DNA of 64,000 nucleotides from Sorangium cellulosum (GTDB lineage: Bacteria > Myxococcota_A > Polyangia > Polyangiales > Polyangiaceae). The stretch lies in assembly GCF_002950945.1 (NCBI RefSeq), contig NZ_CP012673.1:1550001-1614000 (forward strand), written 5' to 3'. The notes beneath the pieces are model-generated. The model ran no database searches and was not told where the DNA came from. It was given only the letters and a program-made list of their open reading frames with translations. Shown here piece by piece: positions 1-64,000 of the stretch. Position 1 is the first letter of the stretch. Each line of letters opens with the position of its first letter. The translations under genes were made by a program, and so were the position numbers.

Positions 1-356
1 CCGGCCAGGGCCGCTCCCGGGCCGCGGCCCGCCACGTGCGCGTAGGCCGCCACGCTCAGCACCCCCGCGCCGAGCAGGCCGTAGCCCACCGCGAACACCT
101 CGCGGGCGCTCACCAGCCCGGAGGGGATCGGCCGCTCCGGGCGCTCGCGCGCGTCGATCTCGCGATCGAACGCGTCGTTCAGGAACATCCCGCCCACGTA
201 CATGAGCGACGCCGCGAGCCCCACCAGCGCCGCCGACGACGCCCGCAGCCCGGCCCCCGACAGCGCCATGCCGCAGAGCACGTTCGTCCAGACCGTCGGC
301 AGGTTCGAGACGCGGCCGAGCCGCAGATAGACGCGCGCGCGTGAGCTCGTTGTCAT
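1..356 (-). CDS. eboC: UbiA-like prenyltransferase EboC (partial, N-terminal part)
   Basis: I translated this by hand from the ATG at 356; it runs off the left edge, so only about 118 N-terminal residues are present. It begins MTTSSRARVYLRLGRVSNLP and has hydrophobic stretches followed by NDAFDREID, the first Asp-rich motif (NDxxDxxxD) of UbiA-superfamily membrane prenyltransferases, which binds Mg-diphosphate. Its ATG overlaps the stop of the upstream gene in an ATGA, so translation is coupled. Its place after a dehydroquinate-synthase-like gene and a TIM-barrel gene matches eboC of the eboABCDEF metabolite-traffic operon. The substrate is unknown. A menaquinone- or haem-type UbiA is the alternative, but the neighbours argue against it. 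Confidence 0.85.
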   Translation of the reverse strand, partial: MTTSSRARVYLRLGRVSNLPTVWTNVLCGMALSGAGLRASSAALVGLAASLMYVGGMFLNDAFDREIDARERPERPIPSGLVSAREVFAVGYGLLGAGVLSVAAYAHVAGRGPGAALA

Positions 357-1744
357 GTTTCCTCCCCGCCGCGAGCGCCCTCTCGGCCAGCAGTTTCCTC
401 TCGGCCAGCAGCGCCCCCTCCGCGACCAGCCCCCTCTCGTCCGCCGCCGCCCGCCGCGCCGCCGGCGCTCCCTCGCCCCGTCATCCGCTCCTCCACCCAG
501 CGGAGCTCCCGCGCCACCGCCTCGACCACGCCCCCGCGCCGCTGGTCTTCCGGCAGCACATCCCAGGTGTAAGTTTCCACCTCGAGGTGCTGCGTCGCGG
601 GCCGCTCGCGCAGGTGCGACAGGAGCGCCGCGAGCTCGGGCTGCGTCGTCGCGAGCGCGCCCTCGATCTCCCGGAAGATCGGCACGTGGAAATGGATGCG
701 CCACTCCTCCGGCCGCTCCTCCGGCGGCGCCGCCCGCGCGCGCTCCGGCGCCGACAGCGCCGACAGCGCCTCCGGCAGGTCCAGGTAGCGCGCGAGCTCG
801 CCTCCGCCCGCGCGCCGCTCGACGACCTGGTGCAGGTAGACGACGTCCTCCGCGTACGCGCGCAGCCGCGCCACCACGGCCGGATCGCGGTCCGCCACGT
901 TCGCGCGCAGGCCCGCGCTGATCTGCACCTTGTGCACGGCGATCCCCGCCGCCTCGAGCGCCGCGAGCGAGGCGGGCGCGTCCTCGAACTCGACCGCCAT
1001 GTGGCACGCGTCGAAGCAGAGGCCGAGGTGCACACGCAGCGCCTCCTCCGCGTCCGGCAGGCTCATCCCGGTCAGCGCCGCGAGCTCCCCGGCGCGCTCC
1101 CGCGAGAACACGTGATCGGTGAAGAAGCCGATCGCCTCGGGCGTCGTCTCGAGGAAGCAGCACGGCTCCGGCTCCAGCGCCAGCGCGACGCGTTTGCCCG
1201 TGCGGCGCCGGAGCTCCACGAGGTGCGCCGCGTGCCGGACGAGACGCCGCCCCATCCCCTCCGCGTCGCCCGGCGCGCGCGCCCGCGGCCGGAACGCGCC
1301 CGGCACGGTGCTGACGCTGCCCATGAGGCCCTCCTCCGCCGGCAGCAGCGCCGCGAGCAGCGTCGCCAGGAGATCGCTGTACGCGAGGCGCTCGTCGTCG
1401 AGCCAGTCGGGCAGGTACACGCGCTCCTTCACCGGCGCGCCGTGGAACCTGCCATAAGGAAAGCCGTTCAGCGTGAAGACATAGAGCCCGTGCTCGTCGA
1501 GGAACCCGCGGAACGCCTCGAGCTCCGCCGGCGCCGCGAGCTCGGCGGCGGCCCTCGCCGAGAGCCGCAGGCCCACGCCGCACCGGCGATGTTCACCGCG
1601 CGCGCCGCCCCCCCGACCGGCCGCGCGCGACCAGATCGCGGGCAGGTGCGCCTCCAGGCTCTGCTTCACCTCCGCCCACGTCTCGCCCGGATGGATGTTC
1701 GTGCAGTACGTGAGGTGCGGCGCTCCCGCGCACGCGAGCCTCAC
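353..1744 (-). CDS. eboE: EboE-type TIM-barrel protein (metabolite traffic)
   Basis: About 463 residues. I chose the GTG at 1744, which overlaps the eboD stop as GTGA and leads directly into the conserved-looking start VRLACAGAPHLTYC. The early motif NIHPGETW and later segments ALALEPEPC, GLCFDACHM and HKVQISAGL fit a xylose-isomerase/AP-endonuclease-2-like TIM barrel, the fold of EboE. The Glu, Asp and His residues in these strands could bind metal. The C-terminus trails into a Gly/Ala/Arg-rich low-complexity tail of about 40 residues, and the stop overlaps the eboC ATG. In ebo clusters the protein is thought to process or move a precursor to the periplasm; that role comes from the family, not from this sequence. 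Confidence 0.85.
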   Translation of the reverse strand: MRLACAGAPHLTYCTNIHPGETWAEVKQSLEAHLPAIWSRAAGRGGGARGEHRRCGVGLRLSARAAAELAAPAELEAFRGFLDEHGLYVFTLNGFPYGRFHGAPVKERVYLPDWLDDERLAYSDLLATLLAALLPAEEGLMGSVSTVPGAFRPRARAPGDAEGMGRRLVRHAAHLVELRRRTGKRVALALEPEPCCFLETTPEAIGFFTDHVFSRERAGELAALTGMSLPDAEEALRVHLGLCFDACHMAVEFEDAPASLAALEAAGIAVHKVQISAGLRANVADRDPAVVARLRAYAEDVVYLHQVVERRAGGGELARYLDLPEALSALSAPERARAAPPEERPEEWRIHFHVPIFREIEGALATTQPELAALLSHLRERPATQHLEVETYTWDVLPEDQRRGGVVEAVARELRWVEERMTGRGSAGGAAGGGGREGAGRGGGAAGREETAGREGARGGEET

Positions 1745-3003
1745 GAGCGCACCCCGCTGGCCGCCCCGCCCGCCCTGGCCGCCCCGCCCCCGTCGTCCGC
1801 CTCGCCCGCCACCGCCGCCCTGCGCCCGCCCTGCGCCCGCCTCCCGGCGCGCTCGCGCAGCCGCTCGATCGCAGCGGTCACGTGCCGCTCGTCCATCACG
1901 TGCACCTCGCGCGCGCGGCCCACCTCCTCGAGCAACGTCACCGTGAGCTCGCCGCCGAGGTGCTCGCGGAACTCGGCGAGCCCGTCGAGCACCGCGAGCC
2001 GCTCGCCGCCCTCGGCCGCGATCGCCAGCGCGTCGTCCCACAGCGCGAAGCCGAGCGCCTCGAGCAGCGCGAGCACCGCGGCCGCCGTCCCCGCGCGGCT
2101 CACGCCGGCCAGCTCGCCGTAGACCGCGTCGAGCGCGATCCCGATCGCGACCGCCTCGCCGTGGCGGAGCCGGTGCCTCGTGAGCGACTCCAGCTTGTGC
2201 GCCGCCCAGTGCCCGAAATCGAGCGGCCGCGCGCTCCCGAGCTCGAACGGATCGCCCCCGCTCGCGATGTGCCGGAGGTGGATCTCCGCCGAGCGCCGCA
2301 CGAGCTCCGCGAGCGGGCCGAGCGCCCCCGCCGCGAGCGCGGGCGCCTGCTCCGAGAGCCACGAGAACAGCCTCACGTCCCGGATCAGCGCGACCTTCAC
2401 CGCCTCCGCCATCCCGGCCACCCGGTCGCGCAGCGGCAGCGTCTCCAGGAAGCGCGGATCGATCAGCACCGCGAACGGCGGCGCGAACGTGCCGAGCAGG
2501 TTCTTCTTCCCGAACGCGTTGACGCCGTTCTTCACGCCCACGCCGGAGTCGGCCTGCGCGAGCACCGTCGTCGGGATCCGCACCACCCGCACGCCGCGGT
2601 GCACCGTCGCGGCCGCGTAGGCGGCCATGTCGAGCACCGCGCCGCCCCCGACGATCATCACGAACGCGTGCCGATCCATCCCGAGCGCGTCGAGCCTCGC
2701 CTGCAGCGCCGCCGTCGCCGCCCCGTCGTTCTTCGCCGCCTCGCCCCCCGGCACGACGATCGCATCGGCCGCGAGCGAGAGCCGCTCCGCGTGGGCGCCC
2801 GCGTAGCGCGCGATGTCCTCCGCGATCGTCGGCCACGCCGCGGCCACGCCGCCGTCGATCACCGGCAGCACGCGGTGCCGCCGGTGAGGCTCCTTCGAGG
2901 CGACGGCGGCCGCGAGATCGCCGTTGCTCGGCGAGAAGACGCCGTCGGTGAAATAGACAGGGTACTCGAAGGGGACCACGAACCGCTGGACATGAAGCAG
3001 CAT
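1741..3003 (-). CDS. eboD: 3-dehydroquinate synthase-like protein EboD
   Basis: 420 residues of the sugar-phosphate cyclase/dehydroquinate synthase fold. Visible motifs are the NAD-binding GGGAVLDMA, DSGVGVKNGVN followed by FGKKNLLGTF, a metal-ligand Glu in MAEAVKVALI, and two metal-binding His regions, DFGHWAAHKLE and LRHGEAVAIG. The Zn ligands and most active-site residues of the family are therefore kept. It is the first gene of the ebo-type operon and is divergent from the export gene at 3263. A housekeeping AroB role is possible but less likely, because AroB is normally shorter and not next to eboE/eboC. The C-terminal 30 residues are low-complexity Ala/Gly/Arg. No good ribosome-binding site precedes the ATG. 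Confidence 0.87.
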   Translation of the reverse strand: MLLHVQRFVVPFEYPVYFTDGVFSPSNGDLAAAVASKEPHRRHRVLPVIDGGVAAAWPTIAEDIARYAGAHAERLSLAADAIVVPGGEAAKNDGAATAALQARLDALGMDRHAFVMIVGGGAVLDMAAYAAATVHRGVRVVRIPTTVLAQADSGVGVKNGVNAFGKKNLLGTFAPPFAVLIDPRFLETLPLRDRVAGMAEAVKVALIRDVRLFSWLSEQAPALAAGALGPLAELVRRSAEIHLRHIASGGDPFELGSARPLDFGHWAAHKLESLTRHRLRHGEAVAIGIALDAVYGELAGVSRAGTAAAVLALLEALGFALWDDALAIAAEGGERLAVLDGLAEFREHLGGELTVTLLEEVGRAREVHVMDERHVTAAIERLRERAGRRAQGGRRAAVAGEADDGGGAARAGGAASGVRS

Positions 3004-3262
3004 CGAAGCCGAGCTTTGAGAGCGGCCATCGGGCCGTCAAGCTGGTTCCTCGCGCGGATCCGGCGCCGCCGCAGCGGGATGAAAACTTCCCCTTGGCGGC
3101 GGACGACCTTCCTGCAATGCTGCCGCCGCTCGGCCATCCTCGCGTCCGCTCCCTCGCGCTCCCTCCGCGCTCCTCCCGCGCTGAAGAGAGCGCCTCACGG
3201 ACGCGGGAGGATCGCGACGAGCGAACGCCGTACAGCCCGCTCACCCCTCCTCGACAGACGCC

Positions 3263-3910
3263 ATGGAAGGCACAGCCCGTCGCACGAAACGGTCATTCAT
3301 GAGAGGAGTGCTTTTCAGCGCGACGGCAGGGCTCGCCCTGGCCGCCCTCTCCGCCGGGTGCTCTCCCACGTACGTCTACAACCCCGCGAACTACGCGAAA
3401 GAGCACGACCCGCGGCTGCACGAGTACGTGATCGGGGTGGGGGACCAGCTCCGGATCAACGTGTGGCGCATGGGCGACCTGTCCAGCGACGCGCTGGTCC
3501 GGGCCGACGGCGTCATCACCATGCCGCTCATCGGCGACGTCCGCGTGGCGGGCTCGACCCCGACCCAGGTGCGCGACGAGCTGAAGAAGCGGCTCTCGGA
3601 GTTCGTGAAGGACGAGACGGCCGTGATCACCGTCGCCGTGACCGGGATCAACAGCTACCGGTTCGTGGTCAGCGGCAACGTCGCGCGCGCCGGCATCTAC
3701 GCCTCCAACTACTACGTTTCGGTCTCCGAGGCGCTCGCGCTCGCCGGCGGCCCCAACCAGTTCGCGTCCACGGATCAGATCCTGCTCATCCGCATGGACA
3801 GGCCGGGCAAGTTCCGCCAGATCCCCATCAACTACGATGATATCGCCTCGCGCGAGCGTCCCGAGCAGGACCTCGTGCTCAAGGCCGGCGATACCGTCTT
3901 CGTGCCCTGA
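3263..3910 (+). CDS. short outer-membrane polysaccharide export (OPX) lipoprotein, Wza-like
   Basis: 215 residues. A signal peptide ends in the lipobox LSAGC, so the protein should be a lipoprotein. The Poly_export domain starts at YVIGVGDQLRINVWR and is followed by one SLBB-like unit (FVVSGNVARAGIYAS). The chain ends right there at DTVFVP, so the C-terminal amphipathic helix that forms the Wza outer-membrane pore is absent. Such short OPX proteins need a separate beta-barrel for export, and one is encoded at 9139-10545. A start at 3299 (MRGVLF) is equally possible; neither start has a strong Shine-Dalgarno. It heads a plus-strand run with the flippase 2 nt downstream. Confidence 0.9.
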   Translation: MEGTARRTKRSFMRGVLFSATAGLALAALSAGCSPTYVYNPANYAKEHDPRLHEYVIGVGDQLRINVWRMGDLSSDALVRADGVITMPLIGDVRVAGSTPTQVRDELKKRLSEFVKDETAVITVAVTGINSYRFVVSGNVARAGIYASNYYVSVSEALALAGGPNQFASTDQILLIRMDRPGKFRQIPINYDDIASRERPEQDLVLKAGDTVFVP

Positions 3911-3912
3911 AC

Positions 3913-5394
3913 GTGGCGGGCTCCTCGGCGCTCGCTCGCAAGGCCGTCCTCGGCGCGGTCTGGACGATCGCGACGGGGCTCGGCTCGCGTGTCCTCGGCC
4001 TGATAGGCACCCTCGTCCTCACCCGGTTCATCGCGCCGGACGTGTACGGCGAGGTCTCGGCCGCCTCCGTCGTCGTCATGACGGCGCACTCCATGTCGAG
4101 CCTCGGCATCGGCCAGTACATCGCGTCGAGGCCGGAGCTCGACCGCCAGATGGTCTTCAACGCGACCGTCTACTTCATGGCGGCGGGGGTCGCCGCGCTC
4201 AGCGCCGTGTACCTCCTGCGAGAGCCCATCGCGGTGCACCTCGTCGGCGCGCCCAGGATGCTCGAGTTCATGCCCTGGCTGATCGTCGCGATGTTCATCG
4301 ATCGGCTCTGGTACATCCCCGACCGCCTGCTCATCCGCGAGATGCGCTTCCGCAGCGTCAGCCTGCGCAACACGGCCGGCGAGCTCACCTACACCGCGGC
4401 GTCGGTCGCCCTCGCGGTGCTCGGCTGGGGCGGCAACGCCATCGTGGTCGCGACGCTCCTGCGCGCGGTCGTGCGCGTGGTCATCACGATCCCGGCCGTG
4501 AAGCTCGGCGAGTGGCTCACCCCGAGCCCGCTGTCGCGCGAGAAGGCGAACCAGCTGTTCTCCTTCGGCATCCCGCTCAACTTCGGGGCCATGGCGCACT
4601 TCGGCTCCACGAAATGGGACAACCTCGTCATCATCCGCCTCTTCGGGGAGCACGTCGGCGGGCTCTACAACCTCGCGTGGAACCTCGCCGACATCCCGGC
4701 CTCCCAGGTCGGCGAGCGCATCGGCGACGTGCTCGTCCCGTCCTTCTCGAAGCTCGAGCCGGAGCAGCGCAAGACCTCGCTCATCCGGGCGTTCACCCTG
4801 CTGTCGCTCCTCATCTTCCCGCTCGCCGTCGGCCTCGGGGCGGTCGCCCCGACGATCCTGAACGACACCTTCTTCAATGAAGCCTGGGAGCCGGCCGGTC
4901 CGCTCCTCGCCGTGCTGTCCGCGCTCGGCGTGACCCGGCCGATCGGCTGGGTGGTGTCGTCCTATATGCAGGTCTACGGCCGGACGCGGACGATCATGGT
5001 CCTGGAGTGGCTCAAGGTGGTCGCGATCGTGGGCGGCATCTCGCTGCTCGGGTGGTTCGGCGGCGTGCTCTGGGCCTGCGCCGGCGTCGGCGTGGCGTTC
5101 GGGCTGCACGGCCTGGCGAGCCTCTGGATGGTCCACCGCGTCGATGGCATCCCCTTCCTGCGGATGCTGCGCCCCCTGGTCCGCCCGCTGCTCGCGTGCC
5201 TGCCCCTGGTCGCGGCCGTGCTCGCGGTCCGTTACGGCATGCAGTCGCTGGGCCCGCTGCCCCGCGGCGTCCGCCTCGGCACCGAGGTGGTCGCGGGCGG
5301 TCTGGCGTTCGTCGTGTCCGCGCTGCTCATCGCGCGGCAGGCGTCGCGCGACTTCCTGAAGCTCGCCCGCGAAGCGGTCCGTCGCCGGCGCTAA
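3913..5394 (+). CDS. wzx: Wzx-type oligosaccharide flippase
   Basis: 493 residues from a GTG start 2 nt after the OPX stop. It is hydrophobic throughout, with roughly 12-14 membrane segments, and begins ARKAVLGAVWTIATGLGSRV followed by LTRFIAPDVYGEV. This is the N-terminal signature of the polysaccharide-biosynthesis (RfbX/MATE-like) family, which moves lipid-linked repeat units across the inner membrane. With the Wzy-like polymerase at 16096 and the Wzz-like protein at 12522 it makes a complete Wzx/Wzy-type pathway. The C-terminus is basic (AREAVRRRR). Confidence 0.9.
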   Translation: MAGSSALARKAVLGAVWTIATGLGSRVLGLIGTLVLTRFIAPDVYGEVSAASVVVMTAHSMSSLGIGQYIASRPELDRQMVFNATVYFMAAGVAALSAVYLLREPIAVHLVGAPRMLEFMPWLIVAMFIDRLWYIPDRLLIREMRFRSVSLRNTAGELTYTAASVALAVLGWGGNAIVVATLLRAVVRVVITIPAVKLGEWLTPSPLSREKANQLFSFGIPLNFGAMAHFGSTKWDNLVIIRLFGEHVGGLYNLAWNLADIPASQVGERIGDVLVPSFSKLEPEQRKTSLIRAFTLLSLLIFPLAVGLGAVAPTILNDTFFNEAWEPAGPLLAVLSALGVTRPIGWVVSSYMQVYGRTRTIMVLEWLKVVAIVGGISLLGWFGGVLWACAGVGVAFGLHGLASLWMVHRVDGIPFLRMLRPLVRPLLACLPLVAAVLAVRYGMQSLGPLPRGVRLGTEVVAGGLAFVVSALLIARQASRDFLKLAREAVRRRR

Positions 5395-5600
5395 AATGTC
5401 GGCGGATGTCGCGGGCTGACGCCTCCTTGCGCCCACGGTCCCGAGCGGCCGACCCCGTGAGGACCTCCCTCCTCGCTGTGCGTCGGCCCCCATCGACGGC
5501 CGCGCGAAATTTGGGGGCCTGTGGTAGCGTCGGTGCCCTCTCTTCAACCATGGGTCGGGACCCGAAGACGGCTCCCTTCCACCACTGGAGATAAAAGGAA

Positions 5601-6935
5601 ATGGCAGAGACGCATCCCGCTGCGGTCGAGAGCCTCCTGGCGAAGATCACCTCGCACGAAGCGCTGGTGGGCATCATCGGCATGGGCTATGTCGGCCTGC
5701 CGCTCGCGCTCACGTTCATCGAGAAGGGCTTCCGCGTGCTGGGCTTCGACGTGGACCCCGAGAAGGTCACCGCGCTCAGCGAGGGGAAGAGCTACATCAA
5801 GCACCTCGATCCCGCGCGCGTGGCGGCGGCAGCAAAGACCGGGCGGCTGGTAGCGACGGCGGACTTCTCGCGGCTCGACGAGCCCGACGCCATCCTCATC
5901 TGTGTGCCCACCCCGCTGACCCCGCAGCGCGAGCCCGACATGAGCTACGTCGTCGGCTCCGCGCAGAAGATCAAGGAGCGGCTGCGGCGCGGGCAGCTCG
6001 TGGTGCTCGAGTCCACCACGTACCCCGGCACGACCGACGAGCTCGTGAAGAACGTCCTCGAGCAATCGGGCCTGCGCATGGGCGAGGACTTCTACCTCGC
6101 CTTCTCGCCCGAGCGGGAGGACCCGGGCAACCGCGACCACAGCACCGCGACGATCCCGAAGGTCGTCGGCGGCGTGGATCGCGCCTCGCTCGCCCTCGCG
6201 CAGACGCTCTACGCCCAGGCGATCGCGCGCGTCGTCGCCGTCTCCTCGGCGCGCGCGGCCGAGGCGGCGAAGCTGACCGAGAACATCTTCCGGGCGATCA
6301 ACATCGCCCTCGTGAACGAGCTCAAGGTCGTCTACGACGCCATGGGCATCGACGTCTGGGAGGTGCTCGACGCCGCGTCGACCAAGCCGTTCGGCTTCAT
6401 GCGGTTCAACCCGGGCCCGGGCTGGGGCGGCCACTGCATCCCGCTCGATCCGTTCTACCTCTCCTGGAAGGCGCGCGAGTACGGCGTGTCGACGAAGTTC
6501 ATCGAGCTCGCCGGCGAGGTGAACGTCGAGATGCCGCACTACGTCGTCAACAAGCTCCAGCTCGGGCTCAACGAGCGCGGCAAGCCGATGAAGGGCACGA
6601 AGGTCCTGCTCCTCGGCGTCGCCTACAAGAAGGACATCGACGATCCGCGCGAGAGCCCCGCGTTCGAGATCATCGAGCTCCTCCGCCGGCTCGGCGCCGT
6701 GCTGAGCTACCACGATCCGCACGTGCCCAAGCTGCCGCGCATGCGCACGTGGCCGCACCTGCCCGAGCTCGCGTCCGTGCCGCTCAACGAGGACACCCTC
6801 AAGAGCCACGACGCGGTCATGGTCGTCACCGATCACTCCGTGGTCGACTACGACATGGTGCTCAAGCACGCGGCCGTGATCGTCGACGCCCGCGGCGTCT
6901 ACCGCACGGCGCACCCCAACGTCATCAAGGCCTAG
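5601..6935 (+). CDS. UDP-N-acetylhexosamine/UDP-sugar 6-dehydrogenase, WbpA-like
   Basis: 444 residues. The NAD-binding motif GMGYVGLP lies at about residues 27-34, and the catalytic Cys279 is in PGPGWGGHCIPLDP, followed by FYLSWKAREYG. That extension is typical of WbpA-type UDP-GlcNAc (or ManNAc) 6-dehydrogenases rather than UDP-glucose dehydrogenases. The enzyme would make a UDP-uronic acid precursor for the polymer. A clear Shine-Dalgarno (GGAGATAAAAGG) precedes the ATG. The 206 bp upstream hold no gene, so it probably has its own promoter. A hairpin at 6942-6989 follows. The exact substrate cannot be read from sequence. Confidence 0.9.
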   Translation: MAETHPAAVESLLAKITSHEALVGIIGMGYVGLPLALTFIEKGFRVLGFDVDPEKVTALSEGKSYIKHLDPARVAAAAKTGRLVATADFSRLDEPDAILICVPTPLTPQREPDMSYVVGSAQKIKERLRRGQLVVLESTTYPGTTDELVKNVLEQSGLRMGEDFYLAFSPEREDPGNRDHSTATIPKVVGGVDRASLALAQTLYAQAIARVVAVSSARAAEAAKLTENIFRAINIALVNELKVVYDAMGIDVWEVLDAASTKPFGFMRFNPGPGWGGHCIPLDPFYLSWKAREYGVSTKFIELAGEVNVEMPHYVVNKLQLGLNERGKPMKGTKVLLLGVAYKKDIDDPRESPAFEIIELLRRLGAVLSYHDPHVPKLPRMRTWPHLPELASVPLNEDTLKSHDAVMVVTDHSVVDYDMVLKHAAVIVDARGVYRTAHPNVIKA

Positions 6936-6941
6936 CGGAGG

Positions 6942-6989
6942 GCGCCCCGCGCGGCGCTCGCCCCCCTGACCCGCCGGCGCGCGGGGCGC
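6942..6989 (+). terminator. GC-rich inverted repeat after the UDP-sugar dehydrogenase
   Basis: Perfect 11-bp arms GCGCCCCGCGC (6942-6952) and GCGCGGGGCGC (6979-6989) are separated by 26 nt, just 6 nt past the stop codon. There is no T-tract, so it would be a non-canonical terminator or an mRNA-stabilising hairpin. Confidence 0.45.
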
Positions 6990-7088
6990 AACTCCATGCG
7001 TCGCGCCACGCCGCGCTGCGCCGTGCGGGGGCAGGGCAGGGGCCGGCACTGTGACCGGGCACCCCCCGGCGGCCCCCTCGCCGCGGCT

Positions 7089-7139
7089 TCCGGTGACGGC
7101 CTCCGGTGACGGCCTCCGGTGACGGCCTCCGGTGACGGG
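7089..7139. repeat. 13-bp tandem repeat, four copies
   Basis: The unit TCCGGTGACGGCC occurs three times exactly (7089, 7102, 7115), plus a fourth copy ending in GGG. It lies in the 396-bp gap before the SpoIIE-type gene. The rest of that gap is GC-rich, with no gene that I can support. Confidence 0.9.
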
Positions 7140-7331
7140 ACGACGACCTCCGTGTGACGCCAGGCGCCGGCGCGCTCCGTCGCCGGGCGCCGGCGCGCGG
7201 CAAGCCTGCTGGCGCGCGCCGCGCCCGAGGGCGACGAGGGCGACGACGGCGAGATCCCCCGATGTCCTCGCGAAATCGCGAGCATCCCCTTGATGTCAGG
7301 GCGCCGGTTCGGTACCCATCGAAGACGGTCC

Positions 7332-9065
7332 ATGTCCACGCCGCCGCCCATGGTCGGGCCAGGTCGAACGATGTCGCCCGCAGATGAGAGCCTGGGCCCT
7401 GCGCCATCGAGCTCGGATTGGAAGGGCCACCTGGAGATCCGCCTCGGCGATCTCCCGGGCACGCGGCGGCCGCTGACCGAGTCCCACATCGTCATCGGCA
7501 GGGCGCCGGGCGTTCAGCTCACGCTCGACCACTACACGGTCTCCCGGCGCCACGCGGAGCTCTTCTGCGATCCGTTCGGGCGGTGGTGGATCCGCGATCT
7601 CGGCAGCACCAACGGCACCCTCGTCAACGACGAGCGGGTCAACGAGAAGGTGCTGAAGCCGGGCGACCGCATCGGGATCGGCGACTACATCCTCGAGTTC
7701 CAGCTGACGGCGCGCGCCCCGCGCGTGCCGCTCGACCCGGGCGGGCTCCATTTCGAGGAGGACAAACCGACCGCGATCCGCAAGCTCGGTGAGCTCGATC
7801 CGCCGCGGATCGCGGCGAAGCACCTGTTCACCCTGATGGACCTATCGCGGCGGCTCCTCAGCATCGAGGACGCCACGGACCGGTTCGACGCGCTCTGCCA
7901 GCTGATGGTCCGGGAGGACTTCCACGGCAGCATGGCTCTCGCGCTGCGGCTCCGGCAGAACGGCGCGCTCACGATCCTGTCCGGGCCGCACCGCCCGTTC
8001 CAGTCGCTCCGGCGCGAGGACTCGATCGCCCCGCCGTACATCTCGCGCCGCGTGCTCGCGGCGGTGCAGGACACGCGCGAGCCGGTCCTCGCCGGCAACC
8101 TGGTCAGCGACAGCGCCACGGTCGAGCTCACGATGTCGCGCGACGTGATGGCGCTCTGGGTCGTCGCGTGCCCGCTGCGCGTCGAGGAGCAGCTCATGAA
8201 CCTGCTCTACGTGACGCTGCCGCCCGACTTCGGCAGCGTCGAGTGGCTCGGGCTCATCGCGCTCGCCGCCGAGGTCTACCAGCAGGCCGAGTCGGCGTGG
8301 GAGGCGCGGCGGCACGCGCAGGCGCACGCGGCGATCGAGCGCGAGCTCGAGATGGCCCACCAGATCCAGCGGACCTTCGTCCCGAAGCGGCTGGAGTTCA
8401 AGGCGCTCGACGTGGCGCTCGGCTTCGAGCCGTGCCGGTGGGTCGGGGGCGACTACGTGGACATCGTCCCGATGCCGGACGGCCGCCTGCTGCTCGCGGT
8501 GGCGGACGTCTGCGGCAAGGGGCTCCAGGCCGCGCTCATCGGGTCGAGCGTGCACACGATGGTGCGGGCGACGGTCGACGCCGGCCGCGGCATCACGGGC
8601 ATGATGGACCGGCTGAACGCGTACCTCTGCGAGTACCTGCCCGAGCAGTCGTTCGTCACGATGGTCGCCGTGGCGCTCGACCCGGCGACGGGCCGCATGG
8701 AGTGCGTCAACGCGGGGCACCCGCCGGCGCTGGTGGCGACGTCCGAGGGCGGCCTGCGGCACCTCCAGGCGGCCGTCAACCCGGCGCTCGGCATCGGCCT
8801 CGTGCCCATGGAGGCGCACCAGAGCGTGCTCGCGCCCGGCGAGGTGCTCGCGATGTACACCGACGGGCTCACCGAGCTGCGCAACTCGTCGAAGCAGATG
8901 CTCGGCCTGCACGCGCTCGGCACCGGCTTCGCCAAGCTCTGCGCCGCCAGCGCCGGCCGCCCGGTCGCGGCGATCGCCGACAAGCTCACGCAGATGCTCG
9001 AGGAGTTCCGCGGCGACCAGCTGCCCGAGGACGACCGGGCCTTCCTGCTCGCACGCCGCACCTGA
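7332..9065 (+). CDS. FHA domain-containing SpoIIE/RsbU-type PP2C phosphatase
   Basis: 577 residues from the ATG at 7332 (MSTPPPMVG); an in-frame ATG at 7290 would add 14 Arg-rich residues. Residues about 30-125 form an FHA domain (VIGRAPG, SRRHAEL, DLGSTNGTLVND) that binds phosphothreonine. A GAF-like middle follows, then a helical linker, then a SpoIIE/PP2C domain from about residue 345 with GGDYVDIV, ADVCGKGLQAALI, NAGHPPALV and YTDGLTE, which keep the metal-binding Asp residues. Such phosphatases dephosphorylate STAS antagonists; the STAS and RsbW-like genes at 14265-15181 are the obvious partners. The FHA domain suggests that a Ser/Thr kinase gives the input. It lies convergent to the beta-barrel gene. 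Confidence 0.9.
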   Translation: MSTPPPMVGPGRTMSPADESLGPAPSSSDWKGHLEIRLGDLPGTRRPLTESHIVIGRAPGVQLTLDHYTVSRRHAELFCDPFGRWWIRDLGSTNGTLVNDERVNEKVLKPGDRIGIGDYILEFQLTARAPRVPLDPGGLHFEEDKPTAIRKLGELDPPRIAAKHLFTLMDLSRRLLSIEDATDRFDALCQLMVREDFHGSMALALRLRQNGALTILSGPHRPFQSLRREDSIAPPYISRRVLAAVQDTREPVLAGNLVSDSATVELTMSRDVMALWVVACPLRVEEQLMNLLYVTLPPDFGSVEWLGLIALAAEVYQQAESAWEARRHAQAHAAIERELEMAHQIQRTFVPKRLEFKALDVALGFEPCRWVGGDYVDIVPMPDGRLLLAVADVCGKGLQAALIGSSVHTMVRATVDAGRGITGMMDRLNAYLCEYLPEQSFVTMVAVALDPATGRMECVNAGHPPALVATSEGGLRHLQAAVNPALGIGLVPMEAHQSVLAPGEVLAMYTDGLTELRNSSKQMLGLHALGTGFAKLCAASAGRPVAAIADKLTQMLEEFRGDQLPEDDRAFLLARRT

Positions 9066-9138
9066 GCGCGCCGCCGAGCCGCGGCCCGGCAGCGGCGGCC
9101 GAGCGCGAGCCCACAGCGGCGCGCGAGCGCGCCCGCGC

Positions 9139-10545
9139 TCAGGGCGCGGCGTCGCCGGCGGACGTGGGCTCCGAGCCCTCCACCGGCTCGACCGACGGCT
9201 GATCGCGCACCGAGGCCGCGGGGCCCCTGGAGCCGAACGGCTCGGTCATCGAGATGCGCGAGCCCGGCTGCGCCCGCCGGGGGTACGCGCCCGACACGGA
9301 GAGGAGGACCGCGTTCCGGAAGAGGAGCGCGTCGTCGGCGCCCTCGACCCGCGATCCGGTGCGCTGGCTCGTGTGCTGGTAGCGGAGCGCGAGCGCAAAA
9401 TCGGGGATGACGACGACGGGGCTCCAGACCAGCGCCACGTCGGCGAGCACCGCGGTCGTGGTCGGCCCCGTCACCAGCTCGCCCTCCGTGTTCGTGTCGA
9501 GGGGCTCCGCGATCTGCCCGCCCAGCGAGCCCTCGACCGACAGGCGCCACGCGGGGCGGATGGGCGCCGCGGCGCGGAGCGTCAGCTGATGGGAGAGCTG
9601 GATCTGCTGCAGGAAGACGTTCGGCGTGGCCGAGTAGGAGTACGCGAGCTCGCCCTCGCCCCGGTCGTGGGTGTAGCGCAGCGCGGCGAGCCCGGCCGGC
9701 CGCGCGATCGACGCGGCCTCGCCGGTCACGTCCGTCGCGACGACGCCGCCGAGGTCGACCTGGCTCGAGAAGCGGTGCCCGTAGTCGTGCTGCCAGCTGG
9801 CCACGAGCGTGCTGAGGAGCTGGTCGCGCGCTGTGTACGTGTCCTCGGTCGCGGGATCGGCGTCGGTGATCGGGACGTTGTCGAAATGGGTGTAGCCGAC
9901 CGAGAGCGCGAGGGAGCCGACGTCGTTCTGGAAGATCCGCTGCGCGCTCAGCGTGTTCGCCGCGCCGTACGTGCGCTGCGGCCGGTCCTCGAGCGGGTTG
10001 TACACGAGGAAGGTCGCCGCCTGGCCCGCGGACCAGAGCGGCGAGATCCGCCACGAGAACCCCTCGTTCACCGACGCCTGCACGAAGTCCGTCGTCCCGC
10101 CCGCCGTGCTCGTGAGGGGCGTGGTCCCCGGCGCCTGCTCGAGCTGGAAGGTGTTCGTCTGGCCTTGCACGCCGGTGGCGCCGAGCGTCAGCGTCGTCCT
10201 CGGCGACGTGGTGAAGCGGGCGGACCACACGGCCGTGTTCGAGTACGCGTTCGCCTCGGGGTGCAGGAAGAAGAAGCTCGCCGCGAACGTGTAGGACAGG
10301 GTCTGCTCGGTCCGCGGCGTGGCGATGCTGAAGACGAGGCCGGGGCTCGCGGTGCCGAAGCCGTCGGCCTCGGGGCGGGGCCTCCCGCCGGGCGTGGCCG
10401 GCTCGGGCGTCGAGCTCACGTTGTCGGTGACGCCGAGCGAGCCGGTGAAGACGCCCTGGAGGAATACGTCCTGCGCTAGCGCGCGGTCATGGGTGAGGAT
10501 GGCGCAGCCGAAGGCCGCGACCGCAATACCTCGTCCGGAGCGCAT
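9139..10545 (-). CDS. outer-membrane beta-barrel protein, probable exopolysaccharide export porin
   Basis: 468 residues from the ATG at 10545, chosen because MRSGRGIAVAAFGCAILTHD starts a signal peptide ending near RALAQ. The mature chain is a series of alternating, Thr/Ser-rich, amphipathic beta-strands (for example TLSYTFAASFFFLH and LAALRYTHDRGEGELAYSYS), typical of a barrel of 16-18 strands. It matches no family that I can name from sequence. In myxobacterial polysaccharide loci, short OPX proteins are paired with separate barrel porins (Wzp-type), and this gene lies in the same locus just downstream of the kinase and co-polymerase genes. The last 40 residues are a Ser/Pro-rich tail. Confidence 0.75.
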   Translation of the reverse strand: MRSGRGIAVAAFGCAILTHDRALAQDVFLQGVFTGSLGVTDNVSSTPEPATPGGRPRPEADGFGTASPGLVFSIATPRTEQTLSYTFAASFFFLHPEANAYSNTAVWSARFTTSPRTTLTLGATGVQGQTNTFQLEQAPGTTPLTSTAGGTTDFVQASVNEGFSWRISPLWSAGQAATFLVYNPLEDRPQRTYGAANTLSAQRIFQNDVGSLALSVGYTHFDNVPITDADPATEDTYTARDQLLSTLVASWQHDYGHRFSSQVDLGGVVATDVTGEAASIARPAGLAALRYTHDRGEGELAYSYSATPNVFLQQIQLSHQLTLRAAAPIRPAWRLSVEGSLGGQIAEPLDTNTEGELVTGPTTTAVLADVALVWSPVVVIPDFALALRYQHTSQRTGSRVEGADDALLFRNAVLLSVSGAYPRRAQPGSRISMTEPFGSRGPAASVRDQPSVEPVEGSEPTSAGDAAP

Positions 10546-10633
10546 GAGGGCCGCAAGGTAACAACGGAGTCGGCGCGCGGCTACGCTTCGCCCACCTTTC
10601 GACGAGGGAAGGCGCCGGGAGGCCGCCGGGCGC

Positions 10634-12529
10634 TCAGGCTTCGAGCAGGACGACGCCGAGGACCGGCGCCGGCCGGAGCTGCTCGATGGCCTGGCGGATC
10701 GCCCGGCGGGTCGACTTCTTGACAATCGACGTCAGCACGACGCCGTCGACCGAGTCCCCGATCACGTTCATGTCCATGCTGCCGAGGACGGGCGGCGTGT
10801 CGATGATGATGTACGAGTAGCCCGCGCGCTTGAGGCTCTCGATCCCGGTCGAGAACGCCACCGCGTCGAGCATCGGCGGCCGCTCGCTGCGCGGGTCGAC
10901 GGCCAGGATGTGGACCGGCGTCTGGAGGGAGGGCCTCGGGTCGTGCGGCTTGCCGCCCGGCGGCACGTTCCGGTCCGACGACTCGAGGCCGTCCTCGCCG
11001 GGCGCCACGGCGGGCACCGGCGTCGCCTGCTCGACGACGACCCAGGGGGCGAGCCGGTCGTCGCGGTGGCGCTGGAGCTGCGCGGTGAAGCAGAGCGGGG
11101 GCTCGAACCGCAGCGCCTGGGCGATGCCCGGCGTGCGGATGTTCGCCTCGACGAGGAGGATCTTCCCGCGGGCGGTCTCGCGGAGCGCGAGCGCGAGGTT
11201 GATGGCGCACGACGTCTTGCCCTCGCCCGACCCCGCGCTGGTCACGGCGACCGTGGTCGACGCGGCCGACGGCAGCTTGCGCCGGAGGGTGCGGTACGCG
11301 TCGGCCTGGGGCGAGTACGGCGCGTGGATCATCACGATGCTCGGATCCACGGAGTCCGGCATCGGCAGCGGGCGCACGCTGACCTCGCCCGAGCCGCCCA
11401 GCGGGTCGGGGTGGAGGAGCAGCCCGTGGCCGTCCTGGCCGCCGGGCAAGGAGCGCATGTGCTCGATGTGCAGCGACGGCGGCTCCTCGAACACCTCGTC
11501 CGCCGGCCGCGGCTTCGCGTCCGGGGCGTAGTACTGCTCCGGGGTCGACACCACGCGGTTGAAGATCAGCGAGGGCGGCGAGGCGAACGTGCCGGTGAGC
11601 GAGCGCTCCGGCAGCCGCTCCGCCGGCGGCGGGGGCGCGGCCGGCGGCACCTCGCGCACGGTCACCTCGCGCCCGGTCTGCGGCACCACGCGCTCGAAGA
11701 CGAGGGAAGGGGGCGAGGGGAACGTCGCGCCGATCCCGCCGATCGTGCTGCCCAGGGCGGCGGGCGAGCGCTCGTACGGCGGCGCGCCCGCGGGGCTCGC
11801 CGGCACGTCGCGGACCCCGACGTCGCGCGCCGGCGGTGCGACGACCCGCTCGACCTGCACCGGCAGCGCCGGCGAGCTCCCTTGCCTCGCGCCGCCGGAC
11901 ACGAGCCCGGGGCTGCTCAGCGTCGCGCCGAGATCGACGACGCGCGTCAGCGACGGGCTCACGCCGAGCCGCTCGGGCCCGGGCGGCAGCGCCGGCGACA
12001 TGGAGATTTGGGGCGGCTCGCGCATGCCGCCCGGGTGCGCGGCGTGCCCGCCGTGCTCCGGGGGCAGCCCCGCCAGGAACAGCGCCGTCGCGGGCGACGG
12101 GCCGCCCCGGCCCGGCGCCGGCGTGCCGCCGGGAGCGCCCTGCCCCGCCCCGGGGCCGAGGCGCAGGCCGATCCCTTGCGGCGGGTGCAGGTGGCCCGAC
12201 GGCGGCAGGTCCTGGCGGATCGTCGGCGAGTCGAACGACGAGCTCGGGTCCTCGTGGCTGGTGCTCGGGCGCTCCGCCGAGACCACGTCCTCGGCGTCGT
12301 TCGCGAGGCGCAGGACGCGCGCGATCATCTCCTCGCGCACGTCCGGGTCCGGCGCGATCGAGCGCCAGTTCCCGACCACGTTGCGGAGCCGGCGCGCCTC
12401 GATCACGAGGGCGCGGACGCGCGCGGTCTGCTCGGCGCGACTCAGGAAGTCGCAGACTTGATCGAGCGCCCGCTCCAGGGATGCGACCGGCGGGGGCTTT
12501 CCCGGCTCAGCTCCGCCCGTTTCAGCCAC
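10634..12529 (-). CDS. BY-kinase-like (CpsD/Wzc C-domain) ATPase with long Pro-rich N-terminus
   Basis: 631 residues from a GTG at 12529, preceded by GAGGAAACC and overlapping the co-polymerase gene by 8 nt. The C-terminal 210 residues are a P-loop ATPase: Walker A SAGSGEGKTS near residue 434 and Walker B YIIIDTPP. The Walker A' segment is ILLVEANIRTP, where BY-kinases usually have hD-x-D-x-R; Glu and Asn replace the Asp residues. No C-terminal Tyr cluster follows, as the chain ends GVVLLEA. The 400 residues before it are Pro/Gly-rich, with a repeated module (SPPSLIFNRVV, SPPSLVFERVV). It would act with the Wzz-like protein to control polymerisation. It may be a weak or inactive kinase. Confidence 0.85.
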   Translation of the reverse strand: MAETGGAEPGKPPPVASLERALDQVCDFLSRAEQTARVRALVIEARRLRNVVGNWRSIAPDPDVREEMIARVLRLANDAEDVVSAERPSTSHEDPSSSFDSPTIRQDLPPSGHLHPPQGIGLRLGPGAGQGAPGGTPAPGRGGPSPATALFLAGLPPEHGGHAAHPGGMREPPQISMSPALPPGPERLGVSPSLTRVVDLGATLSSPGLVSGGARQGSSPALPVQVERVVAPPARDVGVRDVPASPAGAPPYERSPAALGSTIGGIGATFPSPPSLVFERVVPQTGREVTVREVPPAAPPPPAERLPERSLTGTFASPPSLIFNRVVSTPEQYYAPDAKPRPADEVFEEPPSLHIEHMRSLPGGQDGHGLLLHPDPLGGSGEVSVRPLPMPDSVDPSIVMIHAPYSPQADAYRTLRRKLPSAASTTVAVTSAGSGEGKTSCAINLALALRETARGKILLVEANIRTPGIAQALRFEPPLCFTAQLQRHRDDRLAPWVVVEQATPVPAVAPGEDGLESSDRNVPPGGKPHDPRPSLQTPVHILAVDPRSERPPMLDAVAFSTGIESLKRAGYSYIIIDTPPVLGSMDMNVIGDSVDGVVLTSIVKKSTRRAIRQAIEQLRPAPVLGVVLLEA

Positions 12530-14087
12530 GGTTTCCTCGGCGGGCGCGCGGGGCGGCCGGGACGACGACGAGCACCGGAGCGAGCGCCATTCGGTCGATA
12601 TCTTCCATGTCGTACACCCGATCGTCGAGCACGATGCCACGCGCCGCCGCGGCCGCGATGCCGGCCGCGACGGACAAGAAGAACCCGCCGATCGCGAGGA
12701 GCAGCCGCGAAGGGCCCGACGGCGCGCTCGGCCTGTACGCCGGATCGAGCACCTCGATCTGCGCCGAGTAGCCGCCCTGCTCCGAGCTCGCGGCCATCTC
12801 CGCGCGGAACGACTTGCCCTCGAGATCGGCGAGCCGCTGCTGCGCCCGCGTCTTCTCGCGGCTGAGCCGGGACCACTCCGTCTCGGTGTTGATGATCTGC
12901 TTCGCCGTCTCGCTCGCGTCGGCCGCGTTCCCCTTCTTCGCGGTCCTGCGCGCCGCGATCTCCCGCTCGATCTTGGCGAGCTGGGCCCGGATCTTCGCCT
13001 TCTCGGCCTCGTCGGTCGCGGCGACCTCCACGACCGGCTCCGGCGCCGGCGGCAGGACGAGCGCCTCCTCGGCCCTCCGCAGCGCCGCCTCGGCGGTGCT
13101 CACGCGCGTCGCCGCGGCGCGCACGTCGGGGTGCTGCTCGGTGAAGCGAGACTGCTTGTCGGCCAGATCCCGCCGCGCGTTCGCGAGCTCCTGCTCGGCC
13201 TGATCCCGCTGCCGCACGAGCGCGGGGGACGGCGCCCCTCCGACGCTCGGCGCCGCCTGCTGCGGCTGGCCGGTGAGCCGGGCCCGCAGGCGGGGCGCCT
13301 GCCGCTCGAGGGCCTCGAGCGTCGGGTCGACGTCGGTGGCGCGGCGCTCCTGCGCGCGGATCGCGGCGCCGGACTGCGCGCCGCCCGGCGCGGCCGTCTC
13401 GGCGGCGAACTCGGGGTGCTCGGCCAGGAACGCCGCGAGCTCGGTCTCGGCCTTCTCGACGTCCTGCTCGGCGCGCTTCAGCTCGGAGTCGAGGAACTCG
13501 TTCGTCATCTGCGCCTGCGTCTTGCGCATGCGCGTCGTCTCCTCGACGAGGATGTCCGCGAGCCGCTGCGTCACCTCCTGCGCCAGCTCCCGCGTCTCGC
13601 CTTCGGCCGAGATCGCGAACGTGTCCGTCGACCGGGCCTTGAAGATGATCTTGGCGCGGAGCCGGTCGACCGCGTCGACCATGCCCCGCTTCTCGACGAC
13701 GTCCGGGAAGAGGTTGAACTCCTCCACGACCTTCTGGAGGTTGGAGCGCGCGAGCAGCGTCTCCTTCAGCCGCGCGGCGAGGGTGCGGAGCGGGTCGGGC
13801 CCGTCCGGCCCGAGGTACGTCGACTTCACGCCCTCCCGGTAGAAGACCACGGTCTCGGAGCGGTAGGCGGGCTTCCGCGCCTGCACGATGAGCACCGTGA
13901 ACGCCACGCCCGCGATCGCGACGATCACCGCCACGTACCAGTGCGCCAGCGTGCGGTTGATCATCGCGGCCACGCTGGGCGGCTGCGGTCCCATCGCGGC
14001 GCGCGCCGACATGTCGCCGGGCAACGCCACGAGCGCCTCCTGGGGCGGGGTAGGCCCGGAGGGCTGCTGGTTCATCTTCTTGTCCAT
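12522..14087 (-). CDS. Wzz-type polysaccharide co-polymerase / chain-length determinant
   Basis: 521 residues, with a good ribosome-binding site (GAGGAGCGGGG) before the ATG. A membrane helix at about 48-68 (WYVAVIVAIAGVAFTVLIV) is followed by a Wzz-like periplasmic N-domain. A long Glu/Arg/Ala-rich coiled coil of about 300 residues comes next, then a Pro-rich motif (DPAYRPSAPSGPSRL) and a second membrane helix (LLLAIGGFFLSVAAGIAAAA). This is the PCP-2a layout without its own kinase domain, which is instead encoded by the overlapping downstream gene. It is first in a minus-strand run co-polymerase-kinase-barrel. Confidence 0.9.
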   Translation of the reverse strand: MDKKMNQQPSGPTPPQEALVALPGDMSARAAMGPQPPSVAAMINRTLAHWYVAVIVAIAGVAFTVLIVQARKPAYRSETVVFYREGVKSTYLGPDGPDPLRTLAARLKETLLARSNLQKVVEEFNLFPDVVEKRGMVDAVDRLRAKIIFKARSTDTFAISAEGETRELAQEVTQRLADILVEETTRMRKTQAQMTNEFLDSELKRAEQDVEKAETELAAFLAEHPEFAAETAAPGGAQSGAAIRAQERRATDVDPTLEALERQAPRLRARLTGQPQQAAPSVGGAPSPALVRQRDQAEQELANARRDLADKQSRFTEQHPDVRAAATRVSTAEAALRRAEEALVLPPAPEPVVEVAATDEAEKAKIRAQLAKIEREIAARRTAKKGNAADASETAKQIINTETEWSRLSREKTRAQQRLADLEGKSFRAEMAASSEQGGYSAQIEVLDPAYRPSAPSGPSRLLLAIGGFFLSVAAGIAAAAARGIVLDDRVYDMEDIDRMALAPVLVVVPAAPRARRGNRG

Positions 14088-14264
14088 GGTCCCCGCTCCT
14101 CGAAGGTTGGCTTGCTCCGCCCGATCCGGACCGATCCGGAGGATCGCACATCCCAGGCCGGCACGCGGATGGCTGCCTATGGTAGACGTGCGACGCCACA
14201 GCGCCAGCTTGTTACACGCGGCCTGCGCCCGACGCGAGGGCCGCGGGCGCGCCGCCGCCCAGGT

Positions 14265-14564
14265 TCACGTCGGGAACACCCGATCGAGGCGCAGCAGGCG
14301 GAAGATCGCGCGCGGCTGATCCCTCAGCCCGACGATCCGTACCTGGCCGCCGTTGGCGCGTACTCGCTTGAACAGCGAGACGATGACGCCGACGCCAGAG
14401 CTGTCGATCAGCCGGAGGGACGACAGCTCGAGCGTGATGTTCTGCCGGTTCTCGGCGACCAGCTCGTCCACCAACGTCCTGAACTCCGGTGCGGTCACTG
14501 CGTCGAGGGTCCCCTCGAACTGCACGACCGTCTCATTGCCGTTATCGGTGCGCGTATAGCTCAT
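14265..14564 (-). CDS. STAS-domain anti-sigma factor antagonist (SpoIIAA/RsbV-like)
   Basis: 99 residues, a single STAS domain. The phospho-acceptor region LIDSSGVGVIVSLFKR holds the Ser that the cognate kinase phosphorylates. Its ATG overlaps the stop of the RsbW-like gene (ATGA), so the two should be made in fixed ratio. When unphosphorylated it would bind the RsbW-like protein and free that protein's target. The SpoIIE-type phosphatase at 7332 could reactivate it. Confidence 0.9.
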   Translation of the reverse strand: MSYTRTDNGNETVVQFEGTLDAVTAPEFRTLVDELVAENRQNITLELSSLRLIDSSGVGVIVSLFKRVRANGGQVRIVGLRDQPRAIFRLLRLDRVFPT

Positions 14565-15181
14565 TGTATCTTAATGCCCCCTGCGGCGCGGGTCGCGCCC
14601 GATCGGGAGATGCTCCGCATTCGAAACCTACTCGTCCGATGCCCCTTCGCCTCGACGAGATCGGCGTCGGTGTGCTCCTGTCCGCTGTTGCCGTCGCTGC
14701 CGTCGCTGCCGTCGCTCCCATCGCTGCCGTCGCCGGTGTTGCACGAGCTGCCCTCCCGCCGCTTCACCAGGCGGAGGACATTCGGGCTGCCGGGACAGTA
14801 GTCGACCTCATCCATGAACGACTTGATGATGAAGAGCCCCATCCCGGACTCGGGAAGGTCGTCGATGGGGGGGTTCTCGATGCTCGCGGGATCGAAGCTG
14901 CACCCCGTGTCCATCAAGCGGAGGACGATGCCGTCCTCGTCGGACTCGATCTCGATGTCGACGTCGCCCGGCGGGCCGGCACGGTACCCGTGAATCGCGA
15001 TGTTGTTGAACGCCTCGCCGAACGCCGAGACGGTCTGGGCCTCGAAATCCTCCTGGCTCAGGCCGGGCGACCCGCCATCGACCCTCCCTGGCGCGGCCAT
15101 CTTGCATGCGGCCGCCACTACGCGGAGGGCGAGGTGGCGATAGGTCAATGAACCTGGTACACGGAGTCGGATCACGCCCAA
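14561..15181 (-). CDS. RsbW/SpoIIAB-like anti-sigma serine kinase (GHKL ATPase) with low-complexity tail
   Basis: 206 residues. The GHKL ATP-binding boxes are visible: N-box EAFNNIAIHGYR, G1 DTGCSFDP and G2 ESGMGLFIIKSFMD. This is an HATPase_c_2 anti-sigma regulatory factor that would phosphorylate the STAS protein encoded 4 nt into its stop. After the domain comes a tail of about 55 residues with an Asp-Gly-Ser repeat, encoded by a 9-bp microsatellite at 14691-14736. No sigma factor lies beside it, so the target may be a sigma factor elsewhere or a non-sigma output such as the polysaccharide machinery. It is divergent from the sugar transferase. Confidence 0.88.
   Translation of the reverse strand: MGVIRLRVPGSLTYRHLALRVVAAACKMAAPGRVDGGSPGLSQEDFEAQTVSAFGEAFNNIAIHGYRAGPPGDVDIEIESDEDGIVLRLMDTGCSFDPASIENPPIDDLPESGMGLFIIKSFMDEVDYCPGSPNVLRLVKRREGSSCNTGDGSDGSDGSDGSDGNSGQEHTDADLVEAKGHRTSRFRMRSISRSGATRAAGGIKIQ
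14691..14736. repeat. 9-bp microsatellite inside the RsbW-like gene
   Basis: About five near-perfect copies of CCGTCGCTG encode (Gly-Ser-Asp)n in the C-terminal tail of the minus-strand gene. The unit is a multiple of 3, so a copy-number change would alter tail length without a frameshift. Confidence 0.85.
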
Positions 15182-15240
15182 ACCTCCATCCGAGCTTGTA
15201 CCCTACCACGTTCTCGACTATGGGAGCCACAAGGTAAACA

Positions 15241-15972
15241 GTGACACCTGGCGTTCGTGTAGCCAAACGTGCGATCGACATCGCGGGCTCCCTGGTGGGG
15301 CTCTCGCTGACCCTCCCGCTCTACCCTCTCATCGGCGCGGCCGTCTACCTCGAGTCGCCCGGGCCGATCTTCTATATGCAGCGCCGCGCCGGGATGCTCC
15401 TCGGCACGGAAATGCGGGATGGCGTGTGTTACCCGCGATTTGTCGAGTTCCACATGCGCAAGTTCCGTACCATGCGCGTGGACGCGGAGAAGATGACCGG
15501 GCCCGTGCTGGCGCAGCAGGACGATCCGCGCATCACGCGGGTCGGGCGCTTCCTCCGCAAGACGCGCCTGGACGAGATCCCGCAGTTCTGGAGTGTGCTC
15601 ATGGGCGACATGAGCCTCGTGGGGCCGCGGCCCGAGCGGCCCGAGTTGCTCGTCAACCTGGCGCTCGCGATTCCGTTCTTCGAGGAACGGATGCGCGACA
15701 TCAAGCCGGGCATCACGGGGCTCGCGCAGGTCTCGCTGGGTTACTCCGGCCGGGCTCCCGCGGAGAGCGAGGTCGCCGCCTTCGAGGCGACGCTGACCAA
15801 TCCGTTCGGCCTCGAGGAGGCGGAGGGGGCCGAGGCCGACGACATGCGGATGAAGCTCCTGTTCGACCTCGCGTATGCCGCGTCGCTCGAGAAGCTCTCG
15901 ACCTTCCTCCAGATGGAGCTCTCGATCATCCTGAAGACCCCGCTCGTCATGGTCCTCGGCCTCGGGCGCTGA
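15241..15972 (+). CDS. initiating sugar-phosphate transferase (polyprenyl-phosphate glycosylphosphotransferase)
   Basis: 243 residues from a GTG, with AAGGT upstream. One hydrophobic membrane segment near the N-terminus ([20 protein letters not shown]) precedes the bacterial sugar transferase domain: [35 protein letters not shown] and [12 protein letters not shown]. This is the short WcaJ/PglC-like form without the extra N-terminal membrane bundle. It transfers a sugar-1-phosphate to undecaprenyl phosphate, the first step of repeat-unit assembly. An unusual acidic insert ([10 protein letters not shown]) lies near the C-terminus. It is divergent from the RsbW-like gene, 59 bp apart. Confidence 0.92.
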
Positions 15973-16064
15973 GCCCGCGGCCGAGCGCCGTGTGCTGCTG
16001 AGCCCGCCGGCCGCCGCGCGCCCCGGAAGTGTCCTGCACGGTTGCGCGCGGCGCGCGCTTGCGC

Positions 16065-16097
16065 GAGGGCGCAGCCGCCCGCCGCGCCCGCGCCCTC
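16065..16097 (-). terminator. inverted repeat at the 3' end of the wzy-like gene
   Basis: Arms GAGGGCGC (16065-16072) and GCGCCCTC (16090-16097) straddle the minus-strand stop, between two convergent genes. It has no T-tract and may serve either direction. Confidence 0.3.
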
Positions 16098-17547
16098 AGT
16101 AGCCCTTGGCCTTCGTGTACAGGGTGAGCGCGAGCACCAGGCCGACGTCCACCCCGACGAGCCGGAGCACGTCGCGCTTCTCGAGCCTGACCGAGAAGTT
16201 GGGGTCGACCCCCTTGATCGCGCCGTACAGCGCCCCCGCGAGGCCAAAGTAGATCCAGAGCACGTAGTGGTAGGTGAACGAGAGGAAGAAGATCCCGACC
16301 ATCATCCCGCAGAACCCGGAGAGGACCGCCATCGACCAGGCCCGGATCATCGCGAACTGGGCGCCGTGCTCGTACCGCTTGAGCGCGGTCAGCGAGATCT
16401 TGAGGGTGAGATAGATCATCGCCGTCCACATGAACATGCCGAGCGGGCCGAGCTCCGCGAGCGAGAGCAGGTAGGCGTTGTGCGCCGTGAGCCAGTGGTG
16501 CTCGGTGAACTGGCGGAAACCTGCGCCCATCAGCGGGAACATGCGCCAGATGTTGAGGCCCTCGGCCAGGATCTCGGTGCGCTCGTTCGCCGACTCCTCC
16601 GCCTCTCCGCCCTCGCGGCCGCCGAGCAGCATGAGCGGCGCCGCGAAGATCGCGCCGAAGATCGCGCCGCGGATGCCGTACTTCTTGACGAAGTAGACGC
16701 CGAGCACCGTCGCGAAGACGAGCTGGCCGCCGCGCGACTGCGTGAGGATGATCGCGGTCGCGATCACGAGGAGCGACCCGAGGACGAGGAGCGCGCGCGT
16801 GAACGATCGCTTCTGCTCGAAGAGCGCGAAGCTGAACGGCAGCACGATGCCCGACGTGAGCGCGAGCTCGTTCGGATCCTGGAGCACGCCGCGCCACCGC
16901 ACGCGGCCGTTGATCGTCGTCGTCTTGAACAGGCCGACGCGCTCGCACAGGTACTCGGCGTCGGGATCGGCGCCCGGGCTCTCGCGGCAGTCGATGCGCC
17001 GCTCGCACGACCGGCCGTCGGGGATGCCCGCCTCGCCGCGCGAGCCCGCGATGGTCTCGGTCATCGCGAGGCACTGGAACGGTGAGAACCCCTGGTGCAC
17101 GGCGACGCCCGCCACGAAGAGCCCCATGATGAGCACCGTCGTGGCGAGCTTCCGGAAGGCGGCGAAGCCCTCGCCGCTGTGCCCGATCAGGAAGAAGAGC
17201 ACGAACGTCACGCTGACCGAGACGAACCCCTCGGAGAACTCGGCGGGGTTCCTGACGCCGAGCGTGAACACGCACCAGAGGTAGACGAAGATCGCCCACC
17301 GGAGCTGCGGGGTCGCCTTGAGCTTGACCTTGCCCAGGGCCAGGTCGAGGCCCATGCCCATGAAGGCGAGGCCGAGCCAGAGGTAGAGGAACGGCAGGGC
17401 CGCGAAGCGCTCGTCCCATTCCTGGGGCCGACCGTAGATGAAGATGATGAGAAGGATGACCCCGGGGAGCGCGAGCATGGCGAGGGCCCTCGGCGGAGGC
17501 GCGGTTCGGTGGAGGGGGACGTTCCGGAGGATGGCCGCCCGCGTCAA
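16096..17547 (-). CDS. O-antigen ligase/Wzy-like polysaccharide polymerase
   Basis: 483 residues with about 11-12 membrane segments. The family signature ILTQSRGGQLVF occurs in the middle, and a large periplasmic loop carries HHWLTAHNAYLLSLAELGPLG, as in WaaL/Wzy proteins. A Cys-rich loop (CLAMTETIAG through AEYLCERVG) precedes WRGVLQDPNELA. It would polymerise repeat units delivered by the flippase at 3913. A start at 17478 (MLALPGVILL) would remove 23 non-membrane residues and is a fair alternative. It is first gene upstream of nothing else in its direction, 46 bp after the SGNH-like gene. Confidence 0.87.
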   Translation of the reverse strand: MTRAAILRNVPLHRTAPPPRALAMLALPGVILLIIFIYGRPQEWDERFAALPFLYLWLGLAFMGMGLDLALGKVKLKATPQLRWAIFVYLWCVFTLGVRNPAEFSEGFVSVSVTFVLFFLIGHSGEGFAAFRKLATTVLIMGLFVAGVAVHQGFSPFQCLAMTETIAGSRGEAGIPDGRSCERRIDCRESPGADPDAEYLCERVGLFKTTTINGRVRWRGVLQDPNELALTSGIVLPFSFALFEQKRSFTRALLVLGSLLVIATAIILTQSRGGQLVFATVLGVYFVKKYGIRGAIFGAIFAAPLMLLGGREGGEAEESANERTEILAEGLNIWRMFPLMGAGFRQFTEHHWLTAHNAYLLSLAELGPLGMFMWTAMIYLTLKISLTALKRYEHGAQFAMIRAWSMAVLSGFCGMMVGIFFLSFTYHYVLWIYFGLAGALYGAIKGVDPNFSVRLEKRDVLRLVGVDVGLVLALTLYTKAKGY

Positions 17548-17593
17548 GCAGCTTGCGCGCTCGAGCGGCCCGCCCGGGACCAGGCTCGTGCCG

Positions 17594-18559
17594 CTACATG
17601 CTGAGGCCCGCGCGGCGCACGGCCTGGTTCAGGAACGGCACGAACTCGTCCGCGGCCTTCTCGTTCCCCTCGCGTGACGGGTGGTTGTCGGTGTTCCCCT
17701 CCGAGCCGTGCAGGGAGAAGTTGGACTCCCCGCGGTTCGTGAGCACGTCGTAGTAGTCGAAGACGACGACGTTCTTCCCGGGATAAGCGCTGAGCCAGCC
17801 GTCGGGCGACTTGATCCAGTTGTTGAACACGCGCGCGAGGTCGGCCTGGCGCTGCCCGATCTCGGCCTCCGAGGGCTTGCCGAGGACGCGCTTCGCGGCC
17901 CATTTCCAGGCGGGATCCTTCGAACGCTTCTGGATGTTGCCCGGGGCGGTGACGTAGACGAACAGCGTGTCCTTCCGCTTCGCGAGCTCGGGGAGCAGCG
18001 ACGCCAGCGTCGCCTTCGCGTTCCAGACCGTGAGCTCCGGGCCGGCCGGGTTGCCGGGGGCGGCGCCCTCGCCGACGAAGCGGTTGTTGGGGTAGCAGGA
18101 CTTGAAGACGACGATCCGGTTCACGGCGCCGTCCGGGAGCGTCTGGTCGTTCAGCGAGACCCGGAGCACCTTGTCCATCTTGTCGCGGAACTTGGGCGCC
18201 CAGTCGAAGAGGTCGGTGTTCTCGCCGATCTCGCTCCCGTACGAGGCCTCGTGGACGCGGTAGCCCTGCTCCGTGAGCTTCCTCCGGAGCCCGCCCCCGT
18301 TCGGGTGCGCCTCGTAGACGCACGAGGCCTTCTCCTTCTCGGGCCCGGGATCCGTGAGCAGCTGGCCGCCGGTCGAGTGGTGGATGAACAGGAGATCCAG
18401 CGGGGCGTCAGGCCGGGCGCTCGAGTAGGCCGACAGATCGAGCGCGCCCGCCTTCGCGATGGGGCCGGTCGCGGCGGGCGCCTTGCCCTCGATGGGGATG
18501 AAGAGGGCGCCCAGCGCGACGAGGAAAGCGCCGGCAGAGACGAGGTGCTTCTTTCTCAT
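17594..18559 (-). CDS. secreted SGNH-hydrolase-like protein
   Basis: 321 residues. I chose the ATG at 18559 (MRKKHLVSAGAFLVALGALF) because GGAGAG precedes it and it begins a signal peptide. A Ser-containing block FIHHSTGGQLL, the segments VVFKSCYPNN and VYVTAPGN, and a C-terminal TDNHPSREGNE with Asp and His look like the blocks of SGNH/GDSL esterases. The spacing of Asp and His is not canonical, so the call is tentative. Among polysaccharide genes a role in adding or removing acyl groups on the polymer is plausible. Positions 18560-18790 hold only a tandem repeat. Confidence 0.65.
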   Translation of the reverse strand: MRKKHLVSAGAFLVALGALFIPIEGKAPAATGPIAKAGALDLSAYSSARPDAPLDLLFIHHSTGGQLLTDPGPEKEKASCVYEAHPNGGGLRRKLTEQGYRVHEASYGSEIGENTDLFDWAPKFRDKMDKVLRVSLNDQTLPDGAVNRIVVFKSCYPNNRFVGEGAAPGNPAGPELTVWNAKATLASLLPELAKRKDTLFVYVTAPGNIQKRSKDPAWKWAAKRVLGKPSEAEIGQRQADLARVFNNWIKSPDGWLSAYPGKNVVVFDYYDVLTNRGESNFSLHGSEGNTDNHPSREGNEKAADEFVPFLNQAVRRAGLSM

Positions 18560-18664
18560 GAGCTCTCCACGAGAGGACGCAGACGGACGAGAGGACGGAG
18601 ACAGCAACGCTGGATTATCTCAGCGTGGCGCGCCGAGGACAAGCCGGCCGGCGCGGGGCAGCCC

Positions 18665-18764
18665 GGCGCTGGCCCTGCGCTCGGGGCGCTGGCCCTGCGC
18701 TCGGGGCGCTGGCCCTGCGCTCGGGGCGCTGGCCCTGCGCTCGGGGCGCTGGCCCTGCGCTCGG
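18665..18764. repeat. 20-bp tandem repeat, five exact copies
   Basis: The unit GGCGCTGGCCCTGCGCTCGG is repeated five times without change between the heparinase-type gene (3' end) and the SGNH-like gene. There are no spacers, so it is not CRISPR. It could vary by slippage. Confidence 0.95.
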
Positions 18765-18790
18765 CCCCACCGCCGCGGCGCTGACGACGC

Positions 18791-21301
18791 TCAGAAGGAG
18801 AGGACGCCGCCCTCGTCGGCCTTGGCGGCGGAGCCGGGGCGGATCGTGATCTCCTCGGCGCCGCCTCCGCCGGCGGCCTTCTTGATCACGTCGTACGAGG
18901 CGCCGGGGATGAGCCCCGTGACGAGGTGCCGCTTCACGCCGGGCGGCGCCGTGTACTGCACCTCGGCGACGGCGCCGAGGCGGACCGGGAACAGGACCAG
19001 CGTCCCCCGCACCGCCGCGCCCGCGAACGGCGTCCCCTGCTTCGTGAGCACGACGGCCGCGGGATCCGCCGCGCCGCCGCGGGACGCTCCCTGGAGGACG
19101 TGGAGGAAACGCGCGTCCTTCGGCATCGTGGACGGCTCGACCCGCAGGATCCCGCGCATCGGCTCGGACGCGGCGGGCTTGGTCTCCCAGGTGCCCCCCG
19201 CCTTGTACTCCTCGGCCGTGAGGACGGCGCTCTCCGGCTGGAGCGTGGTCACGAAGAGCTTCTGCTCCTTCGGCGTCGTGACGGTCGCGAGCTTCCCCGC
19301 GACCTGCGCGACCGTCGGCGTCTGCAGGAAGAAGCGCTTGAAGCGGCCCTCCTTGCCCGTCGCGGCGCGATCGTAGATCACGAGGTGGTCCGGCTTGAGC
19401 CACACGATCGAGCGGCTGACGTGCGTCACGTCGGCGATGTTCTCGTACCTGGAGTTGTAGAGCGCGGTCGCGTCGCCGAGGACGTAGGTGTAGTCCTGCG
19501 CGAGGCTCCTCGCGAGCACCCGGGGATCGTCCGTGTGCACGAGCGGCCACTGGGATCCGCTCTTCCAGAGCCAGGCCCGGTTCGGATCCTCGTGGTGCTG
19601 GACCTTGTCGTTCTCGACGGTGAGGGTGTTGTGCTGCTCGGAGCCCGAGAAGAACGAGCCGTACCCGACGCGCTCCTTCGTGAGCCACTCGCCGCCGCGG
19701 TAGAAGCCGAAGCTGAGGCCGTCGCCGTGCTGGTGATCGATGTGCTCCCAGCCGAGCCGGAAGTGGAACCAGGCCGCGTCGGGCCCCCAGCCCGTCCGCG
19801 CAGAGACCTCGCCGAGGCCGGCGCCGTGGTGCGAGAGCGGGACCTTGGGGCGCGGGTCGGTCGGGGTGACCGCCGGGTCGAGCAGCAGGAAGTACAGGAT
19901 GGGGTGGCGCCGGTGATCCTCGCCCGCCGAGCGGGCGCGCCGCGCGAGGGCCGCGGGGCCGCCGGGGCCCAGGTGGATGGCCATCCAGCGGAGCGCGTTC
20001 AGGCGCTCGGTGTTGCCGCTGTTCTCGGCGTGCAGGCCGAGCGCCGCGAGCGCGTCGATGTGATCGGTGAGCTCGTAGCTCTGGCCGTCGCCGGACCACG
20101 CGGCCTCGTGGGTCGGCCCGAGCCGTCCCACCGCCGTGCCGGGGCTCAGGCTGTGCAGGTGGGCCGGGATCATCTCGTGCCAGAAGGGGTTGCCGTCGAG
20201 GTGCACCTGCGGGCCCCACTTCGCCGGATCGGCCTCGCCGGCCGTCTGGATGGCGAGCAGCGTCTGGCTCACGTAGGCCAGCGTGTAGCGGCCGTACTGG
20301 AAGCCCTCCGGCGCCGAGCCGCCGCGCGCGTCGTTCCTGAGGACGTGGTCGCTCATGTAGAGCCACGCCCCGGCGACGCTCGTGAAGTAGTCCCGGAGCC
20401 GCCGGTAGGCGCCGCTCGGCTTCGGATCCGGCGGATCGTCGGCCTCGTCGAACGCGAGCGACATGAGCGTGAGGTTGCGCATGTGCGACGTGAAGTAGTT
20501 GTTCACGGCGTACCGGCGCTTCTTCGGCTCCTTCAGCAGCACCGGGTCGTTCAGCTTCCCCGCCGGCTCGGGGTGGTCGTGGCTCGTCGTGGACGACTTC
20601 AGCTGCTCCTCGGCCCAGCGGAGGAACAGGGTCCTCAGCGCCGCCTTGTCCTCGGCCGAGAGGTACCCGTAGATCCAGTCGACCGCGAGGCCGAACGACT
20701 CGCCGGCCCAGCGGGCGCGGTCGCCCGTCGAGAAGCGGCCCTTGAAGACGCCGTCGGGATCGCCCTTGGCCACGCGGTCGGCGATGTGGAGCAGGATCTT
20801 CCGCGCGCGCGCGGCGTACTGGTTGCGGGCCGCCTGCTCGCCCGAGATGAGCGACATGAAGGCGAACAGCTCGGCCTGCGACTCGCAGAAGACGCGGGCC
20901 GCCGTGCAGTCGCCCCCGGAGGGGACCTGGCCCTTGTCCATCGCCGCCGCGGCCTCGACCGCGAGGGCCTCGAGCTCCCTGAAGAAGGGGTTCGCGCGCG
21001 TGGCGCGCGCCCTGAGCTTCGGCAGGTCGGCCTCGCGCACCCAGAGCCTCGGGTGCCCCTTCGCGGGAGAGGCGGGCGGCGCCGGCGGCGCCGCGAACGA
21101 GGGCGGCGTGGCGAACGAGGGCGGCGCGGCGGCGAGGGCGGCGGCGCCCTCCTGCGTCGCCGGCGCGCCGCCCTGCACGGCCGGGGTCGGCGGCCCCGGG
21201 GTCTGCCGCCGGTCACAGCCGGCGAGGCCGCCCGCGGAGGCCGCGGCCGCGGCCGCGAGCGCGAGGGACGCGACCGCCGCGCCGGGCCGCCAGCGCTTCA
21301 T
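18791..21301 (-). CDS. heparinase II/III-like polysaccharide lyase, lipoprotein
   Basis: 836 residues from the ATG at 21301, which overlaps the upstream stop (ATGA). A signal peptide ends in the lipobox GLAGC. An Ala/Pro-rich linker follows, then a long helical (alpha/alpha toroid) region of about 350 residues. The heparinase II/III domain begins around HIDHQHGDGLSFGFYRGGEW and continues with EQHNTLTVENDK. The conserved His and Tyr residues of this lyase family are present in that stretch. Uronate-cleaving lyases are common in acidic exopolysaccharide loci, where they trim or release the polymer; the uronic acid would come from the dehydrogenase at 5601. The C-terminal 150 residues are beta-rich. 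Confidence 0.85.
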   Translation of the reverse strand: MKRWRPGAAVASLALAAAAAASAGGLAGCDRRQTPGPPTPAVQGGAPATQEGAAALAAAPPSFATPPSFAAPPAPPASPAKGHPRLWVREADLPKLRARATRANPFFRELEALAVEAAAAMDKGQVPSGGDCTAARVFCESQAELFAFMSLISGEQAARNQYAARARKILLHIADRVAKGDPDGVFKGRFSTGDRARWAGESFGLAVDWIYGYLSAEDKAALRTLFLRWAEEQLKSSTTSHDHPEPAGKLNDPVLLKEPKKRRYAVNNYFTSHMRNLTLMSLAFDEADDPPDPKPSGAYRRLRDYFTSVAGAWLYMSDHVLRNDARGGSAPEGFQYGRYTLAYVSQTLLAIQTAGEADPAKWGPQVHLDGNPFWHEMIPAHLHSLSPGTAVGRLGPTHEAAWSGDGQSYELTDHIDALAALGLHAENSGNTERLNALRWMAIHLGPGGPAALARRARSAGEDHRRHPILYFLLLDPAVTPTDPRPKVPLSHHGAGLGEVSARTGWGPDAAWFHFRLGWEHIDHQHGDGLSFGFYRGGEWLTKERVGYGSFFSGSEQHNTLTVENDKVQHHEDPNRAWLWKSGSQWPLVHTDDPRVLARSLAQDYTYVLGDATALYNSRYENIADVTHVSRSIVWLKPDHLVIYDRAATGKEGRFKRFFLQTPTVAQVAGKLATVTTPKEQKLFVTTLQPESAVLTAEEYKAGGTWETKPAASEPMRGILRVEPSTMPKDARFLHVLQGASRGGAADPAAVVLTKQGTPFAGAAVRGTLVLFPVRLGAVAEVQYTAPPGVKRHLVTGLIPGASYDVIKKAAGGGGAEEITIRPGSAAKADEGGVLSF

Positions 21302-22308
21302 TTCCCGTGTTCCCGGAGATAGGCGAACGTGCGCTGGAGGCCCTCTTCCGTGGGGACCAGCTGCTTCCAGCCGAGCGCCTTCAGCTTCGTGTTGTCGAAG
21401 CGGTTGCCCTTCCACGTCGTCGCCGTCTTGTAGGGCGTGAAGATGGCCGGCAGCTGCCCCTTCGAGTGGGCGTGGTACCGCGCGACGAGCTTCGATATCC
21501 CGGCGAGCGCGGCGTAGGGGACCCGGACCGAGCGGATCGGCTTCACCTCGCGCTTGTAGCGGGCGAGGTAGGCGTCGCACGTGGGCAGGTCGTCGTCGTG
21601 GACGTTGTAGACCTGCCCCTTCGCCACGTTGCTCCGGCCGGCGACGGCGATCGCCTCGGCGCAGTTGTCGACGTACGTGAGCGGGAGCAGGTTGTTCCCG
21701 CCGAGGTGCAGGAAGAGGCCGAACAGGTTCATGCCGACGCGGCCGGAGAAGGCGTTGCCGCCCGGGCCGTAGATGACGCCGGGGCGGATCACGGTCAGCG
21801 GGAAGCCGTAGCGCGCCTGGTACTCCCAGAAGAGCTTCTCCTGCCGGAGCTTCGCCTGCGAGTAGAGGTCCCGCTGCTCGGGGCGCGACTCGAGCGGCGT
21901 GTTCTCGTCGACGATGTACCCGCGCGGCAGGTCGGCGACGCCGTAGACGCCGAAGGAGCTGATCAGGATGACCCGGGGGGACCGGCCCGTGTGGACCAGC
22001 GCCTCGAGCAGGTTCTTCGAGGCGACCACGGTGTTCAGGAACATGTCCGCGGGCGCGCCGCCCATGGCCGCGGCGACGTGGTAGACGACGTCGACGCCCT
22101 CGACCGCGCGCTCCGCCGCCTCCTTCGAGCCGAGCGAGCCCACCGTGAGCTCGAGCGCGGCGCCCCGCTTCCGCTCGATCTCCTCGAGCCGGGCGCGGTT
22201 GCTCGCGGGGCGGACGAGGCAGCGGATGTCGGTCTCGCCGTGGGCGAGCAGCCGGTCGACGAGCGCCGAGCCGAGGAAGCCGTTCGATCCGGTGACAAGG
22301 ACTTTCAT
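21298..22308 (-). CDS. NAD-dependent epimerase/dehydratase (extended SDR)
   Basis: 336 residues from the ATG at 22308, overlapping the oxidoreductase stop as ATGA. It has the nucleotide-binding motif VTGSNGFLGSAL, the active-site motif YSQAK and the Ser of LISSFGVYG, plus VIRPGVIYGPG. This is an extended short-chain dehydrogenase acting on a nucleotide sugar, likely an epimerase or reductase in precursor supply. It sits between the lyase and the Gfo/Idh/MocA gene in a tightly coupled run. The exact reaction cannot be told. Confidence 0.88.
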   Translation of the reverse strand: MKVLVTGSNGFLGSALVDRLLAHGETDIRCLVRPASNRARLEEIERKRGAALELTVGSLGSKEAAERAVEGVDVVYHVAAAMGGAPADMFLNTVVASKNLLEALVHTGRSPRVILISSFGVYGVADLPRGYIVDENTPLESRPEQRDLYSQAKLRQEKLFWEYQARYGFPLTVIRPGVIYGPGGNAFSGRVGMNLFGLFLHLGGNNLLPLTYVDNCAEAIAVAGRSNVAKGQVYNVHDDDLPTCDAYLARYKREVKPIRSVRVPYAALAGISKLVARYHAHSKGQLPAIFTPYKTATTWKGNRFDNTKLKALGWKQLVPTEEGLQRTFAYLREHGK

Positions 22309-23393
22309 GTGCGCGCCTTCTCCTGCGGAGCCTGCCGGAAGATCTCGTCCATCATCCACGCGACCCGGATCATGTCCCGGTACGAGATGGGCAGCTCCGC
22401 GCCGCGGGTGATGCTGTCGTAGAAGAGCCCGATGAGCCGGTTCATCCCCGAGAAGAAGTGGAAGTCGCTGCGGGCGAACTTCACCACGTTCTTGCCCCCC
22501 TCGCGCAGGTACGAGAGGGCCTGATCGAAGGCGGGCACCACGCGCCCGATGGCGCTCGGCAGCTTCGGCGACGCGTCGAGCGTGACGGTGCGGCTCGTGA
22601 AGTCGACGTGGAGGGTGTTCTTCGTGCCGTAGACGCGGAGGAAGTGGCCGGGCGGCCGCGCGTGCGACGAGAACGTCCCGTAGGCGCTGACGCGCTTGCC
22701 CTGCACCATGACGCGGAGCTCGTCCAGCATGTCGTCGCGGCTATCGCCGAAGCGCTTCTCCCGGAGCGCGTAGGCGGTCGCGGTGACCTTCGGCTGCTCG
22801 TCGTCGACGAACTCGACCACCTTGTTCAGCAGGTGATCGATGTTGTTGTGGAACAGCTTGCCGGGGAGGCGATGGACCCAGTGCGCGCCGTCGCCGAGCA
22901 GCGCCGCCCCGAACGGGCCGGAGAGGTTGTAGCCGAAGCAGCTCTCCACGTGGACGGGGTCGCCGAGCAGGCCCTCGGTGATGAGCTCCCGCATCTCGAC
23001 GGCCGGCGGGTCGAACAGGTACTCCCAGCCGACGGTCATCTTCTTCCCGGCGGCGGTGCAGAGGTCGATGAGCTGCCGCACGTCCGCGAGGTTCAGCGCG
23101 ATCGGCTTCTCCACGTAGACGTGGGCGCCCGCCTCGATCGCGCGCCGCGCGAGGAAGAGGTGCGACTGCGGAGGGGTGGTGATGTGGACGACGTCGGGCT
23201 TCTCGACGTCGAGCATCCGGTCGAACGAGTCGTAGTGGCTCGGGACGCCGTAGCGCACCGCGATCTGCTCGGCCATCAGGAGCTCGAGGTCGCATACGGC
23301 GACGACCCGAGCCCGCTCCGGCATCTTCTGGATCTCTTCTATGTGGCCGTCGGCGATCTTGCCGCAGCCGACGATCGCGATTTTGAGGGTCAT
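22305..23393 (-). CDS. Gfo/Idh/MocA-family oxidoreductase
   Basis: 362 residues. The N-terminal Rossmann motif is IVGCGKIADGHI, and the diagnostic EKPIALNLADVRQLIDLC contains the EKP motif. The C-terminal alpha/beta domain has HNNIDHLLNKVVEF. These enzymes oxidise or reduce sugars or nucleotide sugars with NAD(P). It is the first gene of a coupled minus-strand run (oxidoreductase, epimerase, lyase) and is divergent from the glycosyltransferase at 23599, so the 205-bp gap probably holds promoters in both directions. Confidence 0.9.
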   Translation of the reverse strand: MTLKIAIVGCGKIADGHIEEIQKMPERARVVAVCDLELLMAEQIAVRYGVPSHYDSFDRMLDVEKPDVVHITTPPQSHLFLARRAIEAGAHVYVEKPIALNLADVRQLIDLCTAAGKKMTVGWEYLFDPPAVEMRELITEGLLGDPVHVESCFGYNLSGPFGAALLGDGAHWVHRLPGKLFHNNIDHLLNKVVEFVDDEQPKVTATAYALREKRFGDSRDDMLDELRVMVQGKRVSAYGTFSSHARPPGHFLRVYGTKNTLHVDFTSRTVTLDASPKLPSAIGRVVPAFDQALSYLREGGKNVVKFARSDFHFFSGMNRLIGLFYDSITRGAELPISYRDMIRVAWMMDEIFRQAPQEKART

Positions 23394-23598
23394 GGGGCGG
23401 CGGAGCGTACCGCAACGGGGCGGCCGAGAGCTAGGCTCTACGACCCGCGCGCGCCGGCGTGCGGCGCGTAGCTGACGGCGCGTCTTGCCGCTGACCGCGC
23501 CTCTGACCGCGCGCGGGGCGGGGTGGACGAGTCTGGTGACGATCGCGGCGGCGTCGGGTAGGCTGCGCGGCGCATCACATCAAGAAGGGTGGTGAGCG

Positions 23599-24813
23599 GT
23601 GCGCGTGCTTCATGTTCTTCATACGTCGCTGCCGGTGATGGCGGGGTACACGATCCGCAGCGACTACATCATCCGGCACCAGGCCGAGCACGGGATGCAG
23701 CCGGCCGTGGTGACGTCGGCGCAGCAGGGGTCGGGCGAGGTGCTGCGCGAGGAGATCCGCGGCATCAGCTACTTCCGGACGCGCGAGCCGTCCGGCAAGA
23801 AGCTGCCGGTCGTCCGGGAGCTCTCGCTCATGCGGGCGCTGGAGTCGCGCGTCGAGGACGCGATCCGGGAGTTCAAGCCCGACCTCGTGCACGCGCACTC
23901 GCCGATGCTGATCGGGCTGCCGGCGCTCGCGGCCGCGCGCCGCTTCCGGCTCCCGCTCGTCTACGAGGTGCGCGACCTCTGGGAGAACGCCTCCGTGGAC
24001 CGCGGCAAGTTCGCCGAGGACTCGGTGCCCTACAAGATCGCGGCCGGCCTCGAGACCATCGTCTACAAGTACGCCGACGCGACGGTCACGATCTGCGAGA
24101 GCCTGAAGAACGCGGTCGCGCCGCGGGTGCGCAGCGCGGACGCGCTCTACGTCGTGGGCAACGGCGTCGACTCGGACAAGTTCGCGCCGCGCGAGCCCCC
24201 GCCGGGCGCGTGGGAGCGCTTCGGCGTCGCCGGCAAGCGGATCATCGGGTATGTCGGCACGTTCCAGCCGTACGAGGGGCTCCAGACGCTCATCGCGGCG
24301 ATCGGCGACATCGCCAAGGAGATCCCGGACGCGCACGTCGTGATCACGGGGGCCGGCGGTCAGGAGATGGAGCTCAAGGCGTTCGCCCGGGAAAGAGGGG
24401 TGGAGTCCAAGGTGACGTTCACCGGGCGGGTGCCGCACGACGAGGTGTTCAACATCTACGCGATGGCGAGCCTGCTCGTTTATCCGCGCATCCGGACCCG
24501 GACGACCGCGCTCACGACACCGCTGAAGCCCCTGGAGGCGATGGCCATGGCCCGCCCCGTGATGGTGAGCGACGTCCCGGCGATGGGAGAGCTCGTGCGT
24601 TATGGCGAGACGGGGTTCGTCTTCAAAGCGGGCGACAGCGCCGACCTCACGCGGCGGTGCGTCGAGGCCTTGAAGGACCAGGAGCGCCTCGATCAGGTGG
24701 GCAAGAACGCGCGGGAATGGATCCTCAAGGAGCGGCAATGGCCCACGCTGCTCTCGCGGTACCCGACGATCTACGAGAAGGCGATCGCCGCGCGGCGCGG
24801 TCAGGGCAAATAG
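23599..24813 (+). CDS. GT4-family glycosyltransferase
   Basis: 404 residues from a GTG preceded by GGTGAG. The GT-B fold is shown by an N-terminal LHVLHTSLPVMAGYTIRS, a donor-side segment IGYVGTFQPYEGLQTLI, and the C-terminal PLKPLEAMAMARPVMVSD motif of GT4 enzymes. HTSLPVMAGYT resembles glycosyltransferases of exosortase/exopolysaccharide loci. It would add a sugar to the lipid-linked repeat unit in the cytoplasm. It is the only ordinary glycosyltransferase visible in this locus, so others must lie elsewhere if the repeat unit is long. Confidence 0.9.
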   Translation: MRVLHVLHTSLPVMAGYTIRSDYIIRHQAEHGMQPAVVTSAQQGSGEVLREEIRGISYFRTREPSGKKLPVVRELSLMRALESRVEDAIREFKPDLVHAHSPMLIGLPALAAARRFRLPLVYEVRDLWENASVDRGKFAEDSVPYKIAAGLETIVYKYADATVTICESLKNAVAPRVRSADALYVVGNGVDSDKFAPREPPPGAWERFGVAGKRIIGYVGTFQPYEGLQTLIAAIGDIAKEIPDAHVVITGAGGQEMELKAFARERGVESKVTFTGRVPHDEVFNIYAMASLLVYPRIRTRTTALTTPLKPLEAMAMARPVMVSDVPAMGELVRYGETGFVFKAGDSADLTRRCVEALKDQERLDQVGKNAREWILKERQWPTLLSRYPTIYEKAIAARRGQGK

Positions 24814-25050
24814 CGGCGCAGCACGTGGAGCGTCCCCGGGGCGCGCGAGCTCCCGGCGACGCTCCCGGCTCCTCTCCAGGCGACGCTCCCCGCAGAGCGC
24901 GCGGCGCGGCGTGTCTCCAGGGATTGCGCGTCCGGTGCGCCGCGCGCCGCCAGCGCCCCCCGCGCTCGAACGCGCCCCCTACCGCCGGAGACCAGCGTCG
25001 CCGCGGCCAGCGCGGGGGCGATCCGGAGGCTCGCCCGCCGGGATCCGGGG

Positions 25051-25056
25051 TATGAT
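25051..25056 (+). promoter_or_regulatory. possible -10 element (TATGAT) for the SpoIIAA-like gene
   Basis: TATGAT lies 50 bp before the GTG at 25106, in a 292-bp gap that otherwise shows only short repeats of GGCGACGCTCCC type. No good -35 is seen 16-18 bp upstream, so this is weak. Confidence 0.3.
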
Positions 25057-25105
25057 TTCGCCGCCCCGTCCCGCCCCTTCGGGAATTGGCAGGAGGTCTC
25101 TCAAC

Positions 25106-25483
25106 GTGTTCGAGATCAAAGTCGACCGGATCCACGCCATGGTGGATTTCGTTCTCGAGGGCCGTGTCCGCCTCGAAGAAATGGAGCACTTCGTCAGCGA
25201 GCTGAGGAAGGCGTGCGAGAGCCTCCAGGGCCGGGAAATCAAGATCAAGGCGGACGTCCGGGGGTTCCGGCCGATGGCGCCCGACGTGGCGGAGAAGATC
25301 CGCGCCGTCCAGGAGTTCGGGCTGGAGCTCGGGGTGATGCGCGTGGCGGAGATCATCGAGAGCGACATCGTCGCGCTCCAGCTCAACCGCGTCGCGCGCG
25401 AGAGCGGCACGGACAAGGTCCTCCGGCGGTTCTGGGACGAGGACGCCGCACACGAGTGGCTCCTCCACGGCGACCCCGAATGA
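25106..25483 (+). CDS. SpoIIAA/STAS-like small protein
   Basis: 125 residues from the GTG at 25106, 8 nt after a perfect AGGAGGT. Alternating strands and helices (FEIKVDRIHAMVDFVLEGRV, then EIKIKADVRGFRPMAP) resemble the SpoIIAA-like/STAS fold found as single-domain proteins in myxobacteria. The clear phospho-Ser loop of RsbV proteins is missing. It lies downstream of the polysaccharide locus and may be part of its control, but I cannot assign a function. It is convergent with the S58 peptidase, with a nested palindrome between them. Confidence 0.75.
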   Translation: MFEIKVDRIHAMVDFVLEGRVRLEEMEHFVSELRKACESLQGREIKIKADVRGFRPMAPDVAEKIRAVQEFGLELGVMRVAEIIESDIVALQLNRVARESGTDKVLRRFWDEDAAHEWLLHGDPE

Positions 25484-25506
25484 GCGGCGGGCACCCGCTG
25501 CGGATA

Positions 25507-25581
25507 CGGGCCCACCTCGACGTTTTCGGTGCTCAGCGCACGGGAGTGCGCCTCCGCGCCGAAAACGCCGATCTGGGCCCG
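25507..25581. terminator. nested three-level palindrome between convergent genes
   Basis: Three perfect pairs are stacked: CGGGCCCA (25507-25514) with TGGGCCCG (25574-25581), CGTTTTCGG (25521-25529) with CCGAAAACG (25559-25567), and GCGCAC (25536-25541) with GTGCGC (25546-25551) around a GGGA loop. Internal loops are 6/6 and 6/7 nt. As it lies between stops on opposite strands, a bidirectional terminator is likely. Confidence 0.7.
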
Positions 25582-25628
25582 TCTCCTGTGCGGGTGACCG
25601 CCGCTCTGCGACGCGTGTACCAGGGGCG

Positions 25629-26831
25629 CTAGGAGGACGGGCGGGGGTCGGCGGGGTGGGGGGGGCGGTACTGCTTGAGGAGGGCGGCTACGGCGTCGAG
25701 CGGGAGGGCGGGGGCGTGGTGGCCGCTGTGGCCGGTCATGTCGACGCCGGCGCAGATCGCGTTGAGGATCGCCTCCTCCACCACGTCGACGGCGGCCTCG
25801 AAGAGCGCGTCGAGCTCGGTGTCGAGGACGACCTCGGCCATGTGGCGGCCAGGGGCGATGGGGCGCACGCTGAGCGAACGGCTGGAGCGAGGCACGCCCG
25901 GATCGTCGTCGGCTAGGCGCGGGACGCGGTTCGCGGTGCTCCAGGCGAGGACGATCTCGCCGGAGTTGTTGGCCGCATAGCCGCCGGTCCGGCCGATCGC
26001 GAGCGCGGCGCGACGCGCGAGGCGCGAGAGCTGGCGGTGGATGAGGGGGGCGTCGGTGGCCACGAGCACGATGATCGAACCGGCCGGACCGCGGCGCGGG
26101 ATGTGCGCGAAGCGGTCGCTGATGAGGCGGCCCACCGGGACGCCGTCGACGCGCAGCAGATCGCGGTCGCCGAAGTTCGAGAGCACGAGCGCGCCCACCG
26201 CGACGTCGAGGCCGGCCATCGGGACGCGGCGGCTGGAGGTGCCGATCCCGCCCGCGAAGTGGAAGGTCTGCATGCCGGTGCCGGCGCCGACACAGCCCTC
26301 GTCCACGGCGCCGCCCCGGGCCGCCTCGAGCGCCTCGGTGACGTCCGCCTGCATGACGTGGCGCCCCACGGCGTCGTTCAAGTAACTGTCGTCGCACTCG
26401 GCGACGACCGGGATCGCGACGTCGTACTCCTTTCCGATCTTCGGGTGCAGCTGAGAGAGCCACGCGACCGTGGCGTCGAGGACGCGGCCGACACACAACG
26501 TGCTGCAGAGCAGGATCGGGGTCTCGCAGAGGCCCCACTCGTTGATCTGCGCGAGGCCCGTGACCTCGCCGGCGCCGTTCAGCACGTAGCTCGCCGTGAA
26601 CACCCGCTCGAGGAAGACGTCGCCCTCGGCGGGGACGACCGCGGTCACGCCGGTGCGCACCGGGCCGATGCCAGGGATGAGCTCGCCCTCACCCTCGATC
26701 TTGGTCACATGGCCCACGCGCACGCCGGCCACGTCCGTGATCGCGTTGTCGCGACCGGTCGGGAAACGGCCGATCGCGATGCCGAGATCACGCAGCCGGG
26801 GACGCACGATCCGCGGGGGAGGCGCGGTCAT
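25629..26831 (-). CDS. S58-family N-terminal-nucleophile aminopeptidase (DmpA/BapA-like)
   Basis: 400 residues from the ATG at 26831, which overlaps the ATP-grasp stop (ATGA). Family motifs are DVAGVRVGHVTKIEG, NEWGLCETPILLCS and VGAGTGMQTFHFAGGIGTSS. The self-cleavage point Gly251/Ser252 lies in RGPAGSIIVLVATDAPL; Ser252 would become the catalytic N-terminus of the beta chain. DmpA cleaves L-amino-acid amides with D-esterase activity, and BapA cleaves beta-peptides. No signal peptide is seen, so it should be cytoplasmic. Coupling to a peptide-ligase-like gene suggests that it matures or recycles that enzyme's product. Confidence 0.9.
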   Translation of the reverse strand: MTAPPPRIVRPRLRDLGIAIGRFPTGRDNAITDVAGVRVGHVTKIEGEGELIPGIGPVRTGVTAVVPAEGDVFLERVFTASYVLNGAGEVTGLAQINEWGLCETPILLCSTLCVGRVLDATVAWLSQLHPKIGKEYDVAIPVVAECDDSYLNDAVGRHVMQADVTEALEAARGGAVDEGCVGAGTGMQTFHFAGGIGTSSRRVPMAGLDVAVGALVLSNFGDRDLLRVDGVPVGRLISDRFAHIPRRGPAGSIIVLVATDAPLIHRQLSRLARRAALAIGRTGGYAANNSGEIVLAWSTANRVPRLADDDPGVPRSSRSLSVRPIAPGRHMAEVVLDTELDALFEAAVDVVEEAILNAICAGVDMTGHSGHHAPALPLDAVAALLKQYRPPHPADPRPSS

Positions 26832-29140
26832 GGACCGGTCGCCTCCGGGCCCGCGGCGGAGAGGGGCGCGTGGGGCTCCGCGAGCGGCGAGGGGCCGGTG
26901 AGCTCGGCGGCCGGCGCGGCGCCCGCCGCGGCCGGCGCGGCGCCCGCTGCGGCCGCAGGGGCCGCCGCGGGCTGGAGCGGGGCGGCGGCCGTCGACCCGG
27001 CCGGCGCGGGCGCCGCCGGGAGGGCGGCGGCGCGGGGCGGCGCGGCGCGGGTCTCGCGGTGGCGCTTGAGGCAGCCGGCCATGATCTCCCCGATCAGCGA
27101 GCGGTAATCCATGCCCGCCACCTTGGCGATCTGGCACAGGTCGCTGAAGTCGGGCGTCAGGCCGGGCAGCGGGTTGATCTCGATCACGTACACCCTGCCG
27201 TCCTTCGTCATGCGCAGGTCGACCCGGGCCACGTCGCGGCAGGCGAGGGCCGTGAAGGTGTCGCGCACGACCTTCTCGATGCGGCGGAGCTCGGACGGCG
27301 TGAGCTGCGCGGGGCACTCGAAGCGCACTCGCGGCGTGTCGGTCTGCTTCTCCTCGTAGCCGTAGACGGGGTAGGTGGGCGGGTCGACGAAGACGACCTC
27401 CATCGGCGGCAGGACCTTCGGCCGCCGCTCGCCGAGCAGGCCCACGGTGAACTCGCGGCCGGTGATGTACTCCTCGATGAGGGCCGGCTGGTGGTAGCGC
27501 TCGACGAGCTGCCGCGCCGCCGCGCGGGCCGCAGCCTCGTCCTTGACCACGGACGCGGAGGTGATCCCCTTCGAGGTCCCCTCGGCGTTCGGCTTGACGA
27601 TCACCGGGTAGCGGAACGGCTTCAGCTTCTCGCGCCCGGTCGTGACCACCTGCCACTCGGCCGTCTCGATGCCGGCGGCCCGCAGGATCTGCTTCGTGAG
27701 GCCCTTGTCGAGGGCCAGCGAGAGCGTGGTCGCGTCCGAGCCGCTGTAGGGGATGCCGAGCAGCTCGCAGAGCGCCGGCACCTGGGCCTCGCGGCCGCGG
27801 CCGCGGAGCCCCTCGGCGATGTTGAAGACGACGTCGACCCCGGCGGCGGCGAGCGCGCGCGGCAGATCCGGGGTCGCCTCGAGCGGGACCACGGTGTGGC
27901 CGTAGCTCTCGATGGCGCTCGCGATCGCCTGGATGGTGCGCGGCGAATCGAACTCGGCCTCGGAGTCGTACAGCGCGGCGGGGCCCGGCTTGCTCGCGCC
28001 GCCGCCGTCCGACGCGGGCTCGCCCCGCTTCATGTTGTAGGTGAAGCCGACGCGAAGCGCGCTCCGCTTCGCCCGCCGCGGCTCCTTGTTGTCGAGGAGC
28101 GGCAGGAGCCCCCGCCGCTTGCAGGCGCTCCTCACGATGGCCCGGATGACGCCGTCGAAGTCGACGCCGCGCCGCGCCGCGGCCACGAACACGCTCGCGC
28201 CGGGCTGGAGCGTGGGCAGCCCGTCGACCTCGAGGAAGTGCACGTCGTGGCCCTGGCTCCGCGTGGACGACGGGGCGACCCGGAACTCGCAGCGGGCGTG
28301 GTCCTTGAGGTCGAGGGCGCGCACGACGCGCGCGGTGAGCGACCGGATGCGCTCGAGCGTCGCCGCGGGCAGCTGCGCGGGCCGGCGCGTCACCTGCTCG
28401 GGCTTCGCGTGCTTCAGGTTGAAGTCGTAGACGTTGTAGTTGCCCTGCACCTGCGGATCGATCACGAGCTCGATGGGATCGAGCACGCCCTCGGGGATGT
28501 CCGCGCCGGCGGACCGCCCGGCGCCCGCGTCCTTGAGCCCGTCGACGAAGGAGCACGCGACGTCGACGCCGCTGACGTAGCGCTCGACGAGCAGCCCCGC
28601 CTCGAAGCGCGCGAGCTGCCGCTCGACGACCTCGGCGAGCTCGTACGCGTCCTCGCAGACGCTCCACTCGCGGTGGATCCCCTTGGAGGAGCCCTCGAAG
28701 TTCGGCTTCACGATGACCGGGAAGCTCACGTCGTCGAGCGCGCCGCTCTCCAGGGTGGTCCGGTTGACGAGGCGGGCGCGCGGCGTGGTGACGCCGTAGC
28801 TCGCGAGCAGGCGCTTCGTGAGCGACTTGTCGAGCGCGATGTTGAGCGCGTAGGCGTCGGAGCCGGTGTACGGGATCCCGAGCTCGTCGAAGAGCGACGG
28901 GTAGAACGCCTCGCGCGTCTTGCCCTTGTGGCCCTCGGCGGTGTTGAAGATGAGGTCCGGCTGGATCGCCTCGAGCCGCGCGAGGACCCGGGAGGCCGGC
29001 CCGCTGACCTCGATCCGCTCGACCTCGTGCCCGGACCGCTCGAGCGCGCCGGCGATGGCGTCGATGGTCTCCGGGCTGTCGAACTCTGCTTCCTCGGCGG
29101 ACCCCGTGAGCTTCAGGTTGTGCGTGAGCGCGATGCGCAT
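26828..29140 (-). CDS. tandem double ATP-grasp (D-Ala-D-Ala ligase-like) protein
   Basis: 770 residues from the ATG at 29140, with AGGAGAG upstream. Two full Ddl-like units are fused. Unit 1 (about 1-365) starts MRIALTHNLKLTGSAEEAEF and has IPYTGSDAYALNIALDKSLT and VIVKPNFEGSSKGI. Unit 2 (about 385-710) starts VGFTYNMKRG and has IPYSGSDATTLSLALDKGLT, VIVKPNAEGTSKGI and the metal-binding EINPLPGLTPDFS. In unit 1 the equivalent site reads EVDGLPTLQPG, so the key Asn is replaced. Unit 2 looks active; unit 1 may be altered. The last 60 residues are Ala/Pro-rich. The substrate is unknown; an amide-forming ligation is expected. Confidence 0.88.
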   Translation of the reverse strand: MRIALTHNLKLTGSAEEAEFDSPETIDAIAGALERSGHEVERIEVSGPASRVLARLEAIQPDLIFNTAEGHKGKTREAFYPSLFDELGIPYTGSDAYALNIALDKSLTKRLLASYGVTTPRARLVNRTTLESGALDDVSFPVIVKPNFEGSSKGIHREWSVCEDAYELAEVVERQLARFEAGLLVERYVSGVDVACSFVDGLKDAGAGRSAGADIPEGVLDPIELVIDPQVQGNYNVYDFNLKHAKPEQVTRRPAQLPAATLERIRSLTARVVRALDLKDHARCEFRVAPSSTRSQGHDVHFLEVDGLPTLQPGASVFVAAARRGVDFDGVIRAIVRSACKRRGLLPLLDNKEPRRAKRSALRVGFTYNMKRGEPASDGGGASKPGPAALYDSEAEFDSPRTIQAIASAIESYGHTVVPLEATPDLPRALAAAGVDVVFNIAEGLRGRGREAQVPALCELLGIPYSGSDATTLSLALDKGLTKQILRAAGIETAEWQVVTTGREKLKPFRYPVIVKPNAEGTSKGITSASVVKDEAAARAAARQLVERYHQPALIEEYITGREFTVGLLGERRPKVLPPMEVVFVDPPTYPVYGYEEKQTDTPRVRFECPAQLTPSELRRIEKVVRDTFTALACRDVARVDLRMTKDGRVYVIEINPLPGLTPDFSDLCQIAKVAGMDYRSLIGEIMAGCLKRHRETRAAPPRAAALPAAPAPAGSTAAAPLQPAAAPAAAAGAAPAAAGAAPAAELTGPSPLAEPHAPLSAAGPEATGP

Positions 29141-29352
29141 GATCTCTCCTGGAATTGGCGTGCCGCTCGTCGGGGGGCGTGGCGCGCCGCTCGTCCTGGC
29201 CGTGTTCCCCGCGGCGCTCTGTCGGAGGCGCTCGCGTGTGCGGGTTTGCGCCCGGCGCGTCAAGCTTGCCATTGAAAATGCGGGGAGCGCTGCGGCGAGC
29301 TCCGGTCCGGCCGGGCTCCCGCCCCCGTGGAGGTCGTGCTAGCGACCCCGGT

Positions 29353-31803
29353 GTGGACCGTTTCGCATCACCCGACAGAGGCGCCTTCCCTCCGCCTGAG
29401 CCCGGCATCCCCTACGAGGAGCTGAACGAGCCGCAGGCGCGCGCGGCCTCGCACGCGGACGGGCCGCTGCTCATCTTCGCGGGCGCGGGCAGCGGCAAGA
29501 CGCGCGTCATCGTCTACCGGATCGCGAACCTCATCGTCTCTCACCGGGTGCCGCCGTACCGGATCCTCGCGGTGACGTTCACGAACAAGGCGGCGTCCGA
29601 GATGAAGCGCCGACTCGAGGGGCTCATCGGGGCCGACATCGTGAAGGACCTCTGGGTCGGCACGTTCCACGCGGTGTGCGCGCGCCTCCTGCGGCGGCAC
29701 CACGAGGCGGCCGGCCTCGAGCGGAGCTTCGTCATCTACGACGACGACGACCAGCGCGCGGTGATGAACCGCGTGCTGAAGGAGCTCAACCTCGACGAGC
29801 GGCGGTACCCGCCCCGCCAGGTGCTGTCGCGCATCCACGCCGAGAAGCAGGAGGGGCGCGGCCCCGCCGATTTCGAGCGGAAGGGCTACTTCGACGACGC
29901 GATCGCGCGGTGCTTCGCGGCGTACGAGCGCCACCTCAAGGCGGCGAACGCCGTGGACTTCGACGACCTCCTGCTCGCCGTGCTGCGCCTCGCCGAGGAC
30001 CCGGAGAGCCTCGCCGGCGAGGATCTCCGGAACCGGTTCCGCCACGTGCTCGTCGACGAGTTCCAGGACGTGAACCAGGTCCAGTACCGCCTGGTCCGGG
30101 CGTTCTGCCGGAGCCACGACAACCTCTGCGTGGTCGGCGACGACGACCAGAGCATCTACCGCTGGCGCGGCGCGGACGTGCGGATCGTGCGCGGCTTCCG
30201 GCGCGATTTCCCGCGCGCGGAGGTGGTGAAGCTCGAGCAGAACTACCGCTCGGCGGGGCACATCGTGCGCGGCGCGCTCGGGGTGATCCGCACGGCGACG
30301 GATCGCGAGCCGAAGGAGCTCTGGACGGCGAACCCCGACGGCGCGCCGATCGACGTGGTCTGCGCCGACAGCGAGCACGACGAGGCGGCGTGGGTGGTCG
30401 AGTGCATCCGCGAGCTCATCGGGCGCGGCGTCTCGCCGAGCGAGATCGCGGTGTTCTACCGGATCCACGCGCAGTCGCGCGTGCTCGAGGAGGTGCTGCG
30501 CGAGGCGCGCATCCCGTACCAGATCATCGGCGGCACGCGCTTCTTCGAGCGGGCGGAGGTGAAGAACCTGCTCTCGTACCTGCGCGTGGTGGTGAACCCC
30601 CGCAGCGACGTCGACCTCAACCGCATCATCAACGTGCCGGCCCGCAAGATCGGCCAGAGCACGGTCGACAAGCTGATCCAGGCGGCGGACGCGCTCGGCG
30701 TGTCGCTCTACGAGGCGATCGAGCCGCTCGCGGAGGGGAGGGTGCCGCCGTCGGCGATGCCGGGGGGCCAGCTGCCGCCGCTCGCGCCGGCGGCGAGGCG
30801 CAGCCTGCTCGGCTTCCGCGAGCTGATCCAGGGGCTGATGGCGTCGGCGAGGACGATGGCGCCGAGCGACCTCGCGCAGGAGGTGCTCGCGCAGTCGGGG
30901 TACGCGCGGATGCTCGAGGCGGACGACAGCGTCGAGGCGGAGGCGAGGCTGCAGAACCTCCGCGAGCTCGTGCAGTCGATCGTGGACTACGAGCAGGAGG
31001 CGTTCGCCGCCGGCGACGAGGCGACGCTCGCGGGTTACCTCGAGCGGGTGAGCCTGGTGTCGGACGTCGACGCGCTCGCGGACGCGCCGAAGGTCGCGAT
31101 GATGACGGTCCACGCCGCGAAGGGCCTGGAGTTCCACTCGGTGTTCCTGACGGGCATGGAGGAGGACCTGTTCCCGTTCCGGAGCCAGGATCCCGGCCGG
31201 AAGGGCGACATCGAGGAGGAGCGGCGCCTCGCGTACGTGGCGCTCACGCGCGCGCGGGACCGGCTCTGGATCACCCACGCGGCGCGGCGGGCGATCTTCG
31301 GCCAGACGCGTTACGGCCTGCCGAGCCGGTTCCTCGCGGATCTGCCGGCGGCCTCGGTGCGGCCGATCGCGACGCCGACGAGCCAGATGGCGCAGCGCCG
31401 GGTCGACTTCGGGGGCGGCGGGTCCACGTCGTTCGGCGCGCGGTCCGGCGGCGTGGGCGAGCCGCGCTCGTGGGAGGGCCGCGATCGGCGGCCCGCGGGG
31501 CAGGTGGAGGAGCGGCTCGCGTGGTCGCGGCTCTCGCGCGAGGGCGAGCCGGCGCGGGGCGCGCCGGCAGGAGGCGCGCGCGAGGTGGAGCGGGCGCCGG
31601 GCGAGCGGTACGTGGAGCGGGAGGCGGGCGGCGACGGCGGCGAGGGGCTCGCCCTGCGGCGCGGGATGCGCGTCATCCACGAGCGGTTCGGGCCGGGCGT
31701 GGTGGAGAGCGTGGATCCGGGGGCGGATCCGATCGCGACGGTGAAGTTCTCCGGCTGGGGGAAGAAGCGGATCAAGGCGGCGTTTTTGCGCGCCGCCTCG
31801 TGA
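29353..31803 (+). CDS. UvrD/PcrA-type DNA helicase
   Basis: About 816 residues from a GTG at 29353; the start is uncertain, because the nearest GGAGGT is 18 nt away. All superfamily 1A motifs are visible: Q-motif LNEPQARAA, Walker A FAGAGSGKTRVI, Walker B VDEFQDVNQVQ, GDDDQSIYRWRGA, EQNYRS, VMTVHAAKGLE-type MMTVHAAKGLEFHSV, and YVALTRARDRLW. A Gly/Arg-rich linker leads to a C-terminal Tudor-like domain (RVIHERFGPGVVESVD to KFSGWGKKRI), which in PcrA contacts RNA polymerase. It unwinds DNA in repair and transcription-coupled conflicts. It is divergent from the ATP-grasp gene. Confidence 0.93.
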   Translation: MDRFASPDRGAFPPPEPGIPYEELNEPQARAASHADGPLLIFAGAGSGKTRVIVYRIANLIVSHRVPPYRILAVTFTNKAASEMKRRLEGLIGADIVKDLWVGTFHAVCARLLRRHHEAAGLERSFVIYDDDDQRAVMNRVLKELNLDERRYPPRQVLSRIHAEKQEGRGPADFERKGYFDDAIARCFAAYERHLKAANAVDFDDLLLAVLRLAEDPESLAGEDLRNRFRHVLVDEFQDVNQVQYRLVRAFCRSHDNLCVVGDDDQSIYRWRGADVRIVRGFRRDFPRAEVVKLEQNYRSAGHIVRGALGVIRTATDREPKELWTANPDGAPIDVVCADSEHDEAAWVVECIRELIGRGVSPSEIAVFYRIHAQSRVLEEVLREARIPYQIIGGTRFFERAEVKNLLSYLRVVVNPRSDVDLNRIINVPARKIGQSTVDKLIQAADALGVSLYEAIEPLAEGRVPPSAMPGGQLPPLAPAARRSLLGFRELIQGLMASARTMAPSDLAQEVLAQSGYARMLEADDSVEAEARLQNLRELVQSIVDYEQEAFAAGDEATLAGYLERVSLVSDVDALADAPKVAMMTVHAAKGLEFHSVFLTGMEEDLFPFRSQDPGRKGDIEEERRLAYVALTRARDRLWITHAARRAIFGQTRYGLPSRFLADLPAASVRPIATPTSQMAQRRVDFGGGGSTSFGARSGGVGEPRSWEGRDRRPAGQVEERLAWSRLSREGEPARGAPAGGAREVERAPGERYVEREAGGDGGEGLALRRGMRVIHERFGPGVVESVDPGADPIATVKFSGWGKKRIKAAFLRAAS

Positions 31804-32464
31804 GGGAAGTCGCCCGCGCCTTCCCCGTCTCCAGCGGGGCGCATCTTCGTGCGGCCAGCGAGGACGGTCGGGGACGTCGGGCAGGAACGCCGGAGTCCGC
31901 CCAGGAGTGACCGGATTTCTGCGTAGGTTCGTGGTGGTCCAGCGCGGCGGCGCCGCGCTCTCGCCTGCCGCGCGCGCCACCCGCTCCACCATTGCGCCTG
32001 TCAGGACGGATCTTCGCCCTCGAGGGACGCGGGAAGGCATGAGCGCGCGAACCTCGATTCGCCTGCATTGCAGAAAAGCTTCTATGAGATCGCCGGACAG
32101 GGCAGCACGACGCGCGGAATAGCTTCCTGTCGCGCGCTTCGTCGCGCTCTGGGCGCGTATGCCCCTCCGGAGTCGCGGGGGCGGAGTCGAGGGCTGCGCG
32201 ATTATCGGCCGCTCCGGCCTCCTGCGTTGAGGGAGGCTGCGTCTCGAAATATTTCACGGCGAGCCACATCCAGAGAATGAGACCAGGCGGAGCAACCTCG
32301 TTGACGAGGTGCGCACGGTTCAGGCGCGAGCGATGCTTGACCAGGAAAACGGAATAGAGAATAGCTGGTGATTAGCGCGTGGAGGGGTTCGCGCACATCG
32401 TGACCCACCTGGCGATCGGTCGCCGGTGGTCGCGCGAGCGCGCGCACCGGGAGGAAGGACCATC
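31804..32464. other. 661-bp intergenic region
   Basis: No convincing gene: short frames have no ribosome-binding site or domain. The right half (32240-32440) looks lower in GC. It contains TTGACC at 32337-32342 followed after 17 bp by AATAGC, a possible promoter for the peroxidase gene, with confidence low. Confidence 0.5.
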
Positions 32465-34165
32465 ATGTCAGATCGCACGAATCAGCTGATCGAGCCGAAG
32501 GCATTGCAGGAGGTGCTGAAGAAGCGCGTCCATGGGCACCTCGAGCCGCGGGGCTATACGGGTGTTCCGGCGGCGGGATCCGGGGAATCGGGGACAGGGC
32601 GCTTCGGCCGCATGTTCCCCCGCTTGCCTGCGCACCAAGAGGACAACGGGCAACTCGAGCAGCTCGGGACGCCGGTGGAGCAGGGGGGCAGCGGGCTCAT
32701 GGTCGACCAGGGCGGCGTCGGTGACTCGACGATCCCTGCGGGCTTCACTTACCTAGGGCAGTTCATCGATCACGACATCACGTTCGACACGACGTCGAGC
32801 CTCGACAAGCAGAACGACCCGCGCGCGCTGCGCAACTTCCGCACGCCGCGGCTGGATCTCGACAGCGTTTACATGGGCGGACCCAGCGACAGCACGTACC
32901 TCTACGACCAGACCGACCCTGACAAGTTTCTGCTCGGGCCCTCGGTCAACACGGGCGCCTTCGCTCATCCGACGCCGGACGCGGCCGGCGACCTGCCCCG
33001 CAACGCCCAGCAGATCGCCCTGATCGGCGACCCCCGCAATGACGAGAACCTCATCGTCGCCCAGCTGCACCGGCAGGTCTTGAAGTTCCACAACCGGGTG
33101 GTCGACTTCGTGCGCAGCAAGGGGGCCGCGCCGGCCGTCGTGTTCAGCACGGCGCAGCAGCTGGTGCGCTGGCACTACCAGTGGATCGTGGTGCACGATT
33201 ATCTCAAGCGAATCGTGGGCGCGCCGGTGGTCGACGACATCCTCCGCAATGGCCGGCAGTTCTATCGGTTCAGCGGGCAGCCTTTCATCCCCGTGGAGTT
33301 CTCGGTCGCGGCGTTTCGCTTTGGCCACTCGATGGTGCGCGACGACTACCGCTTCCACCGGGCGGAGAGCGGGCGCCCCTTCACCCCGCCGCGCTTCGCG
33401 ACGCTGGGGCAGTTCTTCCGGTTCACCCGGCAGGACACGACGGCGGTGCAGTGGGTCCTGCACCCCGACGACTGGGAGAATTTCTTCGAGACCAACGCGG
33501 CGCTGCCGCCGGTGATGGCCCGCAAGATCGACCCGCGGCTCGCGAGCACGCTCCACAACCTGCCGAACCTGGCGCCGAACAGCGGACCCACCTCCCTCGC
33601 CGCCCGCAACCTGGTGCGCGGCCTGGTGATGGGGCTGCCGTCGGGCCAGGCGGTGGCGCAGGCCATGGGGATCCCGGTCCTCAAGGAGGAGCACCTCGAG
33701 TCCGGCGACACCGACGGGTTCCTGAGGAAGACCGGGATGTTGCAGGCCACGCCGCTATGGTTCTACCTCCTCAAGGAGGCGCAGGTGCAGCACGACGGCC
33801 AGCTGCTCGGCAACGTCGGCGGGCGCATCGTGGCCGAGGTGCTGATCGGGCTGATCCAGGCGGATTCGACCTCGTTCCTCAACATCCCGCCGGCGCCGCC
33901 CATCAAATTGCCCACGCGCATCCGGGACCTCGGCGACATGACCACGCTCGCCCGCGCAGCGGCCATCGGGCTCGGAGAGTCCCTCGCGAAGTCGCCCGGC
34001 GCGTCGCTGGCGCCCGGCGCCGCGATCAACCACCCGCTGCTGGAGAAGCTCACGCCGAACCTCGGCGCGCTGCTCACCCGCTTCCGCCGGTGGAAGCCGT
34101 CGTTGCCGTCGGCGACGCCGGGTACCTTCACGATGGCCGACCTGATCAGGTTCGCGAACCAGTAG
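32465..34165 (+). CDS. animal-type haem peroxidase
   Basis: 566 residues from the ATG at 32465, preceded by GGAGGAAGG. The distal-His motif GQFIDHDITFD places His103 and the Asp that binds haem and calcium. The proximal-His motif FRFGHSMVRDDYRF places His288. GDPRNDENLIVAQLH is a further family signature. This is the XPoAn/peroxidasin-type bacterial group, which oxidises halides or organic substrates. No signal peptide is visible, so it is cytoplasmic or exported by a non-Sec route. It appears to be a single-gene unit with a strong hairpin right after the stop. Confidence 0.92.
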   Translation: MSDRTNQLIEPKALQEVLKKRVHGHLEPRGYTGVPAAGSGESGTGRFGRMFPRLPAHQEDNGQLEQLGTPVEQGGSGLMVDQGGVGDSTIPAGFTYLGQFIDHDITFDTTSSLDKQNDPRALRNFRTPRLDLDSVYMGGPSDSTYLYDQTDPDKFLLGPSVNTGAFAHPTPDAAGDLPRNAQQIALIGDPRNDENLIVAQLHRQVLKFHNRVVDFVRSKGAAPAVVFSTAQQLVRWHYQWIVVHDYLKRIVGAPVVDDILRNGRQFYRFSGQPFIPVEFSVAAFRFGHSMVRDDYRFHRAESGRPFTPPRFATLGQFFRFTRQDTTAVQWVLHPDDWENFFETNAALPPVMARKIDPRLASTLHNLPNLAPNSGPTSLAARNLVRGLVMGLPSGQAVAQAMGIPVLKEEHLESGDTDGFLRKTGMLQATPLWFYLLKEAQVQHDGQLLGNVGGRIVAEVLIGLIQADSTSFLNIPPAPPIKLPTRIRDLGDMTTLARAAAIGLGESLAKSPGASLAPGAAINHPLLEKLTPNLGALLTRFRRWKPSLPSATPGTFTMADLIRFANQ

Positions 34166-34171
34166 CGTGAG

Positions 34172-34194
34172 GGCCCCGCGCTCGGCGCGGGGCC
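34172..34194 (+). terminator. perfect hairpin after the haem peroxidase
   Basis: A 10-bp stem GGCCCCGCGC / GCGCGGGGCC with a 3-nt TCG loop starts 7 nt after the stop. No T-tract follows. The GC-only stem and its position suggest termination. Confidence 0.6.
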
Positions 34195-34365
34195 GCGACG
34201 TCCGGCTGCTTGCGCAACCTCGGTCGGTGCAGGAGCGGCCTCCGATGCGGGCCGAGCCCCCTCCTCCCGCGGCCGCCGTTCTGGTAGGTGAGCCCCTGCG
34301 CGCCACGAGGGCTGGCTCCGCGGCGTTCGCGCGAGTCCGAGCCACGGGCCAGGAGGGTCGCCGCC

Positions 34366-35334
34366 ATGCACAGGAACCTTCGTCATGCCGTTGCACCGGC
34401 GCTGATCTCCGCGATCCTGTCGACCGCGGCGACGGCGATGGCGGCGCCTCCTTTCGGCGCCCGCGAGCGGCTCGTCGCGCAGGCGCACACCGCGGTCGAG
34501 GAGGGCCGGCTCGCCGACGCGCGCGACGTGTGGCTTTCGGTGTGGCGGCTCGAGCGCTCCCAGGTGGCCGCGTGCAACGTCGGGGCGCTGTCGTTCCGGA
34601 TCGGCGACATGCCGGCCGCCGTGCGCTGGCTGTCGCTCTGCAAGGAGATCATGCGCGCGCCGAGGACCCCGGAGGAACGCGCCCTCCACGAGTCGCGGCT
34701 GGTCGATCTCGCCCGCGCCCGCCAGCTCGCCGGCGAGCTCCGGGTCCACGCGCCCGCCGGCGCGACCGTCACGATCGACGGTGTGCCGGTCGAGATCGAG
34801 GCCGATCGACCCGTCCCCGTCGAGCCCGGGCGCCGCGTCGTGCGCGCGGTGCTCGGCGGCAGGACAGCCGAGGCAGAGATCGAGGTGCCCCGCGGCGAGG
34901 CGCGGGAGGTGACGCTCGTGTTCCCCGCGGAGCCGGAGCCGAAGCGCGCCGCGCCGGCGGGCGCCGCGCCGGCGAGCCCCGTACCCCCGGGAGCGACGCC
35001 GCGGCCGGCTGTGATCGTGGGCGGCGTCGGACTGTCCGCCACCTTCGCGGCCCTCGGCGGCGTGCTGCTCGTCGGCTCGGAGAAGCGCGAGGAAGCCGTG
35101 ATCGCCTCCGCCCGCTCGGCCGGGCCGAACGGTTGCTTCCGGATGCGCCAGCCGATGTGCCAGGAGGCCCTCTCGGCCCACGAGGACATGCGCACCCTGA
35201 GGGCGTTCGGCGTCGCCGGCCTGATCACCGGCGGTGCCGTCCTGGCCGCCACGCTCGGGTACACGTTCTACCCGCGCGGCCAGGCGGAGGTCCGGGTCTC
35301 ATCCCAAGGCATTACGTTTACCGGAGTCTTCTAA
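34366..35334 (+). CDS. membrane/exported protein with PEGA-like domain
   Basis: 322 residues from the ATG at 34366 (AGGAGGG upstream). A signal peptide (APALISAILSTAATAMAAPP) is followed by a helical, TPR-like region (ARERLVAQAHTAVEEGRLAD), then a beta-rich PEGA-like stretch (GELRVHAPAGATVTIDGVPV) and a Pro/Ala linker. Two hydrophobic segments follow (IVGGVGLSATFAALGGVLLV and AGLITGGAVLAATLGYTF). This layout is very common in Polyangiales, where many such proteins lie next to kinases; the function is unknown. It is likely anchored in the inner membrane with the N-domain outside. Confidence 0.8.
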   Translation: MHRNLRHAVAPALISAILSTAATAMAAPPFGARERLVAQAHTAVEEGRLADARDVWLSVWRLERSQVAACNVGALSFRIGDMPAAVRWLSLCKEIMRAPRTPEERALHESRLVDLARARQLAGELRVHAPAGATVTIDGVPVEIEADRPVPVEPGRRVVRAVLGGRTAEAEIEVPRGEAREVTLVFPAEPEPKRAAPAGAAPASPVPPGATPRPAVIVGGVGLSATFAALGGVLLVGSEKREEAVIASARSAGPNGCFRMRQPMCQEALSAHEDMRTLRAFGVAGLITGGAVLAATLGYTFYPRGQAEVRVSSQGITFTGVF

Positions 35335-35540
35335 CCACAAATTCGACATCGCGCTGACCTGACCGGACACGGGCGCGTGCGAGAGCCCGCGTGACGCTCG
35401 ACTTGCGAAAACTTGCGTGACGGCCGCGGGCCGAGCGGGCCATACTGCGCCCGTTCGAGGATCAGGCCAACGACACCCCGGCGGATTGGGGCCGCCGAGG
35501 TGCCGGCGACCCAGCCTTGTGCCGGAGGACTGGACGCACG

Positions 35541-36608
35541 ATGAGCTCGCTTGTGCATTGTGCCGCGGGAGGATTATTTCTCTCGGGTCTGGCGCTTTCT
35601 TCTGCATGTGGTGATACGCCCTATGTGGGCGGCGACTGCGCGACCACGGAGGACTGTCACGGAGACTCCCAGAACGCGCCGGGCACGATCTGTATCGCCG
35701 AGCGCTGCGAGTGCGCCGAGCCGGGGAAGGTCGTCTGCTGCGCGCGCGGCGAGGAGGGGCCGGGCTGCTTCGAGATGTGCCGGCCTTGCGACGAGTGCGC
35801 GGAGGGTACGGCGGAGTGCTCGGGCGTGATCGACCCGTCGTCGCGGTGCGACAGCGACGCGGAGTGCCCGGGACCGCCGGACGCGCGGTGCGGCGCGGGC
35901 CGGTGTGTGGGCGGGAAGTGCGAGGTCGCGATCAAGCCCGGTCGCGTCGGCTCGCAGGTCCGCGGCGACTGCAAGCAGGACGAGTGCACGGAGGAGGGCC
36001 ACGTGGTCAGCGTGCCGGCCTACGACGTGTACAACGACGGCAACCAGTGCACGAACGACCTCTGCGACTACGATCGTCCGCTCAACGCGCTGCTCGACGG
36101 GGTGATCTGCCCCATCTCCGGCTCGGGGAGGTGCCATGAGGGGCGCTGCGTCGAGTGCCTCGACGAGGATCCCACGCTGCACTGCCCTGGAGGGCTGGCC
36201 TGCGACGGGGTGTTCTGCGTCCCGACCCACTGCGTGAACATGGCGCTCGATGCGGGCCGCGGAGAGACCGCTCAGGACTGCGGCGGGCCGTGCAAGCCGT
36301 GCAGGGACGGGGATGCTTGCCGCGCGGCGGGGGACTGTCAGTCAGGCGTCTGCGCGATGGCGCATTGCAAGGCGCCGACGTGCGACGACGGCGTGAGGAA
36401 CGGCGACGAGGCCGGCGTCGACTGCAGCGGCTCGTGCCCCAGGCGCTGCCCGGACGGAGCCAGCTGCAAGTCGGGCGACGACTGTGTGAGCCGGGTCTGC
36501 TGGGCGGGCGCCTGCGAGGAGCCCACCTGCAAGGACGGCGTGGAGAACAGCGACGAGCTCGGCGTGGACTGCGGCGGCAAGGGGTGCGACGCGGCGTGTC
36601 GTCTATGA
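35541..36608 (+). CDS. cysteine-rich lipoprotein with DGVxNxDExGVDCGG repeats
   Basis: 355 residues from the ATG at 35541, with GGAGGA about 12 nt upstream. A signal peptide ends in lipobox LSSAC. The mature part has dozens of Cys residues in EGF-like spacing, and its C-terminal third contains repeats of the form DDGVRNGDEAGVDCSGSC and DGVENSDELGVDCGG, a short disulfide/acidic module frequent in myxobacterial surface proteins. It would sit on the outer membrane or be surface exposed. The function is unknown. Confidence 0.8.
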   Translation: MSSLVHCAAGGLFLSGLALSSACGDTPYVGGDCATTEDCHGDSQNAPGTICIAERCECAEPGKVVCCARGEEGPGCFEMCRPCDECAEGTAECSGVIDPSSRCDSDAECPGPPDARCGAGRCVGGKCEVAIKPGRVGSQVRGDCKQDECTEEGHVVSVPAYDVYNDGNQCTNDLCDYDRPLNALLDGVICPISGSGRCHEGRCVECLDEDPTLHCPGGLACDGVFCVPTHCVNMALDAGRGETAQDCGGPCKPCRDGDACRAAGDCQSGVCAMAHCKAPTCDDGVRNGDEAGVDCSGSCPRRCPDGASCKSGDDCVSRVCWAGACEEPTCKDGVENSDELGVDCGGKGCDAACRL

Positions 36609-37044
36609 CATGGATCACGGCGGCCGCCGATCAGAGCTGATCTGGGCGTACGCGGCGCCGTGCGATGCCAACGGCGGTAGCACCGCGCATCGTCCACCCT
36701 GCTTCCGGCCGCCAATCGTTCATTAGCCGAGCGAGCACCGAGCAGCACGATGTTACCTGGAGGAGATGAGCCGGGTGATGCCGTCCGCTAGTGCAGAGCG
36801 GAGTTCCGTTCCCAACGGACGTGCCGGACGCATACCGACCCTTTTGCGCTCTTCAGTCGTTCGGTGGGGTTGCGGCTCTCCACTACCCTTCGCGGTTTCC
36901 AACATCACTACTGGCTACTGTGGATCGCGCGTACTAGCTCGGCGCTCATCTGCGTCTGGTCTGCTCTTCGCATACGCAATTCCAGTGTAAGCCACATGGC
37001 CCCATGGTCGGTGTGTGACGCGAGAAGGCGAAGGAGGGGTTGCC
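36609..37044. other. 436-bp intergenic region, apparently lower GC
   Basis: No gene that I trust. A 75-codon frame at 36766 has GGAGGAG before it but an unconvincing product. The palindrome GATCAG-AG-CTGATC lies at 36629-36642, shortly after the preceding stop. Base composition by eye is poorer in GC than the surrounding DNA. Confidence 0.5.
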
Positions 37045-37458
37045 ATGAAGTCGGCTGTTGCCATCGTGTGCGTAGTGCCGCTGGTGGTCCTGTTCTATGC
37101 TGCTTGCAGCGTCGATCCTGAGGCGGAAGTAGGGGACAACGCCAGCGTGGAAGAATCGCCCGCAGATGCGGCGGAGGAGGAGGCGGTTGCAGTGGATGCG
37201 CAGGAGCTGCGTTGGCTGGTCTACTGCAAGAACGTGAGTTCTGTGGAATGCATGATCAGGTGTGCTGAGGCGGGTGTTCCATGCCGACCATCGTACAAAC
37301 ATCCGTACAAGAGCAACGCAGGTAGAGGCGACCTTACTGGCTGCATAAAGAAGCCGAAGGAAGTTTGCGTGTACCACTATCCATCGAACGGCGACGGGTG
37401 CTTCATCATGCGCAACACAGGGCGTGCGTACTGTGTATACGTGGGCGGCAGGATATGA
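37045..37458 (+). CDS. small cysteine-rich lipoprotein of unknown function
   Basis: 137 residues from the ATG at 37045, with GGAGGGG just upstream. A signal peptide MKSAVAIVCVVPLVVLFY ends in lipobox YAAC. An acidic linker (VEESPADAAEEEAVAV) precedes a compact C-terminal domain with about seven Cys (VYCKNVSSVECMIRC, CIKKPKEVC, CFIMRNTGRAYC), probably disulfide-bonded in the periplasm or outside the cell. Codon usage is less GC-biased than in neighbouring genes, which suggests transfer. I do not recognise the family. Confidence 0.72.
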   Translation: MKSAVAIVCVVPLVVLFYAACSVDPEAEVGDNASVEESPADAAEEEAVAVDAQELRWLVYCKNVSSVECMIRCAEAGVPCRPSYKHPYKSNAGRGDLTGCIKKPKEVCVYHYPSNGDGCFIMRNTGRAYCVYVGGRI

Positions 37459-37469
37459 CCGTCGGCTAG

Positions 37470-37880
37470 CTAGGGAGTGGTTGTTTGTTCCTGCTCGTCG
37501 CCGAACTTGGCGACGAGCTGTTCGGCGAGCGTCGCGACCTCTGATGGTAGATCGCTGCCTGGTGTCCAGGTCTTCAGCAGCGTCGTGAGGCGATGCGCCC
37601 GGTCGATGTCGTCGTCGCCTACGGGGGGTCCTCCTTCCATTTCTCCGCTTACAACGCCTTCTTTTAGTTCTGACAGTGCGCTCTCGAATGCTTCTACTCG
37701 ACTGCTCAACGTTGAAGGGTCGACTACTAGATCCGCTACAGAAGAGGAACCGGACCTGATCCAGTGCAGGAACGATTCAAGGCATGCGATGCCTTCAAAG
37801 AACCCATCGCCCCACCGCATGAGCCGAGCTATCGTCGGCGGAGTGTCTTCGTCTTCATTAACTTGTGTCATTGTGAACAA
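37470..37880 (-). CDS. hypothetical acidic protein
   Basis: 136 residues, or 133 if translation starts at 37871. I prefer this strand over a competing plus-strand frame (37477-37890) because the product is acidic and helix-forming (RLMRWGDGFFEGIACLESFL, VEAFESALSELKEGVV), while the other is a Ser/Pro-rich shadow. No signal peptide or known domain is seen. Like its convergent neighbour it looks lower in GC than the rest, so the pair may be recently acquired. An immunity- or antitoxin-like role is possible but unsupported. Confidence 0.55.
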   Translation of the reverse strand: MFTMTQVNEDEDTPPTIARLMRWGDGFFEGIACLESFLHWIRSGSSSVADLVVDPSTLSSRVEAFESALSELKEGVVSGEMEGGPPVGDDDIDRAHRLTTLLKTWTPGSDLPSEVATLAEQLVAKFGDEQEQTTTP

Positions 37881-38089
37881 ACATACCTGACCGCTGCCTT
37901 TGTGCCACCCCGCTGCCGCGTCGACGATGACAAACGTGACGAGTTCGGCCGCCGCCGTAGTTGACTATCGCGAAATTGAGGTAGATCGAGGCCAGGTGTC
38001 CGCCCGGCGGCCGCACGAGCTCGCTGGCGAGCACGACGAGCTCGGAGGGCGTCCGGCGCCATACGGGCCCACCTGGCGGGGTCAAGACG

Positions 38090-38950
38090 CTAGATCCACA
38101 GCTCGCCGAGCAGCGGCAACACCCCGATCTTCGTATCGCGCGACGCCCGGCCGAGCCGCTCTGTCAGCCGGGCGCCCTGCATCGCGGGGAGCGCGACGGC
38201 GGGCCGATCCAGCGGCAGGAAGAAGTTGTCCCAGTGCGACAGGAGCACCGCACGCGGGGACAGGGCGCGCGCGACGCGCTCGGGGAAATCGCGCGAGGCG
38301 GTCCAGCCGGCCACGCAGAGCAGGAGCAAGTCGGGCTCCTTCCGGTCGAAGCTCGCCTCGACGAGCTCCGCGCTGCCGAGGTGCACGAGGTGGCGGCCGG
38401 CGACCCGGATCTCCACCGCGAATACGGCGCCGCACCGGTAACGCTCGGCCCGGAGCGGGATCTGATCGCAGTCGGCGATGTCGCCGGGGAAGGGGACGCG
38501 GCCGAGCATCAGGGGAGAGTGGGCGCTCGGGAGGAAACGCAGCTGGAACGGGCCGACCTCGGCGACGACGGGCTCGCCGCCCGGCGCGCGCTCGACGTCG
38601 CGGACGCGCGCGGCGGGGACGCCCGAGCCGCGGCAGAGCGCCACCGCGGAGCGGGAGCCGAAGACCGTGGCCCCCGTGCGGAGCGCGATCGCGGGGATGT
38701 CGAGCGCGTGATCGAAATGGGTGTGGCCGGCGATGATCACGTCCGCGCGCGGCGCGTGGCGCGCGACCGCGGCGGCGTCGGGGACGAGCCGCTCGAGCAG
38801 GCAACGGCGGAGCGAGGCGCGCGTGACGTAGGGATCGATCAGGACGACAACGCCGGCGTGCTCGATCGCGAACCCCGCGGTGCCCAGCCACCGCACCCGG
38901 ACGGCGCCGCCGGGGGCGAGCGCGCGCGGAGAGAAGGTGTCGGCGATCAT
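38090..38950 (-). CDS. metallo-beta-lactamase-fold hydrolase (UlaG-like)
   Basis: 286 residues from the ATG at 38950; frames extending further upstream are low-complexity. The metal-binding motif AGHTHFDHALD (HxHxDH) follows a beta-rich start RVRWLGTAGFAIEHAGVVVL and IDPYV, as in UlaG-type MBL proteins. Later ligand candidates are in FLPSAHSPL and LSHWDNFF. It probably hydrolyses a phosphoester, lactone or N-acyl lipid; the substrate is unknown. It is divergent from the permease with 211 bp between, and that gap holds a 12-bp repeat. Confidence 0.85.
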   Translation of the reverse strand: MIADTFSPRALAPGGAVRVRWLGTAGFAIEHAGVVVLIDPYVTRASLRRCLLERLVPDAAAVARHAPRADVIIAGHTHFDHALDIPAIALRTGATVFGSRSAVALCRGSGVPAARVRDVERAPGGEPVVAEVGPFQLRFLPSAHSPLMLGRVPFPGDIADCDQIPLRAERYRCGAVFAVEIRVAGRHLVHLGSAELVEASFDRKEPDLLLLCVAGWTASRDFPERVARALSPRAVLLSHWDNFFLPLDRPAVALPAMQGARLTERLGRASRDTKIGVLPLLGELWI

Positions 38951-39028
38951 CGACCACCACCCGGCCGGTCGGACGAGGTGGGGAGCCCGCGCGGTCCGCT
39001 CATCGCTGTCGTCATCGCCTCCACCATC

Positions 39029-39100
39029 GCGCTCGCCCTCGCCGTTGCCATCGATCGCGAGCACGAGATGGCGCTCGCCCTCTCCGTTGCGCTCGCCCTC
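39029..39100. repeat. 12-bp repeat GCGCTCGCCCTC, three copies
   Basis: Exact copies lie at 39029-39040, 39071-39082 and 39089-39100, between the divergent MBL and permease genes. The first two are followed by GCCGTTGC or TCCGTTGC. They could be binding sites, or remains of a simple-repeat element like the one at 40438. Confidence 0.7.
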
Positions 39101-39161
39101 GCGCGCAAGTCTCCCTCTTTCGGGCGACCGGCGATCGTCCGCTCGGTTACGATTCCGCCTC

Positions 39162-40385
39162 GTGGTCGATCCCTCGCGCGCCCGCAAGCTGGCCATCCTC
39201 TCCGCGCTTTATTTTGCGCAGGGCCTCCCGTTCGGCTTCCAGGCGACGGCGCTCCCGGTCTTCCTGCGGGAGAGCGGCGCTTCCCTCACCGCCGTGGGCT
39301 TCGCGGGGGCGCTCTCGCTCCCCTGGGTGGCGAAGGCGCTCTGGGCGCCGCTCGTCGATCGGTTCGGGTGGGAGCGGTTCGGCCGGCGCCGCTCGTGGAT
39401 CGTGCCGCTCGGGGTCCTGCTCGGGCTCACGTGCCTCGCGGCCGCGCTCGTCTCGCCTTCGGGTCAGCTCGGCCCCTTGCTCGGGCTGGTGTTCCTGATG
39501 AATCTGCTCGCGGCCACCCAGGACATCGCGGTCGACGGGCTCGCGATCGATCTGCTCGGGCGCGGCGAGCTCGGCCTCGCGAACGCCGCGCAGGTGGTCG
39601 GCTACAAGGCCGGGATGCTGACGGCCGGCGGGCTGCTCGTCTGGGCCAGCGCCCGGATCGGCTGGAGCGGCCAGTTCGCCGCGATGGCGGCGCTCGTCCT
39701 CGTCTCGGTGCTGGCGGCGCTCGCGCTCCGCGAGCCCCCGGCGAGCGCGGCCCTGGCGCGCGAGCGCCGCTCGCTGGGCGAGGTGCTCAAGGCCGTGCTC
39801 GGCGCGCTGCGGGAGCCGGGCGCGCTCTGGCTCGTGGCGTTCCTCGGGACCTACAAGCTCGGCGAGGCGATGGTGGACATGATGTTCAAGCCGTTCCTCG
39901 TCGACGCCGGCTTCTCGCGGGCCCAGATCGGCCTGTGGGTGGGCACGTACGGCATGGCCGCGTCGCTCGCCGGATCGCTGGCGGGAGGGCTCCTGGCGCA
40001 GCGGATCCCGCTGCTCGCCGCCGTGGGGATCACCTCGGCGCTGCGATCCGCCGCGATGGCGGGCGAGTGGTCCCTCGCCGCGGCGGGCCACCCCACGGCC
40101 GAGGAGGTCATCGCGGTCACCTTGGCCGAGCACCTCTTCGGCGGCGCGGTCACGACCGCGATCTTCGCGTTCATGATGTCGCGGGTGCGGCGATCGGTCG
40201 GCGCGACGCACTACACCGTGCTGGCCAGCGTCGAGGTGCTCGGGAAATCGCCCGCGACGTGGGTCTCGGGCGCGCTCGCGCAGCGGCTCGGGTATGCAGG
40301 GCTGTTTGCGCTGGGAACGGCGCTCTCGCTGGCGTTTCTCGCGCTGCTCGTTCCGCTGAGAGAGAGGAAAATGGCCTCTGCGTAG
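39162..40385 (+). CDS. MFS permease, AmpG-like
   Basis: 407 residues from a GTG at 39162 (VVDPSRARKLAIL). About 12 membrane segments. AmpG-like signatures are YFAQGLPFGFQATALPVFLR near the N-terminus and MNLLAATQDIAVDGLAIDLL, where charged residues lie in a membrane helix. Later comes GTYKLGEAMVDMMFKPFLVD. AmpG imports muropeptides for cell-wall recycling; a cell-wall amidase gene lies downstream at 41001 on the same strand, which fits but is separated by a 615-bp repeat-filled gap. A different substrate is possible. Confidence 0.87.
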   Translation: MVDPSRARKLAILSALYFAQGLPFGFQATALPVFLRESGASLTAVGFAGALSLPWVAKALWAPLVDRFGWERFGRRRSWIVPLGVLLGLTCLAAALVSPSGQLGPLLGLVFLMNLLAATQDIAVDGLAIDLLGRGELGLANAAQVVGYKAGMLTAGGLLVWASARIGWSGQFAAMAALVLVSVLAALALREPPASAALARERRSLGEVLKAVLGALREPGALWLVAFLGTYKLGEAMVDMMFKPFLVDAGFSRAQIGLWVGTYGMAASLAGSLAGGLLAQRIPLLAAVGITSALRSAAMAGEWSLAAAGHPTAEEVIAVTLAEHLFGGAVTTAIFAFMMSRVRRSVGATHYTVLASVEVLGKSPATWVSGALAQRLGYAGLFALGTALSLAFLALLVPLRERKMASA

Positions 40386-40437
40386 CGCCCCGGGGAGTCA
40401 TGGCCCGCGCAAGGGCCCGCGCAAACCCGCAATACCA

Positions 40438-40913
<476 letters not shown>

Positions 40914-41000
40914 GTGCCGGGGGGCGAGGGTGGGGACCGGGGGCGCGCTTGCCAAGAACCTGACACCGCTCCTCCACTTTGCTACCAGCCATCTCCCCCG

Positions 41001-41903
41001 GTGATCTCACGCAGGCAGCACGTCCTCGGCCTCCTCGCTCTCCTCGGCGCCGCCGGCGCCGCCGCCCTGTCCCGGACGTTCCCCCCCGTCCGCCCGCGCC
41101 GCGCCGCGCCCCGCCGCGCCCTCAAGCTCCCCATCGCGCCGAGCGGCTGGCCCTTCCCCGGCGCGCGCCTCACCGCCCCGGTGGCCGTGTTTCCGCCCGA
41201 CTTCGGCCTCCGCCGCATCTACCTCGACGCCGGCCACGGCGCGCCCGGCAACACCGGCAATACCTCCTGCTTCTGCCTCGAAGAGCAGGACTTCACGCTC
41301 GCCGCAGCGCACGCCCTCGCCGTCCGGCTCAACGCGACCGGCCGCTTCGAGGCGCGTGTGGGCCGGACCGGCGACCGGCCGCTCCCGTACCTGGAGCGGG
41401 TCGAGGACGCCGCCCGGTGGGGCGCCGACGCCTTCGTGAGCCTGCACTCCGACGTGCGCGGCAAGCCCGAGGCGTGGACGCCCGTGCCCGACCTCCAGTG
41501 CCCCCTCAGCCTCGCCGCCCCCGGCTTCGCCGTGCTCTGGTCCGACGAGGGCTCTCCCGCCCTCTGCGCCCTCCGACTCGCGCTCGCGCGCGCCTTTGCC
41601 CGGCGCATGGAGGAAGCAGGCCTCCTGCCCTACGGCGGCGCCGCTTACACCGGCCTCTACGAGGCCGACGCCGCGCAGCCGGGCGTGTTCGTGGACCGGC
41701 GCCCCCCGGGACAGCGCATCTTCGTCCTGCGCCGCCCCGCCATGCCGTCCATCCTCGTCGAGACCCACCACGCGCTCGACGCCCGCGAGGCCACGCGCTG
41801 GACCGAGCCCGCCACCCTCGATGCCTTCGCCGCCGCCTCCGCCGCCGCGCTGGCGGACGCGCTCGGCGGCGCCCCCGCGGCGGCCTCGCCGCGGCCGACC
41901 TGA
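41001..41903 (+). CDS. N-acetylmuramoyl-L-alanine amidase (Amidase_3), exported
   Basis: 300 residues from a GTG at 41001. The N-terminus SRRQHVLGLLALLGAAGAAA carries a twin-Arg and a hydrophobic core, so Tat export is likely. Amidase_3 motifs are IYLDAGHGAPGNTGN (Zn His), EEQDFTLAAAHALAVRL (Zn Glu), FVSLHSDVRG (Zn His) and ILVETHHALDAREA (catalytic Glu). It cleaves the bond between MurNAc and the peptide stem. The stop lies inside a 33-bp tandem repeat, so slippage there could change the tail. No strong ribosome-binding site is visible. Confidence 0.88.
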   Translation: MISRRQHVLGLLALLGAAGAAALSRTFPPVRPRRAAPRRALKLPIAPSGWPFPGARLTAPVAVFPPDFGLRRIYLDAGHGAPGNTGNTSCFCLEEQDFTLAAAHALAVRLNATGRFEARVGRTGDRPLPYLERVEDAARWGADAFVSLHSDVRGKPEAWTPVPDLQCPLSLAAPGFAVLWSDEGSPALCALRLALARAFARRMEEAGLLPYGGAAYTGLYEADAAQPGVFVDRRPPGQRIFVLRRPAMPSILVETHHALDAREATRWTEPATLDAFAAASAAALADALGGAPAAASPRPT

Positions 41904-41970
41904 GCCCCCGCGGCGGCCTCGCCGCGGCCGACCTGAGCCCCCGCGGCGGCCTCGCCGCGGCCGACCTGAG
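41872..41970. repeat. 33-bp tandem repeat, three exact copies, spanning a stop codon
   Basis: Copies at 41872-41904, 41905-41937 and 41938-41970. Each starts CCCCCGCGGCGGCCTCGCCG and ends CGACCTGAG, so each holds an in-frame TGA; the first ends the amidase gene. A partial fourth copy follows. The 33-bp length keeps the frame. Confidence 0.95.
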
Positions 41971-42042
41971 CCCCCGCGCCGGCCTCCCGCGCCGCCCCCC
42001 GCGCCGGCCCCCCGCCGCCGGCCGAGGCGCCCGCCGCGCCCC

Positions 42043-44454
42043 TCAGGACGCCCGCGCGTGTGGCATCGGCTCCGGCTCCTCCAGGCGCAGCGGGCGCTGC
42101 CGCAGGCAGAGCGCGATCGCCTCGTCGAGCGTGCTCACCAGGTAGAACTCCAGCGACCGCCGCACGTCGTCCGGCAGATCGTCGAGATCCCCCTCGTTGT
42201 CCGCCGGGATCAGGATCTCGAGGATCCCCGCCCGGTGAGCCCCCAGCACCTTCTCCTTGATGCCCCCGATCGGCAGCACCGTCCCCCGCAGCGTGATCTC
42301 CCCGGTCATCGCGATGTCGCTCCGCACCGGCCTGCCCGACAGCGCGCTCACCAGCGCCACCGCCATCGTCACGCCCGCACTCGGCCCGTCCTTCGGCACC
42401 GCGCCCGCCGGCACGTGGATGTGCACGTCACGGCGCTGCAGCCGCTCGGTCGGAACCCCGAGCTCGGCCGCGTGCGCGCGCGCATAACTCAGCGCCGCCC
42501 GGCCGCTCTCCTTCATCACGTCCCCGAGCTGCCCCGTCAGCACGAAGTCGCCCTTCCCGGGCATCACGCTCGCCTCGACGTGCATGATGTCGCCGCCCGT
42601 CTGCGTGTAATACATGCCGGTCGCCACGCCCGGCTGGTCGTGCTGCAGCTTTCGCTCGGGGCGCATCCTCGCGCGACCGAGCAATTCCTTCACGTCGTCT
42701 CCGGTGCTCACCACCGCGCGGGCGATCTCGCCGCCCGCGATCCTCCGCGCCGCCTTTCTCGCCAGGGCGCCCAGGGTCCGTTCCAGCTGCCGGACGCCCG
42801 CCTCGCGCGTGTAGCCGCCGATGATCTCGCCGAGCGCGTCCGCGCTCACGCGCAGCTGATCCTCGCGCAGCCCGCACTCCTTTCGCTGCCGCGGGAGCAG
42901 GTACGTCCGGGCGATCTCGTGCTTCTCCTGCTCGGTGTAGCCGGCGAACAGCGCCGTCTCCATCCGGTCGAACAGCGGCGCCGGGATCGTCTCCCGGAAG
43001 TTCGCGGTGCAGATGAACAGCACCTCGGACAGGTCGAACGGCACCCCGAGGTAGTGATCCACGAAGCCGTCGTTCTGCGCGGGGTCGAGCACCTCGAGCA
43101 GCGCCGCGCCCGGATCGCCCTGGAAGGAGACGCCGAGCTTGTCGACCTCGTCGAGGACGATCACCGGGTTCTTCGTCCCCACCCGCTTGATCCCCTGGAG
43201 GATGCGGCCCGGCATCGCGCCCACGTAGGTGCGCCGGTGGCCGCGGATGTCCGCCTCGTCGCGCGCCCCGCCCAGCGACACGCGGATCACCTTGCGCCCG
43301 AGCGCCCGCGCGATCGACTCCGCGATGGACGTCTTGCCGGTCCCGGGCGGGCCGAGGAAGAGCAGGATCGGGCCGCGCGAGACCGCGCGGCTCCGCTCGC
43401 CCTCGCCCCGCGCCTGCTCCATGCGCAGCTTCCGCACCGCGAGGAACTCGAGCACCCGGTCCTTCACGTCGTCGAGGCCGTGGTGATCCTCGTCGAGGAT
43501 CGCCCGCCCGAGCTCGAGGTCGACGTGGTCCTCGGTCCGCTGGGTCCAGGGCAGATCGGCCACCCACTCGAGCCAGGTCATCAGGACCTGCGCCTCGGGC
43601 GATGTCTCCCGTCCCATGCGCCGGAGCCGCGCGAGCTCGCGCCGGGTCTCCTGCTGGACCTCCGGCGGGAGGCACACCCGCTCCAGCCGGTGCCCGAGGC
43701 GCGCCGCGGCGTTCTCGTCGTCCTCCTCGCCGAGCTCCTTCTGGATCACGCGCAGCTGCTCGCGCAGATAGAGCTCCCGCTGCCGCTCGCCGAGCTCCTC
43801 CTCGACGGTCGTCCGGATCTTCTCCTGGGTCTCTACGATGCCGATCTGCCGGTGGAGGTGCGCGGCGAGGGTGCGCATCCGCTCTTCCGTCGAGAGGGTC
43901 TCGAGCAGCGCCTGCTTCTCCGGCGTCGGGAGGTCCAGGTAGAAGGCGATGTGGTTCACCAGCTCGGCCGGGCCGTACGTGCTGCTCACGAACTGCTTGA
44001 GCACGTCCTCCAGCGCGCCGCGGTGACGGCCGTACTCGACGGCACGCTCGCGCACCTCGCGCGACAGCGCCTCCAGCGTGTCGTCCGCGCCGGGACGGAG
44101 CGGCAGATCGCCGAGCTCGATCACGGGGGAGAGGATCACGCCGTCCAGCTCCGTGTACCGGGGCGCGGCCGCCCGCCGCTCGCAGTAGAGCACGAGCTGG
44201 AGGCCCGAGCCGAACCGCTGCACCTGGGCGATGCGGGCGATGACGCCGATCGAGAAGAGGCCGCCCGGCGTGGGCTCCTCGGCCGCGTCGCGCTGGGCGA
44301 CGGCAAAGATGCGCTTGTCCTCTCCCTCCATCCGGAGGGCGGCCTCCACCGCGCGGAGCGTCTTCAACCGTCCGACCGTGATGGGCGTCGCGATCCCAGG
44401 GAAGAGGACGGTGTCGCGCAGCGACAGCACGGGCATGGATCGGCGCTCGGGCAT
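42043..44454 (-). CDS. lon: ATP-dependent Lon protease
   Basis: 803 residues. The N-terminal LON domain begins [21 protein letters not shown] coiled coil ([20 protein letters not shown]) leads to the AAA+ module: Walker [16 protein letters not shown], Walker [12 protein letters not shown]. The C-terminal protease domain has the catalytic Ser in [13 protein letters not shown] and the Lys in [15 protein letters not shown]. It degrades misfolded and regulatory proteins in the cytoplasm. Myxobacteria often have two Lon enzymes, a housekeeping one and a developmental one; which this is cannot be told. A start six codons later (MPVLSL) is possible. Confidence 0.96.
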
Positions 44455-44574
44455 GGCCAGAGCGTCGTGCGAACCTCATGCCACCGAGGACCGTACCGGA
44501 AACTCCTTTCGGCGCGGGAGCGCCGCGAATCATGGTCCCGTGCGCGGCGCGATCGATGGTAGGGTCCGCTCCCG

Positions 44575-45558
44575 ATGCCTGCGGACACCTTCACGTTTCA
44601 GGCGGACGACGGCCGTGAGCTCTTCGTGTACCGCTGGCTCCCCGACGGGGCGGCGCGCGGCATCTTCCACATCGCGCACGGCATGTCCGAGCACGCGGGC
44701 CGCTACGCGCGCGTCGCGCACGCGCTCTGCGGGGCGGGGTGGGCCGTCTACGCGAACGACCACCGCGGCCACGGGAGGACGGCGCGCGACCGCAGTGAGC
44801 TCGGCTTCTTCGCGAGCGAGGGCGGCTTCGCGCGTGTGGTCCGCGACCTCGCGCAGCTCGTCGCCCGCGAGAAGGAGGAGCACCCGGGCCTGCCGGTCGT
44901 GCTCTTCGGCCACAGCATGGGCTCGTACCTCGTGCAGGAGTTCCTGATCGAGCGCGGCGGCTCGATCCAGGGCGCCGTGCTCTCGGGCTCCTCGGGCAAG
45001 CCGAGCGCGCTCGTGGACGCGGGCCGGCTCCTGGCCCGGGCGGAGCGGCGGCGGCTCGGTGAGCGCGGCCAGAGCCAGGTCCTCCAGTCGATGAGCTTCG
45101 GCAGCTTCAACAAGGCGTTCGCGCCGGCGCGCACCCCCTTCGACTGGCTCTCGCGCGACGGCGCCGAGGTCGACCGGTACCTCACCGATGCTCGCTGCGG
45201 CTTCGCCGCGACGACGTCGCTCTGGATCGACGTGCTCGACGCGATGGTGGAGATCGCGCGGCCCGAGCGGCAGGCGCGGATCCCGAAGGATCTGCCGCTC
45301 TACATCTTCTCCGGCTCGCGCGATCCGCTCGGCGGGCCGCTCAAGGGCGTGAGCCAGCTGATCGAGGCGTACCGCGCCGCCGGCCTCCGCCACGTGACGC
45401 ACCGGTTCTACCCGGGCGGGCGCCACGAGATGCTGAACGAGATCAACCGCGAGGAGGTCACGCGGGACCTGCTCGTGTGGCTCGACGCCGAGGTGAAGGC
45501 CGGGTCGGGCGAGCGCGCGAGGCCGGCGCCGGCGAGCGCGGGCGCCGCGTCCGGCTGA
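44575..45558 (+). CDS. alpha/beta hydrolase, monoacylglycerol-lipase-like
   Basis: 327 residues. The nucleophile elbow is VVLFGHSMGSYLV, the oxyanion region is FHIAHGMSEHAGRYARVAH, and the last catalytic His is in YPGGRHEMLNEI. NDHRGHGRTA is typical of the Hydrolase_4/lysophospholipase group. It probably hydrolyses short lipid esters in the cytoplasm; no signal peptide is seen. It is 120 bp from the divergent Lon gene and 14 bp before the NFACT-R gene, with which it may be cotranscribed. Confidence 0.9.
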   Translation: MPADTFTFQADDGRELFVYRWLPDGAARGIFHIAHGMSEHAGRYARVAHALCGAGWAVYANDHRGHGRTARDRSELGFFASEGGFARVVRDLAQLVAREKEEHPGLPVVLFGHSMGSYLVQEFLIERGGSIQGAVLSGSSGKPSALVDAGRLLARAERRRLGERGQSQVLQSMSFGSFNKAFAPARTPFDWLSRDGAEVDRYLTDARCGFAATTSLWIDVLDAMVEIARPERQARIPKDLPLYIFSGSRDPLGGPLKGVSQLIEAYRAAGLRHVTHRFYPGGRHEMLNEINREEVTRDLLVWLDAEVKAGSGERARPAPASAGAASG

Positions 45559-45572
45559 CGGCGGGGGGCGGC

Positions 45573-45959
45573 ATGGGCAGCAAGGGGCGGCCGTACCGCA
45601 CGTTGAGGGTGGAGGGGTTCGAGGTGCTCGTCGGCCGCGGCGACGAGGACAACGACGCGCTCACCTTCGAGGTCGCGGCGCCGCACGACCTCTGGCTGCA
45701 CGTCGCCGGCGGCACGCCGGGCAGCCACGTGATCGTGCGCAACCCGGACCGCGTGGAGGTCCCGCGCGAGGTGGTCGAGCGCGCGGCCGCGGCCGCGGCG
45801 TGGTACTCGAAGGCGAGGAGCGCCGCCAAGGTGGAGGTCCACGTCTGCCGCGTCGCCGACGTGAGCAAGCCGCGCGGGTCGCCGGCGGGGCTCGTCGAGC
45901 TCGCGCGGTGGAAGAGCGTGCGCGTGCGCCCGGAGAACCCCGGGGGAGCCGGCGGTTGA
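45573..45959 (+). CDS. stand-alone NFACT-R (DUF814) RNA-binding protein
   Basis: 128 residues from the ATG at 45573 (purine-rich GGGGGGCGGC upstream). YRTLRVEGFEVLVGRGDEDN, APHDLWLHVAGGTPGSHVIV and the C-terminal SKPRGSPAGLVELARWKSVRV are the conserved core of the NFACT-R domain, the C-terminal part of RqcH/Rqc2. RqcH binds stalled 50S subunits and adds Ala tails. Here the NFACT-N, coiled-coil and M parts are absent. It probably binds tRNA or ribosomal RNA; the role of the free domain is not established by sequence. Confidence 0.85.
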   Translation: MGSKGRPYRTLRVEGFEVLVGRGDEDNDALTFEVAAPHDLWLHVAGGTPGSHVIVRNPDRVEVPREVVERAAAAAAWYSKARSAAKVEVHVCRVADVSKPRGSPAGLVELARWKSVRVRPENPGGAGG

Positions 45960-45978
45960 CTCCGGGCGGAGCGGCGGC

Positions 45979-46434
45979 TCAGTTCTCGTTCGCGATCACG
46001 CACCTGCCGGCCTGGCAGGCGGCCTCGAGGCCCTGGCACGGCCAGACCAGACAGGCCACCTCACCCTCGGTACACTTGGGCTCGGGCTCGCCCGAGGGGA
46101 CAGCATTGCAGTTGCAGCCGCCGCAGTAATTGGCGACAAGGCTGCAATCGGCATCGGTCTCGCAGACGGGCGGCGGCGGCGGGACGGGCACACATACGGG
46201 GCGCCCGTCCTGCTCTTCACACAGGAACCCATCGCGGCAGCGGACGGCAGCGCAGGCGTCGTGTCGTGTCACGATTCCGCCCAGCGCCGCTGTCTGCTCG
46301 GAGAGATCACCCTCCTCGGCCTGGTCGAGGTCCTCCGCGGGCGAGGCGCCGCACGCGGGAAGGAGCGCCGCGAGCGCGGAGAGCAGCGAGAGGATACCGA
46401 CGTTCGTCGAGCGCAGCATCGTCTTGTGAACCAT
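45979..46434 (-). CDS. small cysteine-rich lipoprotein
   Basis: 151 residues from the ATG at 46434 (GGGAGAAGACATC upstream). A signal peptide (MVHKTMLRSTNVGILSLLSA) ends in lipobox LLPAC. The mature chain has an acidic stretch, then a Cys-rich part: HDACAAVRCRDGFLCEEQDG resembles a Kazal-type or myxobacterial Cys motif, followed by CETDADCSLVANYCGGCNCN. It is likely surface exposed; the function is unknown. Confidence 0.78.
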   Translation of the reverse strand: MVHKTMLRSTNVGILSLLSALAALLPACGASPAEDLDQAEEGDLSEQTAALGGIVTRHDACAAVRCRDGFLCEEQDGRPVCVPVPPPPPVCETDADCSLVANYCGGCNCNAVPSGEPEPKCTEGEVACLVWPCQGLEAACQAGRCVIANEN

Positions 46435-47003
46435 GATGTCTTCTCCCTTTTCCGTGATGACGTGGCGCGCTGCCGTTCCCGCCCCGCGGGCCTCGGCGCC
46501 ACCACGTGTCGATGGAGGTCTACGCGCGGCGCCCGCCGCGGCTGACATCGCGGCGCTCGCGGGCAAGATTCCGTCGGCGCGCGGCGGCGGCGATCCGGAG
46601 CAGCGCGGCGACGGCCGCGACGGCGCCCGCCGCGCCGGACGGCGCGCCCGGCGGCGCGGCGAGCGCGCAGGTCCCGGACGGCGCCCGCGGGCCGGCGGAA
46701 GCGGCGACGGCAGCGACGGCGCGGGACACATCACGATGCTGCCAGCTGGGAAGAGCGGATCAACGCCCCGGGTCAGGGGCCGAGTCGCCCGAGCCCGGAA
46801 GCGGGGGCGGCGCCCCCCTGCGCTGTGTCCAGATCGAGGCTAGTTCCGCCTGTCAGGAGTCTTGGCAGGGATCACGGCGGAGAGAAGAGAGAATTCAACG
46901 CCAAGGCGCCAAGGCGCAAAAACCGGTGGCGCGGCAGCCCTGTGTGTCCGTAGAATGACGAGATCTTGAACTTTGGATGAGGTTGACAGTGGAAAATGCT
47001 AAC
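46435..47003. other. 569-bp intergenic region
   Basis: No supported gene; the overlapping frames are Arg/Ala-rich artefacts. A small hairpin GGGGGC-GGC-GCCCCC lies at 46803-46817, and short CGCCAAGG repeats at about 46900. The last 100 bp look lower in GC and probably hold the promoter of the CotH-family gene. Confidence 0.5.
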
Positions 47004-48680
47004 ATGGTTAAACGCGCACGCTCCGCCAGGCCTCTCGGTTTCATCTCGATCACCTTCTTCGCGCTGTGTGTTGCCTGTGGCCAAGCACCGGATGAAGGTT
47101 CGTCGACGACTCCGACCTTGATCGGGGATGTCGCGTTTTCCACACCGAGCCAGACGTTCAAGGATCAGATCCAGGTCGAGATGACCACGGCCATCGAGGG
47201 GGCGGAGATCCGCTACACCTTGGACGGGCAGCTGCCGACCGCGTCCTCCGCGCTGTACACGGGCGAGCCCGTGACGCTCACGGAGACGACGCAGGTCCGC
47301 GCGCAGGCGTTCGTGGGGGGCGCGGCGAGCGGCTCGGTGAGCACGGGCCTCTACATCGCGCGCACGATCGACGCGACCTCCGACATTCCCATCCTGGTCG
47401 TGGACGGTTACGGCCAAGGCCAGCCGACCGAGGACGACGTCTATTTCGACGCGGCGGTGATGATCTGGGAGCCGGTCGACGGCGTGGCCTCGATCGCGTC
47501 GCTGCCCACGCTGGCGATGCGCGCGGGCTACCACGTACGGGGGCAGTCGTCGCGGAACTTTCCGCAAACACCGTACAGGCTCGAGCTGTGGGACAACAAC
47601 GACGAGGATCTCGATTACGAGGTGCTGGGCATGCCCGCCGACTCGGACTGGGCGCTGATCCCGACCTACTACGACCGCACGTTGATCCGCAATCCGTTCA
47701 CCTACACCCTGGGCCAGGACATGGGCCTCGAGGCGCCGCGCGTCGAGTTCGCCGAGGTCTATCTGAACTACGACGCGCGCTCCATCGGCGAGGCGGATTA
47801 CCAGGGCATCTACTGGGTCTCGGAGACGATCAAGAACAACAAGGCCCGCACCGATCTCGCGCAGCTCGAGGAGTCGGACCGGGAGCTGCCCGCGATCAGC
47901 GGCGGCTACATCTTCAAGTTCGACCAGGCGGCCGCCGAGGAGCCGCAGCTCACCTGCACCGGCTCGGAGCCCCTCCCGTCGTTCGGGGGGTTCGGCGGCG
48001 GCGGGCGCCCCGACGAGGGCGGCACGTGCTGGATCGATCTCGAAGTCGTGGATCCCGACCCCCTGAACGACGAGCAGGAGACCTGGCTGACGCAGTATAT
48101 CCAGCAGTTCCACGACAGCCTCCATCAGACGCCCATCGGCGACTACGCGACGTACATCGACCTGCCGTCGTTCATCGACTATTTGATCATCAGCGAGCTG
48201 ACGCTCAACGTGGATGCTTACGTGCGGAGCTCGTATTACTTCAAGGATCGCGATCAGAAGCTCAAGGCCGGGCCGCTCTGGGACTACAACTTCGCGCTCG
48301 GCGGCGTGGGCGCCCAGAGCGCGACGCCGGAGTCCGGCGGCGACACCGGCTGGCGCTTCAGCGGCCAGAGGAACGTCAACAACTGGTATCAGAAGCTCAC
48401 CGGAGATCCGAAATTCATGGCGCAGGTGAGGGCGCGCTACACGGAGCTTCGCGGGACGCTCCTGTCCGAGGCCGCGATCGAGGAGCGCATGAGCAGCCTG
48501 AGCGCGCCGCTCTCGCAGGCCGTGGTCCGCGATTTCGCCAAGTGGCCGGTGTCGGACGTCATCGAGTCGAGCGAGGGCTTCCTCGGCGGCCCCACTGCGC
48601 CCACGTGGGAGGGCCAGCTGCAGGTCATGCGCGACTTCATCCGGACCCGGCTCGCCTGGATGGACGCCAACTTGCCTTGA
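47004..48680 (+). CDS. CotH-family protein with chitobiase-like N-domain, lipoprotein
   Basis: About 558 residues from the ATG at 47004 (MVKRARSARPLGFISITFFA), chosen for its basic n-region; a start at 46977 adds nine residues. Lipobox ALCVAC. Residues about 45-130 are a chitobiase/Fn3-like domain (IEGAEIRYTLDGQLPTAS). The CotH domain follows: MRAGYHVRGQSSRNFPQTPY, IPTYYDRTLIRNPFTY, YQGIYWVSETIK and KAGPLWDYNFALGG. CotH proteins are atypical secreted protein kinases. In this copy the metal motif reads WDYN rather than WDxD, so activity is uncertain. It lies in a group of secreted proteins. Confidence 0.88.
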   Translation: MVKRARSARPLGFISITFFALCVACGQAPDEGSSTTPTLIGDVAFSTPSQTFKDQIQVEMTTAIEGAEIRYTLDGQLPTASSALYTGEPVTLTETTQVRAQAFVGGAASGSVSTGLYIARTIDATSDIPILVVDGYGQGQPTEDDVYFDAAVMIWEPVDGVASIASLPTLAMRAGYHVRGQSSRNFPQTPYRLELWDNNDEDLDYEVLGMPADSDWALIPTYYDRTLIRNPFTYTLGQDMGLEAPRVEFAEVYLNYDARSIGEADYQGIYWVSETIKNNKARTDLAQLEESDRELPAISGGYIFKFDQAAAEEPQLTCTGSEPLPSFGGFGGGGRPDEGGTCWIDLEVVDPDPLNDEQETWLTQYIQQFHDSLHQTPIGDYATYIDLPSFIDYLIISELTLNVDAYVRSSYYFKDRDQKLKAGPLWDYNFALGGVGAQSATPESGGDTGWRFSGQRNVNNWYQKLTGDPKFMAQVRARYTELRGTLLSEAAIEERMSSLSAPLSQAVVRDFAKWPVSDVIESSEGFLGGPTAPTWEGQLQVMRDFIRTRLAWMDANLP

Positions 48681-48701
48681 TACGGCGCGAGCCGGCCGGG
48701 G

Positions 48702-48910
48702 GCATCATAAATGAGCGCGGACTCGAAGAGCTCCTGTCCATCCTCACGGACCAGCGTCGGGACCTTGGCCAGCGGGTTCAGGGACCGCAGCGCCGCATCC
48801 GACCAGGGATTGACCAGCACGAGGTCGATACGGTCTCCGAGCTGCAGCTCGTGGGCGGTGACCCGCACCTTGCGGGCAAACGGGGACGTGGGAGCGTAGA
48901 AGAGCTTCAT
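48702..48910 (-). pseudogene. truncated glutathione S-transferase (N-terminal domain only)
   Basis: From the ATG at 48910 the reading frame gives MKLFYAPTSPFARKVRVTAH, then NPLAKVPTLVREDGQELFES, the thioredoxin-like N-domain of a GST with its cis-Pro (KVPTL) and the Glu-Ser that binds glutathione. Homology stops after about 68 residues (ALIYD), and the frame then runs antisense through the CotH gene. The C-terminal helical domain is gone. It is probably a remnant left by a deletion whose joint lies at 48681-48705. Confidence 0.75.
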
Positions 48911-49051
48911 GGAGATCCAGCGCGCCGGGGGGTGAGGAAAACCATCGGATCGAGGTGCATGAGGGGGAGTCCAGGCCACGCCGCGGCGATCGGCGGTCGT
49001 CCGTCAATCACGTCGATGCGCCGCTCGTGATACGCGTCATGGCGCCGCGAC

Positions 49052-49068
49052 GTCAACCCTGGGTTGAC
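49052..49068. promoter_or_regulatory. 17-bp palindrome, possible operator
   Basis: GTCAACC-CTG-GGTTGAC is a perfect 7-bp inverted repeat with a 3-bp centre, followed by a further GGTTGAC. On the minus strand TTGACG with TATCAC 18 bp on could be the promoter of the broken GST gene. Which regulator binds is unknown. Confidence 0.5.
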
Positions 49069-49259
49069 ATGGTTGACGGCACCGGTGTTGATCGCACGTC
49101 GACCAGCGGCTCTATCCGCGGGAGCTCCGCCGGTGCTCATGGCCGCCCGCTCACACCAGCGCCGGCGCGACACCAGGCCTATCGGGCGATCTATCGCGAC
49201 CACCTCGGCGGAAGGTGCCCCGACAGCGGCGCGGCAGGGCTGCATGGCGCCGAACGGCA

Positions 49260-49276
49260 CACCCGTTGCACGGGTG
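49260..49276. promoter_or_regulatory. 17-bp palindrome CACCCGT-TGC-ACGGGTG
   Basis: Perfect 7-bp arms around a 3-bp centre, in the 554-bp gap before the pectate lyase gene. A dimeric repressor site is a reasonable reading; no partner regulator gene is adjacent. I see no supported gene in 48911-49464. Confidence 0.45.
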
Positions 49277-49294
49277 ATCGTCCGCGGACTGTAC

Positions 49295-49323
49295 CCGGAT
49301 GAGGAGAACCTCTCCTCATCCGG
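49295..49323. promoter_or_regulatory. perfect 13-bp-stem hairpin upstream of the pectate lyase
   Basis: CCGGATGAGGAGA (49295-49307) and TCTCCTCATCCGG (49311-49323) pair fully with loop ACC. It lies 142 bp before the pectate lyase start. There is no T-tract on either side, so it may be a leader structure or a terminator for lost upstream DNA. Confidence 0.6.
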
Positions 49324-49464
49324 AACATGACGCTTCAAGCCGCGAGCGAGCACGCCGCCGGCATCACCGCCGGGCTCACGAACGTCTGGATCGAACCCCG
49401 TACGTTCATGAACGGCGCCGACGGCCTGGTTGTACCCGGTCGCATGACAAAGGAGCGAGGTTCC

Positions 49465-50505
49465 ATGTCGACGAGAGCTTTGAATGCTTCTGCCCGGCTC
49501 CGCGCCGGTCTCCTGATCCCCGCGTTGTCACTCCTCTGGGCGTGCTCGGCGCAGTCGGCCGACGTGTCCTCCGACACGGGCGGGAGCACCAGCACCGGCA
49601 GCCCGGGAGGCGGGCCTATCGGCAATGGCGGGACGAGCTCGAGCTCTGCGGGCGCGAGCAGCGGCGGCGCCGGCTCCGGCAGTACCGGAGCGAGCTCGGG
49701 CGGCGTCGGCGGCGGGGGCGTTGGCGGAAGCGGAAGCGGCGTCGGCGGCGGGGGTGTCGTTCCCACCGGCGACCCGCTGGACATCCTCAGGCAGTTCACG
49801 CCGGCCGATGAAGAGCTGGCCGAGGCCTACGAGGGCTACATCACCGAGGAGGTCGGACCGCTGACCTACGCCACCGAAGGGACCGGGACCGCCCGGACGA
49901 TCTCCCAGACCCTCTTCGTTCCTCCTCATGCCGTCTATGATGGCAAGGGCGAGACGCTGAGCGCCGACGTCGCCGCCATGAAATGCGACACCTCGAGCGG
50001 GGAGCAGGCCGAGAGCCAGAGGCCGTTCTTTCTGCTCGCGCCGGGCGCCAGCGTCAAGAACGTGACCATCACCTTCCCCGGCTGTGAGGGGATCCACATG
50101 ATGGGTGACAACGTGCTCGAGAACATCACCTGGGAGGACGTCGGAGAGGACGCGGCCTCGGTCCGCAGCTACTTCCCCGGCGGGGCGATCACGATCAAGG
50201 ACAGCGAGGGGTTCAAGGCCGCCGACAAGATGTTCCAGTTCAATGCGCCCTGCGACGTCCGGATCGAGAACTTCACCGGCGCCGAGATGGGCAAGCTCCT
50301 GCGCCAGAACGGCGGGACGGAGTTCGAGCTGAACCTGGACCTCAACACCGTCACGGTGACGGGCGTCGTCTCCGCGGTGGTGCAGAGCGACAGCCCGCTC
50401 TGCTTCGTGCGCCATCACAACCTGACCTACGAGTTCACCGGCTCGGGCGACAAGAGCGACCGCGTGTTCCGTGACGTCCCCCCGGAGAACATCACCGAGT
50501 ATTGA
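49465..50505 (+). CDS. PL3-family pectate lyase, lipoprotein
   Basis: 346 residues from the ATG at 49465, after GGAGCGAGG. A signal peptide ends in lipobox LLWAC. About 70 residues of Gly/Ser/Thr linker follow, then a right-handed beta-helix: FVPPHAVYDGKGETLSADVA, FLLAPGASVKNVTITFPGCE, GIHMMGDNVLENITWEDVGE and GGAITIKDSEGFKAADKMFQ. This is polysaccharide lyase family 3, which cleaves pectate by Ca-dependent beta-elimination. A surface-anchored plant-wall enzyme fits a soil decomposer. Its 3' end overlaps the convergent MOSC gene by 14 bp. Confidence 0.9.
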   Translation: MSTRALNASARLRAGLLIPALSLLWACSAQSADVSSDTGGSTSTGSPGGGPIGNGGTSSSSAGASSGGAGSGSTGASSGGVGGGGVGGSGSGVGGGGVVPTGDPLDILRQFTPADEELAEAYEGYITEEVGPLTYATEGTGTARTISQTLFVPPHAVYDGKGETLSADVAAMKCDTSSGEQAESQRPFFLLAPGASVKNVTITFPGCEGIHMMGDNVLENITWEDVGEDAASVRSYFPGGAITIKDSEGFKAADKMFQFNAPCDVRIENFTGAEMGKLLRQNGGTEFELNLDLNTVTVTGVVSAVVQSDSPLCFVRHHNLTYEFTGSGDKSDRVFRDVPPENITEY

Positions 50506-51406
50506 GCCCGGCGGAGCCGTGCGGAGGCGAGGAAGACAGCCGGACGGTCGCCCCGCAGCGGATCACGCCCTCGCGTCGCACGGTCGCATAGACCCCGGCC
50601 ACGGCCGGGAACACGACGCCGGGGGCGACGGTCACGCTCGCGACCGCGTTGTGCCGGGCGAGCGCGCGCAGGATGCCGGGATCGCGCGGGAGGTCGCCCT
50701 GGGGCAGCGTCGGGACGACGCAGCGGGGGCAAGGATCGATGACCTCGAGGTGGACCTCCGCGTCGATCTCCAGCGCGCGGCCGAGCCAGGCGTTCTCGAC
50801 GAAGCTGCGCTCGCCCGGGGCCGTCGCGACGACGAGGTTCGGGCGGAACCTCGGGGCCTCGATGCGCCCCGAGGGGTGGAGCTCGCGCACGCGATCGAGC
50901 GTCGCCGTCGTCAGCACGTGCAGGGCCGCCACGTCGAAGAACGTATCGGCCGGCGCGGCGAGCGCCATCGGCTCGGTCGTGATCGTGGGCGGCGCCGTGG
51001 AGCCATCCACCGGCGATCGATCCGCCTCGCGCGTCGGCGACCCGGGCGCCCGGCTCACGAGCGCCACGTCGCGGCCGAGCGCGCGCGAGAGCGCCCGATC
51101 CACGTCCGGCTCTGCGCTGCTGATCACGGCGCCGTCCGGCAGCGTGATCCAGACGGGCGGCAATGGCGCCGAGGGGCGCGGCGGCTCGGCGAAGGCGGCG
51201 CGGCACGCGAGCAGCGCGCCCCATTTGCCGGGGTGCTTCGCGCTCGCGATGTGCCCCGTCTCCCGGTCCAGGACGGCATAGGCCCGGTCGCCGAGCACGC
51301 CACGCCCGGTGATCGCCGCCTCGTCGAGCTCCTCTCCTTGCATCGATTTGACGGGATAACGCCACATCGACACGACCGTTCCGGCGGGTTGTTCGTTCGG
51401 TTGCAC
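50492..51406 (-). CDS. MOSC-domain protein (YcbX/mARC-like)
   Basis: 304 residues from a GTG at 51406 with AGAGAGG upstream. The MOSC N-terminal beta-barrel begins VVSMWRYPVKSMQGEEL, followed by GVLGDRAYAVLDRETGHIAS. The MOSC domain has IEAPRFRPNLVV and the Mo-binding Cys of CPRCVVPTLPQGDL. Such proteins reduce N-hydroxylated compounds with the molybdenum cofactor. No ferredoxin domain is fused at the C-terminus, so an external electron donor is needed. Confidence 0.9.
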   Translation of the reverse strand: MQPNEQPAGTVVSMWRYPVKSMQGEELDEAAITGRGVLGDRAYAVLDRETGHIASAKHPGKWGALLACRAAFAEPPRPSAPLPPVWITLPDGAVISSAEPDVDRALSRALGRDVALVSRAPGSPTREADRSPVDGSTAPPTITTEPMALAAPADTFFDVAALHVLTTATLDRVRELHPSGRIEAPRFRPNLVVATAPGERSFVENAWLGRALEIDAEVHLEVIDPCPRCVVPTLPQGDLPRDPGILRALARHNAVASVTVAPGVVFPAVAGVYATVRREGVIRCGATVRLSSSPPHGSAGLNTR

Positions 51407-51591
51407 GTCGCCTCTCTTCCGCGATTTTCTTCTCGACCGAGGTCGCCGTCCAGAGGCGCGAAGCGGCGTCTCCGATGTCGACCTGTCATCTTGCCATGAT
51501 CCTGTCATCATGATAGCTCCTGGCGAATGGCGAGGTCCACGGAGGCGGGAGAGGCATTCACGCGGGCCGAGTGGAACAAGGGGGCGACGTC

Positions 51592-52455
51592 GTGACGACC
51601 CTGGTGACCGGCGCCACGGGGAGCGTCGGCCGGCACCTGGTGGCCCAGCTCGTCCAGGCCGGGCAGCCGGTGCGGGCCTTGACCCGCCGGCCGGCGGCGG
51701 CGGATCTGCCCGCCGGCGCGGAGGTCGTCGGAGGGGATCTGCTCGCGCCGGACACGCTGCCGGCAGCGCTGCGCGGCGTTGCCCGGATGTTCCTGTTCGC
51801 GGTGCCGGAGACTGCGCAGACGGTGGTCGACCACGCGGTGCGCGCCGGGGTCCGGCGGATCGTGGTGCTCTCGTCGTCGGCCGTGGACGACAGCGTCGCC
51901 GACGACGCCGTCGGCAGCTTCGGGCACGCCCACCACCGGCCGGTGGAGCGCGCGGTCGAGCGGGCTGGCGTCGCGTGGACCCACCTGCGGGCCGGAGAGT
52001 TCATGCTGAACACCCTCGACTGGGCGCCGGAGCTCCGCGCCGAGGGCGTGGTCCGGGGCGTCAATGGCCACTTCCCGAGCGCGCCTATCCACGAGGCGGA
52101 CGTGGCGTCGGTCGCCGCGGCGGCGCTGCTCGGCGACGGCCACGCTGGCGCGAAGTACTTCCTCACGGGGCCGGCGCTCATCACCCCGGTCGAGCAGGTG
52201 CGCACGATCGGCGCGGCGCTCGGCCGGGCGCTGCAATTCGTCGAGCTGACCCCGGATCAGGCCCGCGATCTGTGGCGCCGCCGGGGTATGCCCAGCGAGG
52301 TCATCGAGCACCTGCTCTGGTCGCCGCCCGCGCCGCCGGCCGACGGTGGCTACGCGGCGCTGGTCCGGGTGTCGCCGACCGTGGCGGAGGTGACCGGGCG
52401 CCCGGCGCGCAGCTACGCCGAGTGGGTCGCGGACCACGTCGCGGATTTCCGCTGA
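51592..52455 (+). CDS. NmrA-like NAD(P)-binding protein
   Basis: 287 residues from the GTG at 51592, preceded by a GGGGGCGAC stretch; a GTG at 51571 would add seven residues. The Rossmann motif is TLVTGATGSVGRHLVAQL and the chain continues with VVGGDLLAPDTLPAALRGVA. There is no YxxxK catalytic pair, so it belongs to the atypical SDR/NmrA group that senses or uses NADP and often acts as a quinone reductase or regulator. It is divergent from the MOSC gene, so a redox link is possible. Confidence 0.87.
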   Translation: MTTLVTGATGSVGRHLVAQLVQAGQPVRALTRRPAAADLPAGAEVVGGDLLAPDTLPAALRGVARMFLFAVPETAQTVVDHAVRAGVRRIVVLSSSAVDDSVADDAVGSFGHAHHRPVERAVERAGVAWTHLRAGEFMLNTLDWAPELRAEGVVRGVNGHFPSAPIHEADVASVAAAALLGDGHAGAKYFLTGPALITPVEQVRTIGAALGRALQFVELTPDQARDLWRRRGMPSEVIEHLLWSPPAPPADGGYAALVRVSPTVAEVTGRPARSYAEWVADHVADFR

Positions 52456-52617
52456 CAGAGATGTCCGGCGCGGGGAGCGGCAGGTCGCAGGCGCGGTCTG
52501 TCGTGGGGCGGCGCCGGGCGGCGCGGCCCGAGCTCGGGCGTGGAGGCCGGGCGGCGCTCCCCGCGGACACGGCGGTCGAGCCGGCCCATGGCAGGGAGCG
52601 CCCTGGGCCTTCGCCGC

Positions 52618-53205
52618 TCAGATGCCGCCAGAGGCCGACGTGATGCAGGCGTCGAGCTCGGGGGTATCCCGCCAGCCGCACTGGCCGGACGCGTCGCGCT
52701 CGCAGATGCCGTGCTCGCCATAACACGCGTACTCGTCGCGCCACTCGCACGTGGTGGCCATAGGCTCGCTGGCGCAGACCTGCCCGCTGCAGCCGGTCAC
52801 GACGCAGCCCTTGGGCCCGCCGCCCCCCGGAGCGGCGCGCACGGCGGCGGCGCCGCCGCCGGCGTCGAGGCACGCCTGGAGCTCCGGCGTCTCGCGCCAG
52901 CCGCACCGGCCGGACGCGTCGCGCTCGCAGATGCCATGGTCGCCATAACACGCATACTCCTCGCGCCACTCACACGTGGTGAACACCTGGCTGCTGGCGC
53001 AGACCTGCCCGCTACAGCCGGTGACGACGCACCGGCCGGGGAGGACGCGGCCGGCGGCCTCCTCGACGCCGGGCGCCAGGCTCTCGTCGATGGGGGGCGC
53101 GGGGATATCGCGGCCACAGCCGTTGCCGTCGGCGCCGGTGAGCGCGGGGACGCAGAGGAGGAGAACCGAGAAAGCGAACCGGTGACGCTGGACGAATGAG
53201 CTCAT
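52618..53205 (-). CDS. secreted protein with duplicated eight-cysteine domain
   Basis: 195 residues from the ATG at 53205 (AAGGAGATTTCACG upstream). The signal peptide core is FAFSVLLLCVPALTGADG. Two copies of a domain of about 55 residues follow; each begins CVVTGCSGQVCAS and continues with TTCEWR-EYACYG-HGICERD and CGW-TPEL-AC. The copies are nearly identical, so the duplication is recent or under selection. The domain recurs in secreted bacterial proteins and may be a disulfide-knotted binding or inhibitor module. The function is not known. Confidence 0.82.
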   Translation of the reverse strand: MSSFVQRHRFAFSVLLLCVPALTGADGNGCGRDIPAPPIDESLAPGVEEAAGRVLPGRCVVTGCSGQVCASSQVFTTCEWREEYACYGDHGICERDASGRCGWRETPELQACLDAGGGAAAVRAAPGGGGPKGCVVTGCSGQVCASEPMATTCEWRDEYACYGEHGICERDASGQCGWRDTPELDACITSASGGI

Positions 53206-53517
53206 CGTGAAATCTCCTTGATAAAAGCGCGGCAGTGCCCCGAGCGGGGCAACCGCGCTTGTGTACCACACGTGCTCCTCCCGCTCATGCGCTCTGCTCG
53301 GCGCGCGATTCGACTGTCCAGGGGTCGGGAGCGGCACGCCATCTGCACTGGCCGCCTGACCGCGCGATGGCGTCACGCCCCGCCGCTCCGCGTCGAATTC
53401 GTGCTTTGATGTCCCGCTCGCGGGCGCGTGAAGCGTGAAAAATTCGGCGGGGACTGTAAAGGCGCACGTGCCGGGCTAGAGTGGCTGGGCAGCGCGGATC
53501 AACGTCTGGGTGAACGG
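53206..53517. other. 312-bp intergenic region
   Basis: No gene supported. It must hold the promoter of the minus-strand cysteine-rich gene and the 3' flank of the sigma factor gene. I see no strong hairpin. Confidence 0.45.
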
Positions 53518-54210
53518 CTAAGGTGCGGTGCGGGGAGGAGCGGATACGGAAGTTGCCCTGACTCCCGCCTTCGCTCCGGTCTGGCCGGGCGCGTTCGGCG
53601 CGTGCCGGCCGCGCTCCGTGACGAGCTCCGCGAGCCGCCGCCTGAGCCGGCTGCTCCACGCCTGCACCGCGGAGGTGCTCATGCCCGTCCGCGCGCAGAC
53701 CGAGGCGATCGGCTCCTCCTCGAGGACGAGCGCCTCCAGCAGCGAGAGCCCGAGCGGGCTGAGCTCGGCGCGGAGCAAGCCGAGGTGGCGCTCCAGCTGG
53801 TCGCGGGCGAGCACGGCGGCCTCTGGATCATCGCCCGATCGAGCGCCTTCGTCCGGCGCGTCGTCGAGCGGCAGCGCCGCGGTGTCGAGGTTTCGCCGCC
53901 GGCAGCGGAAGGCGGCCGCAACCCGCTGGTCGGCGATGAGGCCGACCCAGTTGGCGAGGCTGAGGCCGCGGGTGGGATCCCAGGCGCGAAGGGCGCGGCT
54001 GCCGTCGCGGAAGAGCTCGACGAAGACGTCCTGGACGAGGTCGTCCTTGCGGTCGGCGGGGGCGGCGAAGCGGGGGGAGCGCCGGTGCAGCGCGCGGCCG
54101 ACACGGGCGTGGATCACGGGGGTCAGTGCGGTGATCATGGTGCGGAGGGACTGGACCTCTCCGGAGAGCGCGGAGGTGAGGAGGGAGGGGGTGAGGGTGA
54201 TCTCGAACAC
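53518..54210 (-). CDS. ECF-like RNA polymerase sigma factor
   Basis: 230 residues from a GTG at 54210 with AAGGAGATTCGC upstream. Region 2 is DDLVQDVFVELFRDGSRALR and WDPTRGLSLANWVGLIADQR; region 4 is SVCARTGMSTSAVQAWSSRL, a helix-turn-helix for the -35. Between them is an acidic linker (DDAPDEGARSGDDPEA). A Pro/Ala-rich tail of about 30 residues ends the protein. No anti-sigma gene is adjacent, so control may be by the tail or by a kinase. The downstream target is unknown. Confidence 0.85.
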   Translation of the reverse strand: MFEITLTPSLLTSALSGEVQSLRTMITALTPVIHARVGRALHRRSPRFAAPADRKDDLVQDVFVELFRDGSRALRAWDPTRGLSLANWVGLIADQRVAAAFRCRRRNLDTAALPLDDAPDEGARSGDDPEAAVLARDQLERHLGLLRAELSPLGLSLLEALVLEEEPIASVCARTGMSTSAVQAWSSRLRRRLAELVTERGRHAPNAPGQTGAKAGVRATSVSAPPRTAP

Positions 54211-54344
54211 GCGAATCTCCTTGGGTGTTGGCTCTCGGTGAGTATTTGGAGGCGGTGAGGAGTGGAGTGAGCCGGTCCTGCGGAGGAGAGCTCCGCCGGG
54301 GAATCAATGACGACCATCAGCACGGCCGTGGCGCCTTCCATCAC

Positions 54345-54630
54345 CCGTCTCACGTCTCACGTCTTTCGTCTCACGTCTCACGTCTCTCGTCTTTCGTCTC
54401 TCGTCTCCCGGCCTTCGTCTCTCGTCTCCCGTGAACGTGGTCGTGGTCGTGGTCGAACCGAAACTCGTGCACGTTCACAGACCGAAGGCGTACGGGCACG
54501 TGGACGATGGAAGGGATCACGATCACGTTCACGACCACGAAGACGACCACGAAGACGAGAGACGAGAGACGAGAGACGATAGACGAGAGACGAGAGACGA
54601 GAGACGAAAGACGAGAGACGAGAGACGTGA
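54345..54630. repeat. large inverted element of simple repeats (copy B)
   Basis: Left arm 54345-54455: many CGTCTCA/TCGTCTT units, then CCCGGCCTTCGTC, then (GTGGTC)n. Right arm 54517-54630: TCACGACCACGAAGAC units, then (GAGACGA)n. The spacer is about 60 bp. The order of motifs matches copy A at 40438-40913. The 653-bp gap 54211-54863 holds this element and two hairpins but no gene. Confidence 0.85.
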
Positions 54631-54788
54631 GGCGGGCCGACGCGCGACAGCATCTCTGTGCCTCCGCTCCTCAATCCAAATCCTCTCTCCACGCCGCAGC
54701 CCGGCCCCCAGGACTTGCACCCCCTGTGCCTTCCTCGGCTCCGCGCGCGCAGCGCGTTCTCCCGGCCTCGACGCGGCCTCGGACGGCC

Positions 54789-54831
54789 GTCGTGCAACTC
54801 TTGCACGACCGACCTAGGTAACTCTTACCTA
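54789..54831. terminator. two adjacent perfect palindromes sharing an AACTCTT core
   Basis: GTCGTGCAA-CTC-TTGCACGAC (54789-54809) and TAGGTAA-CTC-TTACCTA (54815-54831) are 5 bp apart, 33 bp beyond the stop of the minus-strand sigma-54 activator gene. Different stems with the same core and loop suggest a structural or terminator role. Confidence 0.5.
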
Positions 54832-54863
54832 AACCCCGGCAGCTCCTGCGCCCGCCGGCGGCC

Positions 54864-56657
54864 TCACCGCCTGCGCTTCGCCAGCCCATAGCGGTTCATC
54901 TTCAGCACAAAAGTCCGCAGCGGCATGCTCAGCGCCTCCGCCGCCCTCGTCTGAACCCCTCCCACCGCGGCGAGCGCCTCCGCGATGCGCGTGCGCTCGA
55001 GCTCCCGGACCTCCTCCGCGAGCGGCCGGAACGTCCGGCCGGGACCCCCCGCAGGAGGCGCCGCCGGCGCCGCGGCAGGCGGCGCGCTCTCGGGAAGAGG
55101 AGAACCCTGCGGCGCGAGCGCCGCGGGGAGGTGCCTCCGCTCGATGATGCGCGTACCGACGGTCGCCGCGATGTACTCGACCACATTCTTCAGCTCGCGC
55201 ACATTGCCCGGCCAACCGTAGCTCGTGAACAGCTCCGTCGCCTCCGTCGACAACGCCATCTCCTCGCGCCCCGCACGCGCACACGCGTCGGCCAGGAAAG
55301 CCCGCGAGAGCGCGAGGATCTCGCGGGGACGCTCCCGGAGAGGGGGCAGGATCACCGTCGCCGCGCCGAGGCGATAATAGAGATCCTGCCGGAAGCGGCC
55401 CGCCTTGACCTCCGCCTGGAGATCCTTGTGCGTCGCCGCGACCAGGCGAATGTCGATCTCCCGCTCGCGCACGTCGCCCAGCCGGACGATCCTCCTGGTC
55501 TCGATCGCACGCAGGATCTTCGCCTGCGCGCTCGCCGAGAGATCGCCGATCTCGTCGAGGAAGACCGTCCCGCCGCTCCCGTGCTCCAGGAGCCCCGGCT
55601 TCGAGGCCACCGCGCCGGAGAACGCGCCGCGCTCGTAGCCGAACAGCTCGCTCTCGACCAGGCTCTCGGGCACCGCAGCGCAGTTGAGCGTCACGAGCGG
55701 GCGCTTCGCCCTCGGAGACCACTCGTGCAGCGCACGCGCCGCGCTCTCCTTTCCGGAGCCCGTCTCGCCGGTCACGAGCACCGGGAGATCCGTCGCCGCG
55801 AGACGCCGGATCAGGTCGAAGACGCGCACCATCGCGGCGTCGGCGAGCACCGTGCGCTGCCCGCCGAGCTCCAGCGTGGTCACCGCCTCCGCGGCGGTCG
55901 CCGCCTGGCCGGGCTTCGCGACCTCCGCCGCGGCGCGGGCCGACGCGACGAGCGTGTCCGCGTCGCACCCGTCCGCCGGCGCCGTGGCCACGCCGGCCTT
56001 CGGCGCCGGGGCGACGGCGTGCAGCACGTCCATCAGCCGCTGCACGGCGTCGTCCGCCGCCGCGGCGTCCGCCTCGGGCAAGAGCACGAGGAGCCGATCG
56101 TCGGCCTCGAACCCCGCGAAATCGGTCACCGCGAGCTCCCGCTCCAGCGCGCCGGCGACGGCCACACGCGCGGACGCCGACCCGAGCTGGACGGCGATCA
56201 CCGCCGCCGGACGATCGTGGCGCAACGATCGATCGATCTCCGCCTCGATCCTCCGCCGCAGCTCCGCAATGTCGAGGACCTGCCGGCTCTTCGCGGGGCG
56301 GGCGCACCGCATCACCACGACCGCGTCGCCGATCGACACCACGTCGCCCGAGCCGAGCGGCCTCGCGCCCTCCACACGGACGCCGTTCAGCAGGGTGCCG
56401 TTGCGGCTGCCGAGATCCACGAGCTGCGCGCGCCCGTCGAGCAGCACGACCTTCGCGTGCTCCCGCGACGCCGAGGTGTTGCGGAGGCGCACGTCAGCCC
56501 TGGGCCCGCGGCCGAGGAGCACCACGCCGCTGCGCGGAAGGTGAAGCATCGAGGACGAGCTCCCCTGCACGACGAGCAGGTACGACCCGCCCTCGTCGAC
56601 CCCGCGTGGCGCGTCGTCTGTTCGGGTCGGACCGTAGGACGCCGTTGCCTCGCTCAT
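54864..56657 (-). CDS. FHA-domain sigma-54-dependent transcriptional activator
   Basis: 597 residues from the ATG at 56657 (GAGAGG upstream). An N-terminal FHA domain (LLGRGPRADV, ASREHAKV, DLGSRNGTLLNG) is followed by a GGDEF-like or unknown alpha/beta region at about 115-230. The AAA+ domain has Walker A VTGETGSGKESAARAL, the loop ELFGYERGAFSGA, VFLDEIGDLSASAQAKILRA and YGWPGNVRELKNVVEY. The C-terminal Fis HTH is VGGVQTRAAEALSMPLRTFV. The sigma-54-contacting loop reads GAFSGA instead of GAFTGA. The FHA domain would be switched by a Ser/Thr kinase, and one is encoded divergently 150 bp away. Confidence 0.93.
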   Translation of the reverse strand: MSEATASYGPTRTDDAPRGVDEGGSYLLVVQGSSSSMLHLPRSGVVLLGRGPRADVRLRNTSASREHAKVVLLDGRAQLVDLGSRNGTLLNGVRVEGARPLGSGDVVSIGDAVVVMRCARPAKSRQVLDIAELRRRIEAEIDRSLRHDRPAAVIAVQLGSASARVAVAGALERELAVTDFAGFEADDRLLVLLPEADAAAADDAVQRLMDVLHAVAPAPKAGVATAPADGCDADTLVASARAAAEVAKPGQAATAAEAVTTLELGGQRTVLADAAMVRVFDLIRRLAATDLPVLVTGETGSGKESAARALHEWSPRAKRPLVTLNCAAVPESLVESELFGYERGAFSGAVASKPGLLEHGSGGTVFLDEIGDLSASAQAKILRAIETRRIVRLGDVREREIDIRLVAATHKDLQAEVKAGRFRQDLYYRLGAATVILPPLRERPREILALSRAFLADACARAGREEMALSTEATELFTSYGWPGNVRELKNVVEYIAATVGTRIIERRHLPAALAPQGSPLPESAPPAAAPAAPPAGGPGRTFRPLAEEVRELERTRIAEALAAVGGVQTRAAEALSMPLRTFVLKMNRYGLAKRRR

Positions 56658-56807
56658 CCTCTCGCCCTCGCGGCCGACTGTCTCATCCGGCGAAAGCGCG
56701 CGCAAGGCTCGCGCTCGGCGCGGAAACGCGCCCGCGCAAAGGCAAGAACCTCGACCCGCTGCATGGTACGCTCGCCGCACGCAGGCCGCCCAATGCAGGG
56801 CGATTGG

Positions 56808-59800
56808 ATGCAGAGGACGCTCTCCAGCACGGCGCGATTCACGATCGGCCGCCGCCTCGGCGAGGGATCGTTCGGCGCCGTCTACGAGGCGCAGGACCGC
56901 GAGCGGGGCGCGCGCGTCGCCCTGAAATCGCTCCACCGCCTCGATCCCGTCGCGCTCTACCGGTTCAAGCGCGAGTTCCGGGCCCTGTCCGAGGTCGTCC
57001 ACCCGAACCTGGTCGCGCTCCACGAGCTGTTCTCCGAGGGCAATCAATGGTTCTTCTCGATGGACCTCATCGAGGGCACCGATTTCCTCTCCGCCGTGCG
57101 CGGCGGCCCCTCCGCGCGCGGCCCCGGCCGCGACGATCCGGACGCCACGGATGCTACCGCCTCGTCGACGTCGTCCGCCCCGGAGCCGGCCGCCTCGTCG
57201 ACGTTGTCCGCCCCGGAGCCGGCCGCCTCGTCGACGTCTCCCCCTGCGGCCGCTCCCGCTGACGGCGACGGGGGCGCGGCCGCGGCGCCGCCGCCGTCCT
57301 GGGGTCCGCTGAGGAGCGCGCTTCTCCAGCTCGCCCAGGGCCTCGCCGCGCTCCACGACGCCGGCAAGCTCCACCGCGACCTGAAGCCGTCGAACGTGCT
57401 GGTGACGCGCGAGGGCCGGGTCGTCATCCTCGACTTCGGCCTGGTCACGGAGCTCTCGGCGGGATCGCTCGACCAGAGCGGCAACCACATCGCGGGGACC
57501 CCGGCGTACATGGCCCCGGAACAGGCGACGGGCGAACCGCTGTCCCCCGCCTGCGACTGGTACGCGGTGGGCGTCATGCTCCACGAGGCGCTCATCGGCC
57601 GGAGGCCGTTCGAGGGAGGGGCGCTCGACGTCCTCATGCAAAAACAGCGGGAGCAGCCGCCTGCCCCGAGCGCCCTCGCGCCGGGCATCCCGCCGGACCT
57701 CGACACGCTCTGCGCGGAGCTCCTGCGGCGCGACCCCCGCGAGCGGCCCCCGGCGCCCGAGGTGCTCCGGCGCCTCCAGCCGCCGCACGGCGACGCCGGC
57801 GCGCAGCAGCGCGCGGCGGCGCCCAGCGGCAGCAGCAGCGCGCCGACCGGGCCGACCGGCAACGCGCCGTTCGTCGGGCGGCAGCAGCACCTCGAGGCGC
57901 TGCGCGCCGCCTTCGAGCGGGCCAGGGGCGGCAGGGCGACCATTTTGCACCTCCACGGCACCTCGGGCATGGGCAAGACCGCCCTCGTCCGGCGCTTCCT
58001 CGACGAGCTCGCGCGCGCGGCGCACGCGGTGGTCCTCGAGGGGCGGTGCTACGAGCGGGAGTCCGTCCCCTACAAGGCCGTCGACAGCCTGATCGACGCG
58101 CTCAGCCGCCACCTCGCGCGCCTCCCCAGGGCGGAGGCCGCCGAGCTCATGCCGCGCGACGTACACGCGGTCGTGCGCCTCTTCCCCGTGCTCGGCCGGG
58201 TCGACGCGATCGCCCGGGCGCCGCGGCGCGAGGTGGAGCCGCCGGACGCCCGGGAGCTCCGCCGGCGCGGGTTCGCCGCGCTCCGCGAGATGCTCGCGCG
58301 GATCGCGGATCGACGGCCGCTCGTCCTGTTCATCGACGACCTCCAGTGGGGAGACGCCGACAGCGCCGCGCTGCTCACCGACCTCCTCCGCCAGCCCGAC
58401 GCCCCCGCGCTGCTCCTGCTCCTCTGCTACCGGAGCGAGGACGCCGAGCGGAGCGAGCTCGTGGTGCGGCTGCTCCCGCCCGCCCCGAACGACACGGGCG
58501 CGGACGCGGGCGACGTGTGCACCCTCGCGGTCGGCGCGCTCACGCCCGAGGAGGGGCGCGCCCTCGCGCTGACCCTGCTCGGCGGCGGCGACCGGGCCGC
58601 GGCGCAGGCCGGCGCGATCGCGGCGGAGGCGGAGGGGAACCCGTTCTTCGTGCTCGAGCTGTCGCGCGACGTGCAGGGGCGCGCCGGGCCGGGATCGCCG
58701 CGGAGCGGCGCGGGCGGCGGCGAGGCCGGCGGCGACGGCGGCGGCGTCCGGCTGGCGACGGTCCTCGCGAACCGCCTCCTGCGCCTGCCCGAAGGGGCGC
58801 GGCGCCTGCTCGAGGTCGTCGCGGTGTCGGGCAAGCCGCTCGGCCGCCGCGCCGCCCAGCAGGCCGCCGCGCTCACCCCCGAGGAGGAGCAGGCCGCGAT
58901 CGCGGCGCTCCGGGCCGGCAACGTCATCCGCTCCCGGGGCCAGCGCGACGAGCAGGAGCTCGAGACGTTCCACGACCGCATCCGCGAGACGGTCCTCGCG
59001 CAGCTCGGCGCCGCGGAGCTCGAGGGGGTGCACCTCGGGCTCGCCGCCGTCCTGGAGGCGTCGGGGCGGGTCGAGCCGGACGTGCTCGCCCTGCACTTCC
59101 GCCGCGGCGGGCGCGTCGACAAGGCGGCCGAGTACGCGATCCAGGCGGGCGACCGCGCGGCCGAGGCGCTCGCGTTCGATCGCGCCGCCGAGCACTACGC
59201 CGCCGCGCTCGAGGCGGCGCCGGGCGGCGCGGAGGAGGTGCGCGCGCTGCGGATCAAGCTCGGCGACGCCCTGCGCAACGCCGGCCGCGGGGCGGAGGCG
59301 GCCCGGGAGTACGCCGCCGCGGCCGAGGGGGCGACGCCGGAGGAGAGCCTCGACCTCCGGCGGTGCGCCGCCGAGCAGCTGCTCCTGAGCGGGCACATGG
59401 AGGAGGGCAGGCGCGCGCTCCGGGGCGTGCTCGCCACGGTGGGCATGCGGCTGCTCGAGCGCCAGTGGGTGGTGCTGCTCTCGCTCCTGTTCTGGCGCCT
59501 CCTCCTCCGCCTCCGCGGGCTCCGCTTCCGGGAGCGCGACGCGCGCGATCTGCCGGCCGAGACCCTCACGCGCCTCGACATCTGCCGGTCGGCGGCGGTC
59601 GGGCTCTCGATGGCCGACGTCCTCCAAGGCGCCGCGTTCCAGGCGAGGTACCTCTTCCTGGCGCTCCGCGCGGGCGAGCCCTACCGCCTCGCCCGCGCGC
59701 TCGCGGCCGAGGTCGGGCAGTTCGGCACCGACCACGTCGCGGGGCGGCGCGTGGCGCACCGGATCCACGGCATGGCGGCGGCGCTCGCGGAGAAGGTCGG

Positions 59801-60725
59801 CGATCCGTACCTCGTCGCCGTCAACAAGGGCATGCTCGGGGTCGTCGAGAGCCTCTCCGGGCGCTGGGCCGAGGGCCTCGCGCTCTGCCGGGAGGCCGAG
59901 GATCTGCTGCGCGCGCGCTGCGCGGGCGTCGCCTGGGAGCTCGGCACGGTCAGCCGGTTCATGATGGTGGCCCACTACCACCGCGGGGAGCTCGACGCGC
60001 TGGCCCGCCTGGCGGCGCCGCGCTGCGCCGACGCGGACGCCCGCGGCGACCTCTACGCCGCCAGCTTCTTCCGGGTGGGGCTCACGTACATCGTGTTGCT
60101 CGCCGCGGACCGGCCGGACGCCGCGCGCGACGAGGTGCTCGGCGCCATGGCGCGCTGGCCGCGCCGCGCGTTCGACCACCTCGACTGCCTGGAGACCATG
60201 GCGCTCGGGCGCATCGACGTCTACGCGGGGGCGCCGCTCGCGGCGTGGCGGCGGATCAACGACCGCTGGCGCAAGATCGCCTGGTCCTTCCTGCCCAGGT
60301 TCCAGTACTACCGCGCCCTCATCCACCACCTGCGCGCGTCCGCGGCGCTGGAGGCGGCCGCGCGCGAGGGCGCCGGCGACGCCCGCCTCGCGGAGGCCCT
60401 GCGCCGCGCGGCGGAGCGGGACGCGCGGCGGCTCGCGCGCGAGGGCGCGCCGTGGATCGATCCGATGGCGATGTCCCTGCGCGCCGCCATCGCGGCGCAG
60501 CGGGGTCAGACCGCCGCGGCGCTCTCGCTCCTCGAGGCGGCCGGGGCCGCGTTCGACGCGTGCGAGATGGCCCTGTTCGCCGCCTGTACGCGCCGCCGCC
60601 GCGGCCAGCTGCTCGGCGGGGAGGAGGGCCGCGCCCTCATCCAGGCCGCGGACGCCTGGATGGCGGGCCGGGGCATCAAGAACCCTGCCCGCATGGCGGC
60701 GATCTTCGCGCCGGGGTTCCGGTGA
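56808..60725 (+). CDS. Ser/Thr protein kinase fused to AAA ATPase and TPR-like region
   Basis: About 1305 residues from the ATG at 56808 (AGGG upstream); ATGs at 56793 and 56763 are alternatives. Kinase domain: RRLGEGSFGAVYEAQDRERG, catalytic Lys in VALKSL, HRDLKPSNVLVT, ILDFGLVTEL and GTPAYMAPEQ. An Ala/Ser/Pro insert of about 50 residues, encoded by a 33-bp repeat, interrupts the N-lobe/C-lobe joint. The ATPase follows (HLHGTSGMGKTALVRRFL, LFIDDLQWGDADSAALL), then about 750 residues of helical TPR-like repeats. This is the common myxobacterial sensor-kinase layout. Its 3' end overlaps the convergent paralogue by 50 bp. Confidence 0.92.
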   Translation: MQRTLSSTARFTIGRRLGEGSFGAVYEAQDRERGARVALKSLHRLDPVALYRFKREFRALSEVVHPNLVALHELFSEGNQWFFSMDLIEGTDFLSAVRGGPSARGPGRDDPDATDATASSTSSAPEPAASSTLSAPEPAASSTSPPAAAPADGDGGAAAAPPPSWGPLRSALLQLAQGLAALHDAGKLHRDLKPSNVLVTREGRVVILDFGLVTELSAGSLDQSGNHIAGTPAYMAPEQATGEPLSPACDWYAVGVMLHEALIGRRPFEGGALDVLMQKQREQPPAPSALAPGIPPDLDTLCAELLRRDPRERPPAPEVLRRLQPPHGDAGAQQRAAAPSGSSSAPTGPTGNAPFVGRQQHLEALRAAFERARGGRATILHLHGTSGMGKTALVRRFLDELARAAHAVVLEGRCYERESVPYKAVDSLIDALSRHLARLPRAEAAELMPRDVHAVVRLFPVLGRVDAIARAPRREVEPPDARELRRRGFAALREMLARIADRRPLVLFIDDLQWGDADSAALLTDLLRQPDAPALLLLLCYRSEDAERSELVVRLLPPAPNDTGADAGDVCTLAVGALTPEEGRALALTLLGGGDRAAAQAGAIAAEAEGNPFFVLELSRDVQGRAGPGSPRSGAGGGEAGGDGGGVRLATVLANRLLRLPEGARRLLEVVAVSGKPLGRRAAQQAAALTPEEEQAAIAALRAGNVIRSRGQRDEQELETFHDRIRETVLAQLGAAELEGVHLGLAAVLEASGRVEPDVLALHFRRGGRVDKAAEYAIQAGDRAAEALAFDRAAEHYAAALEAAPGGAEEVRALRIKLGDALRNAGRGAEAAREYAAAAEGATPEESLDLRRCAAEQLLLSGHMEEGRRALRGVLATVGMRLLERQWVVLLSLLFWRLLLRLRGLRFRERDARDLPAETLTRLDICRSAAVGLSMADVLQGAAFQARYLFLALRAGEPYRLARALAAEVGQFGTDHVAGRRVAHRIHGMAAALAEKVGDPYLVAVNKGMLGVVESLSGRWAEGLALCREAEDLLRARCAGVAWELGTVSRFMMVAHYHRGELDALARLAAPRCADADARGDLYAASFFRVGLTYIVLLAADRPDAARDEVLGAMARWPRRAFDHLDCLETMALGRIDVYAGAPLAAWRRINDRWRKIAWSFLPRFQYYRALIHHLRASAALEAAAREGAGDARLAEALRRAAERDARRLAREGAPWIDPMAMSLRAAIAAQRGQTAAALSLLEAAGAAFDACEMALFAACTRRRRGQLLGGEEGRALIQAADAWMAGRGIKNPARMAAIFAPGFR
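57157..57238. repeat. 33-bp tandem repeat inside the kinase gene, 2.5 copies
   Basis: The unit starts CCGCCTCGTCGACG and ends GCCCCGGAGCCGG, at 57157-57189, 57190-57222 and 57223-57238 (partial). It encodes Ala-Ser-Ser-Thr plus Ala-Pro-Glu-Pro repeats in the kinase insert. Confidence 0.9.
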
Positions 60726-62382
60726 GGTCGATCTCCACGGCGCGCACCGCGGCCATCGCCGGGGAGGCCCGGAGCGCCGAGAGCAGCGGGCTCGTCCCGG
60801 CGTCCTCGGCGCGGCAGGCGACGATCAGCAGGAGCGCGGCCGGGTCCGGGGAGGCCATGACCTCTGCGAGCAGCGCCGCGCTGTCCGCGTCGCCCCACTG
60901 GGCGTCGTCGATGGCGACGATCACGGGCCGCCGGTCGGAGATCCGCCCGAGCAGGTCGCGCAGCGCGGCCGACGCGCGCGCCCGGAGCCGCGCCTCGCCC
61001 TCGTCGGCCGCGCCGCGCGGCGCCCCGTTCACGGCCGGGACACGCGCGAGCACGGGAAAGACGCGGGCGAGCGCGGCGGCGCCGCGGGGCATGAGCGCGG
61101 CGGCCTCCGCCCGCGGGAGCCGCACGAGGTGGCGGCTGAGCGCGTCGATCGCGCCGTCGAGCGCCTTGAACGGCACCTGCTCGCGCTCGTGGCACCTGCT
61201 CGAGAGGACGAGCGCGTCCTCCGCGGCCTCGCTGTCGAGGAACGCGCGCACGAGCGCGCTCTTCCCCGCGCCCGCGGCGCCCTGGACGAGGACGAGGCCG
61301 GGCCGCCCCTCTCGCACCAGCGCGAGCGCGTCAGCGAGCGCCGTCCATGGCGCGCCGCGATCGTCCAGGGCCGCCGGCGCGGGGCTCGCCGGCGCGGGGC
61401 TCGCCGGCGCGAAGGGCGCGGGCGCGGCAGACGCCGCCGCGAGGCCGCCCGCCGCGTCGAGCCGCCGGATCACCTCGGGCCCGGCGGGGCGCCGCGCCGG
61501 CGACGTGTGCAGGAGGTCGGCCGCCAGGCTGGCGAGGTCGTCAGGCGCCCACGGCGCGACGTCGCGCAGCCGCGGGGGCTCGGCGCGCTGCTTCTCGGCG
61601 AGGATCTGGAGGGGGGTCCCCGTATACGGCGGCTTGCCTGCCAGCGCCTCGAAGAGCATCACGCCGAGCGCGTACCAGTCGGCGCTCGGCGTGACGGCGC
61701 TCGATCCCATCTGCTCCGGCGCCATGTAGCGCGGCGTCCCGACGATCTGCTCGGCGTCGGTCGCGTGTTGCCCGCTGTGGGAGAGGCGCGAGGCGAGGCC
61801 GAAATCGAGCACGACGGCGCGCCCCTCGGGCGTGACGAGCACGTTGGAGGGCTTGAGGTCGCGGTGGATGAGCCGCGCCTCGTGCACCGCCTGGAGCGCC
61901 CGGGCGACCTGGACGAGCGAGGACCACACCCGCCCGAGATCGGCGCGCGCCTCCGGGCCTCCGGCGCGGACATGGATGGAGGCAGGCCAGAGCGCGTTCG
62001 GCGCTTCCAGCGTGGCGTCGAGGTCGACGCCCTCGTCCGGCGGCGCGGTGCTCGCCAGGCTGGGCGGCGTGGCGGCGCCCTCGGCGGTGTCCTGCCGGCG
62101 CACGTAGGTGAGCCAGTCGACCCCGCGCACGAGCTCCATGGTGAAGAACCACTCGCCTCCGCTGCCGATGAGGTCATGGAGCCGGACGAGGCTCGGGTGC
62201 GCGATGTCCGCGAGCGCCCGGAACTCCTTCTTGAAGCGGTAGAGCGCCGAGGCGTCGACGCGCGCGAGCGTCTTCAGGGCGACCCGCTCGCCGCGCTCGC
62301 GGTCGAGCGCCTCGTACACGATCCCGAAGCCACCTGCCCCGAGCCGCCGGAGGATCTGAAAGCGCTCGGGGAGTTGCGGCAT
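60676..62382 (-). CDS. Ser/Thr protein kinase with truncated AAA ATPase domain
   Basis: 568 residues from the ATG at 62382 (MPQLPERFQILRRLGAGGFG). Kinase motifs are VYEALDRERGERVALKTL, LIHRDLKPSNVLVT, VVLDFGLASRL and GTPRYMAPEQM, then ATPase motifs VLVQGAAGAGKSALVRAFLD and VIVAIDDAQWGDADSAALLA. It is clearly a paralogue of the plus-strand kinase, but it ends shortly after ATPase strand 4 (AVEIDLTGTPARRSPPCGQG), exactly where it meets the convergent gene. The TPR-like part of about 750 residues is missing. It may be functional as a kinase, or be a product of a deletion. Confidence 0.88.
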   Translation of the reverse strand: MPQLPERFQILRRLGAGGFGIVYEALDRERGERVALKTLARVDASALYRFKKEFRALADIAHPSLVRLHDLIGSGGEWFFTMELVRGVDWLTYVRRQDTAEGAATPPSLASTAPPDEGVDLDATLEAPNALWPASIHVRAGGPEARADLGRVWSSLVQVARALQAVHEARLIHRDLKPSNVLVTPEGRAVVLDFGLASRLSHSGQHATDAEQIVGTPRYMAPEQMGSSAVTPSADWYALGVMLFEALAGKPPYTGTPLQILAEKQRAEPPRLRDVAPWAPDDLASLAADLLHTSPARRPAGPEVIRRLDAAGGLAAASAAPAPFAPASPAPASPAPAALDDRGAPWTALADALALVREGRPGLVLVQGAAGAGKSALVRAFLDSEAAEDALVLSSRCHEREQVPFKALDGAIDALSRHLVRLPRAEAAALMPRGAAALARVFPVLARVPAVNGAPRGAADEGEARLRARASAALRDLLGRISDRRPVIVAIDDAQWGDADSAALLAEVMASPDPAALLLIVACRAEDAGTSPLLSALRASPAMAAVRAVEIDLTGTPARRSPPCGQGS

Positions 62383-62549
62383 GGGGGGCTGCGCGGCGGG
62401 AGATCTCGTATCGCTATCGTACCGGCCGCGGCGCAGGGCGGCCACTCCGAAGCGGGCGCTCTTCGAGGTCGATTGACAATGCCCCGGCGGCTCCCGCATC
62501 CTGACCCTCCCGCAGCGATCTCCGAGACCTTCGCCCGCAGGAAGATGCC

Positions 62550-64000
62550 ATGAGCACCGTTCTTCACCGTCTGGATGAGTGGGCCCGCGAGTCCCCCGAC
62601 GCGCCGGCTCAGCGTTACAAGTCCCAGGGCGAATGGAGGACGCTGACCGCGCGCGACTTCCGCGACCGCGTCCACCACCTGGCGCTGTTCCTCGAGTCGA
62701 AGGGCTTCGACGCGAGCCAGATCGGGGCGATCCTCTCGTACAACTGTCCTCCGTGGGTGCACGTCGATCTGGCGGCGCTGCTCGTCGGGGGCAAGTCGGC
62801 GGGGCTCTACCCGAACTCCACCGCGAAAGACATCCAGTACATCATGACGCACACCGAGGCGACGCTGCTGTCGGTGCAGAACAAGGAGTATTTTCAGAAG
62901 ATCTCCGGGGAGAAGGGCGAGTCCGCTGTCCCTGACAGCGTGCGGTGGATCCTTGTCTTCGACGGCGACACGTCGATCTCGCCGAAGGCGATCGCGTACG
63001 AGCAGGCGCTCGCCGAGGGCCGGGCGCTCGCGCAGCAGCCGGGCGCGAAGACGTACGCCGATTATCTCTCCAGGATCGACCCCAGGGCCGGAGCGTTCCT
63101 GATCTACACCTCGGGGACGACGGGCAATCCCAAGGGGGCGATGCTGTCGCACGACAACCTGGCCTACACGTCCGACCTGGTCGTGAAGTACTGGGGTCTG
63201 CCGTTCGCGCGCGGCTCGATGTTCTCGTTCCTCCCGCTCTGCCACGTCGCCGAGAAGCTGCAGAACGTGGGGGTCGGCACCACCCAGCGTTACACCGTCA
63301 ACTTCTGTTCGAAGTTCGAGAACGTCTCGACCGAGCTCCCCGACGTGCAGCCCACGCTGCTGCTCTGCGTGCCGCGGCTCTGGGAGAAGATGATGGAAGG
63401 GGTGATGGCGAAGGTGCGCGGCGGCAAGGGGGCCAAGAAGAAGCTCGCCGAGTGGGCGCTCGCGGTCGGCGCCCGCGTGGCGGAGGCGCGGTATGCGAAG
63501 CGCGCGCCGAGCCCGCTCGACGTGCTGCAGCTGAAGCTCGCCGACAAGCTCGTGCTGAACAAGGTGCGCGGGGCGCTCGGCCTGGGCAAGGCCGAGGTGC
63601 TCGCCTCGGGCGCGGCGGCGCTCGCGCCGCACATCGCGACGTGGTTCCGCGCGCTCGGCCTCGAGATCCTCGAGGATTTCGGCCAGACCGAGTCGACCGG
63701 CGTCATCTCCATGACCGAGCCTGGCGTCGAGAGCGCGGGCACCGTGGGCAAGCCCGTTCCGGGCGTCGAGTTCAAGCTGGCCGAGGACGGCGAGATCCTG
63801 ACGCGCGGCCGGCACGTGTTCGTGGGTTACTACAAGGACGAGGCGGCGACGCAGGCCACGCTCGAGGACGGCTGGCTGCACACGGGCGATCTGGGCGAGT
63901 GGAACGAGCGCGGGCAGCTCAAGATCCGCGGCCGCAAGAAGGAGATCCTGAAGACGTCGGGCGGCAAGATGATCGCGCCGCTCCCCATCGAGGAGAAGCT
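62550..64000 (+). CDS. AMP-dependent long-chain acyl-CoA synthetase (partial, C-terminus missing)
   Basis: 483 residues are visible from the ATG at 62550 (AGGAAG upstream); the gene runs off the right edge. The AMP-binding signature FLIYTSGTTGNPKGAMLSHD is present, with DFGQTESTGVISM, the acidic GWLHTGDLGEWNERG and the hinge IRGRKKEILKTSGGKMIAPL. This is the FadD15-like group, which activates fatty acids to acyl-CoA using ATP. Only the last part of the C-terminal lid domain is missing. It is divergent from the truncated kinase. Confidence 0.93.
   Translation, partial: MSTVLHRLDEWARESPDAPAQRYKSQGEWRTLTARDFRDRVHHLALFLESKGFDASQIGAILSYNCPPWVHVDLAALLVGGKSAGLYPNSTAKDIQYIMTHTEATLLSVQNKEYFQKISGEKGESAVPDSVRWILVFDGDTSISPKAIAYEQALAEGRALAQQPGAKTYADYLSRIDPRAGAFLIYTSGTTGNPKGAMLSHDNLAYTSDLVVKYWGLPFARGSMFSFLPLCHVAEKLQNVGVGTTQRYTVNFCSKFENVSTELPDVQPTLLLCVPRLWEKMMEGVMAKVRGGKGAKKKLAEWALAVGARVAEARYAKRAPSPLDVLQLKLADKLVLNKVRGALGLGKAEVLASGAAALAPHIATWFRALGLEILEDFGQTESTGVISMTEPGVESAGTVGKPVPGVEFKLAEDGEILTRGRHVFVGYYKDEAATQATLEDGWLHTGDLGEWNERGQLKIRGRKKEILKTSGGKMIAPLPIEEK

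Follow-up and report, generated by a model that had tools for sequence, protein, structure and literature searches.

A fused Ddl-like ATP-grasp ligase with one apparently decaying half, overlapping a family S58 peptidase gene in Sorangium cellulosum

The natural role of the beta- and D-aminopeptidases of peptidase family S58 is, to our knowledge, unsettled. Amidoligase-peptidase neighbourhoods, in which ATP-grasp ligases are linked with peptidases and GNAT proteins, were reportedly described by Iyer et al. in 2009. For the Ddl ligases, Ser150 and Tyr216 are conserved in those enzymes that produce D-Ala-D-Ala only, according to PMC7691350, and the active-centre residues of the S58 family were taken from PMC9570944. 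No publication on a pairing of a fused ligase with S58 was found in our literature search, most subscription papers being outside its reach. The literature on DmpA and ATP-grasp enzymes gave a single paper, on carnosine synthesis.

The window, which refers to the whole analysed stretch of 64,000 nucleotides from Sorangium cellulosum (contig NZ_CP012673.1, positions 1,550,001 to 1,614,000), carries the following features, given in positions of the window.

26828..29140, minus strand: fused two-unit Ddl-like ATP-grasp ligase, 770 aa (open reading frame, Pfam profiles and structure prediction)
28106..29140, minus strand: N unit of the ligase, residues 1-345 (residue alignment)
27041..28057, minus strand: C unit of the ligase, residues 362-700 (residue alignment)
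26831..27040, minus strand: Ala/Pro low-complexity tail of the ligase (sequence comparison among Sorangium strains)
26828..26831, minus strand: ATGA shared by the ligase stop and the peptidase start (ends of the open reading frames)
25629..26831, minus strand: family S58 Ntn peptidase, 400 aa (open reading frame and PF03576)

Gene structure and coordinates agree with the sequence-only reading, which had placed two Ddl-like units in one 770-residue protein whose gene overlaps an S58 gene by ATGA. The ligase starts with ATG, with AGGAGA located 4 nt upstream, and its tail differs between Sorangium strains, being repeat-like in two of them. Four comparisons each yielded a dN/dS of 0.23-0.34 for the ligase (residues up to 698) and of 0.24-0.35 for the S58 gene. 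A four-base junction recurs in three relatives (loci L008, L012 and L013): So0157-2 has ATGA, as has a deltaproteobacterial MAG that is only distantly related, and So ceGT47 has GTGA. As both genes are under purifying constraint and the junction recurs, the pair appears to be more than a chance arrangement. A promoter scan at the locus detected none, and a terminator scan yielded one terminator-like site, located inside the ligase gene on the opposite strand and at chance level.

Profile searches with PF07478 revealed two Dala_Dala_lig_C stretches in the ligase. Over 361 columns the N and C units share 35% identity, and they are sisters in the tree, apart from three true Ddls. AlphaFold2 modelled residues 1-700 with a mean pLDDT of 80.9 and a pTM of 0.52, and owing to this pTM value the packing of the two units was not interpreted. 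D-Ala ligases were the top PDB fold matches of the model, and the whole fusion scored 317 and 263.7 bits with PRK01372 and TIGR01205, respectively, exceeding both NCBIfam Ddl cut-offs (243 and 245.65 bits). These two findings would fit a back-up D-Ala-D-Ala ligase for peptidoglycan. However, the cut-offs are passed only by the sum of the two units, as the single units scored 133.6/105.3 (N) and 189/164.5 (C), compared to 359.8/313.4 for the genome's own Ddl1, 244.7/338 for its own Ddl2 and 401.9/330.5 for DdlB of Noviherbaspirillum. Two ordinary Ddls are encoded elsewhere in the same genome, and no cell-wall genes adjoining the ligase were recognised. Moreover, none of the 17 fusions aligned has Tyr216 in either unit: the residue is Gln, Leu or Phe in the C units and His, Asn, Glu or Ser in the N units. 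Tyr216 alone, though, cannot settle the substrate, since one single-unit rhizobial relative (NGR234) retains it. Based on the units falling below the cut-offs, the replacement of Tyr216 in both and the two ordinary Ddls, cell-wall D-Ala-D-Ala ligation was rejected as the likely role, as the earlier reading had presumed, and a back-up function in peptidoglycan synthesis is highly improbable.

Conservation of the ligase units was counted across the 17 aligned fusions using DdlB numbering. In the C unit not a single change was observed in 17 sequences at eleven ATP-, metal- and carboxylate-binding positions (K97, K144, E180, E187, K215, R255, D257, E270, N272, G276 and S281), represented in the window among others by Lys598, Arg639, Asp641, Glu654, Asn656, Gly660 and Ser666; Thr replaces Ser150, and Gln599 replaces Tyr216. 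The N unit of the window retains the equivalents of Lys97, Lys144, Glu180, Arg255 and Glu270 as well as Ser150, with Asp306 for Asn272, Glu285 for Asp257, His244 for Tyr216, and Thr and Ala in place of Gly276 and Ser281. The Glu270/Asn272 pair of DdlB thus reads Glu304/Asp306 in the N unit and Glu654/Asn656 in the C unit, confirming that a metal-binding Asn is replaced in one unit. Considering R255, D257, E270, N272, G276 and S281, all six are present in the C unit of the window, whereas its N unit holds only R255 and E270. The N units of the fusions retain R255 in 11, E270 in 13, N272 in 5, G276 in none and S281 in one of the 17 sequences, and R255 disappeared three or four times in the tree (in G031; in G094 with G088; and in G042 with G015 and in G014, which may represent one branch or two). 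Invariant columns amount to 44 of 315 in the N unit compared to 91 of 317 in the C unit, and dN/dS of the N unit (0.29-0.44) exceeded that of the C unit in all four comparisons. Judged by these residues, decay of the N unit seems to be under way in several relatives, with the C unit maintained. Since the N unit drops catalytic residues repeatedly and the C unit is intact at the eleven positions, one working ligase is a simpler explanation than the double ligase originally proposed, which finds no support in that form.

Two units acting in turn, which would yield a tripeptide or a product amidated twice, would be compatible with the canonical R255, D257, E270 and N272 in the N units of DeltaMAG, G052, G024 and G037 and with the dN/dS values of the N unit, which still indicate strong constraint. 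The N unit of the window itself, with K97, K144 and E180 in place, may still be active, as Arg255 and three acidic metal ligands (Glu285, Glu304 and Asp306) are present. The altered Gly276 and Ser281 are no proof of decay, since both are likewise altered in two GNAT-linked single-unit relatives (own_GNATpair and L019) that may well be active. Nevertheless, loss of R255 in several branches left the fusion retained and the C unit unchanged at the positions checked, and we consider double activity unlikely.

The S58 protein scored 364.9 bits with PF03576 (cut-off 23.9), contains a predicted self-cleavage site between Gly251 and Ser252, and retains the active-centre residues Glu145, Asn219 and Ser290, corresponding to Glu144, Asn218 and Ser288 of the family. 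It differs from DmpA in Asp147 for Tyr146, Leu217 for Gln216 and Glu292 for Asp290, and of three family members compared, the archaeal 2DRH protein scored highest (304 bits), ahead of DmpA (219 bits) and BapA (211 bits), so that the initial assignment to a DmpA/BapA type is not supported. Tyr146 is a weak test of D- or beta-aminopeptidase activity, as it is substituted in most of the sequences treated in PMC9570944. DmpA and related aminopeptidases produce carnosine from beta-alanine amides or esters, as stated in PMC9235088 and PMC9570944, which might argue for a further synthetic role of S58 after the ligase, as an aminoacyl transferase moving the ligase-joined residue onto another amine. 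Those reactions, however, use activated donors in the laboratory and the sequence does not favour transfer over hydrolysis, making this role very unlikely.

The two genes are not unlinked in all relatives: S58 adjoins six of the 15 assessable fusions, namely four from Sorangium (one linkage inferred across a contig end), one from Minicystis and one from a deltaproteobacterial MAG. Coupling of ligase and peptidase, as first proposed, is nevertheless not constant, as nine of the 15 fusions have no adjacent S58; it was near complete in the first relatives and failed as a universal rule on sampling the order. In the whole assembly of one unlinked fusion, a MAG of unknown completeness, S58 was not found. 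Where linked, the pair looks inherited together, since the S58s concerned group in a single clade whose branching mirrors that of the ligases; this clade (97/94) is separated from three further S58s encoded by So0157-2 and the window genome. The gaps in linkage might suggest that S58 is a general aminopeptidase co-transcribed by chance, its substrate unrelated to the ligase product, and most other S58s inspected likewise lack an adjacent Ddl-like gene, some being accompanied by peptide uptake genes. The supported clade of linked S58s and the four-base overlaps found in Sorangium and the distant MAG despite differing outer neighbours speak against it, and we regard such an unrelated peptidase as rather improbable. 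A common operon with the surrounding glycan-type genes was dismissed: the Sorangium loci L008 and L012 retain these neighbours, and those of Minicystis (L011) and the MAG (L013) do not. A GNAT partner was also discarded: in G042 and G015 the next gene after the fusion encodes a GNAT protein and overlaps it by 4 nt, an arrangement absent from the window.

Neighbouring genes of some other Ddl-like relatives hint at beta- or diamino-acid substrates by analogy. A lysine 2,3-aminomutase gene lies 6 nt (G060) or 3 nt (G051) upstream of such a gene and three genes upstream in a Bradyrhizobium relative, and in Thioflavicoccus KamA adjoins on the opposite strand. In three of four rhizobial plasmids inspected, panD (aspartate decarboxylase, beta-alanine) directly precedes another kind of Ddl-like gene with S58 1.5-6 kb away, and some relatives adjoin diaminopropionate/diaminobutyrate genes. 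None of the lysine 2,3-aminomutase, panD and diamino-acid genes was present in six of nine plasmid relatives inspected, and the neighbours inspected, at the window pair and at other fusions, included no recognisable substrate-supply gene. S58 alone says little about the substrate, as plasmid S58 genes can accompany peptide importers (two of the six first inspected).

Taken as a whole, we tentatively propose, with slightly less than even confidence, that the two enzymes build and turn over a small amide, the C unit being the working ligase and S58 hydrolysing its product. Observed are the gene structure, the unit residues, the pattern of decay and the single clade of linked S58s; the catalysis, the product, its beta-type residue and the S58 substrate are what we infer. 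The C unit would phosphorylate the carboxylate of a first amino acid with ATP and join the activated residue to a second amino acid, whose free carboxylate would sit in the Arg639/Gly660/Ser666 pocket. The product would most likely be a dipeptide whose first residue is non-standard, being a beta-, diamino- or D-amino acid. The N unit would be a fused copy, apparently still nucleotide-binding, with its catalytic part relaxed in the family, and might mainly serve the C unit as an in-built partner for dimerisation. After cutting itself at the Gly-Ser site, S58 would remove the N-terminal residue of the ligase product, thereby limiting or recycling it. As the pairing with a dedicated ligase is heritable, identifying the ligase product would be a direct route to an S58 substrate. 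It is doubtful, but conceivable, that Ddl-like ligases and S58 constitute a scattered natural system making and recycling beta-amino-acid dipeptides, comprising, in Polyangiales, the half-decayed fusion together with S58 and, in other Polyangiales as well as on rhizobial plasmids, single ligases fed by panD or lysine 2,3-aminomutase. If true, this would give the S58 beta-aminopeptidases a biological substrate. The fused ligase itself looks like a case of repeated decay of one catalytic half with the other maintained, which score-based annotation would hide, as the halves pass the Ddl cut-off jointly and neither does alone.

Compared to DdlA and DdlB (PRK01372, TIGR01205), the window ligase shares the fold and, in its C unit, the ATP and metal residues and the carboxylate pocket for the second substrate, but is built from a pair of fused units that both score under the Ddl cut-offs and lack Tyr216. 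With the S58 family, represented by the Pyrococcus protein of PDB 2DRH, DmpA and BapA, the peptidase has PF03576, the Gly-Ser site and the active-centre equivalents in common, its nearest member being the 2DRH protein, labelled hypothetical in the PDB entry, rather than DmpA or BapA. The rhizobial plasmid cluster of panD, Ddl-like gene and S58 (with alr in between in Mesorhizobium) resembles the window pair in combining a non-standard ligase (Tyr216 to Thr) with a nearby S58, but differs in its single-unit ligase, the adjoining panD and an S58 of another clade. From the amidoligase-peptidase neighbourhoods mentioned at the outset, the locus described here may be distinguished by a fused Ddl pair, one half of which appears to be decaying, and by its S58 partner.

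The open reading frames and Pfam domains of the gene pair under study bore out what had been read from the sequence alone, a two-unit fusion of 770 residues overlapping by ATGA the gene of an S58 peptidase:

29140 to 26828, minus strand: ligase gene, 770 aa, two D-Ala ligase C-terminal domains (Pfam)
26831 to 25629, minus strand: peptidase gene, 400 aa, Peptidase_S58 (Pfam)
26831-27040, minus strand: low-complexity tail, the ligase C-terminus

The end of the ligase gene and the start of the peptidase gene have the ATGA in common, and the ligase is 86-91% identical to those of Sorangium cellulosum strains, which fits an origin in Sorangium (Myxococcota, Polyangiales). Between the window and two Sorangium loci (L008, L012) the ligase tail is fast-changing, with a repeat-like make-up in two strains, and may account for the breaks in the assemblies of So0008-312 and a Sorangium MAG. 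A divergent UvrD-type helicase gene lies upstream of the ligase in the window, So0157-2 and So ceGT47 (the latter two by eye) and in G096, a genome of the order Polyangiales in which no S58 gene adjoins the fusion. Elsewhere in the window, 32612-34165 encodes a protein with an animal haem peroxidase domain (PF03098), and 18791-21301 one of 836 aa that matches no Pfam family at 0.001; its neighbours are a Gfo/Idh/MocA gene and, judged by eye, an epimerase-like gene, and L008 and L012 have a comparable series of genes.

Cell-wall D-Ala-D-Ala ligation had been considered unlikely, and this was upheld. The whole fusion exceeded the cut-offs of the NCBI Ddl models (317 bits versus 243 and 263.7 versus 245.65) only through the summed scores of its two units; taken singly, neither reached them (N unit 133.6 and 105.3; C unit 189 and 164.5). 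Both ordinary Ddls encoded elsewhere in the same genome exceeded both models, as did the DdlB of Noviherbaspirillum, whose gene lies amid genes resembling mur and fts (by eye). A search of the own genome yielded four further matches: the two Ddls, a partial match of low significance (E 2.1e-6), and a Ddl-like gene (L025 9004-11402; G000:C1 about 4233000) that overlaps a GNAT-methyltransferase gene by 4 nt. In a tree of 29 units and relatives, in which long branches were warned of, N and C units were sisters (97/94) and three true Ddls stood apart (100/100). PMC7691350 describes Ser150 and Tyr216 (E. coli DdlB numbering) as conserved where the Ddl product is D-Ala-D-Ala only. Tyr216 is present in DdlB, the three ordinary Ddls aligned and the rhizobial Ddl-like relative NGR234; in 17 aligned fusions it is replaced, by Gln in ten C units, Phe in four and Leu in three, and by His (7), Asn (7), Glu (2) or Ser (1) in the N units. 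At position 150, eight C units have Ser and nine Thr. The fusion is thus probably not a cell-wall ligase.

The 17 fusions aligned to DdlB came from the window, six of seven records (L010 excluded) and ten genomes of the order. Of the double ligase proposed earlier, the C unit stood, being invariant in all 17 at K97, K144, E180, E187, K215, R255, D257, E270, N272, G276 and S281, whereas the N unit has repeatedly lost Arg255 (6/17), Glu270 (4/17) and Asn272 (12/17), as well as Gly276 (17/17) and Ser281 (16/17). It retains Lys97 (17/17), Lys144 (16/17) and Glu180 (17/17), and Glu187 is Asp throughout (17/17). Losses of Arg255 map to G031, to G094 with G088, to G042 with G015 and to G014, three or four branches in all, the tree leaving the position of G014 relative to G042 and G015 unsettled. 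The N units of a deltaproteobacterial MAG and of G052, G024 and G037 are complete at R255, D257, E270 and N272, and the ancestral N unit was therefore probably complete at these positions. Invariant columns numbered 44/315 in the N unit versus 91/317 in the C unit (62/318 versus 100/318 without the divergent G031), and dN/dS was higher in the N unit in all four comparisons. Judged from these alignments, one half of the fusion, the N unit, looks to be decaying in several relatives. The window's own N unit may still be working, its changes being mild (Glu for Asp257, Thr for Gly276, Ala for Ser281, and Asp for Asn272, the replaced metal-binding Asn noticed earlier). Since Gly276 and Ser281 also differ in two GNAT-linked single enzymes, changes there may reflect substrate rather than death of the unit.

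Linkage to S58 was surveyed in 96 genomes of the order drawn from a larger group, using the C unit as query and scoring up to 24 candidates per genome. A match at 1e-45 was obtained in 17 genomes including the window's, 11 with the fusion and 6 with other relatives at 37-41%. Among the 11, S58 adjoins the fusion in the window alone; no S58 was found in 1.8 to 8 kb downstream in eight, and G052 and G024, with downstream sequence too short to judge, were not counted as assessable. S58 directly follows the fusion in So0157-2, So ceGT47, Minicystis rosea and the deltaproteobacterial MAG. The link in So0008-312 was counted as inferred, because its S58 gene stands at the edge of a contig, behind repeat DNA resembling the ligase tail. 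The Byssovorax MAG has no S58 in 6.3 kb and none was found in its assembly (completeness not given); the fusion record L010, not assessable for the link, stands outside the count. An acidobacterial MAG carries two separate Ddl-like genes, with S58 on another contig. The coupling proposed in the sequence-only reading, which had called for a neighbourhood search, therefore holds in part: the pair is not unlinked in all relatives, being linked in 6 of 15 assessable fusions, So0008-312 included, but 9 of 15 have no adjoining S58. The two genes meet at ATGA in the window, So0157-2 and the MAG and at GTGA in So ceGT47; in Minicystis 44 bases separate them. The linked S58s form one clade (97/94); the ten other S58s of the tree, including three encoded in So0157-2 or the window genome, fall outside it, and the MAG lies outside Minicystis and Sorangium in both S58 and ligase trees. 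Two gains are possible; an inherited pair with several losses fits best, because the unlinked ligases G094 and G088 fall inside the range of linked ones (fork 94/91). In G037, a 488-aa protein without Pfam match (L075 6529-7995) overlaps the fusion by 4 nt, in the place held by S58 in the window.

Neighbouring genes of relatives offer a lead to the substrate rather than a test, since none is at the window locus. Among the six other relatives of the order, two (G060, G051) carry a gene for lysine 2,3-aminomutase on the same strand, 6 and 3 nt upstream according to gene calls made within this analysis. In three (G091, G020, G038) two Ddl-like genes are accompanied by a GNAT domain or gene (the Pfam run covered G091 and G020).

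L077 6656-8869 and L082 7979-10246, two genomes of the order: lysine 2,3-aminomutase directly upstream of a single Ddl-like ligase
L085 Mesorhizobium sp. 131-3-5, L090 S. fredii NXT3 and L091 Rhizobium sp. T136, plasmids: non-standard Ddl-like gene immediately preceded by panD, annotated S58 gene 1.5-6 kb away

Plasmid records matched by the ligase numbered 14, nine of which were inspected against the incomplete PLSDB gene table: two have a lysine 2,3-aminomutase or KamA gene and two a diaminobutyrate or diaminopropionate gene, one record having both kinds, and six neighbourhoods have none of these. In locus L016, two ATP-grasp fusions flank a radical SAM gene whose aminomutase domain scores below the cut-off. 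A second type of rhizobial Ddl-like gene, with Thr for Tyr216, matched 13 plasmid records; in three of four inspected, panD precedes it, with an annotated S58 (P1) 1.5 to 6 kb off, and on the Mesorhizobium plasmid alr lies between the Ddl-like gene and S58. The remaining record has KamA and a gene of ATP-grasp type close by, but no annotated S58 in the stretch. The panD set is possibly a beta-alanine dipeptide cluster, and the beta- and diamino-acid genes near relatives may point to the type of substrate. Other amide hydrolases also lie beside Ddl-like relatives: in L079 an N-formylglutamate amidohydrolase with two gamma-glutamyltransferases, and in L013 and L017 opposite-strand Peptidase_Mx-like genes. 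The L079 set (2668-8915) follows the gene of a 715-aa protein, Ddl-like in its N-terminal half and with a below-cut-off Peptidase_M20 match in its C-terminal half. A MATE gene lies near Ddl-like genes in L070, and a MATE transporter gene adjoins the Ddl-like gene Bphy_7633 of Paraburkholderia phymatum pBPHY02 (L093); a table in PMC8305402 lists Bphy_7633 at log2FC -8.45 in nifA-mutant nodules.

The C unit keeps the sites at which DdlB binds ATP, the metal and the second amino acid's carboxylate, and would therefore be a dipeptide-type ligase. Ddl works as a dimer, which the two fused units would mimic, and S58 would hydrolyse the ligase product. Catalysis, product and S58 substrate we infer throughout, and the earlier interpretation as a whole is supported in part. 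Peptide importers adjoin two of six S58 genes inspected.

The peptidase had been assigned to the DmpA/BapA type; its Peptidase_S58 domain confirms the family, but the narrower type gains no support. Its nearest solved structure is PDB 2DRH, a Pyrococcus protein (303.7 bits), ahead of DmpA (1B65, 218.7), a 'D-aminopeptidase' (5TZB, 215.5) and BapA (3N2W, 210.7). PMC9570944 gives Glu144, Gln216, Asn218, Ser288 and Gly289 as active-centre residues and a Gly-Ser bond as self-cleavage site, and reports Tyr146 as replaced in most sequences of that study. Compared with DmpA, the window S58 retains Gly251-Ser252, Glu145, Asn219 and Ser290. Cutting of D- or beta-linked peptides is an extrapolation, given the nearest solved relative and the residues kept and changed: the enzyme differs from DmpA in having Asp147 for Tyr146 and Leu217 for Gln216, and Glu292 at the position of DmpA Asp290.
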